A DNA stretch of 41,225 nucleotides, from IMG/VR virus record IMGVR_UViG_3300042922_000120, positions 1-41,225 of that record; one strand, written 5' to 3'. The translations under genes were made by a program, and so were the position numbers. The notes under the pieces were generated by a model. That model saw only the letters and a list, made by a program, of their open reading frames with translations. It did no database searches and was not told the origin of the DNA. Shown here in pieces: positions 1-41,225 of this stretch (within the stretch, counting starts at the first letter, position 1; each line of letters opens with the position of its first letter). This DNA is from a virus.

Positions 1-92
1 TCCAGACTCGCCCCAAGTTCGGCGACCGCTGTCTCTACGTAAGCGTTCTGGGACGCGGCAAGGCCTTCTGGACCCCGGCGGTTCTCGCGTGA
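1..92 (+). CDS. 3' fragment of small hypothetical gene (duplicate of 40996-41190)
   Basis: The reading frame entered at base 3 (QTRPKFGDRC...) and ending at TGA 90-92 is the C-terminal part of the 64-aa protein encoded intact at 40996-41190. It is partial only because the circular contig was opened here. Its stop overlaps the GTG start of the next gene (89-91). Confidence 0.85.
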   Translation, partial: QTRPKFGDRCLYVSVLGRGKAFWTPAVLA

Positions 93-127
93 TCTACGCG
101 GATCGCCCCGTGATGAAGATGCCTTGG
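1..127. repeat. 127-bp terminal duplication (left copy)
   Basis: Bases 1-127 are identical to 41099-41225. The length equals a k-mer size commonly used by assemblers, and the copies cut a gene (40996-41190) at a random point. I therefore read this as the overlap of a circular contig, not a biological terminal repeat. The unique genome would be 41,098 bp. Confidence 0.93.
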
Positions 128-373
128 TTCAAGGGGTACTTCTTCGGTTTGCTGTCGTGGGGTTTCATCGTCCTCGGACGCTACAAGTGCCAGGGCGAAA
201 TCCCGTGGTCAGTCCTACACCTCGGCGTCGGTCCCGGCATCTGCCGCATGGTCGACTGCGAGGTCCACATCGGTGCTCTCGGCAACAACGTCGAGTTCTA
301 CTGGAACTGGCCCGTCAAGTTCATCCGCACCGGCTTCCGCTGGTATGCTTTCAGGATCCCGAAGCCACAATGA
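89..373 (+). CDS. hypothetical protein, 94 aa
   Basis: Starts at GTG 89, overlapping the upstream stop, and ends at TGA 371-373, overlapping the next ATG. Such coupled overlaps are usual in this genome and support it. Residues 12-30 (MPWFKGYFFGLLSWGFIVLG) are aromatic and hydrophobic and may insert in a membrane. The rest is rich in Trp and Gly with three Cys. I recognise no family. It sits between small membrane-protein genes and a nucleotide kinase, in the position where T7 has small class II genes of unknown function. The same start is duplicated at 41187. Confidence 0.65.
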   Translation: MIYADRPVMKMPWFKGYFFGLLSWGFIVLGRYKCQGEIPWSVLHLGVGPGICRMVDCEVHIGALGNNVEFYWNWPVKFIRTGFRWYAFRIPKPQ

Positions 374-957
374 AGCCTGTCGTCATCGGGCTGTACTCCT
401 CGGTTATGCAATCGGGGAAGTCCAGCCTCGCCAACTATCTAGTCGAGGACCATGGGTTCGTCGTGGTGAAGTTCGCTGGGATCCTCAAGGGGATGTGCCG
501 ACACTTCCTCTCGATGCTTGGCTTCGACGCTGAGACAATCGAACGGATGATCGAGGGCGACCTCAAGGAACTCCCAGTCCCCGGCTTCGACTTCACACCG
601 CGACACCTGATGATCACCCTCGGTTCCGATTGGGGCCGTCAGGCCGTCGAGGACGGACTGTGGATCAAGCTCGCCATGGCGCAGATCAAGATCGCCACGG
701 ATGCAGGCAAGAACGTCGTCGTGGATGACATGCGCTTCCCCAACGAGTTCGATGAGCTGCACAAGATCGGAGCCATTCTGATGCACGTCATTCGCCCGCA
801 GGCCCCAGAGACTGTTTCGGCTTCGGAAGGCCTGCTCAATGATTTCGAGTTCGACGCCTACATCGTAAACAGTGGGACACTCGAAGAACTCCGCAGAGAG
901 ACCAATACCGTCATGGGTCAACTCGGAGTTACGGTCGCCGGTTCTGAGATTGGATAG
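370..957 (+). CDS. deoxynucleoside monophosphate kinase-like P-loop protein, 195 aa
   Basis: Probably phosphorylates dNMPs to dNDPs for phage DNA synthesis in the cytoplasm. A P-loop ends in SGKSS (G16, K17, S18). A later segment VVVDDMRFPNEFDEL followed by IRP resembles the LID/base-binding part of phage dNMP kinases (T4 gp1 type). The start chosen is ATG 370, which overlaps the upstream TGA as ATGA. The longer reading frame from 124 overlaps the previous gene and is not needed. It lies just before the virion module, after the exonuclease and small membrane-protein genes. The general class (P-loop nucleotide/deoxynucleotide kinase) is fairly secure; the exact substrate is not shown. Confidence 0.75.
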   Translation: MKPVVIGLYSSVMQSGKSSLANYLVEDHGFVVVKFAGILKGMCRHFLSMLGFDAETIERMIEGDLKELPVPGFDFTPRHLMITLGSDWGRQAVEDGLWIKLAMAQIKIATDAGKNVVVDDMRFPNEFDELHKIGAILMHVIRPQAPETVSASEGLLNDFEFDAYIVNSGTLEELRRETNTVMGQLGVTVAGSEIG

Positions 958-1135
958 CCGGTTCAGGGCCGGGGAGGAACACCCCCGGTCCACCATCACT
1001 GAGGACCAAGTCCGCTCATTCAGGGCGTATGTCCGACAGGGATACTCGACCCGCGCCGCCGCCCGCGAGAGTGGGCTCTCCTACAATCAAGGCCGAAACA
1101 TCAGGTACGGAGGACAGTGGAAGCACGTCATCTGA
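950..1135 (+). CDS. small helix-turn-helix-like protein, 61 aa
   Basis: Begins at TTG 950, overlapping the kinase 3' end, and ends at TGA 1133-1135. The central part (ITEDQVRSFRAYVRQGYSTRAAARESGLSY) looks like a homeodomain-type helix-turn-helix of the kind found in resolvases and small phage regulators. A basic tail follows (NQGRNIRYGGQWKHVI). No strong ribosome site is visible before the TTG, so the exact start is uncertain. It is followed directly by a phage promoter, so it is the last gene before the virion transcription unit. A DNA-binding role is inferred from the motif only. Confidence 0.5.
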   Translation: MDSRFRAGEEHPRSTITEDQVRSFRAYVRQGYSTRAAARESGLSYNQGRNIRYGGQWKHVI

Positions 1136-1170
1136 CCATGAGACACGTTAGAGCTACCCATAGCTGAAAG
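1133..1170 (+). promoter_or_regulatory. phage RNA polymerase promoter, class III type (virion module)
   Basis: The core CGTTAGAGCTACCCATAG (1146-1163) is near-identical to the site at 20543-20578, with a shared upstream TGACCAT(A/G)AGACA. The CCCATAG ending resembles the CACTATAG start region of T7 promoters; initiation is expected near the last G. It lies in the 45-bp gap before the first virion-module gene and is probably read by the phage polymerase encoded at 27818. The call rests on repetition and position, not on a mapped transcript. Confidence 0.72.
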
Positions 1171-1180
1171 TGACATTCCA

Positions 1181-1384
1181 ATGTCTCAAAAAGCCCTCCC
1201 CAACATCCCTCCTCTGGACGCCGTTCTGGTTGACGCCTTGGACAAAAGGTTCCCCGAACGCTGCCCCGACCCCGAGTGGACCGATAGAAAGGTCTGGATC
1301 GAGGTAGGCAAGCGCGAGGTTATCCGCTTCCTCCTCAACCAGCTTGAACGCCAGCAGGACAACATCCTACAGGTGAAAAACTAA
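1181..1384 (+). CDS. conserved small protein at head of virion module, 67 aa
   Basis: First gene after the promoter near 1133-1170. The sequence (PNIPPLDAVLVDALDKRFPERCPDPEWTDRKVWIEVGKREVIRFLLNQLERQ) has the look of a short conserved protein commonly found just upstream of the portal gene in T7-like phages. Its function is unknown to me. It is acidic/basic mixed, soluble, probably helical, with no membrane segment. ATG 1181 follows the promoter leader. Its stop TAA (1382-1384) directly abuts the next ATG (1385), suggesting translational coupling. Confidence 0.75.
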   Translation: MSQKALPNIPPLDAVLVDALDKRFPERCPDPEWTDRKVWIEVGKREVIRFLLNQLERQQDNILQVKN

Positions 1385-1786
1385 ATGGCATTCTTTGGTG
1401 GCAGCAATCGCGCTGCCCGTATCGCCCAAATCCAAGCCTCCATCGACGCCCAGAAGGAGCGCGATAAGCAGGACGCGATCTCCAAGAAGCAGGACAAGCT
1501 TCACGCCAAGGAGATGAAACTCGCGAAGAAGGCCCTCGCTGAGCAGTCGTCGCAGAACGCGGCCATCACAGAGGCTCTCGCCAAACAGGTCGAGATCGCT
1601 GAGCGCCCAGCCCCGCCACCGCCCCCGCCTGCCGCCGTATTGGTGACTGGTGGAACCGCTGCTGAAGTGAGTGCTGATGACAGCGCCATCGACATCCGGC
1701 GTCGTGGTCGCGGTGCTCTCCGCATCAACATGAACGCCCCACAGTCCGGTGGTGGCGCAACTGGTCTCAACGTCCCCAAGGGATAA
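1385..1786 (+). CDS. gp7.3-like tail/host-range assembly protein, 133 aa
   Basis: Residues about 10-75 are a charged Lys/Gln/Ala-rich helix (probable coiled coil), then a run of seven prolines, then a basic Gly-rich C-terminus (RRRGRGALRI ... GGGATGLNVPKG). The basic stretch plus Gly-rich tail ending in a hydrophobic motif, and the position directly before the portal gene, match T7 gp7.3, a small virion protein needed for adsorption/tail assembly. The similarity is in pattern rather than clear identity. It overlaps the portal start (TAATG). Confidence 0.6.
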   Translation: MAFFGGSNRAARIAQIQASIDAQKERDKQDAISKKQDKLHAKEMKLAKKALAEQSSQNAAITEALAKQVEIAERPAPPPPPPAAVLVTGGTAAEVSADDSAIDIRRRGRGALRINMNAPQSGGGATGLNVPKG

Positions 1787-3333
1787 TGACCGAGGCCGCT
1801 ACGACGGCTAAGGGTCGCTACGCCCAGCTCTCCTCCGACCGATCCTCTTTCCTGAGGCGGGCACAGGATTGCGCGGAGTTGACGATCCCTAGTCTGCTCC
1901 CCCGCCAGGACACACCCGGCGCAGAACTCCCGACCCCGTATCAAGGCATGGGCGCTCGGGGAGTTAACAACCTCGCCTCCAAAGTTCTCCTCGCACTCCT
2001 CCCGCCGAACCAATCGTTCTTCCGCTTCAAGATCAGCGACAAGACTCTCGCCGAACTCGGTGAGGGAACTGCTGCTCGATCCAAAGTGGAAGCCGCTCTG
2101 GCGAAGATGGAGAACACGGTCCAAGCCGAGACAGAAACAACGACGACGCGCTCGCCCCTCTTCGAGGGCATCAAGCAGCTCCTCGTCACCGGCAACATTC
2201 TCATCTATCTCCAGCCCGATAACAGCCTCAAGATTTATCGGCTCGACAAGTACGTCGTGAAGAGAGACCCCTCGGGTAACCTTCTGGAAGTCGTAGTGAG
2301 AGAGCGGGTCCATCCTGAGGCTCTCCCCGAGAACCTCCGCAAGGTGGCACAGGCGTCCGTTACGACGGGCACCTCGCAAGTTGTCGAGTTGTATACGTGG
2401 GTCCGCCGCAAAGGCAGCTTCTACGAGGTCCACCAAGAGGTGGCCGACATCATCGTTCCGAAGTCCAAAGGCAAGTGGCCAATCGACAAGGCTCCCTTCA
2501 TGGCGCTCCGCTGGGCGTCCGTGGACGGCGAGGACTATGGCCGTGGTCACGTCGAGGAATACATCGGTGACATCAGGTCTCTCGAAGGCCTCACCGCTGC
2601 AATCGTCGAAGGCTCCGCAGCCGCTGCGAAGGTGATCTTCCTCGTGAACCCCAATGGTGTCACCGAGGCCCGCGTGATCGCCAACGCTCCGAACCTCGCT
2701 GTTCGTGCCGGTGTCGCGACAGACGTGACCGTCCTCAAGGTTGAGAAATACGCGGACTTCCGTGTAGCCCTTGAGACAATCGAGACAATCGCACAGCGCC
2801 TCGCACAAGCCTTCCTCCTGACCTCGGCGATCACTCGCGATGCTGAGCGTGTCACGGCGGAAGAGATCCGGCTCATGGCGCGTGAACTTGAAGACGCCCT
2901 CGGCGGTGTCTACTCGATTCTCTCGCAGGAGTTCCAACTCCCGTACGTCCGCCGTCTCGTGTTCCAGCTCCAGCAGCAGGGCAAGCTCCCGCAGCTCCCC
3001 GAAGGAACCGTACGCCCGTCCATCGTGACCGGCCTGGAGGCGCTAGGACGCGGCCATGACCTGAACAATCTGCTCCAGTGGGCGCAAGTCCTCAAGCAGG
3101 TTCTCGGTGATGAACTCTTCGCTGCCAGCGTCAAGCCGCCTGCTCTGATCACTCGCGTATCGACTGCACTCTCGATTGACGATGCAGACCTCGTGAAGAC
3201 CGAGGATGAGAGAGTCGCAGAGCAGCAGGACGCCGCACGTCAGAACATGATCACGCAGCTCGGACCAGAGGCCATCAAGGCCATGTCCGCACAACAGAAA
3301 GTCCCCAATGGCCCGCAAGCCCCGCAAGGCTGA
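1786..3333 (+). CDS. portal protein (head-tail connector, T7 gp8 family), 515 aa
   Basis: Forms the dodecameric ring at the capsid vertex through which DNA is packaged and ejected. Length (T7 gp8 is 536 aa), position before scaffold and capsid, and sequence features support this: an N-terminal helix with LSSDRSSFLRRAQDCAELTIPSLLP, the GMGARGVNNLASKVLLALLPPNQSFFRF region, and a C-terminal helical stem and Gln-rich tail, all typical of T7-type connectors. ATG 1786 overlaps the upstream stop. The 3' end overlaps a 53-aa reading frame at 3308. Confidence 0.95.
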   Translation: MTEAATTAKGRYAQLSSDRSSFLRRAQDCAELTIPSLLPRQDTPGAELPTPYQGMGARGVNNLASKVLLALLPPNQSFFRFKISDKTLAELGEGTAARSKVEAALAKMENTVQAETETTTTRSPLFEGIKQLLVTGNILIYLQPDNSLKIYRLDKYVVKRDPSGNLLEVVVRERVHPEALPENLRKVAQASVTTGTSQVVELYTWVRRKGSFYEVHQEVADIIVPKSKGKWPIDKAPFMALRWASVDGEDYGRGHVEEYIGDIRSLEGLTAAIVEGSAAAAKVIFLVNPNGVTEARVIANAPNLAVRAGVATDVTVLKVEKYADFRVALETIETIAQRLAQAFLLTSAITRDAERVTAEEIRLMARELEDALGGVYSILSQEFQLPYVRRLVFQLQQQGKLPQLPEGTVRPSIVTGLEALGRGHDLNNLLQWAQVLKQVLGDELFAASVKPPALITRVSTALSIDDADLVKTEDERVAEQQDAARQNMITQLGPEAIKAMSAQQKVPNGPQAPQG

Positions 3334-3469
3334 TCAAGCCTCCACCGAGGCCCAACCACAGGACAACCCGGAGGTCGCCCCGGAGGTGACCCCGGAGACG
3401 CCTGAGGAGGCCTCCAACCCAGAGCCGCACGAGGACATCGTATTCGGCCTCAAGAGAGTGAACCACTGA
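3308..3469 (+). CDS. small acidic/proline-rich protein, 53 aa
   Basis: A short frame starting at ATG 3308 inside the portal 3' end and stopping at TGA 3467-3469, which overlaps the scaffold start (TGATG). A basic N-terminus (MARKPRK) is followed by a Pro/Glu-rich stretch and ends in IVFGLKRVNH. It fills the 135-bp gap between portal and scaffold, where no other gene fits, and the tight couplings on both sides favour a real gene. I do not recognise a family; a small virion or assembly role is possible from context only. Confidence 0.6.
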   Translation: MARKPRKADQASTEAQPQDNPEVAPEVTPETPEEASNPEPHEDIVFGLKRVNH

Positions 3470-4266
3470 TGACTGTTCAAGTAATGGCGGATGGAGCCGC
3501 ACCAGCCGAGGCCCCGGTCTCCGCTCCCGCGCTTAACTCCAACTCCGCTGCTGCCGCCTCGCTGCCGACGCCGGTTTCCGGCCCGGTCGCTACGACTGCC
3601 GATACCTCTACCGCACCCGCCGCGCCTGTCGAAGGACTCCCCGCTGAGTTCAAGTCGATGGCCGAGTTCACTGCGGCTTACGAAGCGTTGAAGTCAGCTC
3701 CCCCAGCCCCCGCAGTGCAGGAAGCCCCTGCGTCCGACCCAATGTCCGTGGTCGAGAACGCTGCCAAGGCCGCTGGCTTGGATCTGGAATCCTTCAATGC
3801 CGAGTACATGAAGGACGGCAAGCTCTCCGAGAAGTCCATTGAAGCCCTAGCGAAAGCTGGCGTGAACAAGGCTTTTCTCGATGCAGCCATCGCTGGCCAA
3901 GAAGCCTTAGTCCAGAATGAGATTAAGGACATCTTCTCGGTTGTCGGCGGCGAGGAAGGGTTCAAACAGATCCATGCGTGGGCAAGTGCCAACTTGTCTC
4001 CCGCTGAGAAGACGACCCTCAACAACATCATCGACACTCAGCCTGCCGAAGTCGTGAAGCTGGCCCTCACGGGTCTGCAAGCTCGCTATGAGCGGACCAA
4101 CGGCGTCGAGCCGGTTCTCCTCAACGGCAACGGCAATGCGCCCGCTGCTACGGGATACCAGTCCCGCGCTCAGATGGTCGCTGACATGTCCAACCCACTG
4201 TATGGCCGCGACGAAGCGTTCCGCGCCCAAGTCGAAGCCCGTCTCGCGGCAACCACCGCGTTCTAA
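3469..4266 (+). CDS. scaffolding (capsid assembly) protein, T7 gp9-like, 265 aa
   Basis: Acts as the transient internal scaffold for procapsid assembly. The N-terminal third is Ala/Pro-rich and disordered. The middle (residues about 55-100) has LPAEFKSMAEFTAAYEALKS, and the C-terminal half is helical (EEGFKQIHAWASANLSPAEKTTLNNIID), features common in T7-type scaffold proteins. Its position between portal and capsid genes is diagnostic. T7 gp9 is 307 aa. ATG 3469 is coupled to the preceding 53-aa frame. Confidence 0.9.
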   Translation: MTVQVMADGAAPAEAPVSAPALNSNSAAAASLPTPVSGPVATTADTSTAPAAPVEGLPAEFKSMAEFTAAYEALKSAPPAPAVQEAPASDPMSVVENAAKAAGLDLESFNAEYMKDGKLSEKSIEALAKAGVNKAFLDAAIAGQEALVQNEIKDIFSVVGGEEGFKQIHAWASANLSPAEKTTLNNIIDTQPAEVVKLALTGLQARYERTNGVEPVLLNGNGNAPAATGYQSRAQMVADMSNPLYGRDEAFRAQVEARLAATTAF

Positions 4267-4277
4267 AGGAAATCGAA

Positions 4278-4670
4278 ATGAACACCGCAATGTTGGTCTT
4301 CGCGTTTCTCATCACTCACTGGGATGTCATCCTGTTGAGCGTTGGGTTCGCACTGGCTGCACTCGCGGTGATCGCCAAGCGCACCAAGAACACCGTCGAT
4401 GACGAGATCGTCGAGACCGCACAGGAGCTTCTCCAAGTGGCTCGCACGGTCCCCGTCAAACCCAAGCCTGCCCCAGTCCCAGCTCCTGCCCCTGTCCCCG
4501 TGAAGCCCCGAAAGGCCACGCCGTTGGATGAGGCCAGTGATGTGCTGGAGACTGCGGGCAAGGTCTTCGACGTCGTGGACAAGGTGGCCCCCACGGTCAC
4601 CGCTCCGGTCAGACAAGGAGCCGCCCTCATCGGCGTCCTGGCTGGCCTCGCCAAAGTCTTCCGAAAGTAA
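4278..4670 (+). CDS. small membrane protein with proline repeats, 130 aa
   Basis: An N-terminal hydrophobic segment (residues about 3-33, in one or two passes) is followed by a charged helix, a Pro-Ala-Val repeat stretch (KPKPAPVPAPAPVPVKPRK, about residues 56-75), and an amphipathic C-terminus ending in a hydrophobic segment and RK. A good ribosome site (AAAGGAA) lies before ATG 4278. It sits between scaffold and capsid, a place where T7 has no gene. Function unknown; it could be a minor virion or lysis-related membrane protein, but nothing proves either. Confidence 0.6.
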   Translation: MNTAMLVFAFLITHWDVILLSVGFALAALAVIAKRTKNTVDDEIVETAQELLQVARTVPVKPKPAPVPAPAPVPVKPRKATPLDEASDVLETAGKVFDVVDKVAPTVTAPVRQGAALIGVLAGLAKVFRK

Positions 4671-4678
4671 CTGACACG

Positions 4679-4696
4679 GATCGCACCTCTGTAAAT
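4679..4696 (+). promoter_or_regulatory. degenerate copy of the dispersed operator motif
   Basis: GATCGCACCTCTGTAAAT, eight bases after the preceding stop, matches the left half and centre of the GATCCCACNTCTG family. It is one of only two copies found in the virion module (the other is 18815-18832). Weaker than the copies in the early region. Confidence 0.4.
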
Positions 4697-4713
4697 CAAG
4701 TGCGGTCCCTCTT

Positions 4714-4786
4714 CGGGAAGTCGTCCAAAGACTAGGACGCTGGGTAGCTCCCAGAAATGCTGGTTCAAGTCCAGCCATCCCGACCA
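4714..4786 (+). ncRNA. tRNA-like element upstream of the capsid gene (degenerate tRNA or processing signal)
   Basis: A 73-nt segment can fold like a tRNA. Acceptor arm CGGGAAG/CATCCCG has six of seven pairs and is followed by A and an encoded CCA (4784-4786). A four-pair D stem (GTCC/GGAC) is present. A perfect five-pair T arm has a canonical TTCAAGT loop (4759-4775). The D loop lacks the usual GG, and the anticodon arm gives either a five-base loop or a seven-base loop with one mismatch, so decoding is doubtful. It may be a decayed tRNA, or a tRNA mimic cut by RNase P in the leader of the capsid mRNA. No open reading frame lies in 4671-4868. Confidence 0.45.
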
Positions 4787-4868
4787 ATCCTGCTGCGATA
4801 ACGCTGCCTCTTCTTAGAAGGGCGTTCAGGGCAATCCCGCCCATTCAAAAGCACAGGATTTTCTACAC

Positions 4869-5813
4869 ATGGCAAATGCCACTCCCTCCCGCCTTGGTAT
4901 GATCAACGGTTCGGGCGATGCTGATGCGCTGTTCCTCAAGCAGTTCGGTGGTGAAGTTCTCACCGCGTTCGCAGAGGTCAACGTCATGCAGGGTCGTCAC
5001 CTCGTCCGTACGATCTCCAACGGCAAGAGCGCGTCCTTCCCGGCTACGTGGAAGATCGGCTCCTACTACCACGTCCCCGGTAACGAGATCACCGGCGGCA
5101 CCATGAACCACGGCGAGCGCGTCATCACGATTGACGATCTGCTCGTGGCCCCGGCCTTCATCGCGTCCATCGACGAGGCGAAGAACCACTACGACGTCCG
5201 CTCGATCTACACGAAGGAGACCGGCAACAGCCTGTCCAACACCTTCGACAAGAACGTTCTCCAGACGCTGATCCTGACCTCGCGCGAAGCTGCGACTCTC
5301 ACGGATGGCTTCGGCGGCGCGAAGATTGCTGGCGGCGCTGACATGGTCACGAACGCCAACTCGGCTCTCGTCTCGGCCCTCTACGGCGCGGCTCAGACGC
5401 TCGACGAGAAGGACGTGCCGGAAGCTGGCCGTTACGCCGTCTTCAAGCCCGCGCAGTATTACAAGCTCGTCCTCGACGACAAGGTGATCAACCGCGACTT
5501 CACGGACGGATCGAACGGCTCGGTCGCCAAGGGTAAGGTCTTCGAGGTTGCTGGTATCAGCATTGTCAAGTCGAACCACCTCCCGACCACGGTCATCAAC
5601 ACCGGCAACACGAAGTATCAGGGCACGTTCACGGACACCATCGGTGTTGTGGCGCACCCGAACGCTGTCGGCACCGTGAAGCTCATGGATCTGGCCACCG
5701 AGGGTGAATACGACATCCGTCGTCAGGGCACCCTGATCGTCGCCAAGTACGCGATGGGTCACGGCGGGCTGCGTCCCGAGTGCGCTGTCGAGCTGTCGCA
5801 GGCCGTCGCCTAA
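4869..5813 (+). CDS. major capsid protein (T7 gp10 family), 314 aa
   Basis: Builds the icosahedral head (HK97 fold). The sequence has T7-capsid features: GDADALFLKQFGGEVLTAF near the N-terminus, VRTISNGKSASFPATWK, GERVITIDDLLVAPAFI, and a C-terminal LMDLATEGEYDIRRQGTLIVAKYAMGHGGLRPECA. Length is slightly under T7 gp10A (345 aa). It is preceded by a 198-base untranslated region containing a tRNA-like element, and a strong intrinsic terminator follows. No phage-type promoter of the repeated kind was found directly upstream. Confidence 0.97.
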   Translation: MANATPSRLGMINGSGDADALFLKQFGGEVLTAFAEVNVMQGRHLVRTISNGKSASFPATWKIGSYYHVPGNEITGGTMNHGERVITIDDLLVAPAFIASIDEAKNHYDVRSIYTKETGNSLSNTFDKNVLQTLILTSREAATLTDGFGGAKIAGGADMVTNANSALVSALYGAAQTLDEKDVPEAGRYAVFKPAQYYKLVLDDKVINRDFTDGSNGSVAKGKVFEVAGISIVKSNHLPTTVINTGNTKYQGTFTDTIGVVAHPNAVGTVKLMDLATEGEYDIRRQGTLIVAKYAMGHGGLRPECAVELSQAVA

Positions 5814-5845
5814 TCCACTGACCTCCGGTCACTCACACTCACCTC

Positions 5846-5892
5846 TGGGGAGATTTCAGGTTCGTCCTGGGGTCTCCCCATTTTTTCTTTTT
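5846..5892 (+). terminator. rho-independent terminator after capsid gene
   Basis: An arm TGGGGAGA pairs with TCTCCCCA (stem about 5846-5880, with an inner hairpin CAGG...CCTG), followed directly by a T tract (5881-5892). This is the position of the Tphi terminator after gene 10 in T7. It separates the highly expressed capsid gene from the tail genes. Confidence 0.88.
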
Positions 5893-5902
5893 AGGAACCG
5901 TA

Positions 5903-6505
5903 ATGGCTCTCCAACTCACGACCGAACTCGATGCGGTCAACACGATGCTCAGCGTCATCGGCGAGTCGCCTGTCAACTCCATCCACGACACCGGGTTGGT
6001 AGACGCCGTGATCGCTGTTCAGATCCTCCACGAGACCATGCGCGAGGTGCAAACCACCGGCTGGTCGTGGAACACCGACGAGAACTATTCGCTCTCGCCT
6101 ACCTTCCCGTACCCCGGTGAAATCTACCTTCCCGCCAACACCCTCTCGGTGGATCCCTCGGATTCCTCGAAGGACTTCGTTCAGCGCGGCTTGAAGCTGT
6201 GGGACAAGGCGAAGCAGACATTCAAGTTCTCGGAGCCCGTCAAGGTCGACATCACGCGCCTGCTGGAGTTCGACGAGATCCCCCAAGTGGCTCGCCACTA
6301 CATCATGGTCAAAGCCGCCCGTGTCTTTCAGGATCGCGTGGTGGGCTCGACGACACTCTCGGGCTTCAACGAGAAGGACGAGCTTCGTGCTTTCGTCAAG
6401 CTCAAGAACCTCGAAGCCGAAGTCGCTGACCTCACGATCTACAACCAAGCAGACACCATCCGAATCCTCGGGTGGCCTCGCATCACGGTGTTCGGTAAGG
6501 GCTAA
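5903..6505 (+). CDS. tail tubular protein A (gp11, adaptor), 200 aa
   Basis: Ring adaptor between portal and nozzle. The N-terminus (LTTELDAVNTMLSVIGESPVNSI) and the segment LHETMREVQTTGWSWNTDENYSLSP are characteristic of T7 gp11. Length matches T7 gp11 (196 aa). It is placed directly before the nozzle gene, whose ATG overlaps its stop (TAATG). The ribosome site AGGA lies nine bases before ATG 5903, just after the terminator. Confidence 0.95.
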   Translation: MALQLTTELDAVNTMLSVIGESPVNSIHDTGLVDAVIAVQILHETMREVQTTGWSWNTDENYSLSPTFPYPGEIYLPANTLSVDPSDSSKDFVQRGLKLWDKAKQTFKFSEPVKVDITRLLEFDEIPQVARHYIMVKAARVFQDRVVGSTTLSGFNEKDELRAFVKLKNLEAEVADLTIYNQADTIRILGWPRITVFGKG

Positions 6506-8877
6506 TGGCTACGGCAGTCGCCAACCGGATCATCTCGGGGTCGATCCCGAACTTCATCAACGGCGTCTCTCAGCAGCCATTCGCTCTCCGTCTTGCATCG
6601 CAGGCCGAGGAACAGATCAACGCCTACTCGTCCATCGTTGAGGGTCTCACCAAGCGGCCCCCGACGAGGTTCGTGGCGAAGCTCTTGGACAGCGCCCCTG
6701 ACGACGCCTTCATCCACATCATCAACCGCGACCTCGCTGAGAAGTACGTGGTTCTGGCCTACAACAACGACCTCAAGGTGTACGACTTCGACGGGGTCGA
6801 AAAGACGGTGAACTTCCCGAACGGCAAGGGATACCTCTACAGCCCCAAGGCGAACTTCGGTGCGGTCACCGTGGCGGACTACACGTTCTTCCTCAACAAG
6901 GACGGCAAGACCGCGATGACAGCCGAGACGATCCCGGCGAGGTCTCCGGAGGCTATCGTCTACGTTCGGCAGGGCAACTACGCGACCACCTACCGTCTCG
7001 TCGTGGGTGGCGTGGTGGTTGAGCATACGACAAGTACCACGGACCCCAATGGGATCCAGACCACCGCAATCGCTATGACGCTCGGCGTGGCCCTCAACGG
7101 CTCAGCGGCCCCGGCAACCTGTCAGGTCGTAGGATCGACGATCTACATCGTCCCCAAGGCACCCGCGACTGACTTCACGATCCGCGTCGAGGACACCATG
7201 GGGAACACGGCGATGCTCGGCATCAAGGACAAGACGCAGTCCTTTGCGAACCTCCCGGCGAAAGCCTATTCGGGGTTCCAGGTGGAGGTCACAGGATCGG
7301 CAGGCAACGACTACGACAACTACTACCTCCGTTACGATGCCACCGGCACGGACGGATGGGATGGTGTATGGCGAGAGATTGCCCAGCCCGGTCGGAAGAT
7401 CGCCATTGACCCCGCCACGATGCCCTACACGCTGATCCGAGAGGCGGACGGTACGTTCACCTTCAAGCAGGCGACGTGGGACAAGTGCGAGGCCGGTGAC
7501 TCGAAAACGAACCCGCAGCCTTCCTTCATTGGAAAGCCGCTGTCCGACATGTTCTTCTTCCGCAATCGCCTCGGCTTCGTCGCGGACGAGAACGTGATCA
7601 TGTCCAAGAACGGGTACTTCTTCGACTTCTTCCGGGACACCGCTACAGCCCTGCTGGACACGGATCCCATCGACGTCGCGGTCTCGCACGTCAAGGTCTC
7701 GATCCTACGCCACGCGGTGCCGTTCAACGAGAGCCTCCTACTGTTCTCCGATCAGACCCAGTTCCTGCTTTCAGGAGAAGGGATCCTGTCCCCGGCGACA
7801 GTCTCGATCAACGCGACCACGGAGTTTGAGACGAGCAACATCGCGAAGCCTGTGGGTGCCGCCTCGTTCATCTACTTCACGACCCGCAAGGGTGGGTTCT
7901 CGGGTATCCGGGAGTTCTATGTGGACGGCCAAACGAGGACAAACAGCGCGAACGACATCACGGCTCACGTCCCCAAGTACATCCCCGGCAACATCACCAA
8001 GCTGACCGCCTCGACCAACGAGGACGTGCTGCTGGCGCTGGCGGACGGAGAGAAGAACTCGATCTTCGTCTACAAGTACTATTACGCGGGACAGGAGAAG
8101 GTTCAGTCATCCATGAGCCGCTGGTCGTTCCCGGCGACAACTGAGGTTCTCGACGCGCAGTTCATTGAGAGCACATGCTGGGTCGTCGTGAGAGATCGCG
8201 GCGTCACTCAACTGCTCCGCATGGACATCGCTCCGGGGATCACCGAGGTGGACATGGAATACACGATCCATCTCGATAGCAGGGTCACGTCCGACATGAT
8301 CACGCGCGTCGTCGAAACGCCTCTCACAGGGACCACGACGACGTTTACGATGCCATACCCTGTTGCTGACCTCCCGGATCTACAGGTGGTCGCCCTGGCT
8401 GATGACAACACGTACAAGCCCGGTGCTGTCGTGCCGATCCTCTCGAAGGATGGGTCCACGGTGACCGTGCGTGGTGACGTCGACAAGGCTGTGATCGGGC
8501 GCTCGTACTGCATGAGCTTCCTGTTCTCCCCGCTGATCCTCCGACAGGAGGCTCCCGGTGGCGGGCAGATGGCGAACACGCAGGGACGTCTCCAGCTCCG
8601 TCGCATGATCATGAACTACGCAGACACCGGCTACTTCCGGGTGGAGGTCACTCCGCTTGGTAGGCAGGCGTTCATCAACGAGTTCACTGGTCGCGTGATC
8701 GGCAGTAACACGAACCGCCTTGGTCTCCCGTCAATCGCTACGGGATCGTTCCGATTCCCCATCTTGGGGCAGAACATGAACGTCAGCATCATCCTCAAGA
8801 ACGACAGCCCGTTCCCCAGCCGAATCCTCAACGCGGACTGGGAGGCGATGTACACCGTCCGCACCAGCCCGATGTAA
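6505..8877 (+). CDS. tail tubular protein B (gp12, nozzle), 790 aa
   Basis: Forms the conical tail nozzle. Diagnostic N-terminus with IISGSIPNFINGVSQQPFALRLASQAEEQINAYSS, almost the gp12 signature. Central segments include KPLSDMFFFRNRLGFVADENVIMS and the C-terminal part has GRLQLRRMIMNYADTGYFRVEV. Length equals the T7 protein (794 aa). It follows gp11 with a TAATG overlap. Confidence 0.97.
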   Translation: MATAVANRIISGSIPNFINGVSQQPFALRLASQAEEQINAYSSIVEGLTKRPPTRFVAKLLDSAPDDAFIHIINRDLAEKYVVLAYNNDLKVYDFDGVEKTVNFPNGKGYLYSPKANFGAVTVADYTFFLNKDGKTAMTAETIPARSPEAIVYVRQGNYATTYRLVVGGVVVEHTTSTTDPNGIQTTAIAMTLGVALNGSAAPATCQVVGSTIYIVPKAPATDFTIRVEDTMGNTAMLGIKDKTQSFANLPAKAYSGFQVEVTGSAGNDYDNYYLRYDATGTDGWDGVWREIAQPGRKIAIDPATMPYTLIREADGTFTFKQATWDKCEAGDSKTNPQPSFIGKPLSDMFFFRNRLGFVADENVIMSKNGYFFDFFRDTATALLDTDPIDVAVSHVKVSILRHAVPFNESLLLFSDQTQFLLSGEGILSPATVSINATTEFETSNIAKPVGAASFIYFTTRKGGFSGIREFYVDGQTRTNSANDITAHVPKYIPGNITKLTASTNEDVLLALADGEKNSIFVYKYYYAGQEKVQSSMSRWSFPATTEVLDAQFIESTCWVVVRDRGVTQLLRMDIAPGITEVDMEYTIHLDSRVTSDMITRVVETPLTGTTTTFTMPYPVADLPDLQVVALADDNTYKPGAVVPILSKDGSTVTVRGDVDKAVIGRSYCMSFLFSPLILRQEAPGGGQMANTQGRLQLRRMIMNYADTGYFRVEVTPLGRQAFINEFTGRVIGSNTNRLGLPSIATGSFRFPILGQNMNVSIILKNDSPFPSRILNADWEAMYTVRTSPM

Positions 8878-8918
8878 ACGCGAAAGCGTATAAATGCCCA
8901 GTATACGCAAAGGCGTAT
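8878..8918 (+). promoter_or_regulatory. mutually exclusive hairpins around the gp13-like start codon
   Basis: Three complementary blocks surround ATG 8894. ACGC-GAAA-GCGT (8878-8889) is a tetraloop hairpin before it. ATACGC (8903-8908) and GCGTAT (8913-8918) form a second hairpin after it. GCGTAT at 8886-8891 can instead pair with ATACGC at 8903-8908, closing the start codon in a loop. No Shine-Dalgarno sequence is seen. This suggests RNA-structure control of translation after the nozzle gene; it is an inference from base pairing. Confidence 0.45.
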
Positions 8919-9364
8919 CAGAGGACGCTGAGTGGCTGGCTTCACGCCTCCGCTCGGCGGACCTCCGGGAGCTGGCTGCGCTCACCGACATCACGCCCCT
9001 CGACGCTCTCCTGCTGTCGCTCCGTAGCGGTCCCTCGTGGACATGCGCGGACGACGCGGGGAAGCCCTTCGCCCTGTACGGACAAGGAGGAGGTGCGCCG
9101 TGGATGCTCGCCTCCGATGGTCTTGAAGATCACTGGAGGTGGTTCCTCAGGAACACCAAGCGGATCGTCGCGGACATGCAGGGAGACATCCCCGTCATCG
9201 CGAACGCAGTCGACGCACGAAACACAGTCCACATCAGGTGGATCCAGTGGGCAGGCTTCACCCTGTCCGATCCCATCAACAGTCCTTCGGGGCTCCCTTT
9301 CATTCCATTCTACAGGAGGAAGCCATGTGCTTCACCGGAGCGGGTGCCATCCTTGGGATGGTGA
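8894..9364 (+). CDS. internal virion protein A (gp13-like), 156 aa
   Basis: Located between the nozzle and gp14-like genes as in T7. The sequence (VSEDAEWLASRLRSADLRELAAL ... GPSWTCADDAGKPFALYGQGGGAPWMLASDGLEDHWRWFLR) resembles the small acetyltransferase-fold-like gp13 family of T7-type phages; T7 gp13 is 138 aa. Its last 13 codons overlap the next gene (start 9325), whose ribosome site AGGAGG lies inside it. The start lies within alternating hairpins. Confidence 0.85.
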   Translation: MPSIRKGVSEDAEWLASRLRSADLRELAALTDITPLDALLLSLRSGPSWTCADDAGKPFALYGQGGGAPWMLASDGLEDHWRWFLRNTKRIVADMQGDIPVIANAVDARNTVHIRWIQWAGFTLSDPINSPSGLPFIPFYRRKPCASPERVPSLGW

Positions 9365-10074
9365 CCAGCATTGGTGGCTCGCTTCTGGGTAACTCTGCTC
9401 AGAAGGCGCAAGCCGCCAAAGAGAACGCCTACAACGCCCAGATGAACCTCGTTCAGGAACAGAACCGAACGAAGCAGATGGAGTACGAGACCGAAATCTA
9501 CGCCCGTGACATCGACTATCGAAAGCAGGTTCTCAAGTTCCAAGAGACCGAGTTCGACCGTCAGGTGGAGTTCGTTGATCGGGCTCGGGACAACATGGAG
9601 GAGAACTACTTCACGAAGGTAGGCACCCTCCTTGTTCGCGCCTTCGAGGAACAGATCGTCTCGTCCTTCGAGAAGCAGGAAGTGCAGGCCCAAGGCCGCG
9701 CAGCCCGCGCCACGGTCAACAACATGATCAGCGAGCGCAACATCGACGGCAACACGGCCCGTCAGCTCGAAGGTGAGTTGTTCCGGCAGGAAGGTGAGAG
9801 CCTCACTCAGTCGGACCTCAACGACACCGCGCGTGAACGTCAGCTACGTCTCGACGTGCTTGGTCTCAAGGCTGAGCATGACGGCAAGGTTGGATCGCTC
9901 CAGCTCCAAGCATCAGCACCACTGGCCCCACTACGCGGCCCGTCGCCTGTCCCTGCCGTCGCCCCGCCCAAGCAAGTGTCTGGCCCATCGGATGGTGCCC
10001 TCGGCATCAACATCGCCACTGCGGCCATCACTGGCATCGGCGGCTACATGAAGTCCAACGGTTACAAGTTCTAA
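9325..10074 (+). CDS. internal virion protein B (gp14-like), 249 aa
   Basis: Core/ejection protein thought to form the outer-membrane part of the ejection channel. ATG 9325 is chosen because a perfect AGGAGG (9314-9319) precedes it; the longer frame from 9139 overlaps the previous gene. N-terminus MCFTGAGAILGMVTSIGGSLLG is hydrophobic as in T7 gp14, followed by a long Gln/Glu-rich helix (about residues 25-180) and a Pro-rich stretch, ending in a short glycine-rich hydrophobic segment. T7 gp14 is 196 aa. Confidence 0.9.
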   Translation: MCFTGAGAILGMVTSIGGSLLGNSAQKAQAAKENAYNAQMNLVQEQNRTKQMEYETEIYARDIDYRKQVLKFQETEFDRQVEFVDRARDNMEENYFTKVGTLLVRAFEEQIVSSFEKQEVQAQGRAARATVNNMISERNIDGNTARQLEGELFRQEGESLTQSDLNDTARERQLRLDVLGLKAEHDGKVGSLQLQASAPLAPLRGPSPVPAVAPPKQVSGPSDGALGINIATAAITGIGGYMKSNGYKF

Positions 10075-10083
10075 GGATCATCC

Positions 10084-12444
10084 ATGCCCCCAAGTGGTAT
10101 CGACCGTATCAAGTTCACTCCCCATGCTCGACCTGTCGATACCGTGGGGGTGGACACATCATTCCAAGAGATGGCTGCTCCCGTTCGGGGCTCCAATCCT
10201 CTCGCTCCCACGCAGGGTCGCCTTCCGGTGGCTCCCGTGGACGAAACCAACTCCGCAGCCCAGCTCATTCAGGCCCTCTCCGGGTTCGGTTCGGCAACGG
10301 CGAACTTCTTCGCTGAGAAGGACGAACAGGCCAAGCAGGACGATCAGCTACAGGCTGGCTACGACGCCATGAAGTCCAGCGCCAAGACGTGGGCAGAAGC
10401 CGTGCAGGCGAACCCTGATCTTGCGTCCAAGTCGCCGTTCTATCGGGACACCTTCATGAGCAACCTTGCACAGACCTCGATGTCCAAGCGCATCGGTGAG
10501 GTGCAGGCTGCGTACTACACGTCGCCCCTCGTGAACTCCACGAATCCCGGCGAAATCCAGTCGTGGTTCATCAAGCAGATCGAGGGTGACCTCTCGCAGT
10601 ACACGGACCCGGCTGAACGTCGCGCCGCCATGGAGGTGGCCAGCAACGCCGCTCGTGCCTTCTCCGAGGCCCACGCAAGGAACGCCAAGGACAACCTAGT
10701 CCGCAAGGCAAGGGAAGCCTCTGGTGCCCGCAATACGGAACGCTTGGACGCCTTCGAGGCTCTCCCTGCTGCACAGCCCTACGAGGCCGGTGAGTTCGCT
10801 GCGAAGGATCTCGATCCGATGGAGCAGGCGCTCCTGGCTGGCATCGGTGCAGGCGAGAGCGGGCATCGCTACGACATTCGCTACGATGGCGGCAAGGGAG
10901 CCACCTTCGAGCTGAACGGGCAACACCCGAACATCGCCGCAGTGATCACCTCCGGTAAGAACGCTGGGAAGACGTCGACCGCCGCAGGCCGCTACCAGTT
11001 CCTCTATTCAACGTGGGTGGACCTCTGGAAGTCGCAAGGCAAAGAGCCGCCGCCGTTCACTCCTGAAAATCAGGACAAGGCTGCGATCCTACTCGCCAAG
11101 CGCGACTACAAGGACCGCACTGGCCGCGATCTGATGGAAGACCTCAAGACCGAGGGATTCTCCAACCGCATCATGAACGGCCTGCAAGGTACGTGGGAAG
11201 CGTTCCAGAAGGCTGGCCGTCCTCGCTATGCCGCCACCTACAACGCCGTCCTCAAGAAGGCTGGAATGGAGGCCCCAGATTCCATCACTGCGGATCCGAA
11301 CTTGGACGAACTCCAGACGAGCCTCTACGCGGACGCCGCGAAGGATGTTGCCGGTGGTATCCGCGAGGAAGACGCTGACGCCGACATCGTCAAGTCCGTG
11401 ATCAACAAGGCCATGGAGTCGGGAGACGAACGCTACCTCAAGATCCTCGACGTGAAGCGTGAAGGCCGTCCTGCCATCTCTGACGACCCGGATACCCGCA
11501 AGGCGATCATGGCAACCGCCAACTCCATCGCTGCGCTACGGGTCACCCGCGACAACGCCCAGCGGGAACTCCAAGAACGCGAGCACAAGGCCAGGGTCGA
11601 GAAGTTCAAGGCCGGTGCGTACATCGCGCAGGAAGAGGCCATGATTGCCGGTAAGGACGCGCTGTTCAAAGGCGAACAAATCATCGAAGCGGCGAAGGTC
11701 GATCACACGATTGCCGCGCAGATGCGAGCCATGAACGAAACCCTGCGGTCTCAGAACAAGAACGACGATCCGAAGGCGATCCTCGATTTCCAGACTCGGC
11801 TCTACAACGGCGAGATCACTCCCGACGACGTCCGTGATGCGGTCGCTGCGGGATACCTCCGTGACCCGTCGAACATCGGCAAGTTCATGGAGCAGGCTCG
11901 CCAGAACAAGCAGCAGTCGTTCCTCAACGGGACACCGTATCGAGACGCGATGAGTACCATCCATGGCATCCTCATGGACCCGAACAACTTCGACTTGGAG
12001 AAGGCTCGGGTCAAGGTCGAAGCAGAGGGTGAGGTCTTCGAGGCCTTCACCAAGTGGATGCAGGAAAACCCGAAGGCTCTTCCCGAGGACCAGAAGCGGT
12101 TCCTCAACGGGACTCTCAAGGCCATCCTCGGAGAGAAGGCCGACATCGACGCATGGAAGGCCCAGAAGGCCACGACGCCTCCTCCCGGTACGAATACACC
12201 GGCTGAGACGACAAAGCCCTCCACGGACGCTGCAGCGGCTCCTGTGGTCACCCCGTCGACTGACTATCGGACGACGAAGCTGTTCACGGACACCAAGTCC
12301 CTCGACGCTCTCTTCGCGGAGCACCGGGCGAACCCTGCTGCACCGAACGCCTTCAAGGAGGCAATCGACAAGCTCGGTCTCAAAGATCCGAAGGCAATCG
12401 CCCGCTTCTATCAAACCCAACGAGCCCTCACAGGGACGAAGTAA
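10084..12444 (+). CDS. internal virion protein C (gp15-like) with an embedded lysozyme/transglycosylase-like domain, 786 aa
   Basis: By position and overall architecture this is the gp15 ejection protein (T7 gp15 is 747 aa), long and helical. Residues about 248-395 carry an added enzyme-like domain: GIGAGESGHRYDIRYDGG with Glu258, then GKTSTAAGRYQFLYSTW, followed by DKAAILLAKRD and GLQGTWEAF. This pattern resembles the lambda-endolysin/transglycosylase group that cleaves peptidoglycan during DNA entry. In T7 the muralytic domain sits instead at the N-terminus of gp16, and none is obvious there in this phage. The C-terminus has a Thr/Pro-rich linker (about residues 698-725). Confidence 0.88.
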   Translation: MPPSGIDRIKFTPHARPVDTVGVDTSFQEMAAPVRGSNPLAPTQGRLPVAPVDETNSAAQLIQALSGFGSATANFFAEKDEQAKQDDQLQAGYDAMKSSAKTWAEAVQANPDLASKSPFYRDTFMSNLAQTSMSKRIGEVQAAYYTSPLVNSTNPGEIQSWFIKQIEGDLSQYTDPAERRAAMEVASNAARAFSEAHARNAKDNLVRKAREASGARNTERLDAFEALPAAQPYEAGEFAAKDLDPMEQALLAGIGAGESGHRYDIRYDGGKGATFELNGQHPNIAAVITSGKNAGKTSTAAGRYQFLYSTWVDLWKSQGKEPPPFTPENQDKAAILLAKRDYKDRTGRDLMEDLKTEGFSNRIMNGLQGTWEAFQKAGRPRYAATYNAVLKKAGMEAPDSITADPNLDELQTSLYADAAKDVAGGIREEDADADIVKSVINKAMESGDERYLKILDVKREGRPAISDDPDTRKAIMATANSIAALRVTRDNAQRELQEREHKARVEKFKAGAYIAQEEAMIAGKDALFKGEQIIEAAKVDHTIAAQMRAMNETLRSQNKNDDPKAILDFQTRLYNGEITPDDVRDAVAAGYLRDPSNIGKFMEQARQNKQQSFLNGTPYRDAMSTIHGILMDPNNFDLEKARVKVEAEGEVFEAFTKWMQENPKALPEDQKRFLNGTLKAILGEKADIDAWKAQKATTPPPGTNTPAETTKPSTDAAAAPVVTPSTDYRTTKLFTDTKSLDALFAEHRANPAAPNAFKEAIDKLGLKDPKAIARFYQTQRALTGTK

Positions 12445-12453
12445 GGACAACAC

Positions 12454-15400
12454 ATGGAAGAAGAAACAGAAGTCGCTACACCCCTAGTCGCACAAGGGGA
12501 GGCTCCGGTCGCCCCTGAGGCGGCTCCGGGACCAGCGCAGGCCGATCAGCAGTATGCCTCGGACCTCGATGCGGCTCTGGCTGAACTCCAGCAGGAGGAG
12601 GGAGCCCCAGCGGCTCCTTCCACACCCTCGACGTGGTCGTGGGAGAACATCAAGAAGATCGTCAAGGACGTCGACCAGCAGTCCTCTCGCGGTGTCGCAG
12701 AGGGTCTCAACGCGGTCGACGAGGGTGCCCAGAAGATCGGGCAGTGGCTCAACGATAACGTCGTAGACCTCGGCCACCTCGAATGGGGAACGGGCTCTGA
12801 GGGATGGGGACCGGACAACTGGCTGACCTGGAGCCCCGGAACCTACAAGGGAGACAACGGCGGGGCGGAAGCAAAGCCTGCGATCCCCGACAGTGCCCTC
12901 CCGGCGAAGCCCTCAACCGCAGTCGGCCAACTCACTAATGACGCCGCCCAACTCGGCGTGGGTCTGCTCGGTGCCGGCAAGTTCATCAAGGTGGCCGAAG
13001 GTGCAAGCGTCCTCGGCGCTATGGCCGTTCGTGGTGCCCAAGGTGCTCTCGCCGACTTCTCGGTGTTCACCGCCAACGAGGATAACCTCTCGGACTTCAT
13101 CCAGTCCCACCCGCAGTTCGCCAACAGGATCACCGAGGCTCTCGCTTCAGACCCGAACGACAACGAGGCCATTGGTCGTCTCAAGCAGGCGGCGGAAGGC
13201 GTCATCATCGGTACGGCTCTCGAAGGCCTCATCTGGTCCGTCAAGGCGGCTCGGGCGTGGTCGAAGGGAGACAAGAAGGCTGCTCTCGAAGTTCTCGATG
13301 AGGTCGACGCCGCGTCTGACGCAGCGAAGGCGGAAGCGAAAGCTGCCCAACCGGATCAGCTCGACATGTTCGCCCCGGAGAAGTCCGCAGAGGTCTCCCC
13401 GGAGCAGATCACCAAGCAGGCCACAGAGGCCCCAAAGGAGCCCGTACAGGGCGATCTCGATCTCGGTGATACTCCGCTTCCAAAAGCTGACGTAGAGACT
13501 CAGGCGGTCCCCACACGCGCCGGACAGGCCACCCCTGTAAAGCTCGTCGTCAACCAAACGGACGAAGGCTTCAAGCAGTTCATCGCGAACCGCGACTGGC
13601 GTAACGGCCTGTTCAGGGACGAAGGCGAAGACATCGTCGGGATGAACACGCAGCTCATCCACAACATGGACGACGTCCGCACGACGCTCAATGCTCTCGA
13701 AGAGACCTACTCGGCAGAGATCAAGGCGGCTCGCGGTGGCGGCGACGATGGCGTGGTGACGTGGCAGGAGACGAAAGCTCTCGCCGCGCAGATCGGTGAT
13801 CTGACCGGAGGGAAGCCCCAGCGCATCCTCCAGCAGCTCGCGGTGACGCACCAGAACTCCGTCCGCATGGCGGCGCAGATGAAGGCCTTCGGGGACTTCT
13901 TCGCGACCACTGCCAAGAAGGTGGACGATCTGGCGACCTACGTGGCTGACGAGTTCGGTCCACTGCCTCCTGGCTACAACTCATACAACGATGTGATGGC
14001 TGACTTCGCCAAGCACACGGAGCTGTTGGCCAACGTCCGCGCGATGTACGGCGGCACGAAGACGAACCTCGCTCGCACCTTCAACGCCTTCAAGATCGGC
14101 GCAGAGGTGAACCAGAAGACCCTGCTTCACATGAACCCGGATGAGCTGTTCGCTGGTGGCCCCGCTGCCATGCGAGCGTACGCGCGTCGGATCAAGGCAG
14201 CAGGCGGTAAGCCCAAGGCAATCGGAAAGGTCACCGAACGTGGCCTCCTCGGGAACCTCATGGCGGGCACCCAGCAAATCTGGATCAACTCGATCCTGTC
14301 GGCTCCAACCTCGCACATGGCGAACATCATCGGCTCGCTCGGTCATGCCGCCTATCTCCCCGCTGAGAAGATGGTCTCCGGTGCTCTACGCGCAGGAACC
14401 AAGGAAGGACGCGGTGATTTCATCAAGGGAGGTCTGGAATACGCAGGCATGATGATGTCCCTCAAGGACGCCCTCAAGCTCTCCGTTACAGCCTTCCGCC
14501 GTGAGGCTCCGGTCCTCGATCCGGGTACGGCAGGCCTATACACGACCCACAACGCGATCACGCAGCAGGCCTACCAGCAGTACGTCAAGCCGGATGGAAC
14601 AGCCGCGTGGCTGATCAACACGTTCGGTAAGGCGACGAACCTCTCCTCCCGTCTCATGATGGCCGAGGACGAGTTCATCAAGCAAATGACCTACCGTAGT
14701 CAGGTGCGGGCGAACGCGATGAAGGAACACTTCATGCGTGATCCCAACTCGACCGACATGCACTCCCTCGCGGCTCGCTTGACGGAAGCTCTTGATAACT
14801 CGGTGGACTCCACGACCGGACAGGCCCTCGACAAGGTCGCCCTTGAACAGGCGCAGAAGGTTACGTTCTCGAACAACCTCCAGACCCCCACCTTCTTCGG
14901 TGAGAAGTCGTTCGGTGAGATCATGCAGCGCGGCGTGAACGATCACCCGGCACTGCGCTTCATCATGCCCTTCGTGCGGACCCCGACCAACATCGGACGG
15001 TTCGTGTGGAGCCGTACCCCGGTTCTTAATCTGCTCCGCAAGGAGGAGTTGGCGAACTCGCTGGGACATAACGGCCACAAGGCGCAGGCGGACTGGGCTG
15101 CTCGTTCGGCCATCGGCGGCACCCTCTGGGGTATCGCAGGAGGCGCAGCGGTCGAAGGCAAGATCACCGGAAGCGGTCCCAAGGATCCTGAGACCCGGAG
15201 ACTCCTTGAAGCCACTGGCTGGCGTCCCTATTCGTGGAAGTCTGTCGATGCTGACGGCAAGGTGACCTACACCTCCTATCAGCGTCTCGATCCCTTCGGG
15301 ATGTTCCTCGGGATGTCGGCGGATCTCGCCCAGGCGGCGGGACACCTCGGAGACGAGGAGCTGTCGACGGTTGCTGGTCACATGGGTATCGCCCTCGCTC

Positions 15401-16224
15401 AGCAGCTCAAGAGCAAGTCCTACCTCCTCGGTCTCTCCCAGTTCCTCGACGCGGTCACCGACCCGGAGCGGAGCATGGACAAGTGGATGCGCGGACAGGT
15501 TGGATCGTTCGTTCCTTCGGCCCTCAAGTCGATGAACAGCGACCCGTACATGCGTGAAGCTCGCAGCGTGATCGACGAGATCATGAGGCGTGTTCCCGGC
15601 TACAGCGACGAGGTCGACCCGGTTCGCAACATCTTCGGTGAGAAGGTGCTGCTTCCTCCCGCGTGGGGACCGGACAGCATCTCTCCGCTTCTTCAAGGTA
15701 TCGAGCCTCACCTCATGGGTGACCAGCCGGTGACCAAGGAGTGGCAGGAGAACGTGCAGATCGACGTCAGGGATGAGCTGGCTCGCCAGTCGTACATTCA
15801 CGGCAAGAAGCTCATGACGCCGCCGAAGAAGGTGAGAGACGTGGACCTCACGGACCCGGAACTCAAGATCGGGACGTACACGGCTCACGACCGCTTCTCG
15901 GAACTCGTCGGCCAGCCGGATCCTCGGAAGCCCACCCTTCGTCAGGCCCTCCAGAAGGTCATCGCGTCCCCTCAGTATCAGGACAAGTTGACCGATGGTG
16001 AACCGGGCGAGGACGGCAAGGAAGGCACACGCATCATGCAGATCAACCGAGTCATCGGCCAGTATCGCGATGCGGCCTTGAAGGCGCTCATGAAAGAGAA
16101 CCCCAAGGTGCACGAAGCGGTGAAGATGGAAGCGTATCGCGCTGCCGTCGCCAAGCGAGCGAAGAAGACTCCCGATCAGCAAGCGTCCGCCACGGACCAG
16201 CTCCTGAACGGCATCACCCAATAA
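12454..16224 (+). CDS. internal virion protein D (gp16-like), 1256 aa
   Basis: Largest gene, at the gp16 position (T7 gp16 is 1318 aa); ejection protein expected to cross the cell envelope with DNA. The first 60 residues are Ala/Pro/Glu-rich and look disordered. A segment with QLTNDAAQLGVGLLGAGKFIKVAEG and later hydrophobic stretches (for example GNLMAGTQQIWINSILSAPTSHMANIIG) is like gp16-type proteins of environmental podophages. I do not see the N-terminal transglycosylase motif of T7 gp16. The start at ATG 12454 is nine bases after the gp15 stop, with AAGGA upstream. Confidence 0.9.
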   Translation: MEEETEVATPLVAQGEAPVAPEAAPGPAQADQQYASDLDAALAELQQEEGAPAAPSTPSTWSWENIKKIVKDVDQQSSRGVAEGLNAVDEGAQKIGQWLNDNVVDLGHLEWGTGSEGWGPDNWLTWSPGTYKGDNGGAEAKPAIPDSALPAKPSTAVGQLTNDAAQLGVGLLGAGKFIKVAEGASVLGAMAVRGAQGALADFSVFTANEDNLSDFIQSHPQFANRITEALASDPNDNEAIGRLKQAAEGVIIGTALEGLIWSVKAARAWSKGDKKAALEVLDEVDAASDAAKAEAKAAQPDQLDMFAPEKSAEVSPEQITKQATEAPKEPVQGDLDLGDTPLPKADVETQAVPTRAGQATPVKLVVNQTDEGFKQFIANRDWRNGLFRDEGEDIVGMNTQLIHNMDDVRTTLNALEETYSAEIKAARGGGDDGVVTWQETKALAAQIGDLTGGKPQRILQQLAVTHQNSVRMAAQMKAFGDFFATTAKKVDDLATYVADEFGPLPPGYNSYNDVMADFAKHTELLANVRAMYGGTKTNLARTFNAFKIGAEVNQKTLLHMNPDELFAGGPAAMRAYARRIKAAGGKPKAIGKVTERGLLGNLMAGTQQIWINSILSAPTSHMANIIGSLGHAAYLPAEKMVSGALRAGTKEGRGDFIKGGLEYAGMMMSLKDALKLSVTAFRREAPVLDPGTAGLYTTHNAITQQAYQQYVKPDGTAAWLINTFGKATNLSSRLMMAEDEFIKQMTYRSQVRANAMKEHFMRDPNSTDMHSLAARLTEALDNSVDSTTGQALDKVALEQAQKVTFSNNLQTPTFFGEKSFGEIMQRGVNDHPALRFIMPFVRTPTNIGRFVWSRTPVLNLLRKEELANSLGHNGHKAQADWAARSAIGGTLWGIAGGAAVEGKITGSGPKDPETRRLLEATGWRPYSWKSVDADGKVTYTSYQRLDPFGMFLGMSADLAQAAGHLGDEELSTVAGHMGIALAQQLKSKSYLLGLSQFLDAVTDPERSMDKWMRGQVGSFVPSALKSMNSDPYMREARSVIDEIMRRVPGYSDEVDPVRNIFGEKVLLPPAWGPDSISPLLQGIEPHLMGDQPVTKEWQENVQIDVRDELARQSYIHGKKLMTPPKKVRDVDLTDPELKIGTYTAHDRFSELVGQPDPRKPTLRQALQKVIASPQYQDKLTDGEPGEDGKEGTRIMQINRVIGQYRDAALKALMKENPKVHEAVKMEAYRAAVAKRAKKTPDQQASATDQLLNGITQ

Positions 16225-16231
16225 CCCTCAG

Positions 16232-16264
16232 GCCCCTCGGATAAAACCGGGGGGCTTCCTCTTT
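16232..16264 (+). terminator. rho-independent terminator before tail fibre gene
   Basis: A nine-pair stem GCCCCTCGG/CCGGGGGGC (16232-16240 and 16247-16255, one G-T pair) with loop ATAAAA is followed by a T-rich run. It lies in the 52-bp gap after the gp16-like gene and probably lowers readthrough into the fibre gene. Confidence 0.8.
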
Positions 16265-16276
16265 CAAAGGACAACA

Positions 16277-17884
16277 ATGGCACTCTCGTACGTTCAGTAC
16301 GCGGGCAACGGTTCGCAGGAAACCTTCGCGATCCCCTTCCCGTACCTGAACAAATCGGACATCAGCGTTAAGGTCGATCTCGATCTCAACCCGTCGTTCA
16401 CCTTCGACGACGCCCAGACTATCCGCATCTCTCCTGCCCCAGCCGCTGCCTCCGTTGTGGAGTTGCGGCGCAACACTCCTCGCGACACTCGTTTGGTCGA
16501 CTTCACGGACGGCTCCGTGCTTACCGAGAGCGACCTCGATCTGGCGAACATCCAAGTGTTCTACATCGTGCAGGAAGCCATCGACATCGCTGGTGGCACC
16601 TTGGAACTCTTGGCCGACGCCTCATACTCCGCTGGTGGTCGCCGGGTCTCCAACATCGGTGATCCGATCAACGCCAACGACGCGGTGAACAAGCAGTACT
16701 TCGAGGGCACGTTCCTCTCGCAGATGACGACGCTGCTTAACCAGACGACCGCCGCGAAGAACACGACGGAGACCCTGAAGAACGACGCGGCGGCTCTCAA
16801 GGCCAACTACGACGCCACGCTCGCTGCTGCCGTTGCTGCACGAGACCTGGCACTCCAGTATCGCGACACGACCAAGGGCTATCGCGACGAGGTCTCGGCG
16901 TGGAACGCGAACGTCAACACGAAGTCCGCGAACGTGGACACGAAGAACGACAACGTCAACGCGAAGTCGGCCAACGTGGACACGAAGGCTACACAGGTGG
17001 CAGCGGACACGGTGACGGCAGGGGAACACGCTGCGTGGGCTTGGACGCAGGCCGAGAGAGCTGAGACTGCGGCGGACGCTGCTGCGACGTTCGATCCGGC
17101 TCTCTTCCTGTCGAAGGCAGGGAACCTTGGTGGCCTTGCGGACCCCGTAGCGGCTCGCCAGAACCTCGGGCTTTCCGAGTGGGGTCACGGCGGTTGCCGC
17201 CTCGTTTACACCAGCACCACGCTGCTCACCTTGCAGATCGTAAATGGTGGCCGTCTCATCATCGACGGTAAGTCTCGCCAGCTCGTGCAGACGACGTTCG
17301 CCAACACGCAGTTCACCACGTCCACGATGTGCTTCATCTACGCATACTGGACAGGTTCCGCCGTCGCCTATGAGGTCAGCGCCACGCACCATGCTACGCA
17401 CACGAACGGCGTCGAGATCAAGTCGGGTGATCCTACCCGCACCCTCGTCGGCGCAGTGTGGCGGTGGAACGATGGGCTCTTTTACGACAACGACGCTATT
17501 CGTGCGGTAGCGTCTTGGTTCAACCGCAGACCCAAACACTTGTTTCTGTATGCTGGTTCTGTGTCGACCGCCTCTACCTCCCAAGTAGCACTCGGAACCG
17601 CCTACGGCATTGTGTGGGCGGGAGAGACCTGTGACGCAAGAATGGTCGGTTACGCTACTAGCTCCGTTGCCAACATGGCGCTGGGGGCCGTCATAATCGG
17701 AGGCAATGTGGGCGGTAACGAGAGCGGGGGTAACTTTGGTGCCAGCACCTATTTCCCGGTCGCGGGCTACCAAGTAAGGGGGGCACAAGCGACTACTACC
17801 ATCCCAAGCTTCCAACCGTCTGCACGAGGGAACGGCCCATCCATCACAGTATGGTCTGCGGTACATTCGACCCTCTGGCTCTAA
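16277..17884 (+). CDS. tail fibre protein (T7 gp17-type N-terminus), 535 aa
   Basis: Host-recognition fibre. Residues 1-110 match the T7 tail fibre N-terminal domain that binds the tail: ALSYVQYAGNGSQETFAIPFPYLNK, VELRRNTPRDTRLVDFTDGS and VLTESDLDLANIQVFYIVQEA. A coiled-coil shaft follows with four seven-residue repeats (about residues 210-237). The C-terminal 240 residues, beginning near WGHGGCRLVY, are a distinct beta-rich tip I do not recognise. The last 400 bases use more AT-rich codons than the neighbours, as expected for an exchanged receptor-binding tip. Confidence 0.93.
   Translation: MALSYVQYAGNGSQETFAIPFPYLNKSDISVKVDLDLNPSFTFDDAQTIRISPAPAAASVVELRRNTPRDTRLVDFTDGSVLTESDLDLANIQVFYIVQEAIDIAGGTLELLADASYSAGGRRVSNIGDPINANDAVNKQYFEGTFLSQMTTLLNQTTAAKNTTETLKNDAAALKANYDATLAAAVAARDLALQYRDTTKGYRDEVSAWNANVNTKSANVDTKNDNVNAKSANVDTKATQVAADTVTAGEHAAWAWTQAERAETAADAAATFDPALFLSKAGNLGGLADPVAARQNLGLSEWGHGGCRLVYTSTTLLTLQIVNGGRLIIDGKSRQLVQTTFANTQFTTSTMCFIYAYWTGSAVAYEVSATHHATHTNGVEIKSGDPTRTLVGAVWRWNDGLFYDNDAIRAVASWFNRRPKHLFLYAGSVSTASTSQVALGTAYGIVWAGETCDARMVGYATSSVANMALGAVIIGGNVGGNESGGNFGASTYFPVAGYQVRGAQATTTIPSFQPSARGNGPSITVWSAVHSTLWL
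16904..16987 (+). repeat. four 21-bp in-frame repeats in tail fibre shaft
   Basis: Four consecutive seven-residue units, NANVNTK, SANVDTK, NDNVNAK and SANVDTK, with Val at a fixed position. This is a heptad periodicity expected for a trimeric coiled coil in the fibre shaft. Units two and four encode identical peptides. Such short tandem repeats can change in number and alter fibre length. Confidence 0.85.
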
Positions 17885-17897
17885 CAAGGAAACGCAA

Positions 17898-18299
17898 ATG
17901 TCAAAACAACTCGGCACCCACTTCGGGGACGAGCTACGCGCCGCTGGTCTTAGCGAAGGAATAGCCTTCATGGCGAGCGGCGAGATCATCGGACGTGACG
18001 CGCTGTCTGCTTCGCAGCGGCAGCAACTCGACGCGCTCATCGCCGCCCACAATCCCAACGCGGTCCCTCCGGTCGCCAAGGTGTGGACCCCGCTGGAGTT
18101 CCTCGAACTCTTCACCCCGGAGGAGCGCAAGGCCCTCCGCACTCTCGCGAAGACCGACGACATGATCGAAGATTGGCTGGACCTCCTGCGGGCCTCCACT
18201 TCGGTCGTGTCGGACGATCCCCGCACTGTCGCCGGTATGGCCTATCTGGTCGCTGCCGGTGTCCTCACTCAAGCACGGGTAGACGAAGCCCTGAGCTAA
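17898..18299 (+). CDS. hypothetical protein after tail fibre, 133 aa
   Basis: Starts at ATG 17898 with AAGGA nine bases upstream. The C-terminal half (WTPLEFLELFTPEERKALRTLAKTDDMIEDWLDLLRA ... DDPRTVAGMAYLVAAGVLTQARVDEALS) resembles short proteins often found next to tail-tip genes of phages of Alphaproteobacteria; I know no proved role for them. It could be a fibre-associated or assembly protein. Its TAA overlaps the next ATG. Confidence 0.7.
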   Translation: MSKQLGTHFGDELRAAGLSEGIAFMASGEIIGRDALSASQRQQLDALIAAHNPNAVPPVAKVWTPLEFLELFTPEERKALRTLAKTDDMIEDWLDLLRASTSVVSDDPRTVAGMAYLVAAGVLTQARVDEALS

Positions 18300-18538
18300 T
18301 GACCACAGACCCGCAGCTCTACACGGCTGTCGGACGGTTGGAGGGTAAGATTGACCTCTTGCTCTCCAATCAAACTCGACACGACAAACGCCTAGACGAA
18401 CAGGACGCTCGCATCGCCGCCCTTGAGACCACCAACAGCACCCGTAAGGGATTCTTCAGGGGTGCTCACTGGCTGGCCGTTGCGACGTCCTCGGTAATCG
18501 CTTTCGCCGCTCCCTATCTGAAAGGACTCTTCTTCTGA
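18299..18538 (+). CDS. probable holin, 79 aa
   Basis: ATG 18299 overlaps the upstream stop (TAATG). Residues about 8-45 form a charged amphipathic helix (GRLEGKIDLLLSNQTRHDKRLDEQDARIAALE), and residues about 53-78 are one hydrophobic segment (GAHWLAVATSSVIAFAAPYLKGLFF). One C-terminal membrane helix after a coiled coil, in the gene slot between fibre and small terminase where T7 has the gp17.5 holin, supports a lysis-membrane role. It would let the signal-less GH19 endolysin out. A spanin or other membrane protein cannot be excluded. Confidence 0.65.
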   Translation: MTTDPQLYTAVGRLEGKIDLLLSNQTRHDKRLDEQDARIAALETTNSTRKGFFRGAHWLAVATSSVIAFAAPYLKGLFF

Positions 18539-18768
18539 TGAGCAAGGCAGACGACTCGATCCTCAATGCCATGCACAACGACCTCGCCACGGCTCTCCGC
18601 AAACGGATCAACTCCGGGGATGCCACCGCCGCTGATCTCAGCGTGGCTCGACAGTTCCTCAAAGACAACAACGTGACCTCGGTCCCTGCCGCCGACAGCC
18701 CGCTCGGTAAGCTCCTCGGGAGCCTGCCCTTCGCGACCGAAGCCGACGCAGACCAAGTCCTCAACTAA
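18538..18768 (+). CDS. small terminase subunit (gp18-like), 76 aa
   Basis: Recognises phage DNA and regulates packaging. Size (T7 gp18 is 89 aa), helical sequence (LNAMHNDLATALRKRINSGDATAADLSVARQFLKDNNV) and position before the large terminase agree with the gp18 family. ATG 18538 overlaps the holin stop (TGATG). Confidence 0.88.
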   Translation: MSKADDSILNAMHNDLATALRKRINSGDATAADLSVARQFLKDNNVTSVPAADSPLGKLLGSLPFATEADADQVLN

Positions 18769-18814
18769 AACCCGCAGAGAAGCCCCAGGACGGGCGTTTA
18801 AGGCTTGCCAGTAG

Positions 18815-18832
18815 GATTGCACCTCTGGGATC
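18815..18832 (+). promoter_or_regulatory. copy of dispersed operator motif upstream of large terminase
   Basis: GATTGCACCTCTGGGATC keeps the right half (CTGGGATC) and centre of the family but has two changes in the left half. It lies in the 103-bp gap between the terminase genes, a gap that holds no other gene (T7 has the Rz-type gene 18.5 near here). Confidence 0.5.
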
Positions 18833-18871
18833 CTTGACGCCTGCCTGTGGCTCTCCCAGCCCATCAGGTTC

Positions 18872-20545
18872 ATGAAACCCAACGAACTCCCACCGCAACT
18901 GAAGGACTTCCGCAACTTCCTCTTCATGTGCTGGCTCCACCTCAATCTCCCGGAGCCCACGGACGTCCAATACGACATCGCCCACTACCTCCAACACGGC
19001 CCCAAACGTTGCGTCGTCGAGGCGTTCCGAGGGATCGGCAAGAGCTGGATCACATCGGCCTACGTGTGCTGGCTCCTGCTCATGGATCCTGACCACAAGA
19101 TCCTCGTGGTGTCCGCCTCCAAGGAACGCTCGGACGCCTTCACGACCTTCACCATGCGTCTCATCAAAGAGATGCCGATCCTCGCCCACCTGATCCCCGG
19201 CAAGGATTCCCGCGACTCCAAGATCGCCTTCGACGTTGGTCCCGCTCGCGCTGCTCACGCCCCGTCTGTGAAGTCGGTCGGCATCAACGGCCAGCTCACT
19301 GGATCACGCGCCAACACAATCATCGCCGACGACGTCGAGGTGCCGAACAACAGCTTCACACAGGCCATGCGAGACAAGCTCTCGGAAGCCGTGAAGGAGT
19401 TCGACGCGCTCCTCTCTCCCGGTGGCCGTATCATCTACCTCGGCACTCCCCAGTGCGAGATGTCCCTCTACAACTCCCTGCCTTCACGCGGCTATCCCAT
19501 CCGGGTGTGGCCTGCTCGTTATCCCGACGAGAAGCAGATGGTGAACTACGGCGAGAACCTCGCTCCGTACATCATCGAGAAGCTCTCCAAGGGAGCCAAG
19601 GTCGGCACCTCCACGGACCCCAAGCGGTTCTCTGAGACCGACTTGGCGGAACGCGAGTGCTCCTACGGACGCGGCGGCTTCGCTCTCCAGTTCATGCTGG
19701 ATACGCGCCTGTCCGATGCCGATCGGTATCCCCTCAAGCTGGCCGATCTCATGGTCATGTCCTGTAACCCGGAGATGGCCCCAGCGAAGCCCGTATGGGC
19801 GGCTCTGCCCGAGTTGGTTCTCAATGACCTACCCTCGGTCGGTTTCAACGGAGATCGCTTCCACAAGCCCGCTATGCTGTCCGCTGAGTGGGCCGAGTAT
19901 ACCGGCACTGTCATGGCCATCGACCCATCGGGACGTGGCACCGACGAGACCACCTACGCCATCGTTAAGTTCCTCCACGGGTTCCTTTACGTGGTCGCTG
20001 CTGGTGGTCTGCAAGGTGGATACGACGATCCCACTCTTGAGAAGCTCGCTGACCTCGCTGCGAAGTGGGGAGTGAACCACATCATCATCGAGAGCAACTT
20101 CGGTGACGGCATGTTCACCAAGCTCATCCAGCCGGTCGTGCATCGTAAGCACCGCTGCCTGATCGAGGAGGTCCGCCACAACACTCAGAAGGAGAAGCGG
20201 ATCATCGACACCCTTGAGCCCGTCATGATGCGCCACAAGCTCATCTTCGACCCTCAGGTGATCAAGGACGACCTCGCCTCGGTGCAGCACTACCCGCCCG
20301 AGAAGCAGACGCAGTACATGCTGTTCCACCAGATGACCCGCATCACGAAAGACCGTGGGTCGCTGGCAAAGGACGACCGTATCGACGTCCTGGCTATGGC
20401 TGTCGCCTACTGGGTGGAAAGCATGGCCCGAGACGAAGACAAGGCTCGCGATGACCTCATCGAGAGAGCCCGTCAGGCTGAGCTGAGCAAGTTCATGTCC
20501 CAGTTCGGGGCGACCGATAAGGGGCTGACCTGGACCCGTGTATGA
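18872..20545 (+). CDS. large terminase subunit (gp19-like), 557 aa
   Basis: Packaging motor and nuclease. Walker A is AFRGIGKSW (Lys57); Walker B-like TIIADDVEVPNN follows near residue 150. The C-terminal nuclease has MAIDPSGRGTDETTYAIV (Asp351), IIIESNFGDGMFTKLI, and DDRIDVLAMAVAYW near the end. Length is close to T7 gp19 (586 aa). It is the last gene of the virion module; a phage promoter overlaps its stop. Confidence 0.97.
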   Translation: MKPNELPPQLKDFRNFLFMCWLHLNLPEPTDVQYDIAHYLQHGPKRCVVEAFRGIGKSWITSAYVCWLLLMDPDHKILVVSASKERSDAFTTFTMRLIKEMPILAHLIPGKDSRDSKIAFDVGPARAAHAPSVKSVGINGQLTGSRANTIIADDVEVPNNSFTQAMRDKLSEAVKEFDALLSPGGRIIYLGTPQCEMSLYNSLPSRGYPIRVWPARYPDEKQMVNYGENLAPYIIEKLSKGAKVGTSTDPKRFSETDLAERECSYGRGGFALQFMLDTRLSDADRYPLKLADLMVMSCNPEMAPAKPVWAALPELVLNDLPSVGFNGDRFHKPAMLSAEWAEYTGTVMAIDPSGRGTDETTYAIVKFLHGFLYVVAAGGLQGGYDDPTLEKLADLAAKWGVNHIIIESNFGDGMFTKLIQPVVHRKHRCLIEEVRHNTQKEKRIIDTLEPVMMRHKLIFDPQVIKDDLASVQHYPPEKQTQYMLFHQMTRITKDRGSLAKDDRIDVLAMAVAYWVESMARDEDKARDDLIERARQAELSKFMSQFGATDKGLTWTRV

Positions 20546-20578
20546 CCATAAGACACGTTAGGGCCACCCATAGTAGGA
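20543..20578 (+). promoter_or_regulatory. phage RNA polymerase promoter at right end (phi-OR-like)
   Basis: CGTTAGGGCCACCCATAG (20556-20573) followed by TAGGAGA, with the same upstream TGACCATAAGACA as the site near 1133. It lies at the end of the large terminase gene, where T7 has phi-OR near the genome end, a promoter used for replication/packaging rather than protein synthesis. No gene follows for 1.3 kb. Confidence 0.75.
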
Positions 20579-21275
20579 GACCCCCAGTCCTCTCTAAGAT
20601 TCAACCATAAGAGTCCTACTCTTGGTGTCCTTGGCGAGGGAGAGTTAGGTGGAGCTGATCACTGATCATCCTTATCTAGCCCTCCCTCCCAGCCCTCCCG
20701 ACGACCCCTCCTAGTTCTCAGGTCCATCTACGATGTCCCAACGAACTAGGAGGCCAGGGTTGTCAATAGGAGACTCTAAAGGTGCTGCCCTGCCCTCTCC
20801 ACAAGCAGCCACGTGTAGTAGAGCGTCGGCGCAATGAATGCCCACCTCCGACAGGCCCGGTTTGCTCTCGCTTTGATCTTGCCCACGCACAGTTCTCCTT
20901 AAAAGAATCTTGTGGTGGTCTTTTGGAAGGGGAGAAAAGTATGTGGCTCTCCTCGAACCCCAAAGTAAAGACCCTGAGCGGCGCGATTCCCCCGATTATT
21001 TGAGTTGCCTGTGAACTTCGGACCCCGGATGTTTTCACCGAAAAATGTGAAACCCCTTATTTCACGCGGCGGGCCTGAGGTTCCCCCCCGTGCCCCTCGT
21101 GGCTCCCGCGTTCCATCGCCCATTGGGGTCTCGACGGCACCCTCTGCCGCCACACCGCGTCACCCGTAGCGTCACATCGGGGCACCTCACCGGCCTAACC
21201 CATTGATTTCGCTAGGATCACAGGGGATTCGGTATCCCGTGTTGTGACAATCGCCCTCTACATGAGGCACCACAG

Positions 21276-21518
21276 GACCACGCTAGGACGTCGCTAGGAC
21301 GCCTTGGCTAGTGGTCGCGGCTTGTCGCCTTGCTTGGCTCTTATCCATTGTTTTCACCGTTCCTGTGGTCTCACCTAACGACCACTCAGCGACCACGCCA
21401 CGCGCCACGCTATGAGCCATGGCCACAAGCCACGCTGGGATACGTAACGAAACATCACAACGCGTACCTGGGATGCAATGCGACCACGCTAGGACGGCCA
21501 AACGACCACGCTAGGACG
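21276..21518. repeat. direct repeats GACCACGCTAGGACG
   Basis: Three exact copies of GACCACGCTAGGACG at 21276-21290, 21482-21496 and 21504-21518, plus a shorter TCGCTAGGACG at 21291-21301. Degenerate CGACCACGC and CCACGC pieces lie between (21380-21440). T7 has short-repeat arrays next to its terminal repeats; these could be the counterpart or a packaging/replication recognition array. Confidence 0.75.
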
Positions 21519-21550
21519 CCGCTATGCGTTCGCTAACGCTGCACTGATTC

Positions 21551-21568
21551 GATCCCACAATCGGCAAC
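21551..21568 (+). promoter_or_regulatory. weak operator-like site
   Basis: GATCCCACAATCGGCAAC matches the dispersed 18-bp family at 14 of 18 positions when compared with GATCCCACATCTGGGAAC, with the left half intact. It lies about 120 bp upstream of the early host promoter, where an upstream repressor site would be plausible. Confidence 0.35.
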
Positions 21569-21669
21569 GATTTGTTGTTTTACTCGCTCCCATCGTCACA
21601 AATCGACGTGGAAAAACCTAACGAAAACAATGGATTGTAAAAAAGTTGGTCCGAATGTGATTTTTCTTG

Positions 21670-21699
21670 TTGACGTTCCCACATCTGTGATCCTATTGT
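21670..21699 (+). promoter_or_regulatory. early host-type (sigma70) promoter with operator in spacer
   Basis: TTGACG (21670-21675), 18-bp spacer, TATTGT (21694-21699). The spacer plus last -35 base is an operator-family copy (21675-21692, GTTCCCACATCTGTGATC), so a bound repressor would block host RNA polymerase. An AT-rich tract lies just upstream (21610-21668), like an UP element. It is the only strong host-type promoter I see before the early genes starting at 21897. Confidence 0.75.
21675..21692 (+). promoter_or_regulatory. operator motif copy inside early promoter
   Basis: GTTCCCACATCTGTGATC. Left half and centre are consensus, right half partly so. It lies between the -35 and -10 hexamers of the early promoter. 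Confidence 0.7.
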
Positions 21700-21772
21700 T
21701 TGATCACACCGGACGACACCACATCAAGCCTCCCAGCGAGGCACTAGGGAGCCCGGTGGTCCCCAAGGGGAT

Positions 21773-21815
21773 TGCTCTTTGAAAAGTGAATAGCTCTAGG
21801 CCACCGTGAGCACGG
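21773..21815 (+). promoter_or_regulatory. nut-like leader: boxA and short hairpin
   Basis: TGCTCTTTGAAAA (21773-21785) is very close to bacterial rRNA-leader boxA (TGCTCTTTAACA type), and the following AGTGAATAG also has an rRNA-leader look. Nineteen bases on, CCGT-GAGC-ACGG (21804-21815) forms a small hairpin that could act like boxB. Together, about 75 bases after the early promoter and just before two hairpins, they suggest processive antitermination using host Nus factors. No N-like protein is identified. Confidence 0.55.
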
Positions 21816-21831
21816 AAAAACGGAGCCAACC

Positions 21832-21878
21832 GATCCCTCTTCGGGATCACCAAAGGGCCTCATGGCGGGGCCTTTTGG
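21832..21878 (+). terminator. leader hairpins with terminator-like second stem
   Basis: GATCCC-TCTTC-GGGATC (21832-21848) is a perfect six-pair hairpin. CCAAAGGGCC...GGGCCTTTTGG (21850-21878) is a second, with a short T run on its 3' side. Placed between the boxA element and the first early gene, they could form an attenuator overcome by antitermination. Confidence 0.55.
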
Positions 21879-21896
21879 ACAACCCGGAGAACTACC

Positions 21897-21986
21897 ATGA
21901 TCGACAACACTAAGACCTATCTCACAGTCAACCTCTTGGGCCTCATCCTCATCGGATCACTCGCCCTCTTGGGCCTCTCTCTTTGA
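21897..21986 (+). CDS. membrane miniprotein, 29 aa
   Basis: First early gene: ATG 21897 with GGAGA eight bases before, TGA 21984-21986. The product begins MIDNTKTYLTVN, then is entirely hydrophobic (LLGLILIGSLALLGLSL), a single membrane helix. An operator-family copy follows seven bases after the stop. Function unknown; such early miniproteins may act on the host membrane. Confidence 0.6.
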   Translation: MIDNTKTYLTVNLLGLILIGSLALLGLSL

Positions 21987-21992
21987 CCTAAC

Positions 21993-22010
21993 GTTCCCAC
22001 ATCTGACAAC
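21993..22010 (+). promoter_or_regulatory. operator/stoperator motif copy
   Basis: GTTCCCACATCTGACAAC, left half and centre consensus, right half degenerate; in the 40-bp gap between the first two early genes, same orientation as the others. Confidence 0.6.
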
Positions 22011-22026
22011 CTTCGGAGACCGTACC

Positions 22027-22821
22027 ATGTCCAGCTTCAAGATCCTCACCACCGGCAACCCCAAGATCGAAAAGGGCAATGCCAAGGGCTATTGGACCTT
22101 CATCCTCCACCTCGCTCCAGCGAAACTCTCGGGCTACCAGACGTGCCCCATGGCGACTGAGGGCTGCAAGGCGGCTTGCCTGAACACGGCAGGGCGAGGC
22201 GGGATGATTGCGGGCCGTGGTCCTCTCACCTTGGCGGATCTCGAAGCGGGCACCTACAACACGATCCAGAAGGCCCGCATTCGGAAGACCAAGCGTTTCT
22301 TCGAGGATCGTCAGGGCTTCATGACGGACCTCGTCGCTGAGATCCGTAGGGCAGTCGCTCTGGCCGAACGCAAGGGCCTTATCCCGGTCTTCCGTCTCAA
22401 CGGCACCTCGGACATTCGCTGGGAGAGCGTAGGGATTGCCTCGGAGGGTGGTCGCCGGGTCCACGACGTGTTCCCTAACGTCCAGTTCTACGACTACACG
22501 AAGCTCCCGAACCGCAAGAACGTCCCAGCGAACTACGCTCTCACGTTCTCTCTGGCTGACGGCAACGATGCTCAAGCTGAGCAAGCCATGCTGAACGGCT
22601 TCAACGTCGCCGTGGTCTTCCGTAGCAAGGCGGTTGCAAACGACAGGATTGCGAACGGCTGGGGACCATTCAGCGGCATGGAAGCATGGCCGGTTCATCC
22701 CGGCGACGAAAGCGATCTTCGCTTCCTCGATCCCAAGGGGCCGGATGGTCTCGGGGCCTTCGTGGCCCTCTACGCCAAGGGCAACGCCAAGCGGGACACG
22801 TCGGGCTTTGTCGTGGACTAA
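22027..22821 (+). CDS. GP88-like early protein, 264 aa
   Basis: Resembles the phage 'gene product 88' family (first named in mycobacteriophages; biochemical role not known to me). The key feature is a cysteine cluster C40-x6-C47-x3-C51 within YQTCPMATEGCKAACLNTAGRGG, which could bind a metal or cluster. It is followed by KARIRKTKRFFEDRQGF, a conserved GLIPVFRLNGTSDIRWE segment, then NVQFYDYTKLPNR. It has a good start (GGAGA before ATG 22027) and lies directly under the early promoter. Family assignment is from memory of the motif; enzymatic function is open. Confidence 0.7.
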   Translation: MSSFKILTTGNPKIEKGNAKGYWTFILHLAPAKLSGYQTCPMATEGCKAACLNTAGRGGMIAGRGPLTLADLEAGTYNTIQKARIRKTKRFFEDRQGFMTDLVAEIRRAVALAERKGLIPVFRLNGTSDIRWESVGIASEGGRRVHDVFPNVQFYDYTKLPNRKNVPANYALTFSLADGNDAQAEQAMLNGFNVAVVFRSKAVANDRIANGWGPFSGMEAWPVHPGDESDLRFLDPKGPDGLGAFVALYAKGNAKRDTSGFVVD

Positions 22822-22822
22822 C

Positions 22823-22840
22823 GATCCCACATCTGGGAAC
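22823..22840 (+). promoter_or_regulatory. operator/stoperator motif, near-perfect palindrome
   Basis: GATCCCACATCTGGGAAC: TCCCA and TGGGA arms around CATC, starting two bases after a TAA. One of the best copies and a useful reference for the consensus. Confidence 0.72.
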
Positions 22841-22927
22841 GACAGGCCGAAACCGGAGCGATCCGGTCGGGACGTAGGGCGTCCCCTGACGATGGCCAAG
22901 CCCGCAGCAACACAACGGAGATCGACG

Positions 22928-23518
22928 ATGGCAACCTTCACGAACCCTGACGCCTACATCAAGGCTCTCACCAAGCGCGGCTTCCGTGCCCTCGGACAGG
23001 GCTTTTACTCCGTGGTCCTCGGGAAACCGGGATGCTCTCAGGTTGTGAAGGTCTGCCGGAACGCGACCGACGTATGGCCGCTCTATGCGGAATGGGCGTT
23101 CCACAATCCGGGTCCGTTCGTCCCTCGCATCCACTCCCTGAAGTGGCACGGCAACGGCAAGTTCTTCGTGGCCGTCCTCGATCGCATGGTTGAGACCCTG
23201 CACGACCGTCAGTATTCCTCCGAGGTGACTGGCAAGCAACGCGAGAAAGCCAAGGCGATCCTCGGGGCTCTCTCTAACCGCTACACCGGGCTGTCATACG
23301 TCCTCACCGCGTTCGACAAGGCTGGGTACAGGGCAGAGGCTCGGTTCCTGCGGCACCTCCAGACGGTCTTCCCTCACGCCTATTTTGACATCCACGGGAA
23401 CAACTGGATGTACGACGCCTCTGGGGCTCTGATCCTCACTGACCCCTTCTCGGAAGACAAGATGGCCGTCGTTCCGAAGCGCCTCAAGCGGGCTGCTCCC
23501 GCCCTTCTCGCTGCCTAA
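22928..23518 (+). CDS. kinase-fold early protein, 196 aa
   Basis: Looks like a small protein-kinase-like phosphotransferase. A glycine-rich segment GQGFYSVVLG (residues 23-32) is followed by VVKV (Lys41). A catalytic-loop-like FDIHGNNWM (Asp154, His156, Asn159) is followed by ILTDPF (Asp172) in place of DFG. ATG 22928 has GGAGA nine bases before; the longer upstream frame overlaps the previous gene and lacks a ribosome site. T7 encodes an early serine/threonine kinase (gp0.7) that modifies host RNA polymerase; a similar host-takeover role is possible but inferred from fold and timing only. Confidence 0.7.
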   Translation: MATFTNPDAYIKALTKRGFRALGQGFYSVVLGKPGCSQVVKVCRNATDVWPLYAEWAFHNPGPFVPRIHSLKWHGNGKFFVAVLDRMVETLHDRQYSSEVTGKQREKAKAILGALSNRYTGLSYVLTAFDKAGYRAEARFLRHLQTVFPHAYFDIHGNNWMYDASGALILTDPFSEDKMAVVPKRLKRAAPALLAA

Positions 23519-23520
23519 AC

Positions 23521-23538
23521 GATCCCACCTCTGGGAGC
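23521..23538 (+). promoter_or_regulatory. operator/stoperator motif copy
   Basis: GATCCCACCTCTGGGAGC, both arms present, two bases after the kinase-like gene's stop. Confidence 0.68.
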
Positions 23539-23546
23539 CTCCATCC

Positions 23547-23566
23547 GAGGGGCCTACGGGCCTCTC
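23547..23566 (+). terminator. GC-rich hairpin after kinase-like gene
   Basis: GAGGGGCC-TAC-GGGCCTCTC forms a strong stem, without a following T tract. It could be a processing or pausing site, or a stop for a repressor-paused polymerase next to the operator copy just upstream. Confidence 0.4.
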
Positions 23567-23601
23567 CAGTGGGTGCTTTCGCCCTGCAACGGAGAACGAA
23601 C

Positions 23602-23664
23602 ATGATCGACGGCTTTGACGACTTCGACCCTCGCGACCTCCCCACGATCAAGCTGGAGGGCTGA
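23602..23664 (+). CDS. acidic microprotein, 20 aa
   Basis: ATG 23602 with GGAGA eight bases upstream; product MIDGFDDFDPRDLPTIKLEG; TGA 23662-23664, two bases before the next ATG. The good ribosome site and tight spacing suggest real translation, possibly as a leader peptide coupling translation of the next gene. Confidence 0.45.
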   Translation: MIDGFDDFDPRDLPTIKLEG

Positions 23665-23666
23665 TC

Positions 23667-24077
23667 ATGAAGGTCCGCGCATACTGGAACAGCCGCACCA
23701 AGGATTGGTCCCTGTGGAGCTTCGCCGACCGGCGCACCGTGGCCCATGCAAGCCGCGTCCTCCTTCGAGACGTCACCTTCGACGCCAAGGGCAACATCAC
23801 CGGCCAGCTTGAGGCCTGCGACCGTGACGATGGCTGCGAGTGCGGCAAGCTCGTCCGCTACTACGAATGGCACCTCTGCCCGAGGGCGAACAACGCCTAC
23901 GGCAAGGCCGCTGCGAAGTACGGCAAGCCGGTCCACTCCGAGGGCGAGGCCTTCAACGTCGGCACCGCTCCCATGGTCTTCCTCGGGCACACCAAGGGCC
24001 GCAAGCCGCTGCCCGGCATCCTCGCCTTCGATCCCTGCGACATGACTGAGGCCGAGAGCGCCGCAGCTACGGAATAA
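23667..24077 (+). CDS. hypothetical early protein, 136 aa
   Basis: No family recognised. It contains a compact cysteine group (LEACDRDDGCECGKLVRYYEWHLCP, about residues 48-72) that could bind zinc, and aromatic residues near the start (RAYWNSRTKDWSLWSF). It follows the 20-residue frame by two bases and ends before an operator copy at 24079. Acidic, soluble, no signal sequence. Confidence 0.65.
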   Translation: MKVRAYWNSRTKDWSLWSFADRRTVAHASRVLLRDVTFDAKGNITGQLEACDRDDGCECGKLVRYYEWHLCPRANNAYGKAAAKYGKPVHSEGEAFNVGTAPMVFLGHTKGRKPLPGILAFDPCDMTEAESAAATE

Positions 24078-24078
24078 C

Positions 24079-24096
24079 GATCCCACCTCTGCAACA
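24079..24096 (+). promoter_or_regulatory. operator/stoperator motif copy
   Basis: GATCCCACCTCTGCAACA, left half and centre perfect, right half lost; one base after a TAA. It supports an asymmetric consensus in which the left half matters most. Confidence 0.6.
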
Positions 24097-24109
24097 CTGG
24101 AGAACCAAG

Positions 24110-24433
24110 ATGACCACCGCCAAGCCTGTCTACACGTTCCTCGAAATGGAGGCCGCCCTGTGTGTCTGGGAGGCCATGCTGGAGGCCTCCGACGCTCACT
24201 TCCGGGCTTACTGGGAGAAAGTCGGCACCTGCGAGCTTCGCTCCACGGTCCCCGTCATCGGGGCATGGTGCGTCGAGGTCGAGAAGCACCTTGATCGCGA
24301 TCTTCTGAACGACAAGCCATACGACTGGGAAATCATCCCTGCTATGGTCCGCACCATCGACTGGTCGGGCAACTCGCCTCGGCTGTTGGATCCCAAGGCC
24401 GCTGCCGCCCTCGTGATGGGGGAACTGGCATGA
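24110..24433 (+). CDS. hypothetical early protein, 107 aa
   Basis: ATG 24110 has GGAGA nine bases upstream. The product is helical and rich in Ala, Glu and Trp (YTFLEMEAALCVWEAMLEASDAHFRAYWEKVG), with no recognisable domain or membrane segment. Its stop overlaps the next ATG (ATGA), so these small genes form one coupled early operon. Confidence 0.6.
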   Translation: MTTAKPVYTFLEMEAALCVWEAMLEASDAHFRAYWEKVGTCELRSTVPVIGAWCVEVEKHLDRDLLNDKPYDWEIIPAMVRTIDWSGNSPRLLDPKAAAALVMGELA

Positions 24434-24627
24434 GCAAGGGACAGGAGACCTATCACGTCTTCAAGCAGAATGGCCGCTGGCGTCTCCAGAAGACCACCGA
24501 CAGACCCGGCTGGTTCGGCTCTCCCATCCTCTTCTCTGAGAAGTTCAGCCGCAAAGGCGAGGCCGTCAACGTGGCCCGCATGTTGGCCGGTCGCACCGCC
24601 CGCGTCTCAGTGGAGAACCGGGCATGA
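24430..24627 (+). CDS. hypothetical early protein, 65 aa
   Basis: Basic protein (QNGRWRLQKTTDRPGWFGSP ... KFSRKGEAVNVARMLAGRTA) starting at ATG 24430, which overlaps the previous stop, and ending within the next start (ATGA 24624-24627). It has the look of short beta-strand/helix proteins with a WRL core. No family assigned. Confidence 0.55.
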   Translation: MSKGQETYHVFKQNGRWRLQKTTDRPGWFGSPILFSEKFSRKGEAVNVARMLAGRTARVSVENRA

Positions 24628-24899
24628 CCCTCTGCGCCATGAAGTTCAACGCCTACCGCCGCGAGTCTCAACAATACCGCCAGAAAGGAAACGCCATGGA
24701 AAAGGGACGCAACTGCAAGCTTCACGTCGACGCCGCCGACCGGATCGCACAGGAGGTGATCGAGGGCCGCATCGTGAAGCCTCAGATCGTCCTCATGAGC
24801 CAAGTCATCTTCATGGCTGACGTGATGGAGGAACGGCAACGCCGCGCCTTCGAGGAGCACAAGAGCCGCATCTGTCGGATGATCCCCAAGACCACCTGA
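24624..24899 (+). CDS. hypothetical early protein, 91 aa
   Basis: Starts at ATG 24624, coupled by overlap to the previous stop. An internal ATG at 24696, preceded by AGAAAGGAAAC, is an alternative start that would give a 67-aa protein. The C-terminal part is helical and charged (DAADRIAQEVIEGRIVKPQIVLMSQVIFMADVMEERQRRAFEEHKSRI). It is the last early gene before the lysogeny control region. Function unknown. Confidence 0.55.
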   Translation: MTLCAMKFNAYRRESQQYRQKGNAMEKGRNCKLHVDAADRIAQEVIEGRIVKPQIVLMSQVIFMADVMEERQRRAFEEHKSRICRMIPKTT

Positions 24900-24972
24900 C
24901 GAGGCCCCCTGACGTGGGCCGAAACCGGAGAGGGACCGCCTTGGCCCCTCCTCGGTAGTGGCATGTCGCCAT

Positions 24973-24990
24973 GTCGCCACATCTGGGATC
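24973..24990 (+). promoter_or_regulatory. operator motif copy in lysogeny control region
   Basis: GTCGCCACATCTGGGATC, centre and right half consensus, left half changed at two positions. It lies upstream of the DnaA box and candidate promoter. Confidence 0.55.
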
Positions 24991-25004
24991 GAAGGGTGGC
25001 GGAG

Positions 25005-25013
25005 TTATCCACA
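25005..25013 (+). promoter_or_regulatory. perfect DnaA box
   Basis: TTATCCACA, the consensus binding site of the host initiator DnaA, followed by an AC/A-rich stretch (AAAAACAACATACC). A single box in the lysogeny control region; it could tie the switch to the host cell cycle or replication state, or be chance. Confidence 0.5.
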
Positions 25014-25047
25014 AAAACAACATACCACCCATACATAAAAGAGGTGG

Positions 25048-25076
25048 TTGAACAGGGTGCGTTACGTACCTCTAAC
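25048..25076 (+). promoter_or_regulatory. candidate host promoter for regulator-integrase unit
   Basis: TTGAAC (25048-25053), 17-bp spacer, TCTAAC (25071-25076). The only fair sigma70-like match I found between the early operon and the winged-helix gene. Moderate quality; the leader would be about 320 bases. Confidence 0.35.
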
Positions 25077-25103
25077 CCGTTATTTTTCCTGCGAAAAAGC
25101 TTG

Positions 25104-25122
25104 GCTGGGAATGGTTCCCGGC
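25104..25122. promoter_or_regulatory. everted half-sites / hairpin
   Basis: GC-TGGGAA-TGG-TTCCC-GGC: the TGGGAA and TTCCC arms of the operator family occur in reversed order with a 3-base gap. It is a hairpin in RNA and could be an alternative protein-binding arrangement. Confidence 0.4.
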
Positions 25123-25318
25123 TGTGACACCCTGCCACTTTGTTCCTAGTCCGTTCTGGGGCACATAGGTGGGAAGCTCTCGCACAGTACATTAGGGGTC
25201 TTGCTACGAGAGGGCATCCCCACACGGACGTATAACATCATGAAAAATAAGTCTTTTTACGCCTCCGCACTAGGTGTGGAGATCTTCGGGGAGTACACGC
25301 CCGACGACCCCCCTCTTT

Positions 25319-25336
25319 ATTCCCACAGATGGGAAC
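25319..25336. promoter_or_regulatory. palindromic operator upstream of the winged-helix gene
   Basis: ATTCCCACAGATGGGAAC: arms TTCCCA and TGGGAA around CAGA, 70 bp before the regulator start. It has the clearest two-sided symmetry of all copies; its position suggests autoregulation. Confidence 0.65.
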
Positions 25337-25405
25337 GTGGAGCTGGGCTAGAGTTGTGGTGCGGTAGGTTCCGTGTAGTACTGAGTCGCAAGGAGCAACC
25401 ACCTT

Positions 25406-25729
25406 ATGAACGCATCAACAAGACACCTCCAACGCTCACTCTTATTGCTGGAGGAGTTTCGGAAGATAAACCCCGAAATGCCCATCCAAGTGGCGGCGAC
25501 ATTTCTGGTGATCGCGGAGACTCCTCGCATACCGTTCAGGGAAATCGGCCTGCGGACGGGTCAATCCTCTTCCGCAACCAACCGGAACGTTGCGCTTCTT
25601 GCCGGGAAGTACGGGACACCGCTCGTCGCTTACGGGCGTGATCCCAACGACGCTCGAAACAACATCGCGTGGCTGACCCCATTGGGAGAGAGGCTGGCCG
25701 CATCCATCGCACACTACATGGAGAAGTAA
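25406..25729 (+). CDS. small winged-helix DNA-binding regulator, candidate phage repressor, 107 aa
   Basis: Predicted MarR-like winged helix. An N-terminal dimerisation-type helix (TRHLQRSLLLLEEFRKI) precedes the recognition region IPFREIGLRTGQSSSATNRNVALLAG (about residues 43-68), and a wing-like LVAYGRDPNDARNNIAWL is followed by a final helix. ATG 25406 has AAGGAG (25390-25395) ten bases upstream. The stop directly abuts the integrase ATG. A palindromic operator lies 70 bp upstream. Its place next to the integrase and the operator network make it my best candidate for the lysogeny repressor, but it could instead control integration or excision. Confidence 0.72.
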   Translation: MNASTRHLQRSLLLLEEFRKINPEMPIQVAATFLVIAETPRIPFREIGLRTGQSSSATNRNVALLAGKYGTPLVAYGRDPNDARNNIAWLTPLGERLAASIAHYMEK

Positions 25730-26764
25730 ATGGCAATCAGACAGCGTGGATCGTCCTGGCAATGGGACAAGATGGTTCAAGGGGTGCGTCGTCGCGAGAC
25801 GTTCGCCTCTCAGAAGGAGGCCAAGGAGCACGAGAAGAAAGTGGTCGACGCTATGCTGGCGGGCGATCCTTATCCGTGCCCAAAGGATCCCACTTCTGGG
25901 CCAGAGGCCGAGAAGAACAGCAAGAAGGGGAGCCTGCGGGTCATGGCCGAACTCACCTTCAAGAAGCACTGGCAGTTCGACAAGTTCGGCAACCCCGGCA
26001 AGAACATCAAGAAGGCCCGCATCAACCTTGAACTGATGATGCAGCACTTCGGTGAGGACTGCATGGTCAAGTCCATCGGCACCTACGAGTTGGACGCATG
26101 GATCGACGCGCTCAAGGCGAAGGGCAATGCCAACGGCACGATCAACCGCAAGCTCGCGGTGCTCGGTAAGGTGTTGCGGCAGGCAATCCGTGAGAATGTC
26201 ATCGACACCATGCCGGTCATCGAGCGTCCCAAGGAGGGCGGCGGGCGTATCCGCTGGCTGTCCGACGAGGAAGAGACGGCAGTGCTCAACACGCTGCGGC
26301 GGTGGGAGAAGCACGACCACGTCGACACCATCATCTGCCTGCTCGATACCGGGATGCGTCCCTCTGAACTCTACGGGCTGACCAAGCGGGACATCGACCT
26401 AAAGACCGGGATGGTCACGGCGTGGGACACGAAGACCGGCAAGCCACGCTCAGTGCGGATGACCAAGCGGGTCCGTGAGATCATGATGCGGCGGCACAAC
26501 TATGCGACGCCGTTCCCGTACGACAACGAGTGGATGCGGAACGGATGGGACCGGGCTCGGAACCACCTCGGGTTCGCCAATGATCCCCACTTCGTGCCGT
26601 ACATCTGCCGCCACACCTGTGCCTCCCGGCTGGCGCAGCGCGGCGTCCGTCTACAGGTCATCAAGGAGTGGCTTGGTCACAGTGACATGCAGATGACGAT
26701 GAGGTACGCGCACCTCTCCCCCGGCAACCTCGAAGAGGCCGCGCAGGCCCTTGAGATGGCCTGA
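25730..26764 (+). CDS. int: tyrosine recombinase (phage integrase), 344 aa
   Basis: Catalyses integration and excision between phage and host attachment sites. An N-terminal arm-binding-like part (RQRGSSWQWDKMVQGVRRRETFASQKEAKEHE), a core-binding helical domain (about 70-165), and a catalytic domain are present. Catalytic residues: Arg210 in DTGMRPSEL, Lys in TKTGK (about 235-238), Tyr291-x-x-Arg294 (Tyr in place of the common His), His317 in WLGHSDM, and nucleophile Tyr326 in RYAHLSP. Start ATG 25730 abuts the regulator stop. An operator-family copy lies inside the gene at 25886. Confidence 0.95.
   Translation: MAIRQRGSSWQWDKMVQGVRRRETFASQKEAKEHEKKVVDAMLAGDPYPCPKDPTSGPEAEKNSKKGSLRVMAELTFKKHWQFDKFGNPGKNIKKARINLELMMQHFGEDCMVKSIGTYELDAWIDALKAKGNANGTINRKLAVLGKVLRQAIRENVIDTMPVIERPKEGGGRIRWLSDEEETAVLNTLRRWEKHDHVDTIICLLDTGMRPSELYGLTKRDIDLKTGMVTAWDTKTGKPRSVRMTKRVREIMMRRHNYATPFPYDNEWMRNGWDRARNHLGFANDPHFVPYICRHTCASRLAQRGVRLQVIKEWLGHSDMQMTMRYAHLSPGNLEEAAQALEMA
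25886..25903 (+). promoter_or_regulatory. operator motif copy inside the integrase gene
   Basis: GATCCCACTTCTGGGCCA, 13 or more consensus positions, encoding DPTSGP in the integrase linker between the N-terminal and core-binding parts. Its presence in coding DNA suggests selection for protein binding as a roadblock, or is chance. Confidence 0.5.
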
Positions 26765-26805
26765 CGAACAACCTTTCACTACCCTCCAAGAAACAAGGAA
26801 CTACG

Positions 26806-27354
26806 ATGCTCTACGACTTCTACAAAGCTACCAACATGGCCTCGTTCGACTTCTCCCGCCTCGCCGGTCCCGACCGCATCTTGGGGAGCAACTATTCGGA
26901 CAAGCTCTATGGCGGGGCGGGCAACGACAAGATCGACGGCTACGCTGGCAACGACACGCTCAAGGGCGGGGACGGTAAGGATTGGCTCTACGGGAGCCTC
27001 GGTAAGGATACCCTCTACGGGGGAGCCGGTGCCGACAAGTTCGTCTTCAAGAACACTATTGATAGTTGGTCGATCCTCGACTTCAAGCACATGGACACCA
27101 TCGCGGACTTCTCCCGTGGGCAGAAGGACAAGATCGACCTCCACTACATCGACGCTGACGTGACGCGGGCCGGGAACAACGCATTCACCTTCGTGGGCAA
27201 GGCGGGCTTCAGCGGGAAGGCCGGGGAGCTGACGACCTTGGACACCAAGTCGGGCACCTACGTCGGTGGAGACACGAACGGCGACACCATCCAAGACTTC
27301 ATGGTGTTCGTGAAGGGCGTCCATGTGATCACCAAGGGAGACTTCCACCTTTGA
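26806..27354 (+). CDS. RTX calcium-binding protein with serralysin-type C-terminus, 182 aa
   Basis: Five nonapeptide RTX repeats (YGGAGNDKI, DGYAGNDTL, KGGDGKDWL, YGSLGKDTL, YGGAGADKF; about residues 39-84) would bind calcium and fold outside the cell. The following segment DTIADFSRGQKDKIDLHYIDAD...GDTNGDTIQDF...ITKGDFHL matches the C-terminal domain of serralysins and related type I-secreted proteins, which ends in a secretion signal. No protease domain is present. It lies between integrase and tRNA, so in a prophage it would sit at the edge: a likely cargo (conversion) gene. ATG 26806 has AAGGAA upstream. Export would need a host type I secretion system. Confidence 0.85.
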   Translation: MLYDFYKATNMASFDFSRLAGPDRILGSNYSDKLYGGAGNDKIDGYAGNDTLKGGDGKDWLYGSLGKDTLYGGAGADKFVFKNTIDSWSILDFKHMDTIADFSRGQKDKIDLHYIDADVTRAGNNAFTFVGKAGFSGKAGELTTLDTKSGTYVGGDTNGDTIQDFMVFVKGVHVITKGDFHL

Positions 27355-27398
27355 TGGTGCTAGGGAGCGCGGGGGATCAAATCCCCTGCGTGTCCCCC

Positions 27399-27416
27399 GA
27401 TTGCAGAACTGGGAAC
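27399..27416 (+). promoter_or_regulatory. operator motif copy after RTX gene
   Basis: GATTGCAGAACTGGGAAC, right half consensus, left half changed. It lies between the RTX gene and the tRNA. Confidence 0.45.
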
Positions 27417-27448
27417 GTATGTCACAAAACCTGTGACAATGGCCTCTC

Positions 27449-27535
27449 GCGGACGTGGCGAAATGGTATACGCAGCAGACTTAAAATCTGCCGCCCTTCA
27501 AAGGCTTACGGGTTCGAGTCCCGTCGTCCGCACCA
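27449..27535 (+). tRNA. tRNA-Leu (anticodon UAA), probable attP carrier
   Basis: Complete class II tRNA of 87 nt. Seven-pair acceptor GCGGACG/CGTCCGC with A and encoded CCA at 27533-27535; D stem GCG/CGC; anticodon stem GCAGA/TCTGC with loop CTTAAAA giving UAA (27482-27484); long variable arm with GCC/GGC; T stem ACGGG/CCCGT with TTCGAGT loop. UUA codons are rare in this GC-rich genome, so a translation role is unlikely. Position downstream of the integrase suggests that its 3' part is the attachment site and restores the host tRNA gene on integration, as in temperate podophages of marine bacteria. Confidence 0.9.
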
Positions 27536-27643
27536 CCCCGATTGTCACAAAATGGGACTTAAAAGACCCTGTGTGACGCTCCCGCAACTGATCTCCCTTA
27601 AATCCCAAAGCCTTAACCTATAAGGCCCTAGCTGCGCCGTAAG

Positions 27644-27661
27644 GTTCCCACATGTGACATC
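27644..27661 (+). promoter_or_regulatory. operator motif copy
   Basis: GTTCCCACATGTGACATC, left half consensus, centre changed by one base; overlaps a TGTGACA heptamer, upstream of the RNA polymerase gene. Confidence 0.45.
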
Positions 27662-27707
27662 GTCGTCACAGTGACAGGGCTGTGACACGTCCGTCGTGAC
27701 AGACAAC

Positions 27708-27725
27708 GTTCCCACTTCTGCATTT
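27708..27725 (+). promoter_or_regulatory. operator motif copy upstream of RNA polymerase promoter
   Basis: GTTCCCACTTCTGCATTT, left half and centre consensus. It lies 26 bp before the phage-type promoter of the polymerase gene, where a repressor could block readthrough or open-complex formation. Confidence 0.6.
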
Positions 27726-27737
27726 CTACCCAACAAA

Positions 27738-27773
27738 TCCCCCGTGTGACAACGAGGGCTACCCCTAGCAGTG
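27738..27773 (+). promoter_or_regulatory. phage RNA polymerase promoter, class II type (autogenous)
   Basis: AATCCCCCGTGTGACAACGA then GGGCTACCCCTAGC (27755-27768). Near-identical copies occur at 30425-30463 and 33216-33253. It is upstream of the phage polymerase gene itself, so the enzyme would reinforce its own synthesis. The start is expected near the G of CTAG (27768). Confidence 0.72.
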
Positions 27774-27817
27774 GCCATCCTGTCTCCGCTCAGATTCATT
27801 CCCATAGGAGTCCATCC

Positions 27818-30382
27818 GTGATCGACCATCCCCTCTATCAGGCCCAGATCGACCTTGAGTACGACATGGTCACCGCTGGCCGGGACAAGTTCCTGTCGAC
27901 CATGCAAAAGGCGGCAACCCGCCAGAACGAGAGCGAGACCCCATACGGCGTCCTCCTCATGAAGAAGATGCACTCCGAGGTCACCGAGGCCATCCAAGCG
28001 GAGATCAACGCAGCCGCCATGGGCCGCCCCGGTAGGCGTCGGGCTCACGTCACCTACCTGACCTACCTCGGGGCTGACGTGTCGGCCTACATCGCCCTCC
28101 GTGGGATCCTCGACGGGATCTCCTCGGTGCGTCGGGCTCAGACCCTCGCCCTGTCCATCGCCCGCCTCTTTCAGGATCAGGTCCGCCTCGACAAGTTCAT
28201 GGCCGAGAACCCTGACAAGTACGAGGTCACCATGCGTCAGGTCGAGAAGGCCACCTCGTACCGCTACAAGTCCGTGGTCTCCCGTCTCATGATGAACCGG
28301 ACGGGTCTCGTGGATCCGGCTGACTGGTCCCAGACGGACATGGCCCACCTCGGGTTCCTCCTGATGGACCTCGCGAACAACGTGACGGGTCTGCTGGAGA
28401 AGCGGCACATCATCAAGGGCTCCCAACAGGTGGGCGTCGAGATGATCCCGACCGACCTCGCCCGTGAGTGGGTCGCCAAGTGCAAGACCACCTTCGAGAT
28501 CCTGTCCCCTGAGTACCTCCCCACGATCATCCCCCCGAAGCCGTGGGCTGGCCCGAAGAACGGCGGCTACTACACAGGCATGGCCCGCCGCATCAAGTTC
28601 GTCATCAAGTCCAAGGCTGGGTACAACAAGGGGCTCGCCGGGAAGGACATGGCCAAGGTCTACGACGCCGTGAACGCCATCCAAGAGACCCCATGGAAGG
28701 TCAACAAGCCGGTGCTCGATGTCCTCCTTGCGATCTGGGAGGGCGAGCGTTCGGCCAAGGGTCTGCCCGCGCTCCGTGATGCGGACGCCCCGGTCAAGGC
28801 CTGCGAGAACCTCAAGGAGGTCGACCCGGATGCCTTCAAGGTGTGGAAGCGGAAGGCCAACAAGGTGATCCAAGAGAACATCGCCATGACCTCGAAGCGC
28901 AAGGCTCTCCTGTCCACCATCCAAGCCGCGAAGAAGATGAGCGCCTACGAGGAGTTCTACTTCCCCCATCAGGTGGACTTCCGGGGCCGCGCCTATGCGA
29001 TCCCGAAGTTCCTCAACCCGCAGGGTAACGATGTGACCAAGAGCCTCCTCACGTTCGCCCATGGGATCCCCTTGGGTGAGGACGGCTGGCAGTACCTCGC
29101 CATTCAGGGCGCGAACACCTACGGCAACGATAAGATCAGCCTGGAGGAGCGCGTTCAGTGGGTGCTCGACAACCAAGAGAGCATCCTCCGGGTCGCTGCC
29201 GATCCGCTCGGTGACGGCTTCGACTTCTGGCAGGCCGCAGGCGAGACGTGGTGTTTCCTCGCGTTCTGCTTCGAGTGGGCCGGGTACGTGGCCGAGGGTG
29301 ATGCCTTCTGCTCGTCCCTTCCCATCGCCATGGACGGATCCTGCAACGGCATCCAGCACTACTCCGCTGTCCTGCGGGATCAGGTCGGTGGTGCCGCCAC
29401 GAACCTCGTACCGTCCACCTCGGGTAAGCCTTCGGACATCTACGGTGAAGTCGCAGGCCGCGCCGTGGAATACCTCACGGCCTTATTGCGTCCTGAGGTT
29501 CCCACTTCTGGGTTCCTTGCTGACCTGATCGAGGGCTGGGAGAAGGTGAAGGTGGACGAGGAGACCGGGGAGGTTCTCCGGGACTCGGTCGACTACAAGG
29601 ACATGGCCCGCCAGTGGCTCCGGTTCGGTGTGGATCGCTCGATCTCCAAGCGTTCGGTCATGACCCTGCCTTACGGGTCCAGCCAGCGTTCGTCCCGCGA
29701 CTTCATCGACGAGGCGATCCGCAAGAAGATCAAGGAGAAGGGCGTGGAGAACGTGTTCCAGATCGACGAGGAGGACGATGGCATCTTCGACGCCGCCCTG
29801 TTCCTCAACCCCCTCATCTGGCAGGCCATCGGTGACACCGTGAAGGCTGCTCGGGAGGGCATGAAGTGGCTCAAGGATTGCGTGGTCCTCGTCTCGAAGG
29901 CCAACAGCCCGATGCTCTGGCAGACCCCGGATGGGTTCCCTGTCGAGCAGGCCTACTATGTCCAGAAGGTCACCAAGGTGAAGACGCACATCGCTGGCGA
30001 GGTCACCGTTCTCAACCTCACGGAGGACACCGCCGAGATCAACAAGCGGGAGCAGGCCAACGGCATCGCTCCGAACTGGGTCCACTCCATGGACGCCACC
30101 GCCATGCGTGGTGCTGTCCGCCAGTCGGTCGAAGAGGGCATCGGGTACTTCGCCATGATCCACGACTCGTTCGGGACACACGCGGGCAACTCGGCACCGT
30201 TCGCTCGGATCATCCGGGAGAGCTTCGTCCGTCTCTACACCGACAATAAGCCGCTCGAAGACTTCCAGCGTCAGGTCTTGGCGCTGGTCACCGACAAGGA
30301 TGCGGAGAAGGTTCCGGCCATCCCGGCCAAAGGCACATTGGAACTGGATCAGGTTCTCCAGTCCGATTTCTTCTTTGCCTAA
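27818..30382 (+). CDS. single-subunit DNA-dependent RNA polymerase (T7 gp1 family), 854 aa
   Basis: Transcribes late phage genes from the repeated phage promoters. Motifs: DFRGRAYAIP (residues 387-396), motif A AMDGSCNGIQHYS with Asp506, motif B SKRSVMTLPYGSS with Lys611 and Tyr619, NGIAPNWVHSMDATAMR, and motif C MIHDSFGTHAG with Asp783; spacing agrees with T7 (883 aa). GTG 27818 is chosen as start because TAGGAG precedes it by seven bases and the longer frame would run through the promoter. The gene ends FFA. An operator-family copy lies inside at 29498. Confidence 0.97.
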   Translation: MIDHPLYQAQIDLEYDMVTAGRDKFLSTMQKAATRQNESETPYGVLLMKKMHSEVTEAIQAEINAAAMGRPGRRRAHVTYLTYLGADVSAYIALRGILDGISSVRRAQTLALSIARLFQDQVRLDKFMAENPDKYEVTMRQVEKATSYRYKSVVSRLMMNRTGLVDPADWSQTDMAHLGFLLMDLANNVTGLLEKRHIIKGSQQVGVEMIPTDLAREWVAKCKTTFEILSPEYLPTIIPPKPWAGPKNGGYYTGMARRIKFVIKSKAGYNKGLAGKDMAKVYDAVNAIQETPWKVNKPVLDVLLAIWEGERSAKGLPALRDADAPVKACENLKEVDPDAFKVWKRKANKVIQENIAMTSKRKALLSTIQAAKKMSAYEEFYFPHQVDFRGRAYAIPKFLNPQGNDVTKSLLTFAHGIPLGEDGWQYLAIQGANTYGNDKISLEERVQWVLDNQESILRVAADPLGDGFDFWQAAGETWCFLAFCFEWAGYVAEGDAFCSSLPIAMDGSCNGIQHYSAVLRDQVGGAATNLVPSTSGKPSDIYGEVAGRAVEYLTALLRPEVPTSGFLADLIEGWEKVKVDEETGEVLRDSVDYKDMARQWLRFGVDRSISKRSVMTLPYGSSQRSSRDFIDEAIRKKIKEKGVENVFQIDEEDDGIFDAALFLNPLIWQAIGDTVKAAREGMKWLKDCVVLVSKANSPMLWQTPDGFPVEQAYYVQKVTKVKTHIAGEVTVLNLTEDTAEINKREQANGIAPNWVHSMDATAMRGAVRQSVEEGIGYFAMIHDSFGTHAGNSAPFARIIRESFVRLYTDNKPLEDFQRQVLALVTDKDAEKVPAIPAKGTLELDQVLQSDFFFA
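29498..29515 (+). promoter_or_regulatory. operator motif copy inside the RNA polymerase gene
   Basis: GTTCCCACTTCTGGGTTC, both arms nearly consensus, encoding part of PEVPTSGF within the polymerase. A roadblock role for a bound repressor is possible. Confidence 0.5.
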
Positions 30383-30384
30383 AG

Positions 30385-30402
30385 GATCCCACTTCTGCAA
30401 AC
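30385..30402 (+). promoter_or_regulatory. operator/stoperator motif copy
   Basis: GATCCCACTTCTGCAAAC, left half and centre consensus, two bases after the polymerase stop and before the next phage promoter. Confidence 0.62.
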
Positions 30403-30424
30403 GTTACGCTGATCACGGCGGGAA

Positions 30425-30463
30425 ATCCCCCGCTGTGACAACGAGGGCTACCCCTAGCATTCA
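30425..30463 (+). promoter_or_regulatory. phage RNA polymerase promoter, class II type
   Basis: AATCCCCCGCTGTGACAACGAGGGCTACCCCTAGC in register with the copy upstream of the polymerase; start expected near 30458. It drives the small-gene/SSB/endonuclease/lysis unit. Confidence 0.72.
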
Positions 30464-30493
30464 CTGCACATCTTCCAACCAAAGGATCTTCCC

Positions 30494-30655
30494 ATGAAGC
30501 CGTCCCTCATCATCCGAATGGGTGCCGCCAAGGACGAGGTCGTGATCAACGGCCACACCTTCGACCGCTCTCAGCTCAGCAAGAGCGAACGCCGCGAGTT
30601 CAACCGTCAGGTTCTTGAGGTCGTCGCCCCGAAAGGAAAGCGTCGTGCGCGGTAA
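30494..30655 (+). CDS. small basic protein, 53 aa
   Basis: Starts at ATG 30494 (AAAGGA upstream), ends at TAA 30653-30655. Sequence KDEVVINGHTFDRSQLSKSERREFNRQVLEVV with a Lys/Arg-rich tail. No known family. It follows the class II promoter directly and overlaps the next gene by 11 bases. Too short for most automated gene calls but well supported by the ribosome site and context. Confidence 0.6.
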   Translation: MKPSLIIRMGAAKDEVVINGHTFDRSQLSKSERREFNRQVLEVVAPKGKRRAR

Positions 30656-30917
30656 GCAGCTCCACTCCCTCATGATCAACGCGCCCCGCCAGGAGACGGC
30701 CAACGCCACTCTCCACGCGATCAGCGCGGTCGCCAACAACGCCAGCCCCGCCGCTCAGCCGGTCGCCATTCTGGCCGCAGCCGTCCTCTTCATCGAAGGC
30801 AAGGGCTTGGATCTCCAAGACACCATGGTCCTCGTGAAGAACCTCATCAACTCGCATGACACTCACCTCGGCACCGACTTCGAGGCGATCCGCATGTACG
30901 TGGAGAACGACCTCTGA
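30645..30917 (+). CDS. hypothetical protein, 90 aa
   Basis: GTG 30645 is preferred: AAAGGAAAG lies just upstream, whereas the earlier in-frame start at 30615 lies deep inside the previous gene. Helical and Ala-rich (ETANATLHAISAVANNASPAAQPVAILAAAVLFIEGKGLDLQDTMVLVKNLI); the middle is hydrophobic but more like a soluble helical bundle than a membrane anchor. Overlaps the next ATG (TGATG). No function assigned. Confidence 0.6.
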   Translation: MRGKQLHSLMINAPRQETANATLHAISAVANNASPAAQPVAILAAAVLFIEGKGLDLQDTMVLVKNLINSHDTHLGTDFEAIRMYVENDL

Positions 30918-31102
30918 TGCCAAAGTTTGAACCCGGCGATTACGCCTTCCTCGAAAGCGCCCAATCGACCCTCGTACGGATCGTCAGGGTCAGCCCGAAG
31001 ACTTCGGTCGGTCGCATCCTCTACGCCATCCGCCTCCTCGAAGGACCAGCCGAAGGCCGCATCGTCTGCGCCAGCGAGCTGGAACTGGCCGAGGTCGAAT
31101 GA
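30917..31102 (+). CDS. hypothetical protein, 61 aa
   Basis: Beta-rich small protein (FEPGDYAFLESAQSTLVRIVRVSPKT ... YAIRLLEGPAEGRIVCASELELAEVE) with the look of an SH3-like or KOW-like barrel often seen in small phage proteins. ATG 30917 is coupled to the previous stop, and its own stop overlaps the next ATG (ATGA). Confidence 0.6.
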   Translation: MPKFEPGDYAFLESAQSTLVRIVRVSPKTSVGRILYAIRLLEGPAEGRIVCASELELAEVE

Positions 31103-31203
31103 TCCCTGAACACCCCGGCTGCATCAGCCCCCGGCACAAGGTCATCATGGCCCTGTCCGTCATCCCTTACGTCCTCATCGCGATCCTTATCATCGCTCTC
31201 TGA
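31099..31203 (+). CDS. membrane miniprotein, 34 aa
   Basis: ATG 31099 overlaps the previous stop. After MIPEHPGCISPRHK the rest is one membrane helix (VIMALSVIPYVLIAILIIAL). Similar miniproteins occur at 21897, 34364 and 34435. Role unknown. Confidence 0.6.
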   Translation: MIPEHPGCISPRHKVIMALSVIPYVLIAILIIAL

Positions 31204-31214
31204 AAGATAGTCCC

Positions 31215-31391
31215 ATGCCCTTCAACGACGACAGCTCTGCCCTCACTACCGCCATCTCCCTTTGGAGAGCCGGTCGGCGGATCTCAATGGTTCTCGCACA
31301 GCGCCTCATGGCAGAGGGCTACGACATCCCCTCGCTTGAACGTGCGTACAGCCCGAAGCGCATGGGCACCCGGCAGCGTTCGGCTGTCTAA
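31215..31391 (+). CDS. small basic protein, 58 aa
   Basis: ATG 31215, TAA 31389-31391. Sequence LTTAISLWRAGRRISMVLAQRLMAEGYDIPSLERAYSPKR is helical and basic, with a possible helix-turn-helix (RAGRRISMVLAQRLMAEGYD). Weak ribosome site. It ends just before an operator copy and an intrinsic terminator. Confidence 0.5.
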   Translation: MPFNDDSSALTTAISLWRAGRRISMVLAQRLMAEGYDIPSLERAYSPKRMGTRQRSAV

Positions 31392-31393
31392 AC

Positions 31394-31411
31394 GATCCCA
31401 CTACTGACACC
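31394..31411 (+). promoter_or_regulatory. operator/stoperator motif copy
   Basis: GATCCCACTACTGACACC, left half consensus, two bases after a stop and 14 bases before an intrinsic terminator. Confidence 0.52.
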
Positions 31412-31424
31412 CATCGACCACCGC

Positions 31425-31450
31425 AGGCCTCCCATCCGGGGGGCCTTTTT
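31425..31450 (+). terminator. rho-independent terminator
   Basis: GGCCTCCC-ATCC-GGGGGGCC stem followed by TTTTT (31446-31450). It separates the small-gene cluster from SSB. Confidence 0.85.
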
Positions 31451-31470
31451 GCATTTTCCAAAGGACCAAC

Positions 31471-32163
31471 ATGGCCGACGACAACAAGAAGTTTGAGAAG
31501 CTCCCCGTTCACCAGAGCCCGAAGGGCGTGAGCATCTTCCCGTACCTGAACAACCCCGACACCAAGTACAAGAAAGAGGGCGAGTACAAGGTGAAACTCT
31601 CGATGGATAACGCGGACGATCTCCGCGCCATCGTCGATGCCCAGATGGAAATCGCCGAGGCGGAAGCCATCGTGAAAGCCAAGGAAGCCACCAAGAAGAC
31701 CAAGAAGAAGGTCGAGGCGAAGGCCGCTGATCTGCCCTACTACGACGAGGTCGACGAGGAAGGCGATGAGACCGGCAAGACGGTCGCGTCCTTCAAGTCC
31801 ACCGCCTCAGGCGTCACTGCCAAGGGCAAGCCGTGGAAGCGCAGCATCCCACTGTTCGACGCCAAGGGTCGCGCCATGAAGAAGGACATCTTCGGCGGCT
31901 CCGTGCTTATCGTTGCCTACTCCGCGAAGCCATGGGTGAACCCCAAGTGCGAGTACGGCGTGAAGCTCCAGATCGAGGCCGCTCAGGTTGTCGAGCTGGT
32001 GTCGACCGGCGGTGCCGCGCAGCGTTCCGCATCGGGCTTCGGCTTCGGTGAGCAGGAAGGCTACGAGGACGACGGTGAGGACAAGGCGGACACCTCGGAT
32101 GACGAGGCAGACGACCAGACCGATACCTCCACGGACGACGACGGCGGCGAAGACCAGTTCTAA
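31471..32163 (+). CDS. single-stranded DNA-binding protein (gp2.5-like), 230 aa
   Basis: Binds ssDNA during replication and recombination. The N-terminal OB-fold half shows FPYLNNPDTKYKKEGEYKVKLSM and, later, KPWKRSIPLFDAKGRAM with VNPKCEYGVKLQIEAAQVVEL, patterns typical of T7 gp2.5 (232 aa). The C-terminus is strongly acidic (about residues 195-229) and ends in Phe, as in gp2.5, where it contacts the polymerase and helicase. An unusual Lys/Ala-rich insert lies at about residues 60-85. ATG 31471 follows the terminator with AAAGGA. Confidence 0.93.
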   Translation: MADDNKKFEKLPVHQSPKGVSIFPYLNNPDTKYKKEGEYKVKLSMDNADDLRAIVDAQMEIAEAEAIVKAKEATKKTKKKVEAKAADLPYYDEVDEEGDETGKTVASFKSTASGVTAKGKPWKRSIPLFDAKGRAMKKDIFGGSVLIVAYSAKPWVNPKCEYGVKLQIEAAQVVELVSTGGAAQRSASGFGFGEQEGYEDDGEDKADTSDDEADDQTDTSTDDDGGEDQF

Positions 32164-32165
32164 TC

Positions 32166-32654
32166 GTGCCGATCATCAAGAAGGGGGCCGTCCGCAAGGC
32201 GGCTCCCATCAAACGTAAGGATCCCGGCATCGAGCACGGCTTTCGATCAGGTCTCGAAGACAAGATCGCTGACCAGCTCCGCGCCCACAACATCCAAGTC
32301 TCCTTCGAGACTCACACTATCCCGTATGTGAAACCCGAGAAAGTTCACAAGTACACGCCGGACTTCCCCCTCCCGAACGGAATCGTCATCGAGAGCAAGG
32401 GCCGCTTCGTCACGGCTGACCGTCAGAAACACCTCGCCGTCAAGGCGCAGCACCCGGACATCGACATCCGGTTCGTGTTCTCCCGCAGCAAGGCGACGAT
32501 CTCGAAGACATCGAGCACGACGTACGCCATGTGGTGCGAGAAGAACGGCTTCAAGTACGCCGACAAGCTGATCCCGGAAGCGTGGATCCGCGAGGCGGTG
32601 AACAAGGCGAGCCTCGCTGCCTTGGCGGTCCTCAAGAAGGCCACCAAGAAATGA
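32166..32654 (+). CDS. endonuclease I, Holliday-junction resolvase (T7 gp3), 162 aa
   Basis: Resolves branched DNA and degrades host DNA. Catalytic residues Glu31, Asp66, Glu76 and Lys78 (LEDKI; YTPDF; VIESKGR) have exactly the spacing of T7 endonuclease I Glu20, Asp55, Glu65, Lys67. GTG 32166 start. The stop overlaps the endolysin ATG (ATGA). Confidence 0.95.
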   Translation: MPIIKKGAVRKAAPIKRKDPGIEHGFRSGLEDKIADQLRAHNIQVSFETHTIPYVKPEKVHKYTPDFPLPNGIVIESKGRFVTADRQKHLAVKAQHPDIDIRFVFSRSKATISKTSSTTYAMWCEKNGFKYADKLIPEAWIREAVNKASLAALAVLKKATKK

Positions 32655-33217
32655 TCACGTACGACCGCGCGAAGTTCTTCGCAGCAATCCGTCCGCTGTT
32701 CGGTAAGCTCACGGGCACACAGGTCACCGCCATGGAGTTCATCCTCACGGCGTATGAGCAGGCCCGACCAAACGGCTTCATCAAGTTCCTCGCTTACATG
32801 CTGGCGACGACGTTCCACGAGACGGCCAAGACGATGCTTCCGATTGAGGAGTATGGCCGTGGCCGTGGTCGCAAGTATCACGCCTCGGGCTTCTGGGGTC
32901 GTGGATACGTCCAGCTCACATGGGACTACAACTACATCAAGGCCTCGAAGCGTCTCAAAGAACTCTTCGGGATTGACGTCGACTTCACCAAGCAGCCCGA
33001 TCTCGTCATGCTTCCCGAGTACGCGATCCTCATCATGATCGTCGGCATGGAAGAGGGCTGGTTCACCGGCAGGAAACTCTCGCACTATTTCACGCCGACT
33101 TCCTCCAGTCCTGTCGCTGCCCGCAAGATCATCAACGGCACGGACAAAGCCGCCCTCATCGCGACTTACTACGGCGCGTTCCTCAAGGCCCTCCTGGCCT
33201 CGGAGGTCAAGCACTAA
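32651..33217 (+). CDS. GH19 (chitinase-like) endolysin, 188 aa
   Basis: Peptidoglycan hydrolase for lysis. TTFHETAKTMLPIEEYGRGRGRKYH (catalytic-type Glu57) and GFWGRGYVQLTWDYNYIKASKRL are GH19 hallmarks. It lacks a signal or anchor, so needs a holin. It takes the slot of the T7 gp3.5 amidase after endonuclease I. ATG 32651 is used; the longer frame from 32531 lies inside the endonuclease gene. A class II promoter starts at its stop. Confidence 0.93.
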   Translation: MITYDRAKFFAAIRPLFGKLTGTQVTAMEFILTAYEQARPNGFIKFLAYMLATTFHETAKTMLPIEEYGRGRGRKYHASGFWGRGYVQLTWDYNYIKASKRLKELFGIDVDFTKQPDLVMLPEYAILIMIVGMEEGWFTGRKLSHYFTPTSSSPVAARKIINGTDKAALIATYYGAFLKALLASEVKH

Positions 33218-33253
33218 TCCCCCCGTGTGACAACGAGGGTTACCCCTAGCCTA
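33216..33253 (+). promoter_or_regulatory. phage RNA polymerase promoter, class II type
   Basis: AATCCCCCCGTGTGACAACGAGGGTTACCCCTAGC, one base different in the core from the other two; start expected near 33250. It drives the replication gene unit. Confidence 0.72.
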
Positions 33254-33262
33254 TCTCCCCAT

Positions 33263-33299
33263 CGCCCTCGGTCCTCACGGATCGGGGGCTTTCTGTTTT
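33263..33299 (+). terminator. rho-independent terminator
   Basis: GCCCTCG...CGGGGGC stem (one G-T pair) with an inner CCTCACGG loop, followed by TTTCTGTTTT. Placed directly after a promoter start, it may act as a leader attenuator as well as end the lysis-unit transcript. Confidence 0.75.
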
Positions 33300-33339
33300 C
33301 CAGCGACTGTTCGCACTCAATCACGAGAAGGAAATACAC

Positions 33340-34080
33340 ATGACCACCACGTTCAAGACCGGCGACCGCGTCCGCTGCACCCGGACCAGCAACGTCTTAT
33401 CAGAAACCAAAGGCGGTCGCGTCGGCGACGAAGGCGTTGTTACGCGCGTCTCCGCTGGCGGAATGAGAGTGAAGCTGGACAACGGCACGAACCTCGTCGG
33501 CGTCATGAAGTCCCGCTTCGAGAAAATCGAAGAGAAGCCGGTCTCCAAGTTCAGCGCCGGTGACATCGTTGTCGCTCTCACTTCGAGCGCCTGTGGTGGC
33601 TTCATCAAGGACCGCCAGTATACCGTGAAGGAAGTCCACCCCTGCACGGGATGGGGCGAATCCATCGACATCGTCATGGACAGCCGTCGCCGCACGACCA
33701 ACGGTTGGGGCGCAGTGAACTTCAAGCTGCATCAGACCGCCGCTGACATCGAGCGCCACCGGGAGGTGGAGTTCCTCAACAGGTTCGCCAGAGACAGCGC
33801 CAGTATGTGGCTGACCCCCGGCATCGTCGGTAAGCGGGCTCACTCGATCATCACCGACGACATCGCACCGAAGCCCGAGATGAAACGCTTCATCGTGTGC
33901 CTCTTCGAGAACGGCCAGTACGCACCGGCTGGTCAGCCCAAGCAGTTCGCCACCCGCGAGCAGGCTGAGTTCGTCGCCCGCGCCATGGCCCACAAGCACA
34001 ACGACAAGACGTTCCTCGTGCTCGAAGCCGTGTCCTCTTCCGTGCAGCCCCGCGCGACTGCCGTCACCACCAAGCTCTGA
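33340..34080 (+). CDS. hypothetical protein with two beta-barrel-like repeats, 246 aa
   Basis: No known family. The N-terminal 120 residues contain two similar segments, KTGDRVRCTRTSNV...RVGDEGVVTRVSAGGMRVKLDNG (about 4-50) and KFSAGDIVVALTSSACGGFIKDRQYTVKEV (about 68-97), which look like SH3/KOW-type barrels. The C-terminus is helical. ATG 33340 has AAGGAAA upstream. Confidence 0.65.
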   Translation: MTTTFKTGDRVRCTRTSNVLSETKGGRVGDEGVVTRVSAGGMRVKLDNGTNLVGVMKSRFEKIEEKPVSKFSAGDIVVALTSSACGGFIKDRQYTVKEVHPCTGWGESIDIVMDSRRRTTNGWGAVNFKLHQTAADIERHREVEFLNRFARDSASMWLTPGIVGKRAHSIITDDIAPKPEMKRFIVCLFENGQYAPAGQPKQFATREQAEFVARAMAHKHNDKTFLVLEAVSSSVQPRATAVTTKL

Positions 34081-34115
34081 TCCCTCTCATTCTCTTCATC
34101 GAAAGAAACAGAACC

Positions 34116-34352
34116 ATGACCAACATCTTCACTTCGCTCGGCCTCACCCAACAGGCTCGCATCGTCCTCTCGCACATGGAACGGGCTGGCTCGATCTCCG
34201 CGCGTGACGCCATGAACGACTACGGCATCACCTCGGCAACGCTGAGCCGCCGCATCTGCGACCTGAAAGAAGCAGGGATCAAGATCAACTCGGATCGCCG
34301 CCGTCACCCGCTGACCGGCAAGCTCTACACCCGCTACTCCGTCGCAGCCTGA
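34116..34352 (+). CDS. winged-helix protein, 78 aa
   Basis: Helix-turn-helix ISARDAMNDYGITSATLSRRICDLKEAG (about residues 28-55) followed by a wing INSDRRRHPLTGKLYTRYSV. The pattern is shared with the 85-aa protein at 36576 on the other side of the primase-helicase. Probably a DNA-binding regulator or replication accessory; target unknown. AAAGAAA precedes ATG 34116. Confidence 0.7.
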   Translation: MTNIFTSLGLTQQARIVLSHMERAGSISARDAMNDYGITSATLSRRICDLKEAGIKINSDRRRHPLTGKLYTRYSVAA

Positions 34353-34363
34353 GGCGTCCCTCA

Positions 34364-34438
34364 ATGCACCCGGCGTGGGCGCTTCTTGCGCTCACCGTCT
34401 ACATCACCCTGAACATCCTGAGGTACGTCTACCCATGA
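34364..34438 (+). CDS. membrane miniprotein, 24 aa
   Basis: MHPAWALLALTVYITLNILRYVYP, one membrane helix. The stop overlaps the next gene's ATG (ATGA at 34435). GAGGCG precedes the start. Real translation is suggested by the coupling. Confidence 0.45.
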   Translation: MHPAWALLALTVYITLNILRYVYP

Positions 34439-34632
34439 CCCCCGCCATCATTGCGATCCTCTCTTGGATCATCACTCTCGTCGTCCTGAACACGGTCCAG
34501 ATCGGTCTTCTGTTCGGCATCCTCTGGCTGACTCTCCCGCTCATCGGGTTTGCGCTCAGCGCCCTCCAGATTTTCGGCATCGCTGTTGTCGCGAACGTCG
34601 TGATCAACATCCTCCGCTCTATCGGTAAGTGA
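34435..34632 (+). CDS. small membrane protein, 65 aa
   Basis: Almost entirely hydrophobic with two probable membrane helices (about 4-30 and 32-58; IIAILSWIITLVVLNTV and LIGFALSALQIFGIAVVANVV). ATG 34435, coupled to the preceding 24-aa frame; a longer GTG-started frame from 34375 is less likely. It could be a second holin-type or host-membrane-targeting protein; no family is recognised. Confidence 0.6.
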   Translation: MTPAIIAILSWIITLVVLNTVQIGLLFGILWLTLPLIGFALSALQIFGIAVVANVVINILRSIGK

Positions 34633-34871
34633 TGTTTCTCGCTGGGATCGCCGCCTTCGCTACGGCCAACCACGCCCGCGCCATGCGAAACATTGAACGC
34701 CGACGTTTGGAAGACGAGGAACGCCGAAAACGCCGCGCGTCCCTCAATCGGATCCCCGCGCTCAACGTCTACGACCATCAGGTTCACGAGACGATGGAGC
34801 AAATCAAGGAGCGCCTAGAGCTTCTCGATCTGGAGCGTCAGGTCCAATCAAAGCTGGGATACCTCCCGTGA
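34632..34871 (+). CDS. hypothetical helical protein, 79 aa
   Basis: Starts at ATG 34632 (overlaps the previous stop). A short hydrophobic N-terminus (MFLAGIAAFATANHA) is followed by a highly charged helix (RNIERRRLEDEERRKRRASLNR) and an amphipathic C-terminus (VHETMEQIKERLELLDLERQVQSKL), probably a coiled coil. The stop overlaps the primase-helicase GTG. Confidence 0.55.
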   Translation: MFLAGIAAFATANHARAMRNIERRRLEDEERRKRRASLNRIPALNVYDHQVHETMEQIKERLELLDLERQVQSKLGYLP

Positions 34872-36538
34872 ACGACGAAACCGAAAGCGACCTCCTCTTC
34901 AAGGGGCCATGCGACAAGTGTGGCTCCTCCGATGCTCGGGCAACCTACAGCGACGGGCACACCTTCTGCTTCGCCTGCCCCGAGGAAGACGCATACGTGA
35001 AAGGCGACGGCTCGGTCAGTGAGGACCGCAGGCCGACCGTCAAGAGGGACGAGAAGTTCCTCGAAGGAAAGTACACCGCGCTCACCGTGCGGAAGATCAG
35101 CGAACGCACCTGTCGCAAGTTCTCCTACCGGCTCGCCAAGGAGTTCGGTGAGACAGTTCAGGTGGCCGACATCTTCTCCCAGGACGGAACCGAACTGGTA
35201 GCCCAGAAGGTTCGGCCTCGGGACAAGGACAAGATCCACACCATCGGCAAGCTCAAGGATGGTGGTCTCTTCGGTCAGCAAGCATGGCGCGACAAGGGCA
35301 AGATGGTCGTGATCACCGAGGGTGAGATCGACGCGATGTCCGTGGCCGAAGTGCAGGACTGTAAGTGGCCGGTCGTCTCGGTTCCCAATGGTGCCGCTGG
35401 TGCCAAGAAGGCAATCGCCCGGTCGATGCAATGGCTGCTCGGCTTCGACACCATCGTGCTCATGTTCGACATGGACGAGGATGGCCAGAACGCGGTGCAG
35501 GAATGTGCCCCGCTGTTCCCCATCGGTCGCGCCAAGATCGCGAAACTAGAAGGACACAAGGATGCCAGCGAAGCACTGCTCGCGGGAGACGGACGCCTCA
35601 TCATCGACGCCATCTGGGGAGCACGAGAGTATCGCCCCGATGGAGTTCTACGGATCTCGGACGTTAAGGCCAGAGCCCTTGCTGATCCTGTCATCGGATA
35701 CCCATGGTTCGACGAGCGCCTCACCGCGTTCACCTATGGACGACGGGTCGGTGTCTATTGCCTTGGCGCGGGCACAGGTGTTGGCAAGACTGACTTCCTT
35801 GTTCAGCAAGTCCAGTTCGACGTCGACGTTCTTGGGGAGAAGGTTGGACTGTTCTTCCTTGAGCAGCCCCCCGACGAAACCCTCCTCCGGGTCGCCGGAA
35901 AGTTCTCAGGCAAATCCTTCCACGTCCCAGACGGATCGTGGGATAAGGCCGAACTCGTTGCCGCCCTTGATCGCCTTGAGACGGACGACCGGATCCTCTT
36001 CTACGACTCCTTCGGTTCCACCGAGTGGGACACCGTAAGCACGACGATCCGATACCTCGCCCACAGCGAAGGCATCAAGCTGTTCTATGTGGACAACCTG
36101 ACCGCCCTGGCTGCTGCCTCCGATCTCTCCGAGAAGGAAGCACTCGAAGACATGATGGAGAAGATCGCGGTCCTCGCAAAGGAACTCGGGGTCATCATCC
36201 ATCTCGTGTCCCACCTGTCGACCCCCGAGGGCAAGTCCCACGAGGAAGGCGGGCGGGTCATGATCAAACACTTCAAGGGATCTCGTGCCATCGGCTTCTG
36301 GTGCAACTTCATGTTCGGCATGGAGCGTGACCAACAGAACGAGGATCGAGAGATCGCCACCCTCACCACCTTCCGCATCCTCAAGGATCGTCTCTCGGGG
36401 CGCTCCACGGGCAAGGTGATCCACTTCGGGTACGACAGCAGCTCGTCCCGTCTCATCGCCGCTGACGCCCCGCCTGAGGGCCAGAAGCACGGCTTCAAGA
36501 ACCAATCCACAGACATCGACGACGACGTTCCGTTTTAA
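34868..36538 (+). CDS. bifunctional primase-helicase (T7 gp4), 556 aa
   Basis: Makes primers and unwinds DNA at the fork. Zinc-binding domain with Cys15, Cys18, Cys34 and Cys37; TOPRIM with VVITEGEIDAMS and VLMFDMDEDG; helicase with Walker A GAGTGVGKTD (Lys307) and later LVSHLSTP and a TFRILKDRLSGRSTG motif. The C-terminus is acidic and ends in aromatic Phe (DIDDDVPF), as T7 gp4 uses to bind its polymerase. Length matches T7 gp4A (566 aa). GTG 34868 start. Confidence 0.97.
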   Translation: MNDETESDLLFKGPCDKCGSSDARATYSDGHTFCFACPEEDAYVKGDGSVSEDRRPTVKRDEKFLEGKYTALTVRKISERTCRKFSYRLAKEFGETVQVADIFSQDGTELVAQKVRPRDKDKIHTIGKLKDGGLFGQQAWRDKGKMVVITEGEIDAMSVAEVQDCKWPVVSVPNGAAGAKKAIARSMQWLLGFDTIVLMFDMDEDGQNAVQECAPLFPIGRAKIAKLEGHKDASEALLAGDGRLIIDAIWGAREYRPDGVLRISDVKARALADPVIGYPWFDERLTAFTYGRRVGVYCLGAGTGVGKTDFLVQQVQFDVDVLGEKVGLFFLEQPPDETLLRVAGKFSGKSFHVPDGSWDKAELVAALDRLETDDRILFYDSFGSTEWDTVSTTIRYLAHSEGIKLFYVDNLTALAAASDLSEKEALEDMMEKIAVLAKELGVIIHLVSHLSTPEGKSHEEGGRVMIKHFKGSRAIGFWCNFMFGMERDQQNEDREIATLTTFRILKDRLSGRSTGKVIHFGYDSSSSRLIAADAPPEGQKHGFKNQSTDIDDDVPF

Positions 36539-36544
36539 CACAAC

Positions 36545-36562
36545 GTTCCCATAAGTGGGACT
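36545..36562. promoter_or_regulatory. operator/stoperator motif copy
   Basis: GTTCCCATAAGTGGGACT, both arms present around a different centre (TAAG), six bases after the primase-helicase stop. Confidence 0.55.
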
Positions 36563-36575
36563 GAGGAGACACTAC

Positions 36576-36833
36576 ATGCGCGAAACATCGCTCGACGCTT
36601 ACGCAAGCGTCCGCCCCTCGCTGCCTGCAAAGGAAGCGCGGTTCCTCCAACTCATCCGCTGGTCTGAGGACTACGGCTACACGCTCAGTGAGCTGGCCTT
36701 CACCACTGGTGTCCTCCTTCAGTCCGCCTGCGGTACTCGTCTCGCCCTCGAAAAGAAGGGTCTGATCAAGGACAGCGGCAAGCGCCGGAAGACACCCACG
36801 GGTCGCAACGCAATCGTGTGGGTGGCGGCATGA
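36576..36833 (+). CDS. winged-helix-like protein, 85 aa
   Basis: ATG 36576 preceded by GAGGAGA. LQLIRWSEDYGYTLSELAFTTGVLLQSACGTRLALEKKGLI is helix-turn-helix-like, followed by a basic wing KRRKTPTGRNAIVWVAA. Same layout as the protein at 34116, suggesting distant paralogues on either side of the primase-helicase. Stop overlaps the next ATG. Confidence 0.65.
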   Translation: MRETSLDAYASVRPSLPAKEARFLQLIRWSEDYGYTLSELAFTTGVLLQSACGTRLALEKKGLIKDSGKRRKTPTGRNAIVWVAA

Positions 36834-37201
36834 CCAAGAAGAGAGAACCCTTCGAGGTGAAGGTCGTCGACAGGCAAAACCACAAGCGCACCCTCGGTTA
36901 CATGCGAGGGCTGGACCGCCGTCAAATGATGGGACGGTCGTGGTCGTTTCCGGTCATGGCGATGTCATGCGCCTACTGGGATCCGAAGGCGGCAGAGGTG
37001 CCCATCGACATCCGCGAGGTACGCTTCGACATCGACGTGGAGAATGAGGAACGAGACAACGGCTGGACCCGCATCTCCCGCTTCATCTTCACCACCAACC
37101 AACCTCTGTCCGACCTCGTCAAGCTCCGCGACTTCCGTCTGGAGAGCGAGGACTGGAGACAGCAGATGGAACGCTTTGAACGCAGCCGCTACGGCTACTG
37201 A
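36830..37201 (+). CDS. hypothetical protein, 123 aa
   Basis: ATG 36830, overlapping the previous stop; the longer frame from 36818 adds only four residues. Mixed alpha/beta (DIREVRFDIDVENEERDNGWTRISRFIFTTNQPLSDLVKLRDFRLESEDWRQQMERF). No family recognised. It lies directly upstream of the DNA polymerase gene in the replication unit. Confidence 0.65.
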   Translation: MTKKREPFEVKVVDRQNHKRTLGYMRGLDRRQMMGRSWSFPVMAMSCAYWDPKAAEVPIDIREVRFDIDVENEERDNGWTRISRFIFTTNQPLSDLVKLRDFRLESEDWRQQMERFERSRYGY

Positions 37202-37212
37202 TTTAACCGGAG

Positions 37213-37230
37213 GTTCCCACAACTGGGAGC
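37213..37230 (+). promoter_or_regulatory. operator/stoperator motif copy
   Basis: GTTCCCACAACTGGGAGC, both arms present, about 11 bases after a stop and 28 bases before the DNA polymerase start. Confidence 0.6.
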
Positions 37231-37258
37231 CTCCCCAGCCATTCTAAGGGAAGGCGCA

Positions 37259-39127
37259 TTGAAACTAATCTTCGACATTGAAACGAACGGCCTCCTCGAA
37301 GAGGTCTCTACCCTCCACATGATCGGCCTCCGTGACGTGGACACCGGCCAGAACTTCATGGCCACGGACTTTCCATGGGAGCCGATGGACGGCGTCCAGC
37401 ACATCCCCCTGTCGCGCGGGCTCGATCTGCTTGCACAGGCTGACTTGCTGATCGGACACAACATTATCGGGTACGACATCCCGGTCCTCCGCAAGCTCTA
37501 CCCGCACGTCGCCTACAAGGCACAGATCCGCGACACGATCATCATGTCCCGCGTCGTGTGGCCGAAGGACGATCTCCGCGACAAAGATTTCAAGCTGTTC
37601 AAGAAGGACAAGATCCCCGGCAAGATGATCGGGGCGTACTCGCTACAGGCCTTCGGCTACCGCCTCCTCGAATACAAGGGAGACTACAGCGGCAAGTGGG
37701 AGACCTGTAACCAAGAGATGGTGGACTACTGCGTCCAAGACATCGAGGTCACCGCGAAACTCTGGGACCGCCTTGCGAAGGAGAACTGGTCCGAAGACAG
37801 CTACGAGCTGGAGACAGAGGTCGCCAAGATCATCTTCCGTCAGGAGCAGCACGGCTTCCTCTTCGACGAGAAGAAGTGTGACGCACTGGTCGGGAAGCTC
37901 GAAGGCCGCAAGTACGAGCTGGAGCAGCAACTCAAGACCGCCTTCCCGGCATGGGAGGTTCACACCACGAAGGTCGCTGGGGCCAACAACAAGACCCTCG
38001 GTCGCATCAAGGGTCAGCCCTACACGACCACCAAGATTGTCGAGTTCAATCCCGGCTCCCGCCTGCACATCGCGGGACGTCTCAACGCGAAGTACGGATG
38101 GACACCCACCGAGTACACCCCGGATGGAAAGCCGAAGGTGGACGACGAGGTGCTCGGCCTCCTGCCGTATCCCGAAGCGAAGATCCTCGCTGAGTACTTC
38201 GTGGTCACCAAGCGGCTCGGCCAAGCAGGCACGGGCAAGGAGGCTTGGAAGAAGGCCGTACGCAAGGACGGACGCATCCACGGTAGGGTAACCACCAACG
38301 GAGCCGTCACGGGCCGTATGACCCACTCTGGCCCGAACATGGCACAGGTTCCCGGCAACGGTGCGCCTTACGGTCATGAGTGCCGCGAGCTGTTCACGGT
38401 TCCGAAGGGCAAGGTGCTCGTTGGCGCTGACGCTGCCGCGCTGGAGCTACGCTGCCTCGCTGGCTACATGGCGATCTACGACAACGCCGCGTACGTGAAG
38501 ACGGTCCTCGAAGGAAAGTCCGAAGACCAGACAGACATCCACAACGTCAACGCTCGGGCTCTGGGCTGCACACGCGCTCAGGCCAAGGTGTGGTTCTACG
38601 CCTTCATCTACGGTGCCGGTGACGCGAAGCTCGGTACGATCCTCGAAGCGCCTGCGGGCAAAGAGATCGCCTACGGACGTCAGTCGCGGGCTCGGTTCCT
38701 CAAGAACCTCCCAGCGCTCGGCAAGATCACCAAGAAGGTCAAGGACCGCGTCGAAGGCAAGGCCACGAAGAAGGACGGTTCGCCGCTCCCTCGTTGGCTC
38801 AAGGGTCTCGACGGTCGCCGCCTGTCGTGCCGCTCATCTCACTCGGCATTTAACACGCTCCTGCAATCCGCAGGGGCAGTCCTCATGAAGCAAGCATTGG
38901 TCATCCTCGACGCACGTCTGCAAGACGCGGGTCTCATCCCCGGCGTCCACTACGAGTTCGTCGGAAACATCCACGACGAGTGGCAGATCGAGGTCGACGA
39001 AGACAAAGGAGAGTTCGTTGGCAAGACCGCGAAAGAAAGCATCAAACTCGCGGGCGAACACTTCAAGTTCGGATGCCCGCTCGACGGCGACTACAAGGTC
39101 GGCAAGACCTGGGCCGACACCCACTGA
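37259..39127 (+). CDS. DNA polymerase with 3'-5' exonuclease (T7 gp5, family A), 622 aa
   Basis: Exonuclease motifs FDIETNG (Asp6, Glu8), GHNIIGYDIPVL and VQDIEVTAKLW (Asp161). Polymerase motif A GADAAALELRC (Asp391), motif B RAQAKVWFYAFIYGAGDAKLG, and motif C NIHDEWQIEV (Asp573). The stretch between the exonuclease and motif A is about 71 residues shorter than in T7 (704 aa), near the size of the thioredoxin-binding insert. The TTG start at 37259 follows AAGGGAAGG. The 3' end overlaps another gene by 110 bases. Confidence 0.96.
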   Translation: MKLIFDIETNGLLEEVSTLHMIGLRDVDTGQNFMATDFPWEPMDGVQHIPLSRGLDLLAQADLLIGHNIIGYDIPVLRKLYPHVAYKAQIRDTIIMSRVVWPKDDLRDKDFKLFKKDKIPGKMIGAYSLQAFGYRLLEYKGDYSGKWETCNQEMVDYCVQDIEVTAKLWDRLAKENWSEDSYELETEVAKIIFRQEQHGFLFDEKKCDALVGKLEGRKYELEQQLKTAFPAWEVHTTKVAGANNKTLGRIKGQPYTTTKIVEFNPGSRLHIAGRLNAKYGWTPTEYTPDGKPKVDDEVLGLLPYPEAKILAEYFVVTKRLGQAGTGKEAWKKAVRKDGRIHGRVTTNGAVTGRMTHSGPNMAQVPGNGAPYGHECRELFTVPKGKVLVGADAAALELRCLAGYMAIYDNAAYVKTVLEGKSEDQTDIHNVNARALGCTRAQAKVWFYAFIYGAGDAKLGTILEAPAGKEIAYGRQSRARFLKNLPALGKITKKVKDRVEGKATKKDGSPLPRWLKGLDGRRLSCRSSHSAFNTLLQSAGAVLMKQALVILDARLQDAGLIPGVHYEFVGNIHDEWQIEVDEDKGEFVGKTAKESIKLAGEHFKFGCPLDGDYKVGKTWADTH

Positions 39128-39332
39128 CGCTGTTCCGACAGACGTCCTTACGGCCTGCTGGTTCAACCCGCCGTCCGTGAAGGGAGACATACCGAGGGCG
39201 TACGCAGCCGAGTTCGCTGCTGCGGCGTCCCTTGGCCTCATCACAACACGCACCGGACGTATGAACTTCGGCCACCGCTGGCTGATCACGGCGAAAGGTA
39301 TCGAGACCATCAGGAGCCGCCATGGTCGATGA
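39018..39332 (+). CDS. winged-helix-like protein overlapping DNA polymerase 3' end, 104 aa
   Basis: TTG 39018 has an excellent AAAGGAGAG (39005-39013) before it, all inside the polymerase gene in another frame; overlap 110 bases. The N-terminal 40 residues are basic and Ser/Thr-rich. The C-terminus (RAYAAEFAAAASLGLITTRTGRMNFGHRWLITAKGIETIRS) looks like a recognition helix and wing. A shorter protein from GTG 39177 is the alternative. Confidence 0.55.
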   Translation: MARPRKKASNSRANTSSSDARSTATTRSARPGPTPTDAVPTDVLTACWFNPPSVKGDIPRAYAAEFAAAASLGLITTRTGRMNFGHRWLITAKGIETIRSRHGR

Positions 39333-39525
39333 CGACGACTGGGGGCCAACGTGGCGCTCAGACATCGCAGTCCACGGATACAAGACGAAGCAGCCTATCG
39401 GCTTCCTCTGGGAACTCCACGCCCACAACGAGTGGAAGCGCAGGAACCCACCCAAGACGAAAACCAAGCGATCCCCAACACCAATGACGGACCTCTTCAC
39501 GAGGCTCCAGAAAGAATCGAAATGA
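39322..39525 (+). CDS. hypothetical protein, 67 aa
   Basis: ATG 39322, overlapping the previous stop; MVDDDDWGPTWRSDIAVHGYKTKQPIGFLWELHAHNEWKRRNPP with a basic tail and FTRLQKESK at the end. Stop overlaps the next ATG (ATGA). The couplings support it; no family recognised. Confidence 0.55.
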   Translation: MVDDDDWGPTWRSDIAVHGYKTKQPIGFLWELHAHNEWKRRNPPKTKTKRSPTPMTDLFTRLQKESK

Positions 39526-39755
39526 GCAAGCAAGAACCGCTGGTGTTCGTGCAGGCCCCCGAGAAGGTGGTCTCCAACGGCTTCCTCCAGCACGACCTGA
39601 CGACATGCTCCGCACTGCTCGTCTTCCGTCCCGGATCCAACATCATCGAGACACTCAAGGTGGCCCTCGCGTTCTTCAGTGAGACCATCGTCGAGATGGC
39701 TGTGCAGGACATCGCGGAGGAAGCAGCAGGCCTCACCAACAGGAAGCTCAACTGA
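39522..39755 (+). CDS. hypothetical protein, 77 aa
   Basis: ATG 39522 is coupled to the previous stop; the much longer frame from 39351 overlaps that gene and is not used. Sequence has a beta-like first half (EPLVFVQAPEKVVSNGFLQHDLTTCSALLVFRPG) and a helical second half (IETLKVALAFFSETIVEMAVQDIAEEAAGL). TGATG links it to the next gene. Confidence 0.55.
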   Translation: MSKQEPLVFVQAPEKVVSNGFLQHDLTTCSALLVFRPGSNIIETLKVALAFFSETIVEMAVQDIAEEAAGLTNRKLN

Positions 39756-39931
39756 TGAGGGAGCTATCCGTAATCTTCTTGGCGATACTCGCCATTGGGT
39801 TCTCCTGCTTCATGATCGCGGAGAACCACGCTCGGCAGCACACCGCCAAACCGACGCCGTCCTACTGCTTCTCCAACAAGGTCGGGCTCGGATACCCATG
39901 CCGCTACATCAAGCACACGGCCAATGTCTAG
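39755..39931 (+). CDS. small membrane-anchored or exported protein, 58 aa
   Basis: ATG 39755, TAG 39929-39931. MRELSVIFLAILAIGFSCFMIA is a membrane helix or signal peptide, followed by a soluble tail with two cysteines (PSYCFSNKVGLGYPCRYIKH) that could form a disulfide outside the cytoplasm. It overlaps the exonuclease start by eight bases. A spanin-like role is possible but unproved. Confidence 0.5.
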   Translation: MRELSVIFLAILAIGFSCFMIAENHARQHTAKPTPSYCFSNKVGLGYPCRYIKHTANV

Positions 39932-40694
39932 GCGCACTCTCCTCATCGACGCCGACGTCGTAGCGTACGAGTCCGCGTTCTCCTGTGAGAAGGCCTTCGA
40001 GTTTGAGCCGGGATACTGGACGTGGCAAGTCGAGTTCGACGAGGTTCTCACGGCGTTCGATGCCGAAGTCGAGCGTATGATGGAGACCCTCAAGGCGAGC
40101 GACTTCAAGCTCTGCCTCACGGACTCTGACGGTAACTTCCGCCTCGGCATCCACCGCGACTACAAGGGTGGCCGCAAGAGCGTCCGTAAGCCCATCGTCC
40201 TCAAGCACCTCAAGCAGTTTCTCATCGACGAGCGTCAGGCATTCTTCAAGCCAGGTCTCGAAGGCGACGACTGCATGGGGATCCTCGCCACGCACCCGAA
40301 GCTCATCCCCGGAGAGAAGGTCATCGTGTCCATCGACAAGGACATGAAGACGATCCCCGGATTGTTCGTCAGGTGGGGCGCGAAGGAAGAGGCCGGGATC
40401 GTTGAGATCAGCGAGAACCAAGCCGCCTACTTCCACATGACGCAGACCCTCACGGGCGACGTCACGGATGGCTACAAGGGTCTCCCCGGATGCGGCCCAA
40501 AGAAGGCTGAAGCGATCCTCGCTGGCGACTTCAACAGCCCTGACGAGTTGTGGCCCTTGGTCCGCGCTGCGTACGAGAAGGCCGGTCTCACTGAAGACGA
40601 CGCGATCATCCAAGCCCGCATGGCGAAGATCCTCGACGCCGCTCACTACGACTTCAAGAAACAGGAACCCATCCTTTGGAACCCTCCGTCGTAA
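39924..40694 (+). CDS. 5'-3' exonuclease (T7 gp6-like), 256 aa
   Basis: Removes RNA primers and degrades host DNA. The FEN-type fold is shown by LLIDADVVAYESAF (first metal site), FRLGIHRDYKGGRK, LEGDDCMGILAT, SIDKDMKTIPGLFVRW and the helical TGDVTDGYKGLPGCGPKKAEAIL (helix-hairpin-helix). Length is a little under T7 gp6 (300 aa). ATG 39924 overlaps the previous gene. Confidence 0.93.
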   Translation: MSRRTLLIDADVVAYESAFSCEKAFEFEPGYWTWQVEFDEVLTAFDAEVERMMETLKASDFKLCLTDSDGNFRLGIHRDYKGGRKSVRKPIVLKHLKQFLIDERQAFFKPGLEGDDCMGILATHPKLIPGEKVIVSIDKDMKTIPGLFVRWGAKEEAGIVEISENQAAYFHMTQTLTGDVTDGYKGLPGCGPKKAEAILAGDFNSPDELWPLVRAAYEKAGLTEDDAIIQARMAKILDAAHYDFKKQEPILWNPPS

Positions 40695-40993
40695 CCTATT
40701 GCGACCTCTGCGACAGGGACGGCACCGAGACTGAACCGTGCGACATCTGCGCGGGGCTCGTGGTTGATCCCCCAATCGTTCGGCAGTCGCGGCTGATGTC
40801 CTTCGTCGAGGCGAACGTGAACCTCCTCGTAGGATCCATCGTCTCGCTCCTCTCCAACGCGATCATCCTCCCACTGGTCCTCGGCGTCATGCCCAGCGCG
40901 GGCCAGTTGGGGCTGATCACCCTCCTTTTCACATTCGTATCGCTGGTCCGTCAGTACGTCATTCGACGCTGGTTCGCCGCGAGAACAGGATAG
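40676..40993 (+). CDS. zinc-ribbon membrane protein (DUF7220-like), 105 aa
   Basis: The N-terminus has CDLCDRDGTETEPCDIC, a four-cysteine zinc-ribbon pattern, followed by SRLMSFVEANVNLLVGSIVSLLSNAIILPLVLGV and a second membrane helix (LGLITLLFTFVSLVRQYVIRRWF). The second part resembles the short DUF7220-type phage membrane proteins; the fused cysteine module is unusual. Start TTG 40676 overlaps the exonuclease; an internal ATG (40797) would omit the cysteines. Confidence 0.65.
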   Translation: MEPSVVTYCDLCDRDGTETEPCDICAGLVVDPPIVRQSRLMSFVEANVNLLVGSIVSLLSNAIILPLVLGVMPSAGQLGLITLLFTFVSLVRQYVIRRWFAARTG

Positions 40994-40995
40994 TC

Positions 40996-41190
40996 ATGTT
41001 CAAAACAACTGGTCACGTCTACGCGCGTAACGACTGGTACTTCGCCGTCCGCGTCCGTCGCTGGAACGGGACCTACCGCAACCTCATCCTCGTCGACTTC
41101 CAGACTCGCCCCAAGTTCGGCGACCGCTGTCTCTACGTAAGCGTTCTGGGACGCGGCAAGGCCTTCTGGACCCCGGCGGTTCTCGCGTGA
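40996..41190 (+). CDS. hypothetical protein, 64 aa (spans the circular joint)
   Basis: MFKTTGHVYARNDWYFAVRVRRWNGTYRNLILVDF and so on; a small beta-rich protein. ATG 40996. Complete here; its 3' end is duplicated at the start of the window because of the contig overlap. Stop overlaps the next GTG (at 41187, equivalent to 89). Confidence 0.65.
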   Translation: MFKTTGHVYARNDWYFAVRVRRWNGTYRNLILVDFQTRPKFGDRCLYVSVLGRGKAFWTPAVLA

Positions 41191-41225
41191 TCTACGCGGA
41201 TCGCCCCGTGATGAAGATGCCTTGG
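41099..41225. repeat. 127-bp terminal duplication (right copy)
   Basis: Identical to bases 1-127. See the left copy: probably the assembly overlap of a circular or terminally redundant genome. Confidence 0.93.

Follow-up and report, generated by a model that had tools for sequence, protein, structure and literature searches.

A MarR-type protein encoded next to the integrase of a T7-like phage as candidate lysogeny-side regulator of a dispersed, oriented network of operator-like sites

Among integrase-bearing T7-like phages, LUZ100 and Pasto offer the closest described counterparts of the locus considered here: LUZ100 gp10 and Pasto gp007 belong to the same protein family as our candidate regulator, occupy the same place before the integrase gene, and have a tRNA-Leu nearby and a phage promoter before the polymerase gene. 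A role in the lysis/lysogeny decision has already been proposed for the MarR-type proteins of both phages (PMC10134795, citing Boeckman et al.), and the published model, as cited there, is one of repressed polymerase transcription, in which binding sites lie on either side of the promoter that precedes the polymerase gene. A more distant homologue, pMarR of cyanophage P-SSP7 (PSSP7_011, PMC9692554), is likewise encoded directly before the integrase and RNA polymerase and shares a key Arg, but has been studied as an activator of the host rne gene. Dispersed operator networks are known from the cluster A mycobacteriophages (L5 and TipsytheTRex; PMC9283540), where a single genome carries more than 20 stoperators, oriented repressor sites found in promoters and in short gaps between genes; these are bound by a monomeric repressor with two DNA-binding domains that recognizes an asymmetric 13-mer and blocks elongation. 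Lambda cI and LexA-like repressors, in turn, silence lytic genes from clustered sites.

The stretch of DNA analyzed here, hereafter the window, comprises positions 1 to 41,225 of virus record IMGVR_UViG_3300042922_000120. Its ends are identical over 127 bp, so that it most likely represents a T7-like phage genome assembled completely and closed into a circle. It encodes RNA polymerase, a Gp2.5-like single-stranded DNA-binding protein (SSB), endonuclease, primase/helicase, DNA polymerase, exonuclease, and head and tail proteins, and its T7-like RNA polymerase and structural genes, tyrosine integrase and MarR-type gene are those of an integrase-bearing autographivirus. The integrase (25730–26764, plus strand) matches phrog_1 (E 1e-57) and PF00589, and the RNA polymerase (27818–30382, plus strand) matches phrog_414 (E 3e-252). 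The listed start of the polymerase ORF (27746) falls inside a putative phage promoter, and translation more likely begins at the GTG at 27818, which is preceded by AGGAG.

The candidate regulator, a protein of 107 aa, is encoded from an ATG at 25406–25729 on the plus strand, and its ORF ends one base short of the integrase ATG at 25730. A first, sequence-only reading of the window had described it as a small winged-helix protein immediately upstream of the integrase, and both parts of that description hold. The protein matches phrog_9665 (‘transcriptional regulator’, E 7e-17); its AF2 model (pLDDT 90) has helices and wing in MarR order, with the winged helix and flanking dimer helices of the MarR fold; and its top solved-structure matches in Foldseek are of the MarR family (PcaV, MexR, MarR and MepR-DNA), with DNA complexes of MepR and FabT among the matches. 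The Pfam MarR_2 match falls below its cut-off. Homologues are present in 16 phage records and occupy the same genomic place in LUZ100, Rhizobium phages, Limnohabitans phage YIMV22061, pelagiphages and P-SSP7-type cyanophages. Arg60 is invariant across 15 homologues and aligns with R67 of pMarR (~30% identity), which is required for DNA binding (PMC9692554), whereas Asn59 stands where pMarR has the neighboring Ser66.

The same reading had judged the protein too short for a cI-type repressor, and rightly so: its 107 residues form a single MarR-like fold, different from that of Lambda cI and LexA-like repressors, and a C-terminal cleavage/dimerization peptidase domain is absent. RecA-stimulated cleavage of this protein cannot be the induction route. 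Induction would then proceed in another way, the candidates being a ligand, an ion, a leader peptide or an antirepressor; as to the ion, pMarR responds to Ca2+, and an annotated anti-repressor in RHEph01 and a KilA-N protein in LUZ100 bear on the last.

The window contains a family of dispersed, near-palindromic sites that is unmistakable as a repeat family. Exact matches to the pattern SGWTCCCACNWCTG number 11, every one of them on the plus strand, against 0.01 expected; the dyad form SGWTCCCAN4TGNNAWCS matches eight times against 0.02 expected; and a motif scan returned 21 plus-strand sites, the weakest of which are doubtful. The left half, CGWTCCCA, is well conserved, and the right half retains the dyad in the relaxed form TGNNAWCS. 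The best members lie at 21674, 21992, 22822, 23520, 24078, 27643, 27707, 29497, 30384 and 31393. Copies of SGWTCCCACNWCTG are mostly placed after stop codons. Sites on the plus strand directly follow the stop codon at 23520–23539 and 24078–24097, that of the RNA polymerase gene (30384–30403, a position common to relatives), and the primase/helicase gene (36544–36563); others precede the GP88-like gene (21992–22011), mark its end (22822–22841, a full dyad), or lie ahead of the genes for SSB (31393–31412) and DNA polymerase (37212–37231). Two plus-strand copies lie within genes, those for integrase (25885–25904) and RNA polymerase (29497–29516). On the minus strand, one site precedes the terminase large subunit ORF (18814–18833; near-symmetric and scoring on both strands), and another, a dyad-form match of opposite orientation, is found just before the tRNA-Leu (27398–27417).

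The proposal that the 107-aa protein governs this network gains from the places where copies are found. An early sigma70-like promoter (TTGACG-18 bp-TATTGT, 21670–21699, plus strand) has its spacer filled by the operator-like site at 21674, the layout of the mapped LUZ100 promoters P1 and P2; a weaker plus-strand site lies upstream of the regulator's own gene (24972–24991); and two plus-strand sites lie upstream of the polymerase gene, both recovered by the motif scan, at 27643–27662 (a dyad-form match) and 27707–27726 (the strict pattern). What stands of the proposal is a MarR-type gene beside the integrase and a genuine near-dyad network that is distinct from the likely phage promoters; that the protein binds the sites and represses through them is the part that we infer.

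The sequence-only reading had further singled out the most symmetric copy, about 70 bp before the gene, and ATTCCCACAGATGGGAAC (25319–25336) is indeed found 69 bp ahead of the start codon. It is the sole exact TTCCCA-N4-TGGGAA in the window, a pattern that with at most one mismatch has four matches against 0.09 expected. This copy is atypical, however: two features of the oriented family, the left flanking CG and the asymmetric HTCTG, are missing from it, and it falls within a conserved leader ORF (25240–25405, plus strand, with the frame open to 25641 and overlapping the regulator), where it is read as the codons YSHRWER. By eye, similar small ORFs lie directly 5' of the MarR gene in LUZ100 (gp09), RHEph01 (gp07), RHEph21 and YIMV22061 and in the loci L005, L015, L022, L024 and L030; the LUZ100 promoter P3 is also within its leader ORF. 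A PHROGs search with the leader ORF (25240–25641) gave no match. Its product could be a partner of the MarR-type regulator or its antagonist. A second palindrome, GGGAA-TGG-TTCCC, lies upstream of the regulator at 25104–25119 with TGTGACA adjacent to it.

Since the dispersed CGWTCCCACHTCTGGGA sites number about 20, are strongly of one orientation, lie upstream of genes, and contain a CAC-N4-GGGA that looks like CACTATAGGGA of T7, they could serve the phage's own T7-like RNA polymerase as promoters, with the dyad incidental. This was our first idea for the motif, and we abandoned it once masking had brought out a distinct promoter-like motif and the mapped start sites of LUZ100 had been compared. 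De novo motif searches without coding masks were swamped by codon bias. When the dispersed motif was masked and the search repeated, a second motif, TGTGACAACGAGGGCTACCCCTAGCA, emerged on the plus strand before the polymerase gene (27745–27770), after it (30434–30459) and at 33226–33251, with 0 expected; the first two copies, likely phage promoters like the third, occupy exactly the positions of LUZ100 phi1 and phi2. This second motif is SP6-like (TGTGACAACGAGGG, three copies) and is the likely promoter of the phage polymerase, which makes it improbable that the dispersed sites are promoters. Cappable sequencing has located the phage start sites of LUZ100 (PMC10134795); the mapped phage promoters share AATTACCACACAGKTATGGA, and a second family of TATCCAC-type near-palindromes, distinct from them, is dispersed after stop codons. 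These LUZ100 sites have no annotated phage start site (PMC10134795), and two of them sit exactly between the -35 and -10 elements of the early host promoters P1 and P2. A promoter-like motif likewise coexists with a separate dispersed network in RHEph01, RHEph21, L005, L015, L022 and L024. On this evidence we regard promoter function of the dispersed sites as unlikely.

Most of the integrase-bearing T7-like relatives examined closely carry their own version of the dispersed sites, at matching positions but with a different near-palindromic sequence, and no such network is seen in T7, gh-1 or phiKMV. Similar networks are found in RHEph01, TRX32-1, RHEph21, Pasto and IMG/VR loci; L005, the nearest relative by polymerase (46%), has about 20 near-perfect GGTGCAGTSACTGCACC palindromes over 1–22496, some of them inside the integrase gene. 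The orientation of the sites is kept in LUZ100 and Pasto and is weaker in L005 and RHEph01. The stop codon of the RNA polymerase gene is followed within 2–14 nt by an operator-like site in the window, LUZ100, RHEph01, TRX32-1, Pasto, L022, L030 and L024, the Pasto site being taken from a separate positional comparison because the pattern used for the stop-codon check is too strict for that phage. The nearest such site in L005 is at +39 nt, and RHEph21 has none after the polymerase gene. No clear network emerged from the motif comparison for YIMV22061 and many AT-rich marine loci. Among noncoding repeat families, the one ranked first is a palindrome in the window, LUZ100, RHEph01, TRX32-1, Pasto and L005 (z 3.5–4.7) and in L022 (z 3.4). 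In T7, gh-1 and phiKMV it is not palindromic (z 2.3–2.5), and for T7 and gh-1 it corresponds to the known promoter. The palindromicity score is not decisive alone, since some lower-ranked repeat families (in gh-1 and TRX32-1) reach z 3.2–3.6 and L015, L024 and L030 show a weak dyad.

Searches of viral contigs with a single MarR protein returned nothing and a 15-member alignment proved too diverse, whereas a clade alignment yielded 80 further loci; a scan of genome contigs yielded one prophage. Over the 80 extra loci, enrichment of TATCCAC tracks one MarR clade. TATCCAC operators go with helices of the [IL][SA]Q-S-SRN type, and other operator sequences are found where the position of pMarR Ser66 is not Ser, for example Asn in the window and Thr in L005. 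This covariation is a correlation confounded by shared descent rather than proof of recognition. Pasto combines the SRN triad with a different operator, and pelagiphage-type homologues with a SQASCSRN helix are accompanied by isolated ATCCAC sites only.

A tRNA-Leu (UAA; 27449–27535, plus strand) separates the integrase region from the RNA polymerase gene, and by analogy with a Litchfieldella prophage, whose att sites lie between integrase and polymerase, its surroundings are the probable attP neighborhood. A second tRNA-Leu fragment of at least 11 nt, which would fix attP, was not found in the window. The prophage, a relative in Litchfieldella qijiaojingensis, interrupts a tRNA-Leu gene of the host in its anticodon region, with CTGGATTTAGGTT as the 13-bp core, and bears a complete tRNA-Leu with a TAG anticodon, the same as that of the host gene split at the core. 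On the left, the junction is found about 300 bp ahead of the RNA polymerase gene, and on the right it is 4 nt past the integrase, so the polymerase and the MarR-integrase pair come to lie at opposite ends of the prophage, about 41 kb apart. The same end-to-end layout is seen in IMG/VR contigs (L048/L063, L025/L064 and L020/L069), and TRX32-1 is recorded as induced from a lysogen. By analogy with these relatives, the window phage may be temperate and form lysogens.

Several other features of these regions were noted. In the Litchfieldella prophage, a hairpin with a T-run is found immediately within the left junction, ahead of the polymerase gene (L149/L150/L151 and L147/L148), an 11-copy one-strand motif, AATAGAGCCCACCCATAGAACA, is likely a phage promoter, and a CTTTAAGAC-type element precedes the polymerase and MarR genes (both L149–L151). 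In the window, TGTGACA/TGTCACA repeats flank the tRNA-Leu on both sides (27420–27700) and include the inverted pair TGTCACA-N5-TGTGACA; these clusters were considered as the operator, but we interpret them as belonging in part to the promoter motif and otherwise as possible integrase arm sites. A gene for an RTX-type calcium-binding repeat protein (26806–27354), between integrase and tRNA-Leu, is possible lysogenic-conversion cargo, and CGACCACGCTAGGACGYCGCTA repeats at 21275–21520, within 1.4 kb of noncoding DNA that follows the terminase gene, may mark the genome-end region.

We consider it probable that the 107-aa protein is, as a MarR-type dimer, a lysogeny-side regulator that acts through the stoperator-like operator network of about 20 copies. 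The dimer would bind the phage-specific near-palindrome CGWTCCCA-N4-TGGGAWCG and repress the early host-type promoters and the polymerase gene. Copies that follow stop codons, oriented with transcription, would, in the manner of stoperators, keep host or phage polymerase from reading through. Without expression of the polymerase, the middle and late genes would remain silent. In a relative, integration also parts the polymerase gene from both the early promoters and the MarR-integrase operon, since the integrase and polymerase genes flank the attachment site. A two-layer switch of this kind, with the MarR dimer acting on a genome-wide stoperator-like network before both polymerases and integration separating the RNA polymerase gene from the early promoters, is a more tentative proposal, which we hold to be possible and somewhat doubtful. 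Counting against a lysogeny regulator, stable lysogens were not obtained for LUZ100 (PMC10134795), and T7-like cyanophages integrate, yet formed no stable lysogens (PMC8776855).

This scarcity of cyanophage lysogens would also fit a MarR-type protein that serves chiefly as a host-directed activator in lytic infection, for example of RNase E, while another factor reads the sites. In the literature covered, the one homologue with biochemistry, pMarR, activated the host rne promoter, bound the alpha subunit of RNAP and was reported to bind with low specificity (PMC9692554), and since it behaves so, a lytic-phase activator role for the 107-aa protein is possible. Against its being the chief role, P-SSP7 is distant, dense oriented networks occur in phages with a MarR-type protein, no other shared DNA-binding regulator was found among the compared phages, and TRX32-1 came from a lysogen; taken together, we think it distinctly unlikely. 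The position of sites after stop codons could also mean that they work at the RNA level, as hairpins for processing or termination rather than as protein-binding DNA: some copies could fold TCCCA-N4-TGGGA hairpins, and the LUZ100 terminator windows T4 and T16 contain sites. Many copies, however, keep the left half while the right half is broken (TGCAA, TGACA), and the copies in the LUZ100 P1 and P2 spacers lie upstream of the start site and are not transcribed from those promoters, which makes RNA elements very improbable. Binding of a host factor such as DnaA (TTATCCACA-like sites) instead of a phage protein is more improbable again, for although the LUZ100-type TATCCAC resembles a DnaA box, the networks of the window (TCCCAC), L005 (GTGCAGTSACTGCAC) and Pasto (AGTCACTCAAGGGTGACT) have matching positions and unrelated sequences.

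The system of the window thus shares elements with each of the described ones. Like the stoperators of cluster A mycobacteriophages, its sites are numerous (about 20), lie at a promoter and in intergenic gaps, and are oriented, with an 11:0 strand bias for the strict pattern; unlike the L5 system, with its monomeric repressor on an asymmetric 13-mer, it combines an inferred MarR-type dimer with a near-palindrome of which one half is degenerate, in a phage with its own RNA polymerase. We do not file it as L5-type because its sites are near-palindromic and its regulator has a MarR-type fold. With Lambda cI and LexA-like repressors it would share the role of silencing lytic genes, although its sites are dispersed rather than clustered. 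The LUZ100 article differs from our reading in that it describes neither a dispersed oriented network, nor sites in the P1 and P2 spacers, nor a network-wide comparison (PMC10134795). In the openly available literature searched, no description of stoperators in T7-like phages was found, the one article that mentions both being on a T1-like coliphage; the dispersed network may be partly described elsewhere, for example by Boeckman et al. What appears to be new is the dispersed oriented network, its separation from the promoters, the conservation of its positions with diverged sequence, and integration that separates the polymerase gene.

Network and MarR-type protein together look like a scheme of lysogeny control undescribed for T7-like phages. 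How a T7-like phage can be silenced when its own polymerase can amplify its own expression is an open puzzle, and lysogens of such phages have been hard to show; a dispersed, oriented network whose positions are conserved across phages is a directly testable answer. Such a network would also offer a way to predict temperate behavior of T7-like phages, which is relevant to the choice of phages for therapy, and pairs of MarR-type proteins and operators, along with the phage-polymerase promoters, may be usable in synthetic circuits.

Follow-up and report, generated by a model that had tools for sequence, protein, structure and literature searches.

A T7-type RNA polymerase gene with a probable promoter of its own and a dispersed array of candidate MarR-like operators in a putatively temperate phage

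The window analyzed here is a 41,225-nt virus record, the two ends of which repeat for 127 bases. Its gene content includes a T7-type RNA polymerase, an integrase, an SSB, a primase-helicase, a DNA polymerase, and a T7-like terminase, and the polymerase, the integrase, and a MarR-like gene lie close together in the module order of temperate T7-like phages (Table 1). GTG 27821 is the most likely start codon of the polymerase gene, because AGGAG lies just upstream and the phrog_414 match covers the longer reading frame, which opens at 27746, only from residue 30 on. The tRNA-Leu is likely the attachment site; a tRNA-Leu near the integrase was also found in LUZ100, Pasto, and Lo5R7ANS. TGTGACA/TGTCACA repeats cluster around this tRNA gene between 27420 and 27760 (TGTCACA-N5-TGTGACA at 27420), also form the 5' part of three middle promoters, and may be arm sites for the integrase or a site for another regulator. 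Between the integrase gene and the tRNA-Leu, the ORF at 26806-27354 carries RTX calcium-binding repeats (PF00353, E 9.1e-18) and is possibly a passenger gene. Elsewhere, the ORF at 22634-23518 matches phrog_15752 (T7-type protein kinase/inhibitor of host transcription), and a tRNA-Ala (anticodon AGC) is located at 4714-4786 within the structural region.

Table 1. Positions, strands, and supporting evidence of the features discussed; operator-type and promoter assignments are predictions.
Feature	Position	Strand	Evidence or remark
Late-type phage promoter variant	1141..1168	+	Core search and matrix; +1 at 1163; before structural genes
Weak operator-type site	4679..4696	+	Matrix 12.8; after ORF end, before tRNA-Ala; least certain listed
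Weaker operator-type site	18815..18832	+	Matrix 15.3; before terminase large-subunit gene
Late-type phage promoter variant	20551..20578	+	Core search and matrix; +1 at 20573; just after terminase gene
Operator-type site	21675..21692	+	Exact pattern; between TTGACG (21670) and TATTGT (to 21699)
Operator-type site	21993..22010	+	Exact pattern
Operator-type site, near-palindrome	22823..22840	+	Exact pattern and matrix; directly after stop codon
Operator-type site	23521..23538	+	Exact pattern; directly after stop codon
Operator-type site	24079..24096	+	Exact pattern; directly after stop codon
Palindrome ATTCCCACAGATGGGAAC, possible operator	25319..25336		Upstream of MarR-like gene
MarR-like winged-helix protein, candidate repressor	25406..25729	+	107 aa; beside integrase gene
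Tyrosine integrase	25730..26764	+	PF00589, E 7.1e-21
Operator-type site	25886..25903	+	Exact pattern and matrix; inside integrase gene
Operator-type site, reverse orientation	27399..27416	-	Matrix 21.7; beside tRNA-Leu
tRNA-Leu (TAA)	27449..27535	+	Between integrase and polymerase genes
Second operator-type site upstream of polymerase promoter	27644..27661	+	Matrix 21.7
Operator-type site upstream of polymerase promoter	27708..27725	+	13-mer 27708-27720; exact pattern; matrix 26.1, leave-one-out 17.6
Phage promoter cassette of RNA polymerase gene	27735..27769	+	35-bp repeat common to 30424 and 33216; putative +1 G 27768
T7-type single-subunit RNA polymerase	27821..30382	+	PF00940, E 3.6e-98
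Operator-type site	29498..29515	+	Exact pattern and matrix; inside polymerase gene, reads ValProThrSerGly
Operator-type site	30385..30402	+	Exact pattern; directly after polymerase stop codon; equivalent element in relatives
Phage promoter behind RNA polymerase gene	30424..30458	+	35-bp repeat and matrix; +1 at 30457
Operator-type site	31394..31411	+	Exact pattern; directly after stop codon
Third middle-type phage promoter	33216..33250	+	35-bp repeat and matrix; +1 at 33249; directly after ORF ending 33217
Weaker operator-type site, near-palindrome	36545..36562	+	Matrix 15.7; after helicase gene
Operator-type site	37213..37230	+	Exact pattern; 12 nt after ORF end

Upstream of the polymerase gene lies a 25-bp repeat, TGTGACAACGAGGGCTACCCCTAGC (27745-27769), with an exact second copy at 30434 and a one-mismatch copy at 33226. 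A search with the core ACCCMTAG revealed two variants, ACACGTTAGRGCYACCCATAG, with +1 positions at 1163 and 20573, and the promoter-type sites in the window thus number five, all on the plus strand and before middle and late genes. Two sub-types were apparent, CCCATAG in late positions (1163, 20573) and CCCCTAG in middle positions (27768, 30457, 33249). The five sites scored 28.8-36.7 on their own matrix, the cassette before the polymerase gene reaching 36.7, compared with a maximum of 15.1 in 40 mononucleotide shuffles; the leave-one-out scores were 14.9-29.9, the weakest of which falls inside the shuffled range. The next plus-strand match scored only 11.5, and the top minus-strand score (17.2) lay over the partly self-complementary 30434 promoter itself. 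The 25-mer was absent from viral_contigs in an exact scan. The cassette before the polymerase gene is placed like the repeated words in relatives and like the mapped phi1 promoter of LUZ100, and the position of the one behind the gene matches LUZ100 phi2. As judged from repeat structure and placement, the 25-mer is very probably a promoter of the phage polymerase, and the polymerase gene is most likely served by a phage promoter of its own, probably one used by the polymerase that it encodes.

This layout was compared among relatives by searching for a same-strand 18-mer common to both flanks of the polymerase gene (at least 16/18 matches; 300 bp upstream versus 250 bp downstream). Such a word was found in 46 of the 105 related loci, compared with 1/105 on the opposite strand and 7/400 cross-locus pairs, the sample comprising those 105 loci (out of 106), the window among them, for which sequence was at hand on both sides of the gene. 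The 46 hits are not independent, over a dozen of them carrying one promoter word, TAGTACCCCTATTAGAAC, and the shared element is operator-like rather than promoter-like in L213, L216, L031, L184, and L024 and ambiguous in L187. A sliding 20-mer test was set aside in favor of this flank test owing to its noisy controls. Named phages were compared as the window and fifteen records, ten with an integrase or likely integrase and six without one in the stretch viewed. Within the former group, the window, BB8, Limnohabitans YIMV22061, RHEph01, CRP-125, and RHEph21 reached at least 16/18; Pasto, Lo5R7ANS, and ProddE remained below this value, and LUZ100 reached 15/18, although its mapped promoters are at both flanks. 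Two of the six records without an integrase (phiA014S and PPpW-4) also reached at least 16/18, and the promoter before the polymerase gene is therefore not a lysogeny device as such. From these comparisons, it appears to be a common feature that extends beyond integrase-bearing phages.

The second repeated element, the 13-mer RWTCCCACNNCTG, occurred in 11 exact copies on the plus strand and none on the minus strand of the whole window, against a mean expectation of 0.017 per strand (maximum, 1) in sixty dinucleotide shuffles; the pattern read backwards occurred 0 times on either strand. No exact copy falls among the structural genes, and seven of the 11 precede the polymerase gene; several sites lie directly 3' of stop codons, and two within genes. 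A matrix built from the exact sites, with a background of 0.12 shuffled hits per strand at scores of at least 13, added sites at 27644 (+), 27416 (-), 36545, 18815, and 4679. A plus-strand match at 21832 (matrix, 13.7) lies within a GATCCC-GGGATC dyad and was not counted as an operator. L009 carries CTCCCACAAGTG in what appears, by eye, to be the linker homologous to that containing the 25886 site of the integrase gene. The site at 21675 is embedded between two hexamers in an arrangement similar to that of the LUZ100 promoters P1 and P2, and these hexamers are possibly a host promoter; the sigma-70-like match at 21670 is at chance level when taken alone (2 found versus 2.1 expected). The number and placement of the 13-mers indicate that they are very probably repressor operators.

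A first-pass annotation of this DNA had proposed a promoter and an operator copy before the polymerase gene, and both were recovered, the 25-mer at 27745-27769 and the 13-mer at 27708-27720, as was the motif copy that it placed inside the gene at 29498, which is an exact pattern match. Its figure of 26 bp for the distance of the upstream copy depends on the promoter start chosen, the spacing between the two elements being 24 bp. The operators at 27644 and 30385 and the late-type promoters at 1163 and 20573 go beyond that annotation.

The candidate repressor is the MarR-like protein encoded beside the integrase gene. Its AlphaFold model is a winged helix (pLDDT 94), and the best PDB matches in Foldseek were MarR-family proteins (TMq about 0.6-0.7). 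The protein remains under the Pfam cut-offs (MarR_2, 18.2 bits versus a cut-off of 27) and is therefore called MarR-like rather than a Pfam member. Homologues are present in many relatives, upstream of the polymerase gene in those checked; a scan with the MarR-like protein alone matched 5 stretches, none from a relative. By eye, the helix type varied with the operator type: SQ..SRN with TATCCAC, [KR]S..[ST]R[NH] with TCCC-N6-GGGA, PQTT.[NS]R with CTAAC-type elements, and SSSATNRN of the window with GATCCCACNTCTG. The loci are related to one another, and this apparent pairing is support rather than proof. The MarR-like gene product is likely the repressor acting at the 13-mers. The palindrome upstream of its gene was inconspicuous in the marR-upstream test described below. 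Further upstream, at about 25003, lies TTATCCACA, a DnaA-box-like sequence. A DnaA-box reading of the LUZ100-type operator, based on the likeness of CTATCCAC to the DnaA-box sequence TTATCCACA, was dropped, as the first base and the bases after CAC differ.

Elements equivalent to the operator were found behind the polymerase gene of relatives. Of 90 distinct elements, 41 had DTCCV within 14 nt after the polymerase stop codon, compared with 25 of 270 control windows further downstream, and WTCCMC followed the stop codon in 23/90 versus 4/270; the 90 elements are those left from 107 examined after removal of duplicates and of loci without a stop codon or enough sequence. Dyad symmetry was raised in these post-stop elements (p 4e-6). 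In the 13 loci where marR could be located, a match to the post-stop element lay upstream of the polymerase gene in 11 at a threshold of at least 11/14 (shuffled elements, 13.6%) and in 5 at a threshold of at least 12/14 (shuffled, 1.8%). The element was not enriched upstream of marR in the same 13 loci (4/13 at at least 11/14; shuffled, 15.1%), leaving MarR autoregulation via the same operator site unsupported. In 145 pooled loci, the LUZ100-type pattern was distributed 134:35 by strand and its reversed control 71:23, an orientation indistinguishable from composition bias; with the control similarly skewed, a family-wide orientation bias was not supported, and the one-sidedness is shown for the window only. 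The site inside the polymerase gene of L016, L017, L020, L048, L175, and L180 was not used as evidence, as it occupies the same place in related genes and may reflect coding conservation. A viral_contigs scan for TTCCCACNNCTGGGAA gave single scattered hits among the matches listed, which were taken as chance. A second dispersed palindrome, GTGCAGTSACTGCAC or similar, is present in several copies per locus in L009, L010, L013, L203, and L204; palindromes of this type sometimes lie 8-14 bp before a phage promoter. The presence of a second palindrome in relatives such as L009 and L010 counts against the explanation that we favor below.

Much of this organization recurs in LUZ100, the start sites of which were mapped by ONT-cappable-seq (PMC10134795). 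Like the window, LUZ100 has a MarR, an integrase, and a T7-like polymerase in the same gene order except for the place of the tRNA-Leu, with phage promoters before and behind the polymerase gene (phi1 and phi2), two operator-type sites upstream of the polymerase promoter, and a third immediately after the gene. LUZ100 further resembles the window in carrying the element within host promoters, whereas the promoter and operator sequences differ. In both P1 and P2, TTGACA and TAAGAT are 17 nt apart, and CTATCCACCAGCGCA falls within that spacer; these promoters look like duplicates and thus do not represent two independent cases. Two further copies of the element precede phi1, and another, ahead of phi2, immediately follows the polymerase gene; seven LUZ100-type sites were found in the 11-kb stretch viewed. 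The LUZ100 authors noted that a promoter before the polymerase raises questions on regulation. They had already put forward a feedback loop in which the polymerase is expressed from its own promoter and MarR keeps it off, and they quoted an earlier proposal that MarR sites flank the polymerase promoter in temperate T7-like phages; the main text of the LUZ100 report names no operator sequence, palindrome, inverted repeat, or stoperator (PMC10134795). Rhizobium phage Pasto and the temperate T7-like prophages cited for LUZ100 also have an integrase and an HTH regulator upstream of the T7-like polymerase gene, as here; unlike in the window, the flank test found neither a promoter word nor an operator element in Pasto. 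We would class our finding as a variant of the control module of temperate T7-like phages, in which the dispersed one-direction operator array is the newer part, the general idea having previously been proposed for LUZ100. A literature search brought up no dispersed operator array described for T7-like phages; the earlier MarR-site proposal may contain operator sequences.

On balance, we lean toward one joint explanation, in which the region would serve lysis/lysogeny control of a temperate T7-like phage and a self-amplifying polymerase would be kept off by MarR-like operators acting on the host polymerase. Host polymerase would supply the first dose of phage polymerase, which would then transcribe its own gene from 27735-27769 and amplify itself. 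The MarR-like protein (25406-25729) would have the 13-18 bp sites as its operators, and in a lysogen it would occupy a putative early host promoter at 21675 and the sites behind or inside host-transcribed genes, blocking both initiation by host polymerase and its read-through into the gene of the phage polymerase. At 27644 and 27708, the operators would halt such read-through before that gene, not covering the phage promoter. The loop would be off for the simpler reason that no polymerase is made, and self-amplification would begin as soon as host polymerase passed the block. What we observed directly is how many sites there are, where they lie, and that they face one way in the window, together with a layout that is conserved among relatives. 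MarR binding to the sites, the block of host polymerase, and the resulting switch are what we infer for this explanation, and the switch might be bistable, that is, two-state.

An alternative, which we consider unlikely while still the strongest competitor, is a direct block, in which repressor bound at 27708 (and 27644) would prevent initiation by the phage polymerase at its own promoter. T7-type polymerases contact roughly -17 to the start, and the gap between the operator and the -17 position is 28 bp before the polymerase gene and 40 bp behind it in the window, and 70 and 32 bp in LUZ100. Operators and polymerase promoters do lie close together, both in the window and in relatives, and behind the gene of L213, L216, and L225 the two are contiguous or overlap slightly (gaps of 0, -1, and -3 bp), which would suit direct occlusion there. 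With measured gaps of -3 to 169 bp overall, occlusion of the phage polymerase does not serve as a general answer, and it leaves the operators behind early genes or inside genes unexplained. Operators within host promoters, downstream of host-transcribed early genes, and in coding sequence are better suited to a block of host polymerase. The direct block is the model drawn in the LUZ100 report (PMC10134795). The first-pass proposal of a self-promoted loop held off by an operator thus stands in part: a phage promoter of the gene's own is likely, and operator-type elements lie just upstream of and behind the gene, but the 28-bp gap makes occlusion unlikely.

That the 13-mers act at the RNA level, as processing or stability sites, would account for the 11:0 orientation in the window and for the many sites directly 3' of stop codons, and by eye a longer hairpin can be drawn behind the polymerase gene in some relatives. 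The window copies share only a dyad with a 4-nt loop, in about half of them (by eye), and the LUZ100 element lies between the -35 and -10 boxes of two mapped host promoters and hence is untranscribed from them, making an RNA element improbable. Least probable is a reversal of roles, with the 13-mers as the true phage promoters and the 25-mer as something else: they are many, one-stranded, and intergenic, with CAC and often GGGA downstream, a little like the T7 promoter consensus, but the exact copies are concentrated upstream of the polymerase gene and missing among the structural genes, which the late-type variant of the 25-mer does precede, and in LUZ100 the mapped phi promoters are the other element while the 13-mer equivalent sits in host promoters.

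Under the favored block of host polymerase, the array may be compared with the stoperators of L5-type mycobacteriophages, asymmetric sites that follow the direction of transcription and fail when reversed (PMC9283540). Like the L5 (Cluster A) stoperators in that account, the window sites number more than a dozen and are short, asymmetric, and aligned with transcription (11 plus-strand and 0 minus-strand exact copies), and lie in a promoter-like place and in short intergenic gaps (PMC9283540). In contrast, the L5 repressor is a monomeric two-domain protein whereas the window candidate is MarR-like, the phage is T7-like, and some sites are inside genes; the likeness concerns site layout alone, and no L5-type repressor was noticed among the part of the window ORFs scanned. 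We tentatively suggest, at somewhat below even confidence, an independently evolved stoperator system in T7-like temperate phages, in which a small MarR-like protein and a dozen or more polar sites, including those inside the integrase and polymerase genes and those overlapping stop codons, would act as a one-way barrier against host polymerase and thereby keep the self-amplifying polymerase from igniting in a lysogen.

The question at stake is how a phage with a self-amplifying polymerase stays dormant. Our analysis supplies specific operator sequences, names a candidate repressor, and points to host promoters in which an operator lies between the -35 and -10 boxes, by which the dormancy question could be reduced to a simple binding and reporter experiment, and the scattered one-direction sites make the idea testable. 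The module may also offer paired promoters, polymerases, and repressors of new specificity.
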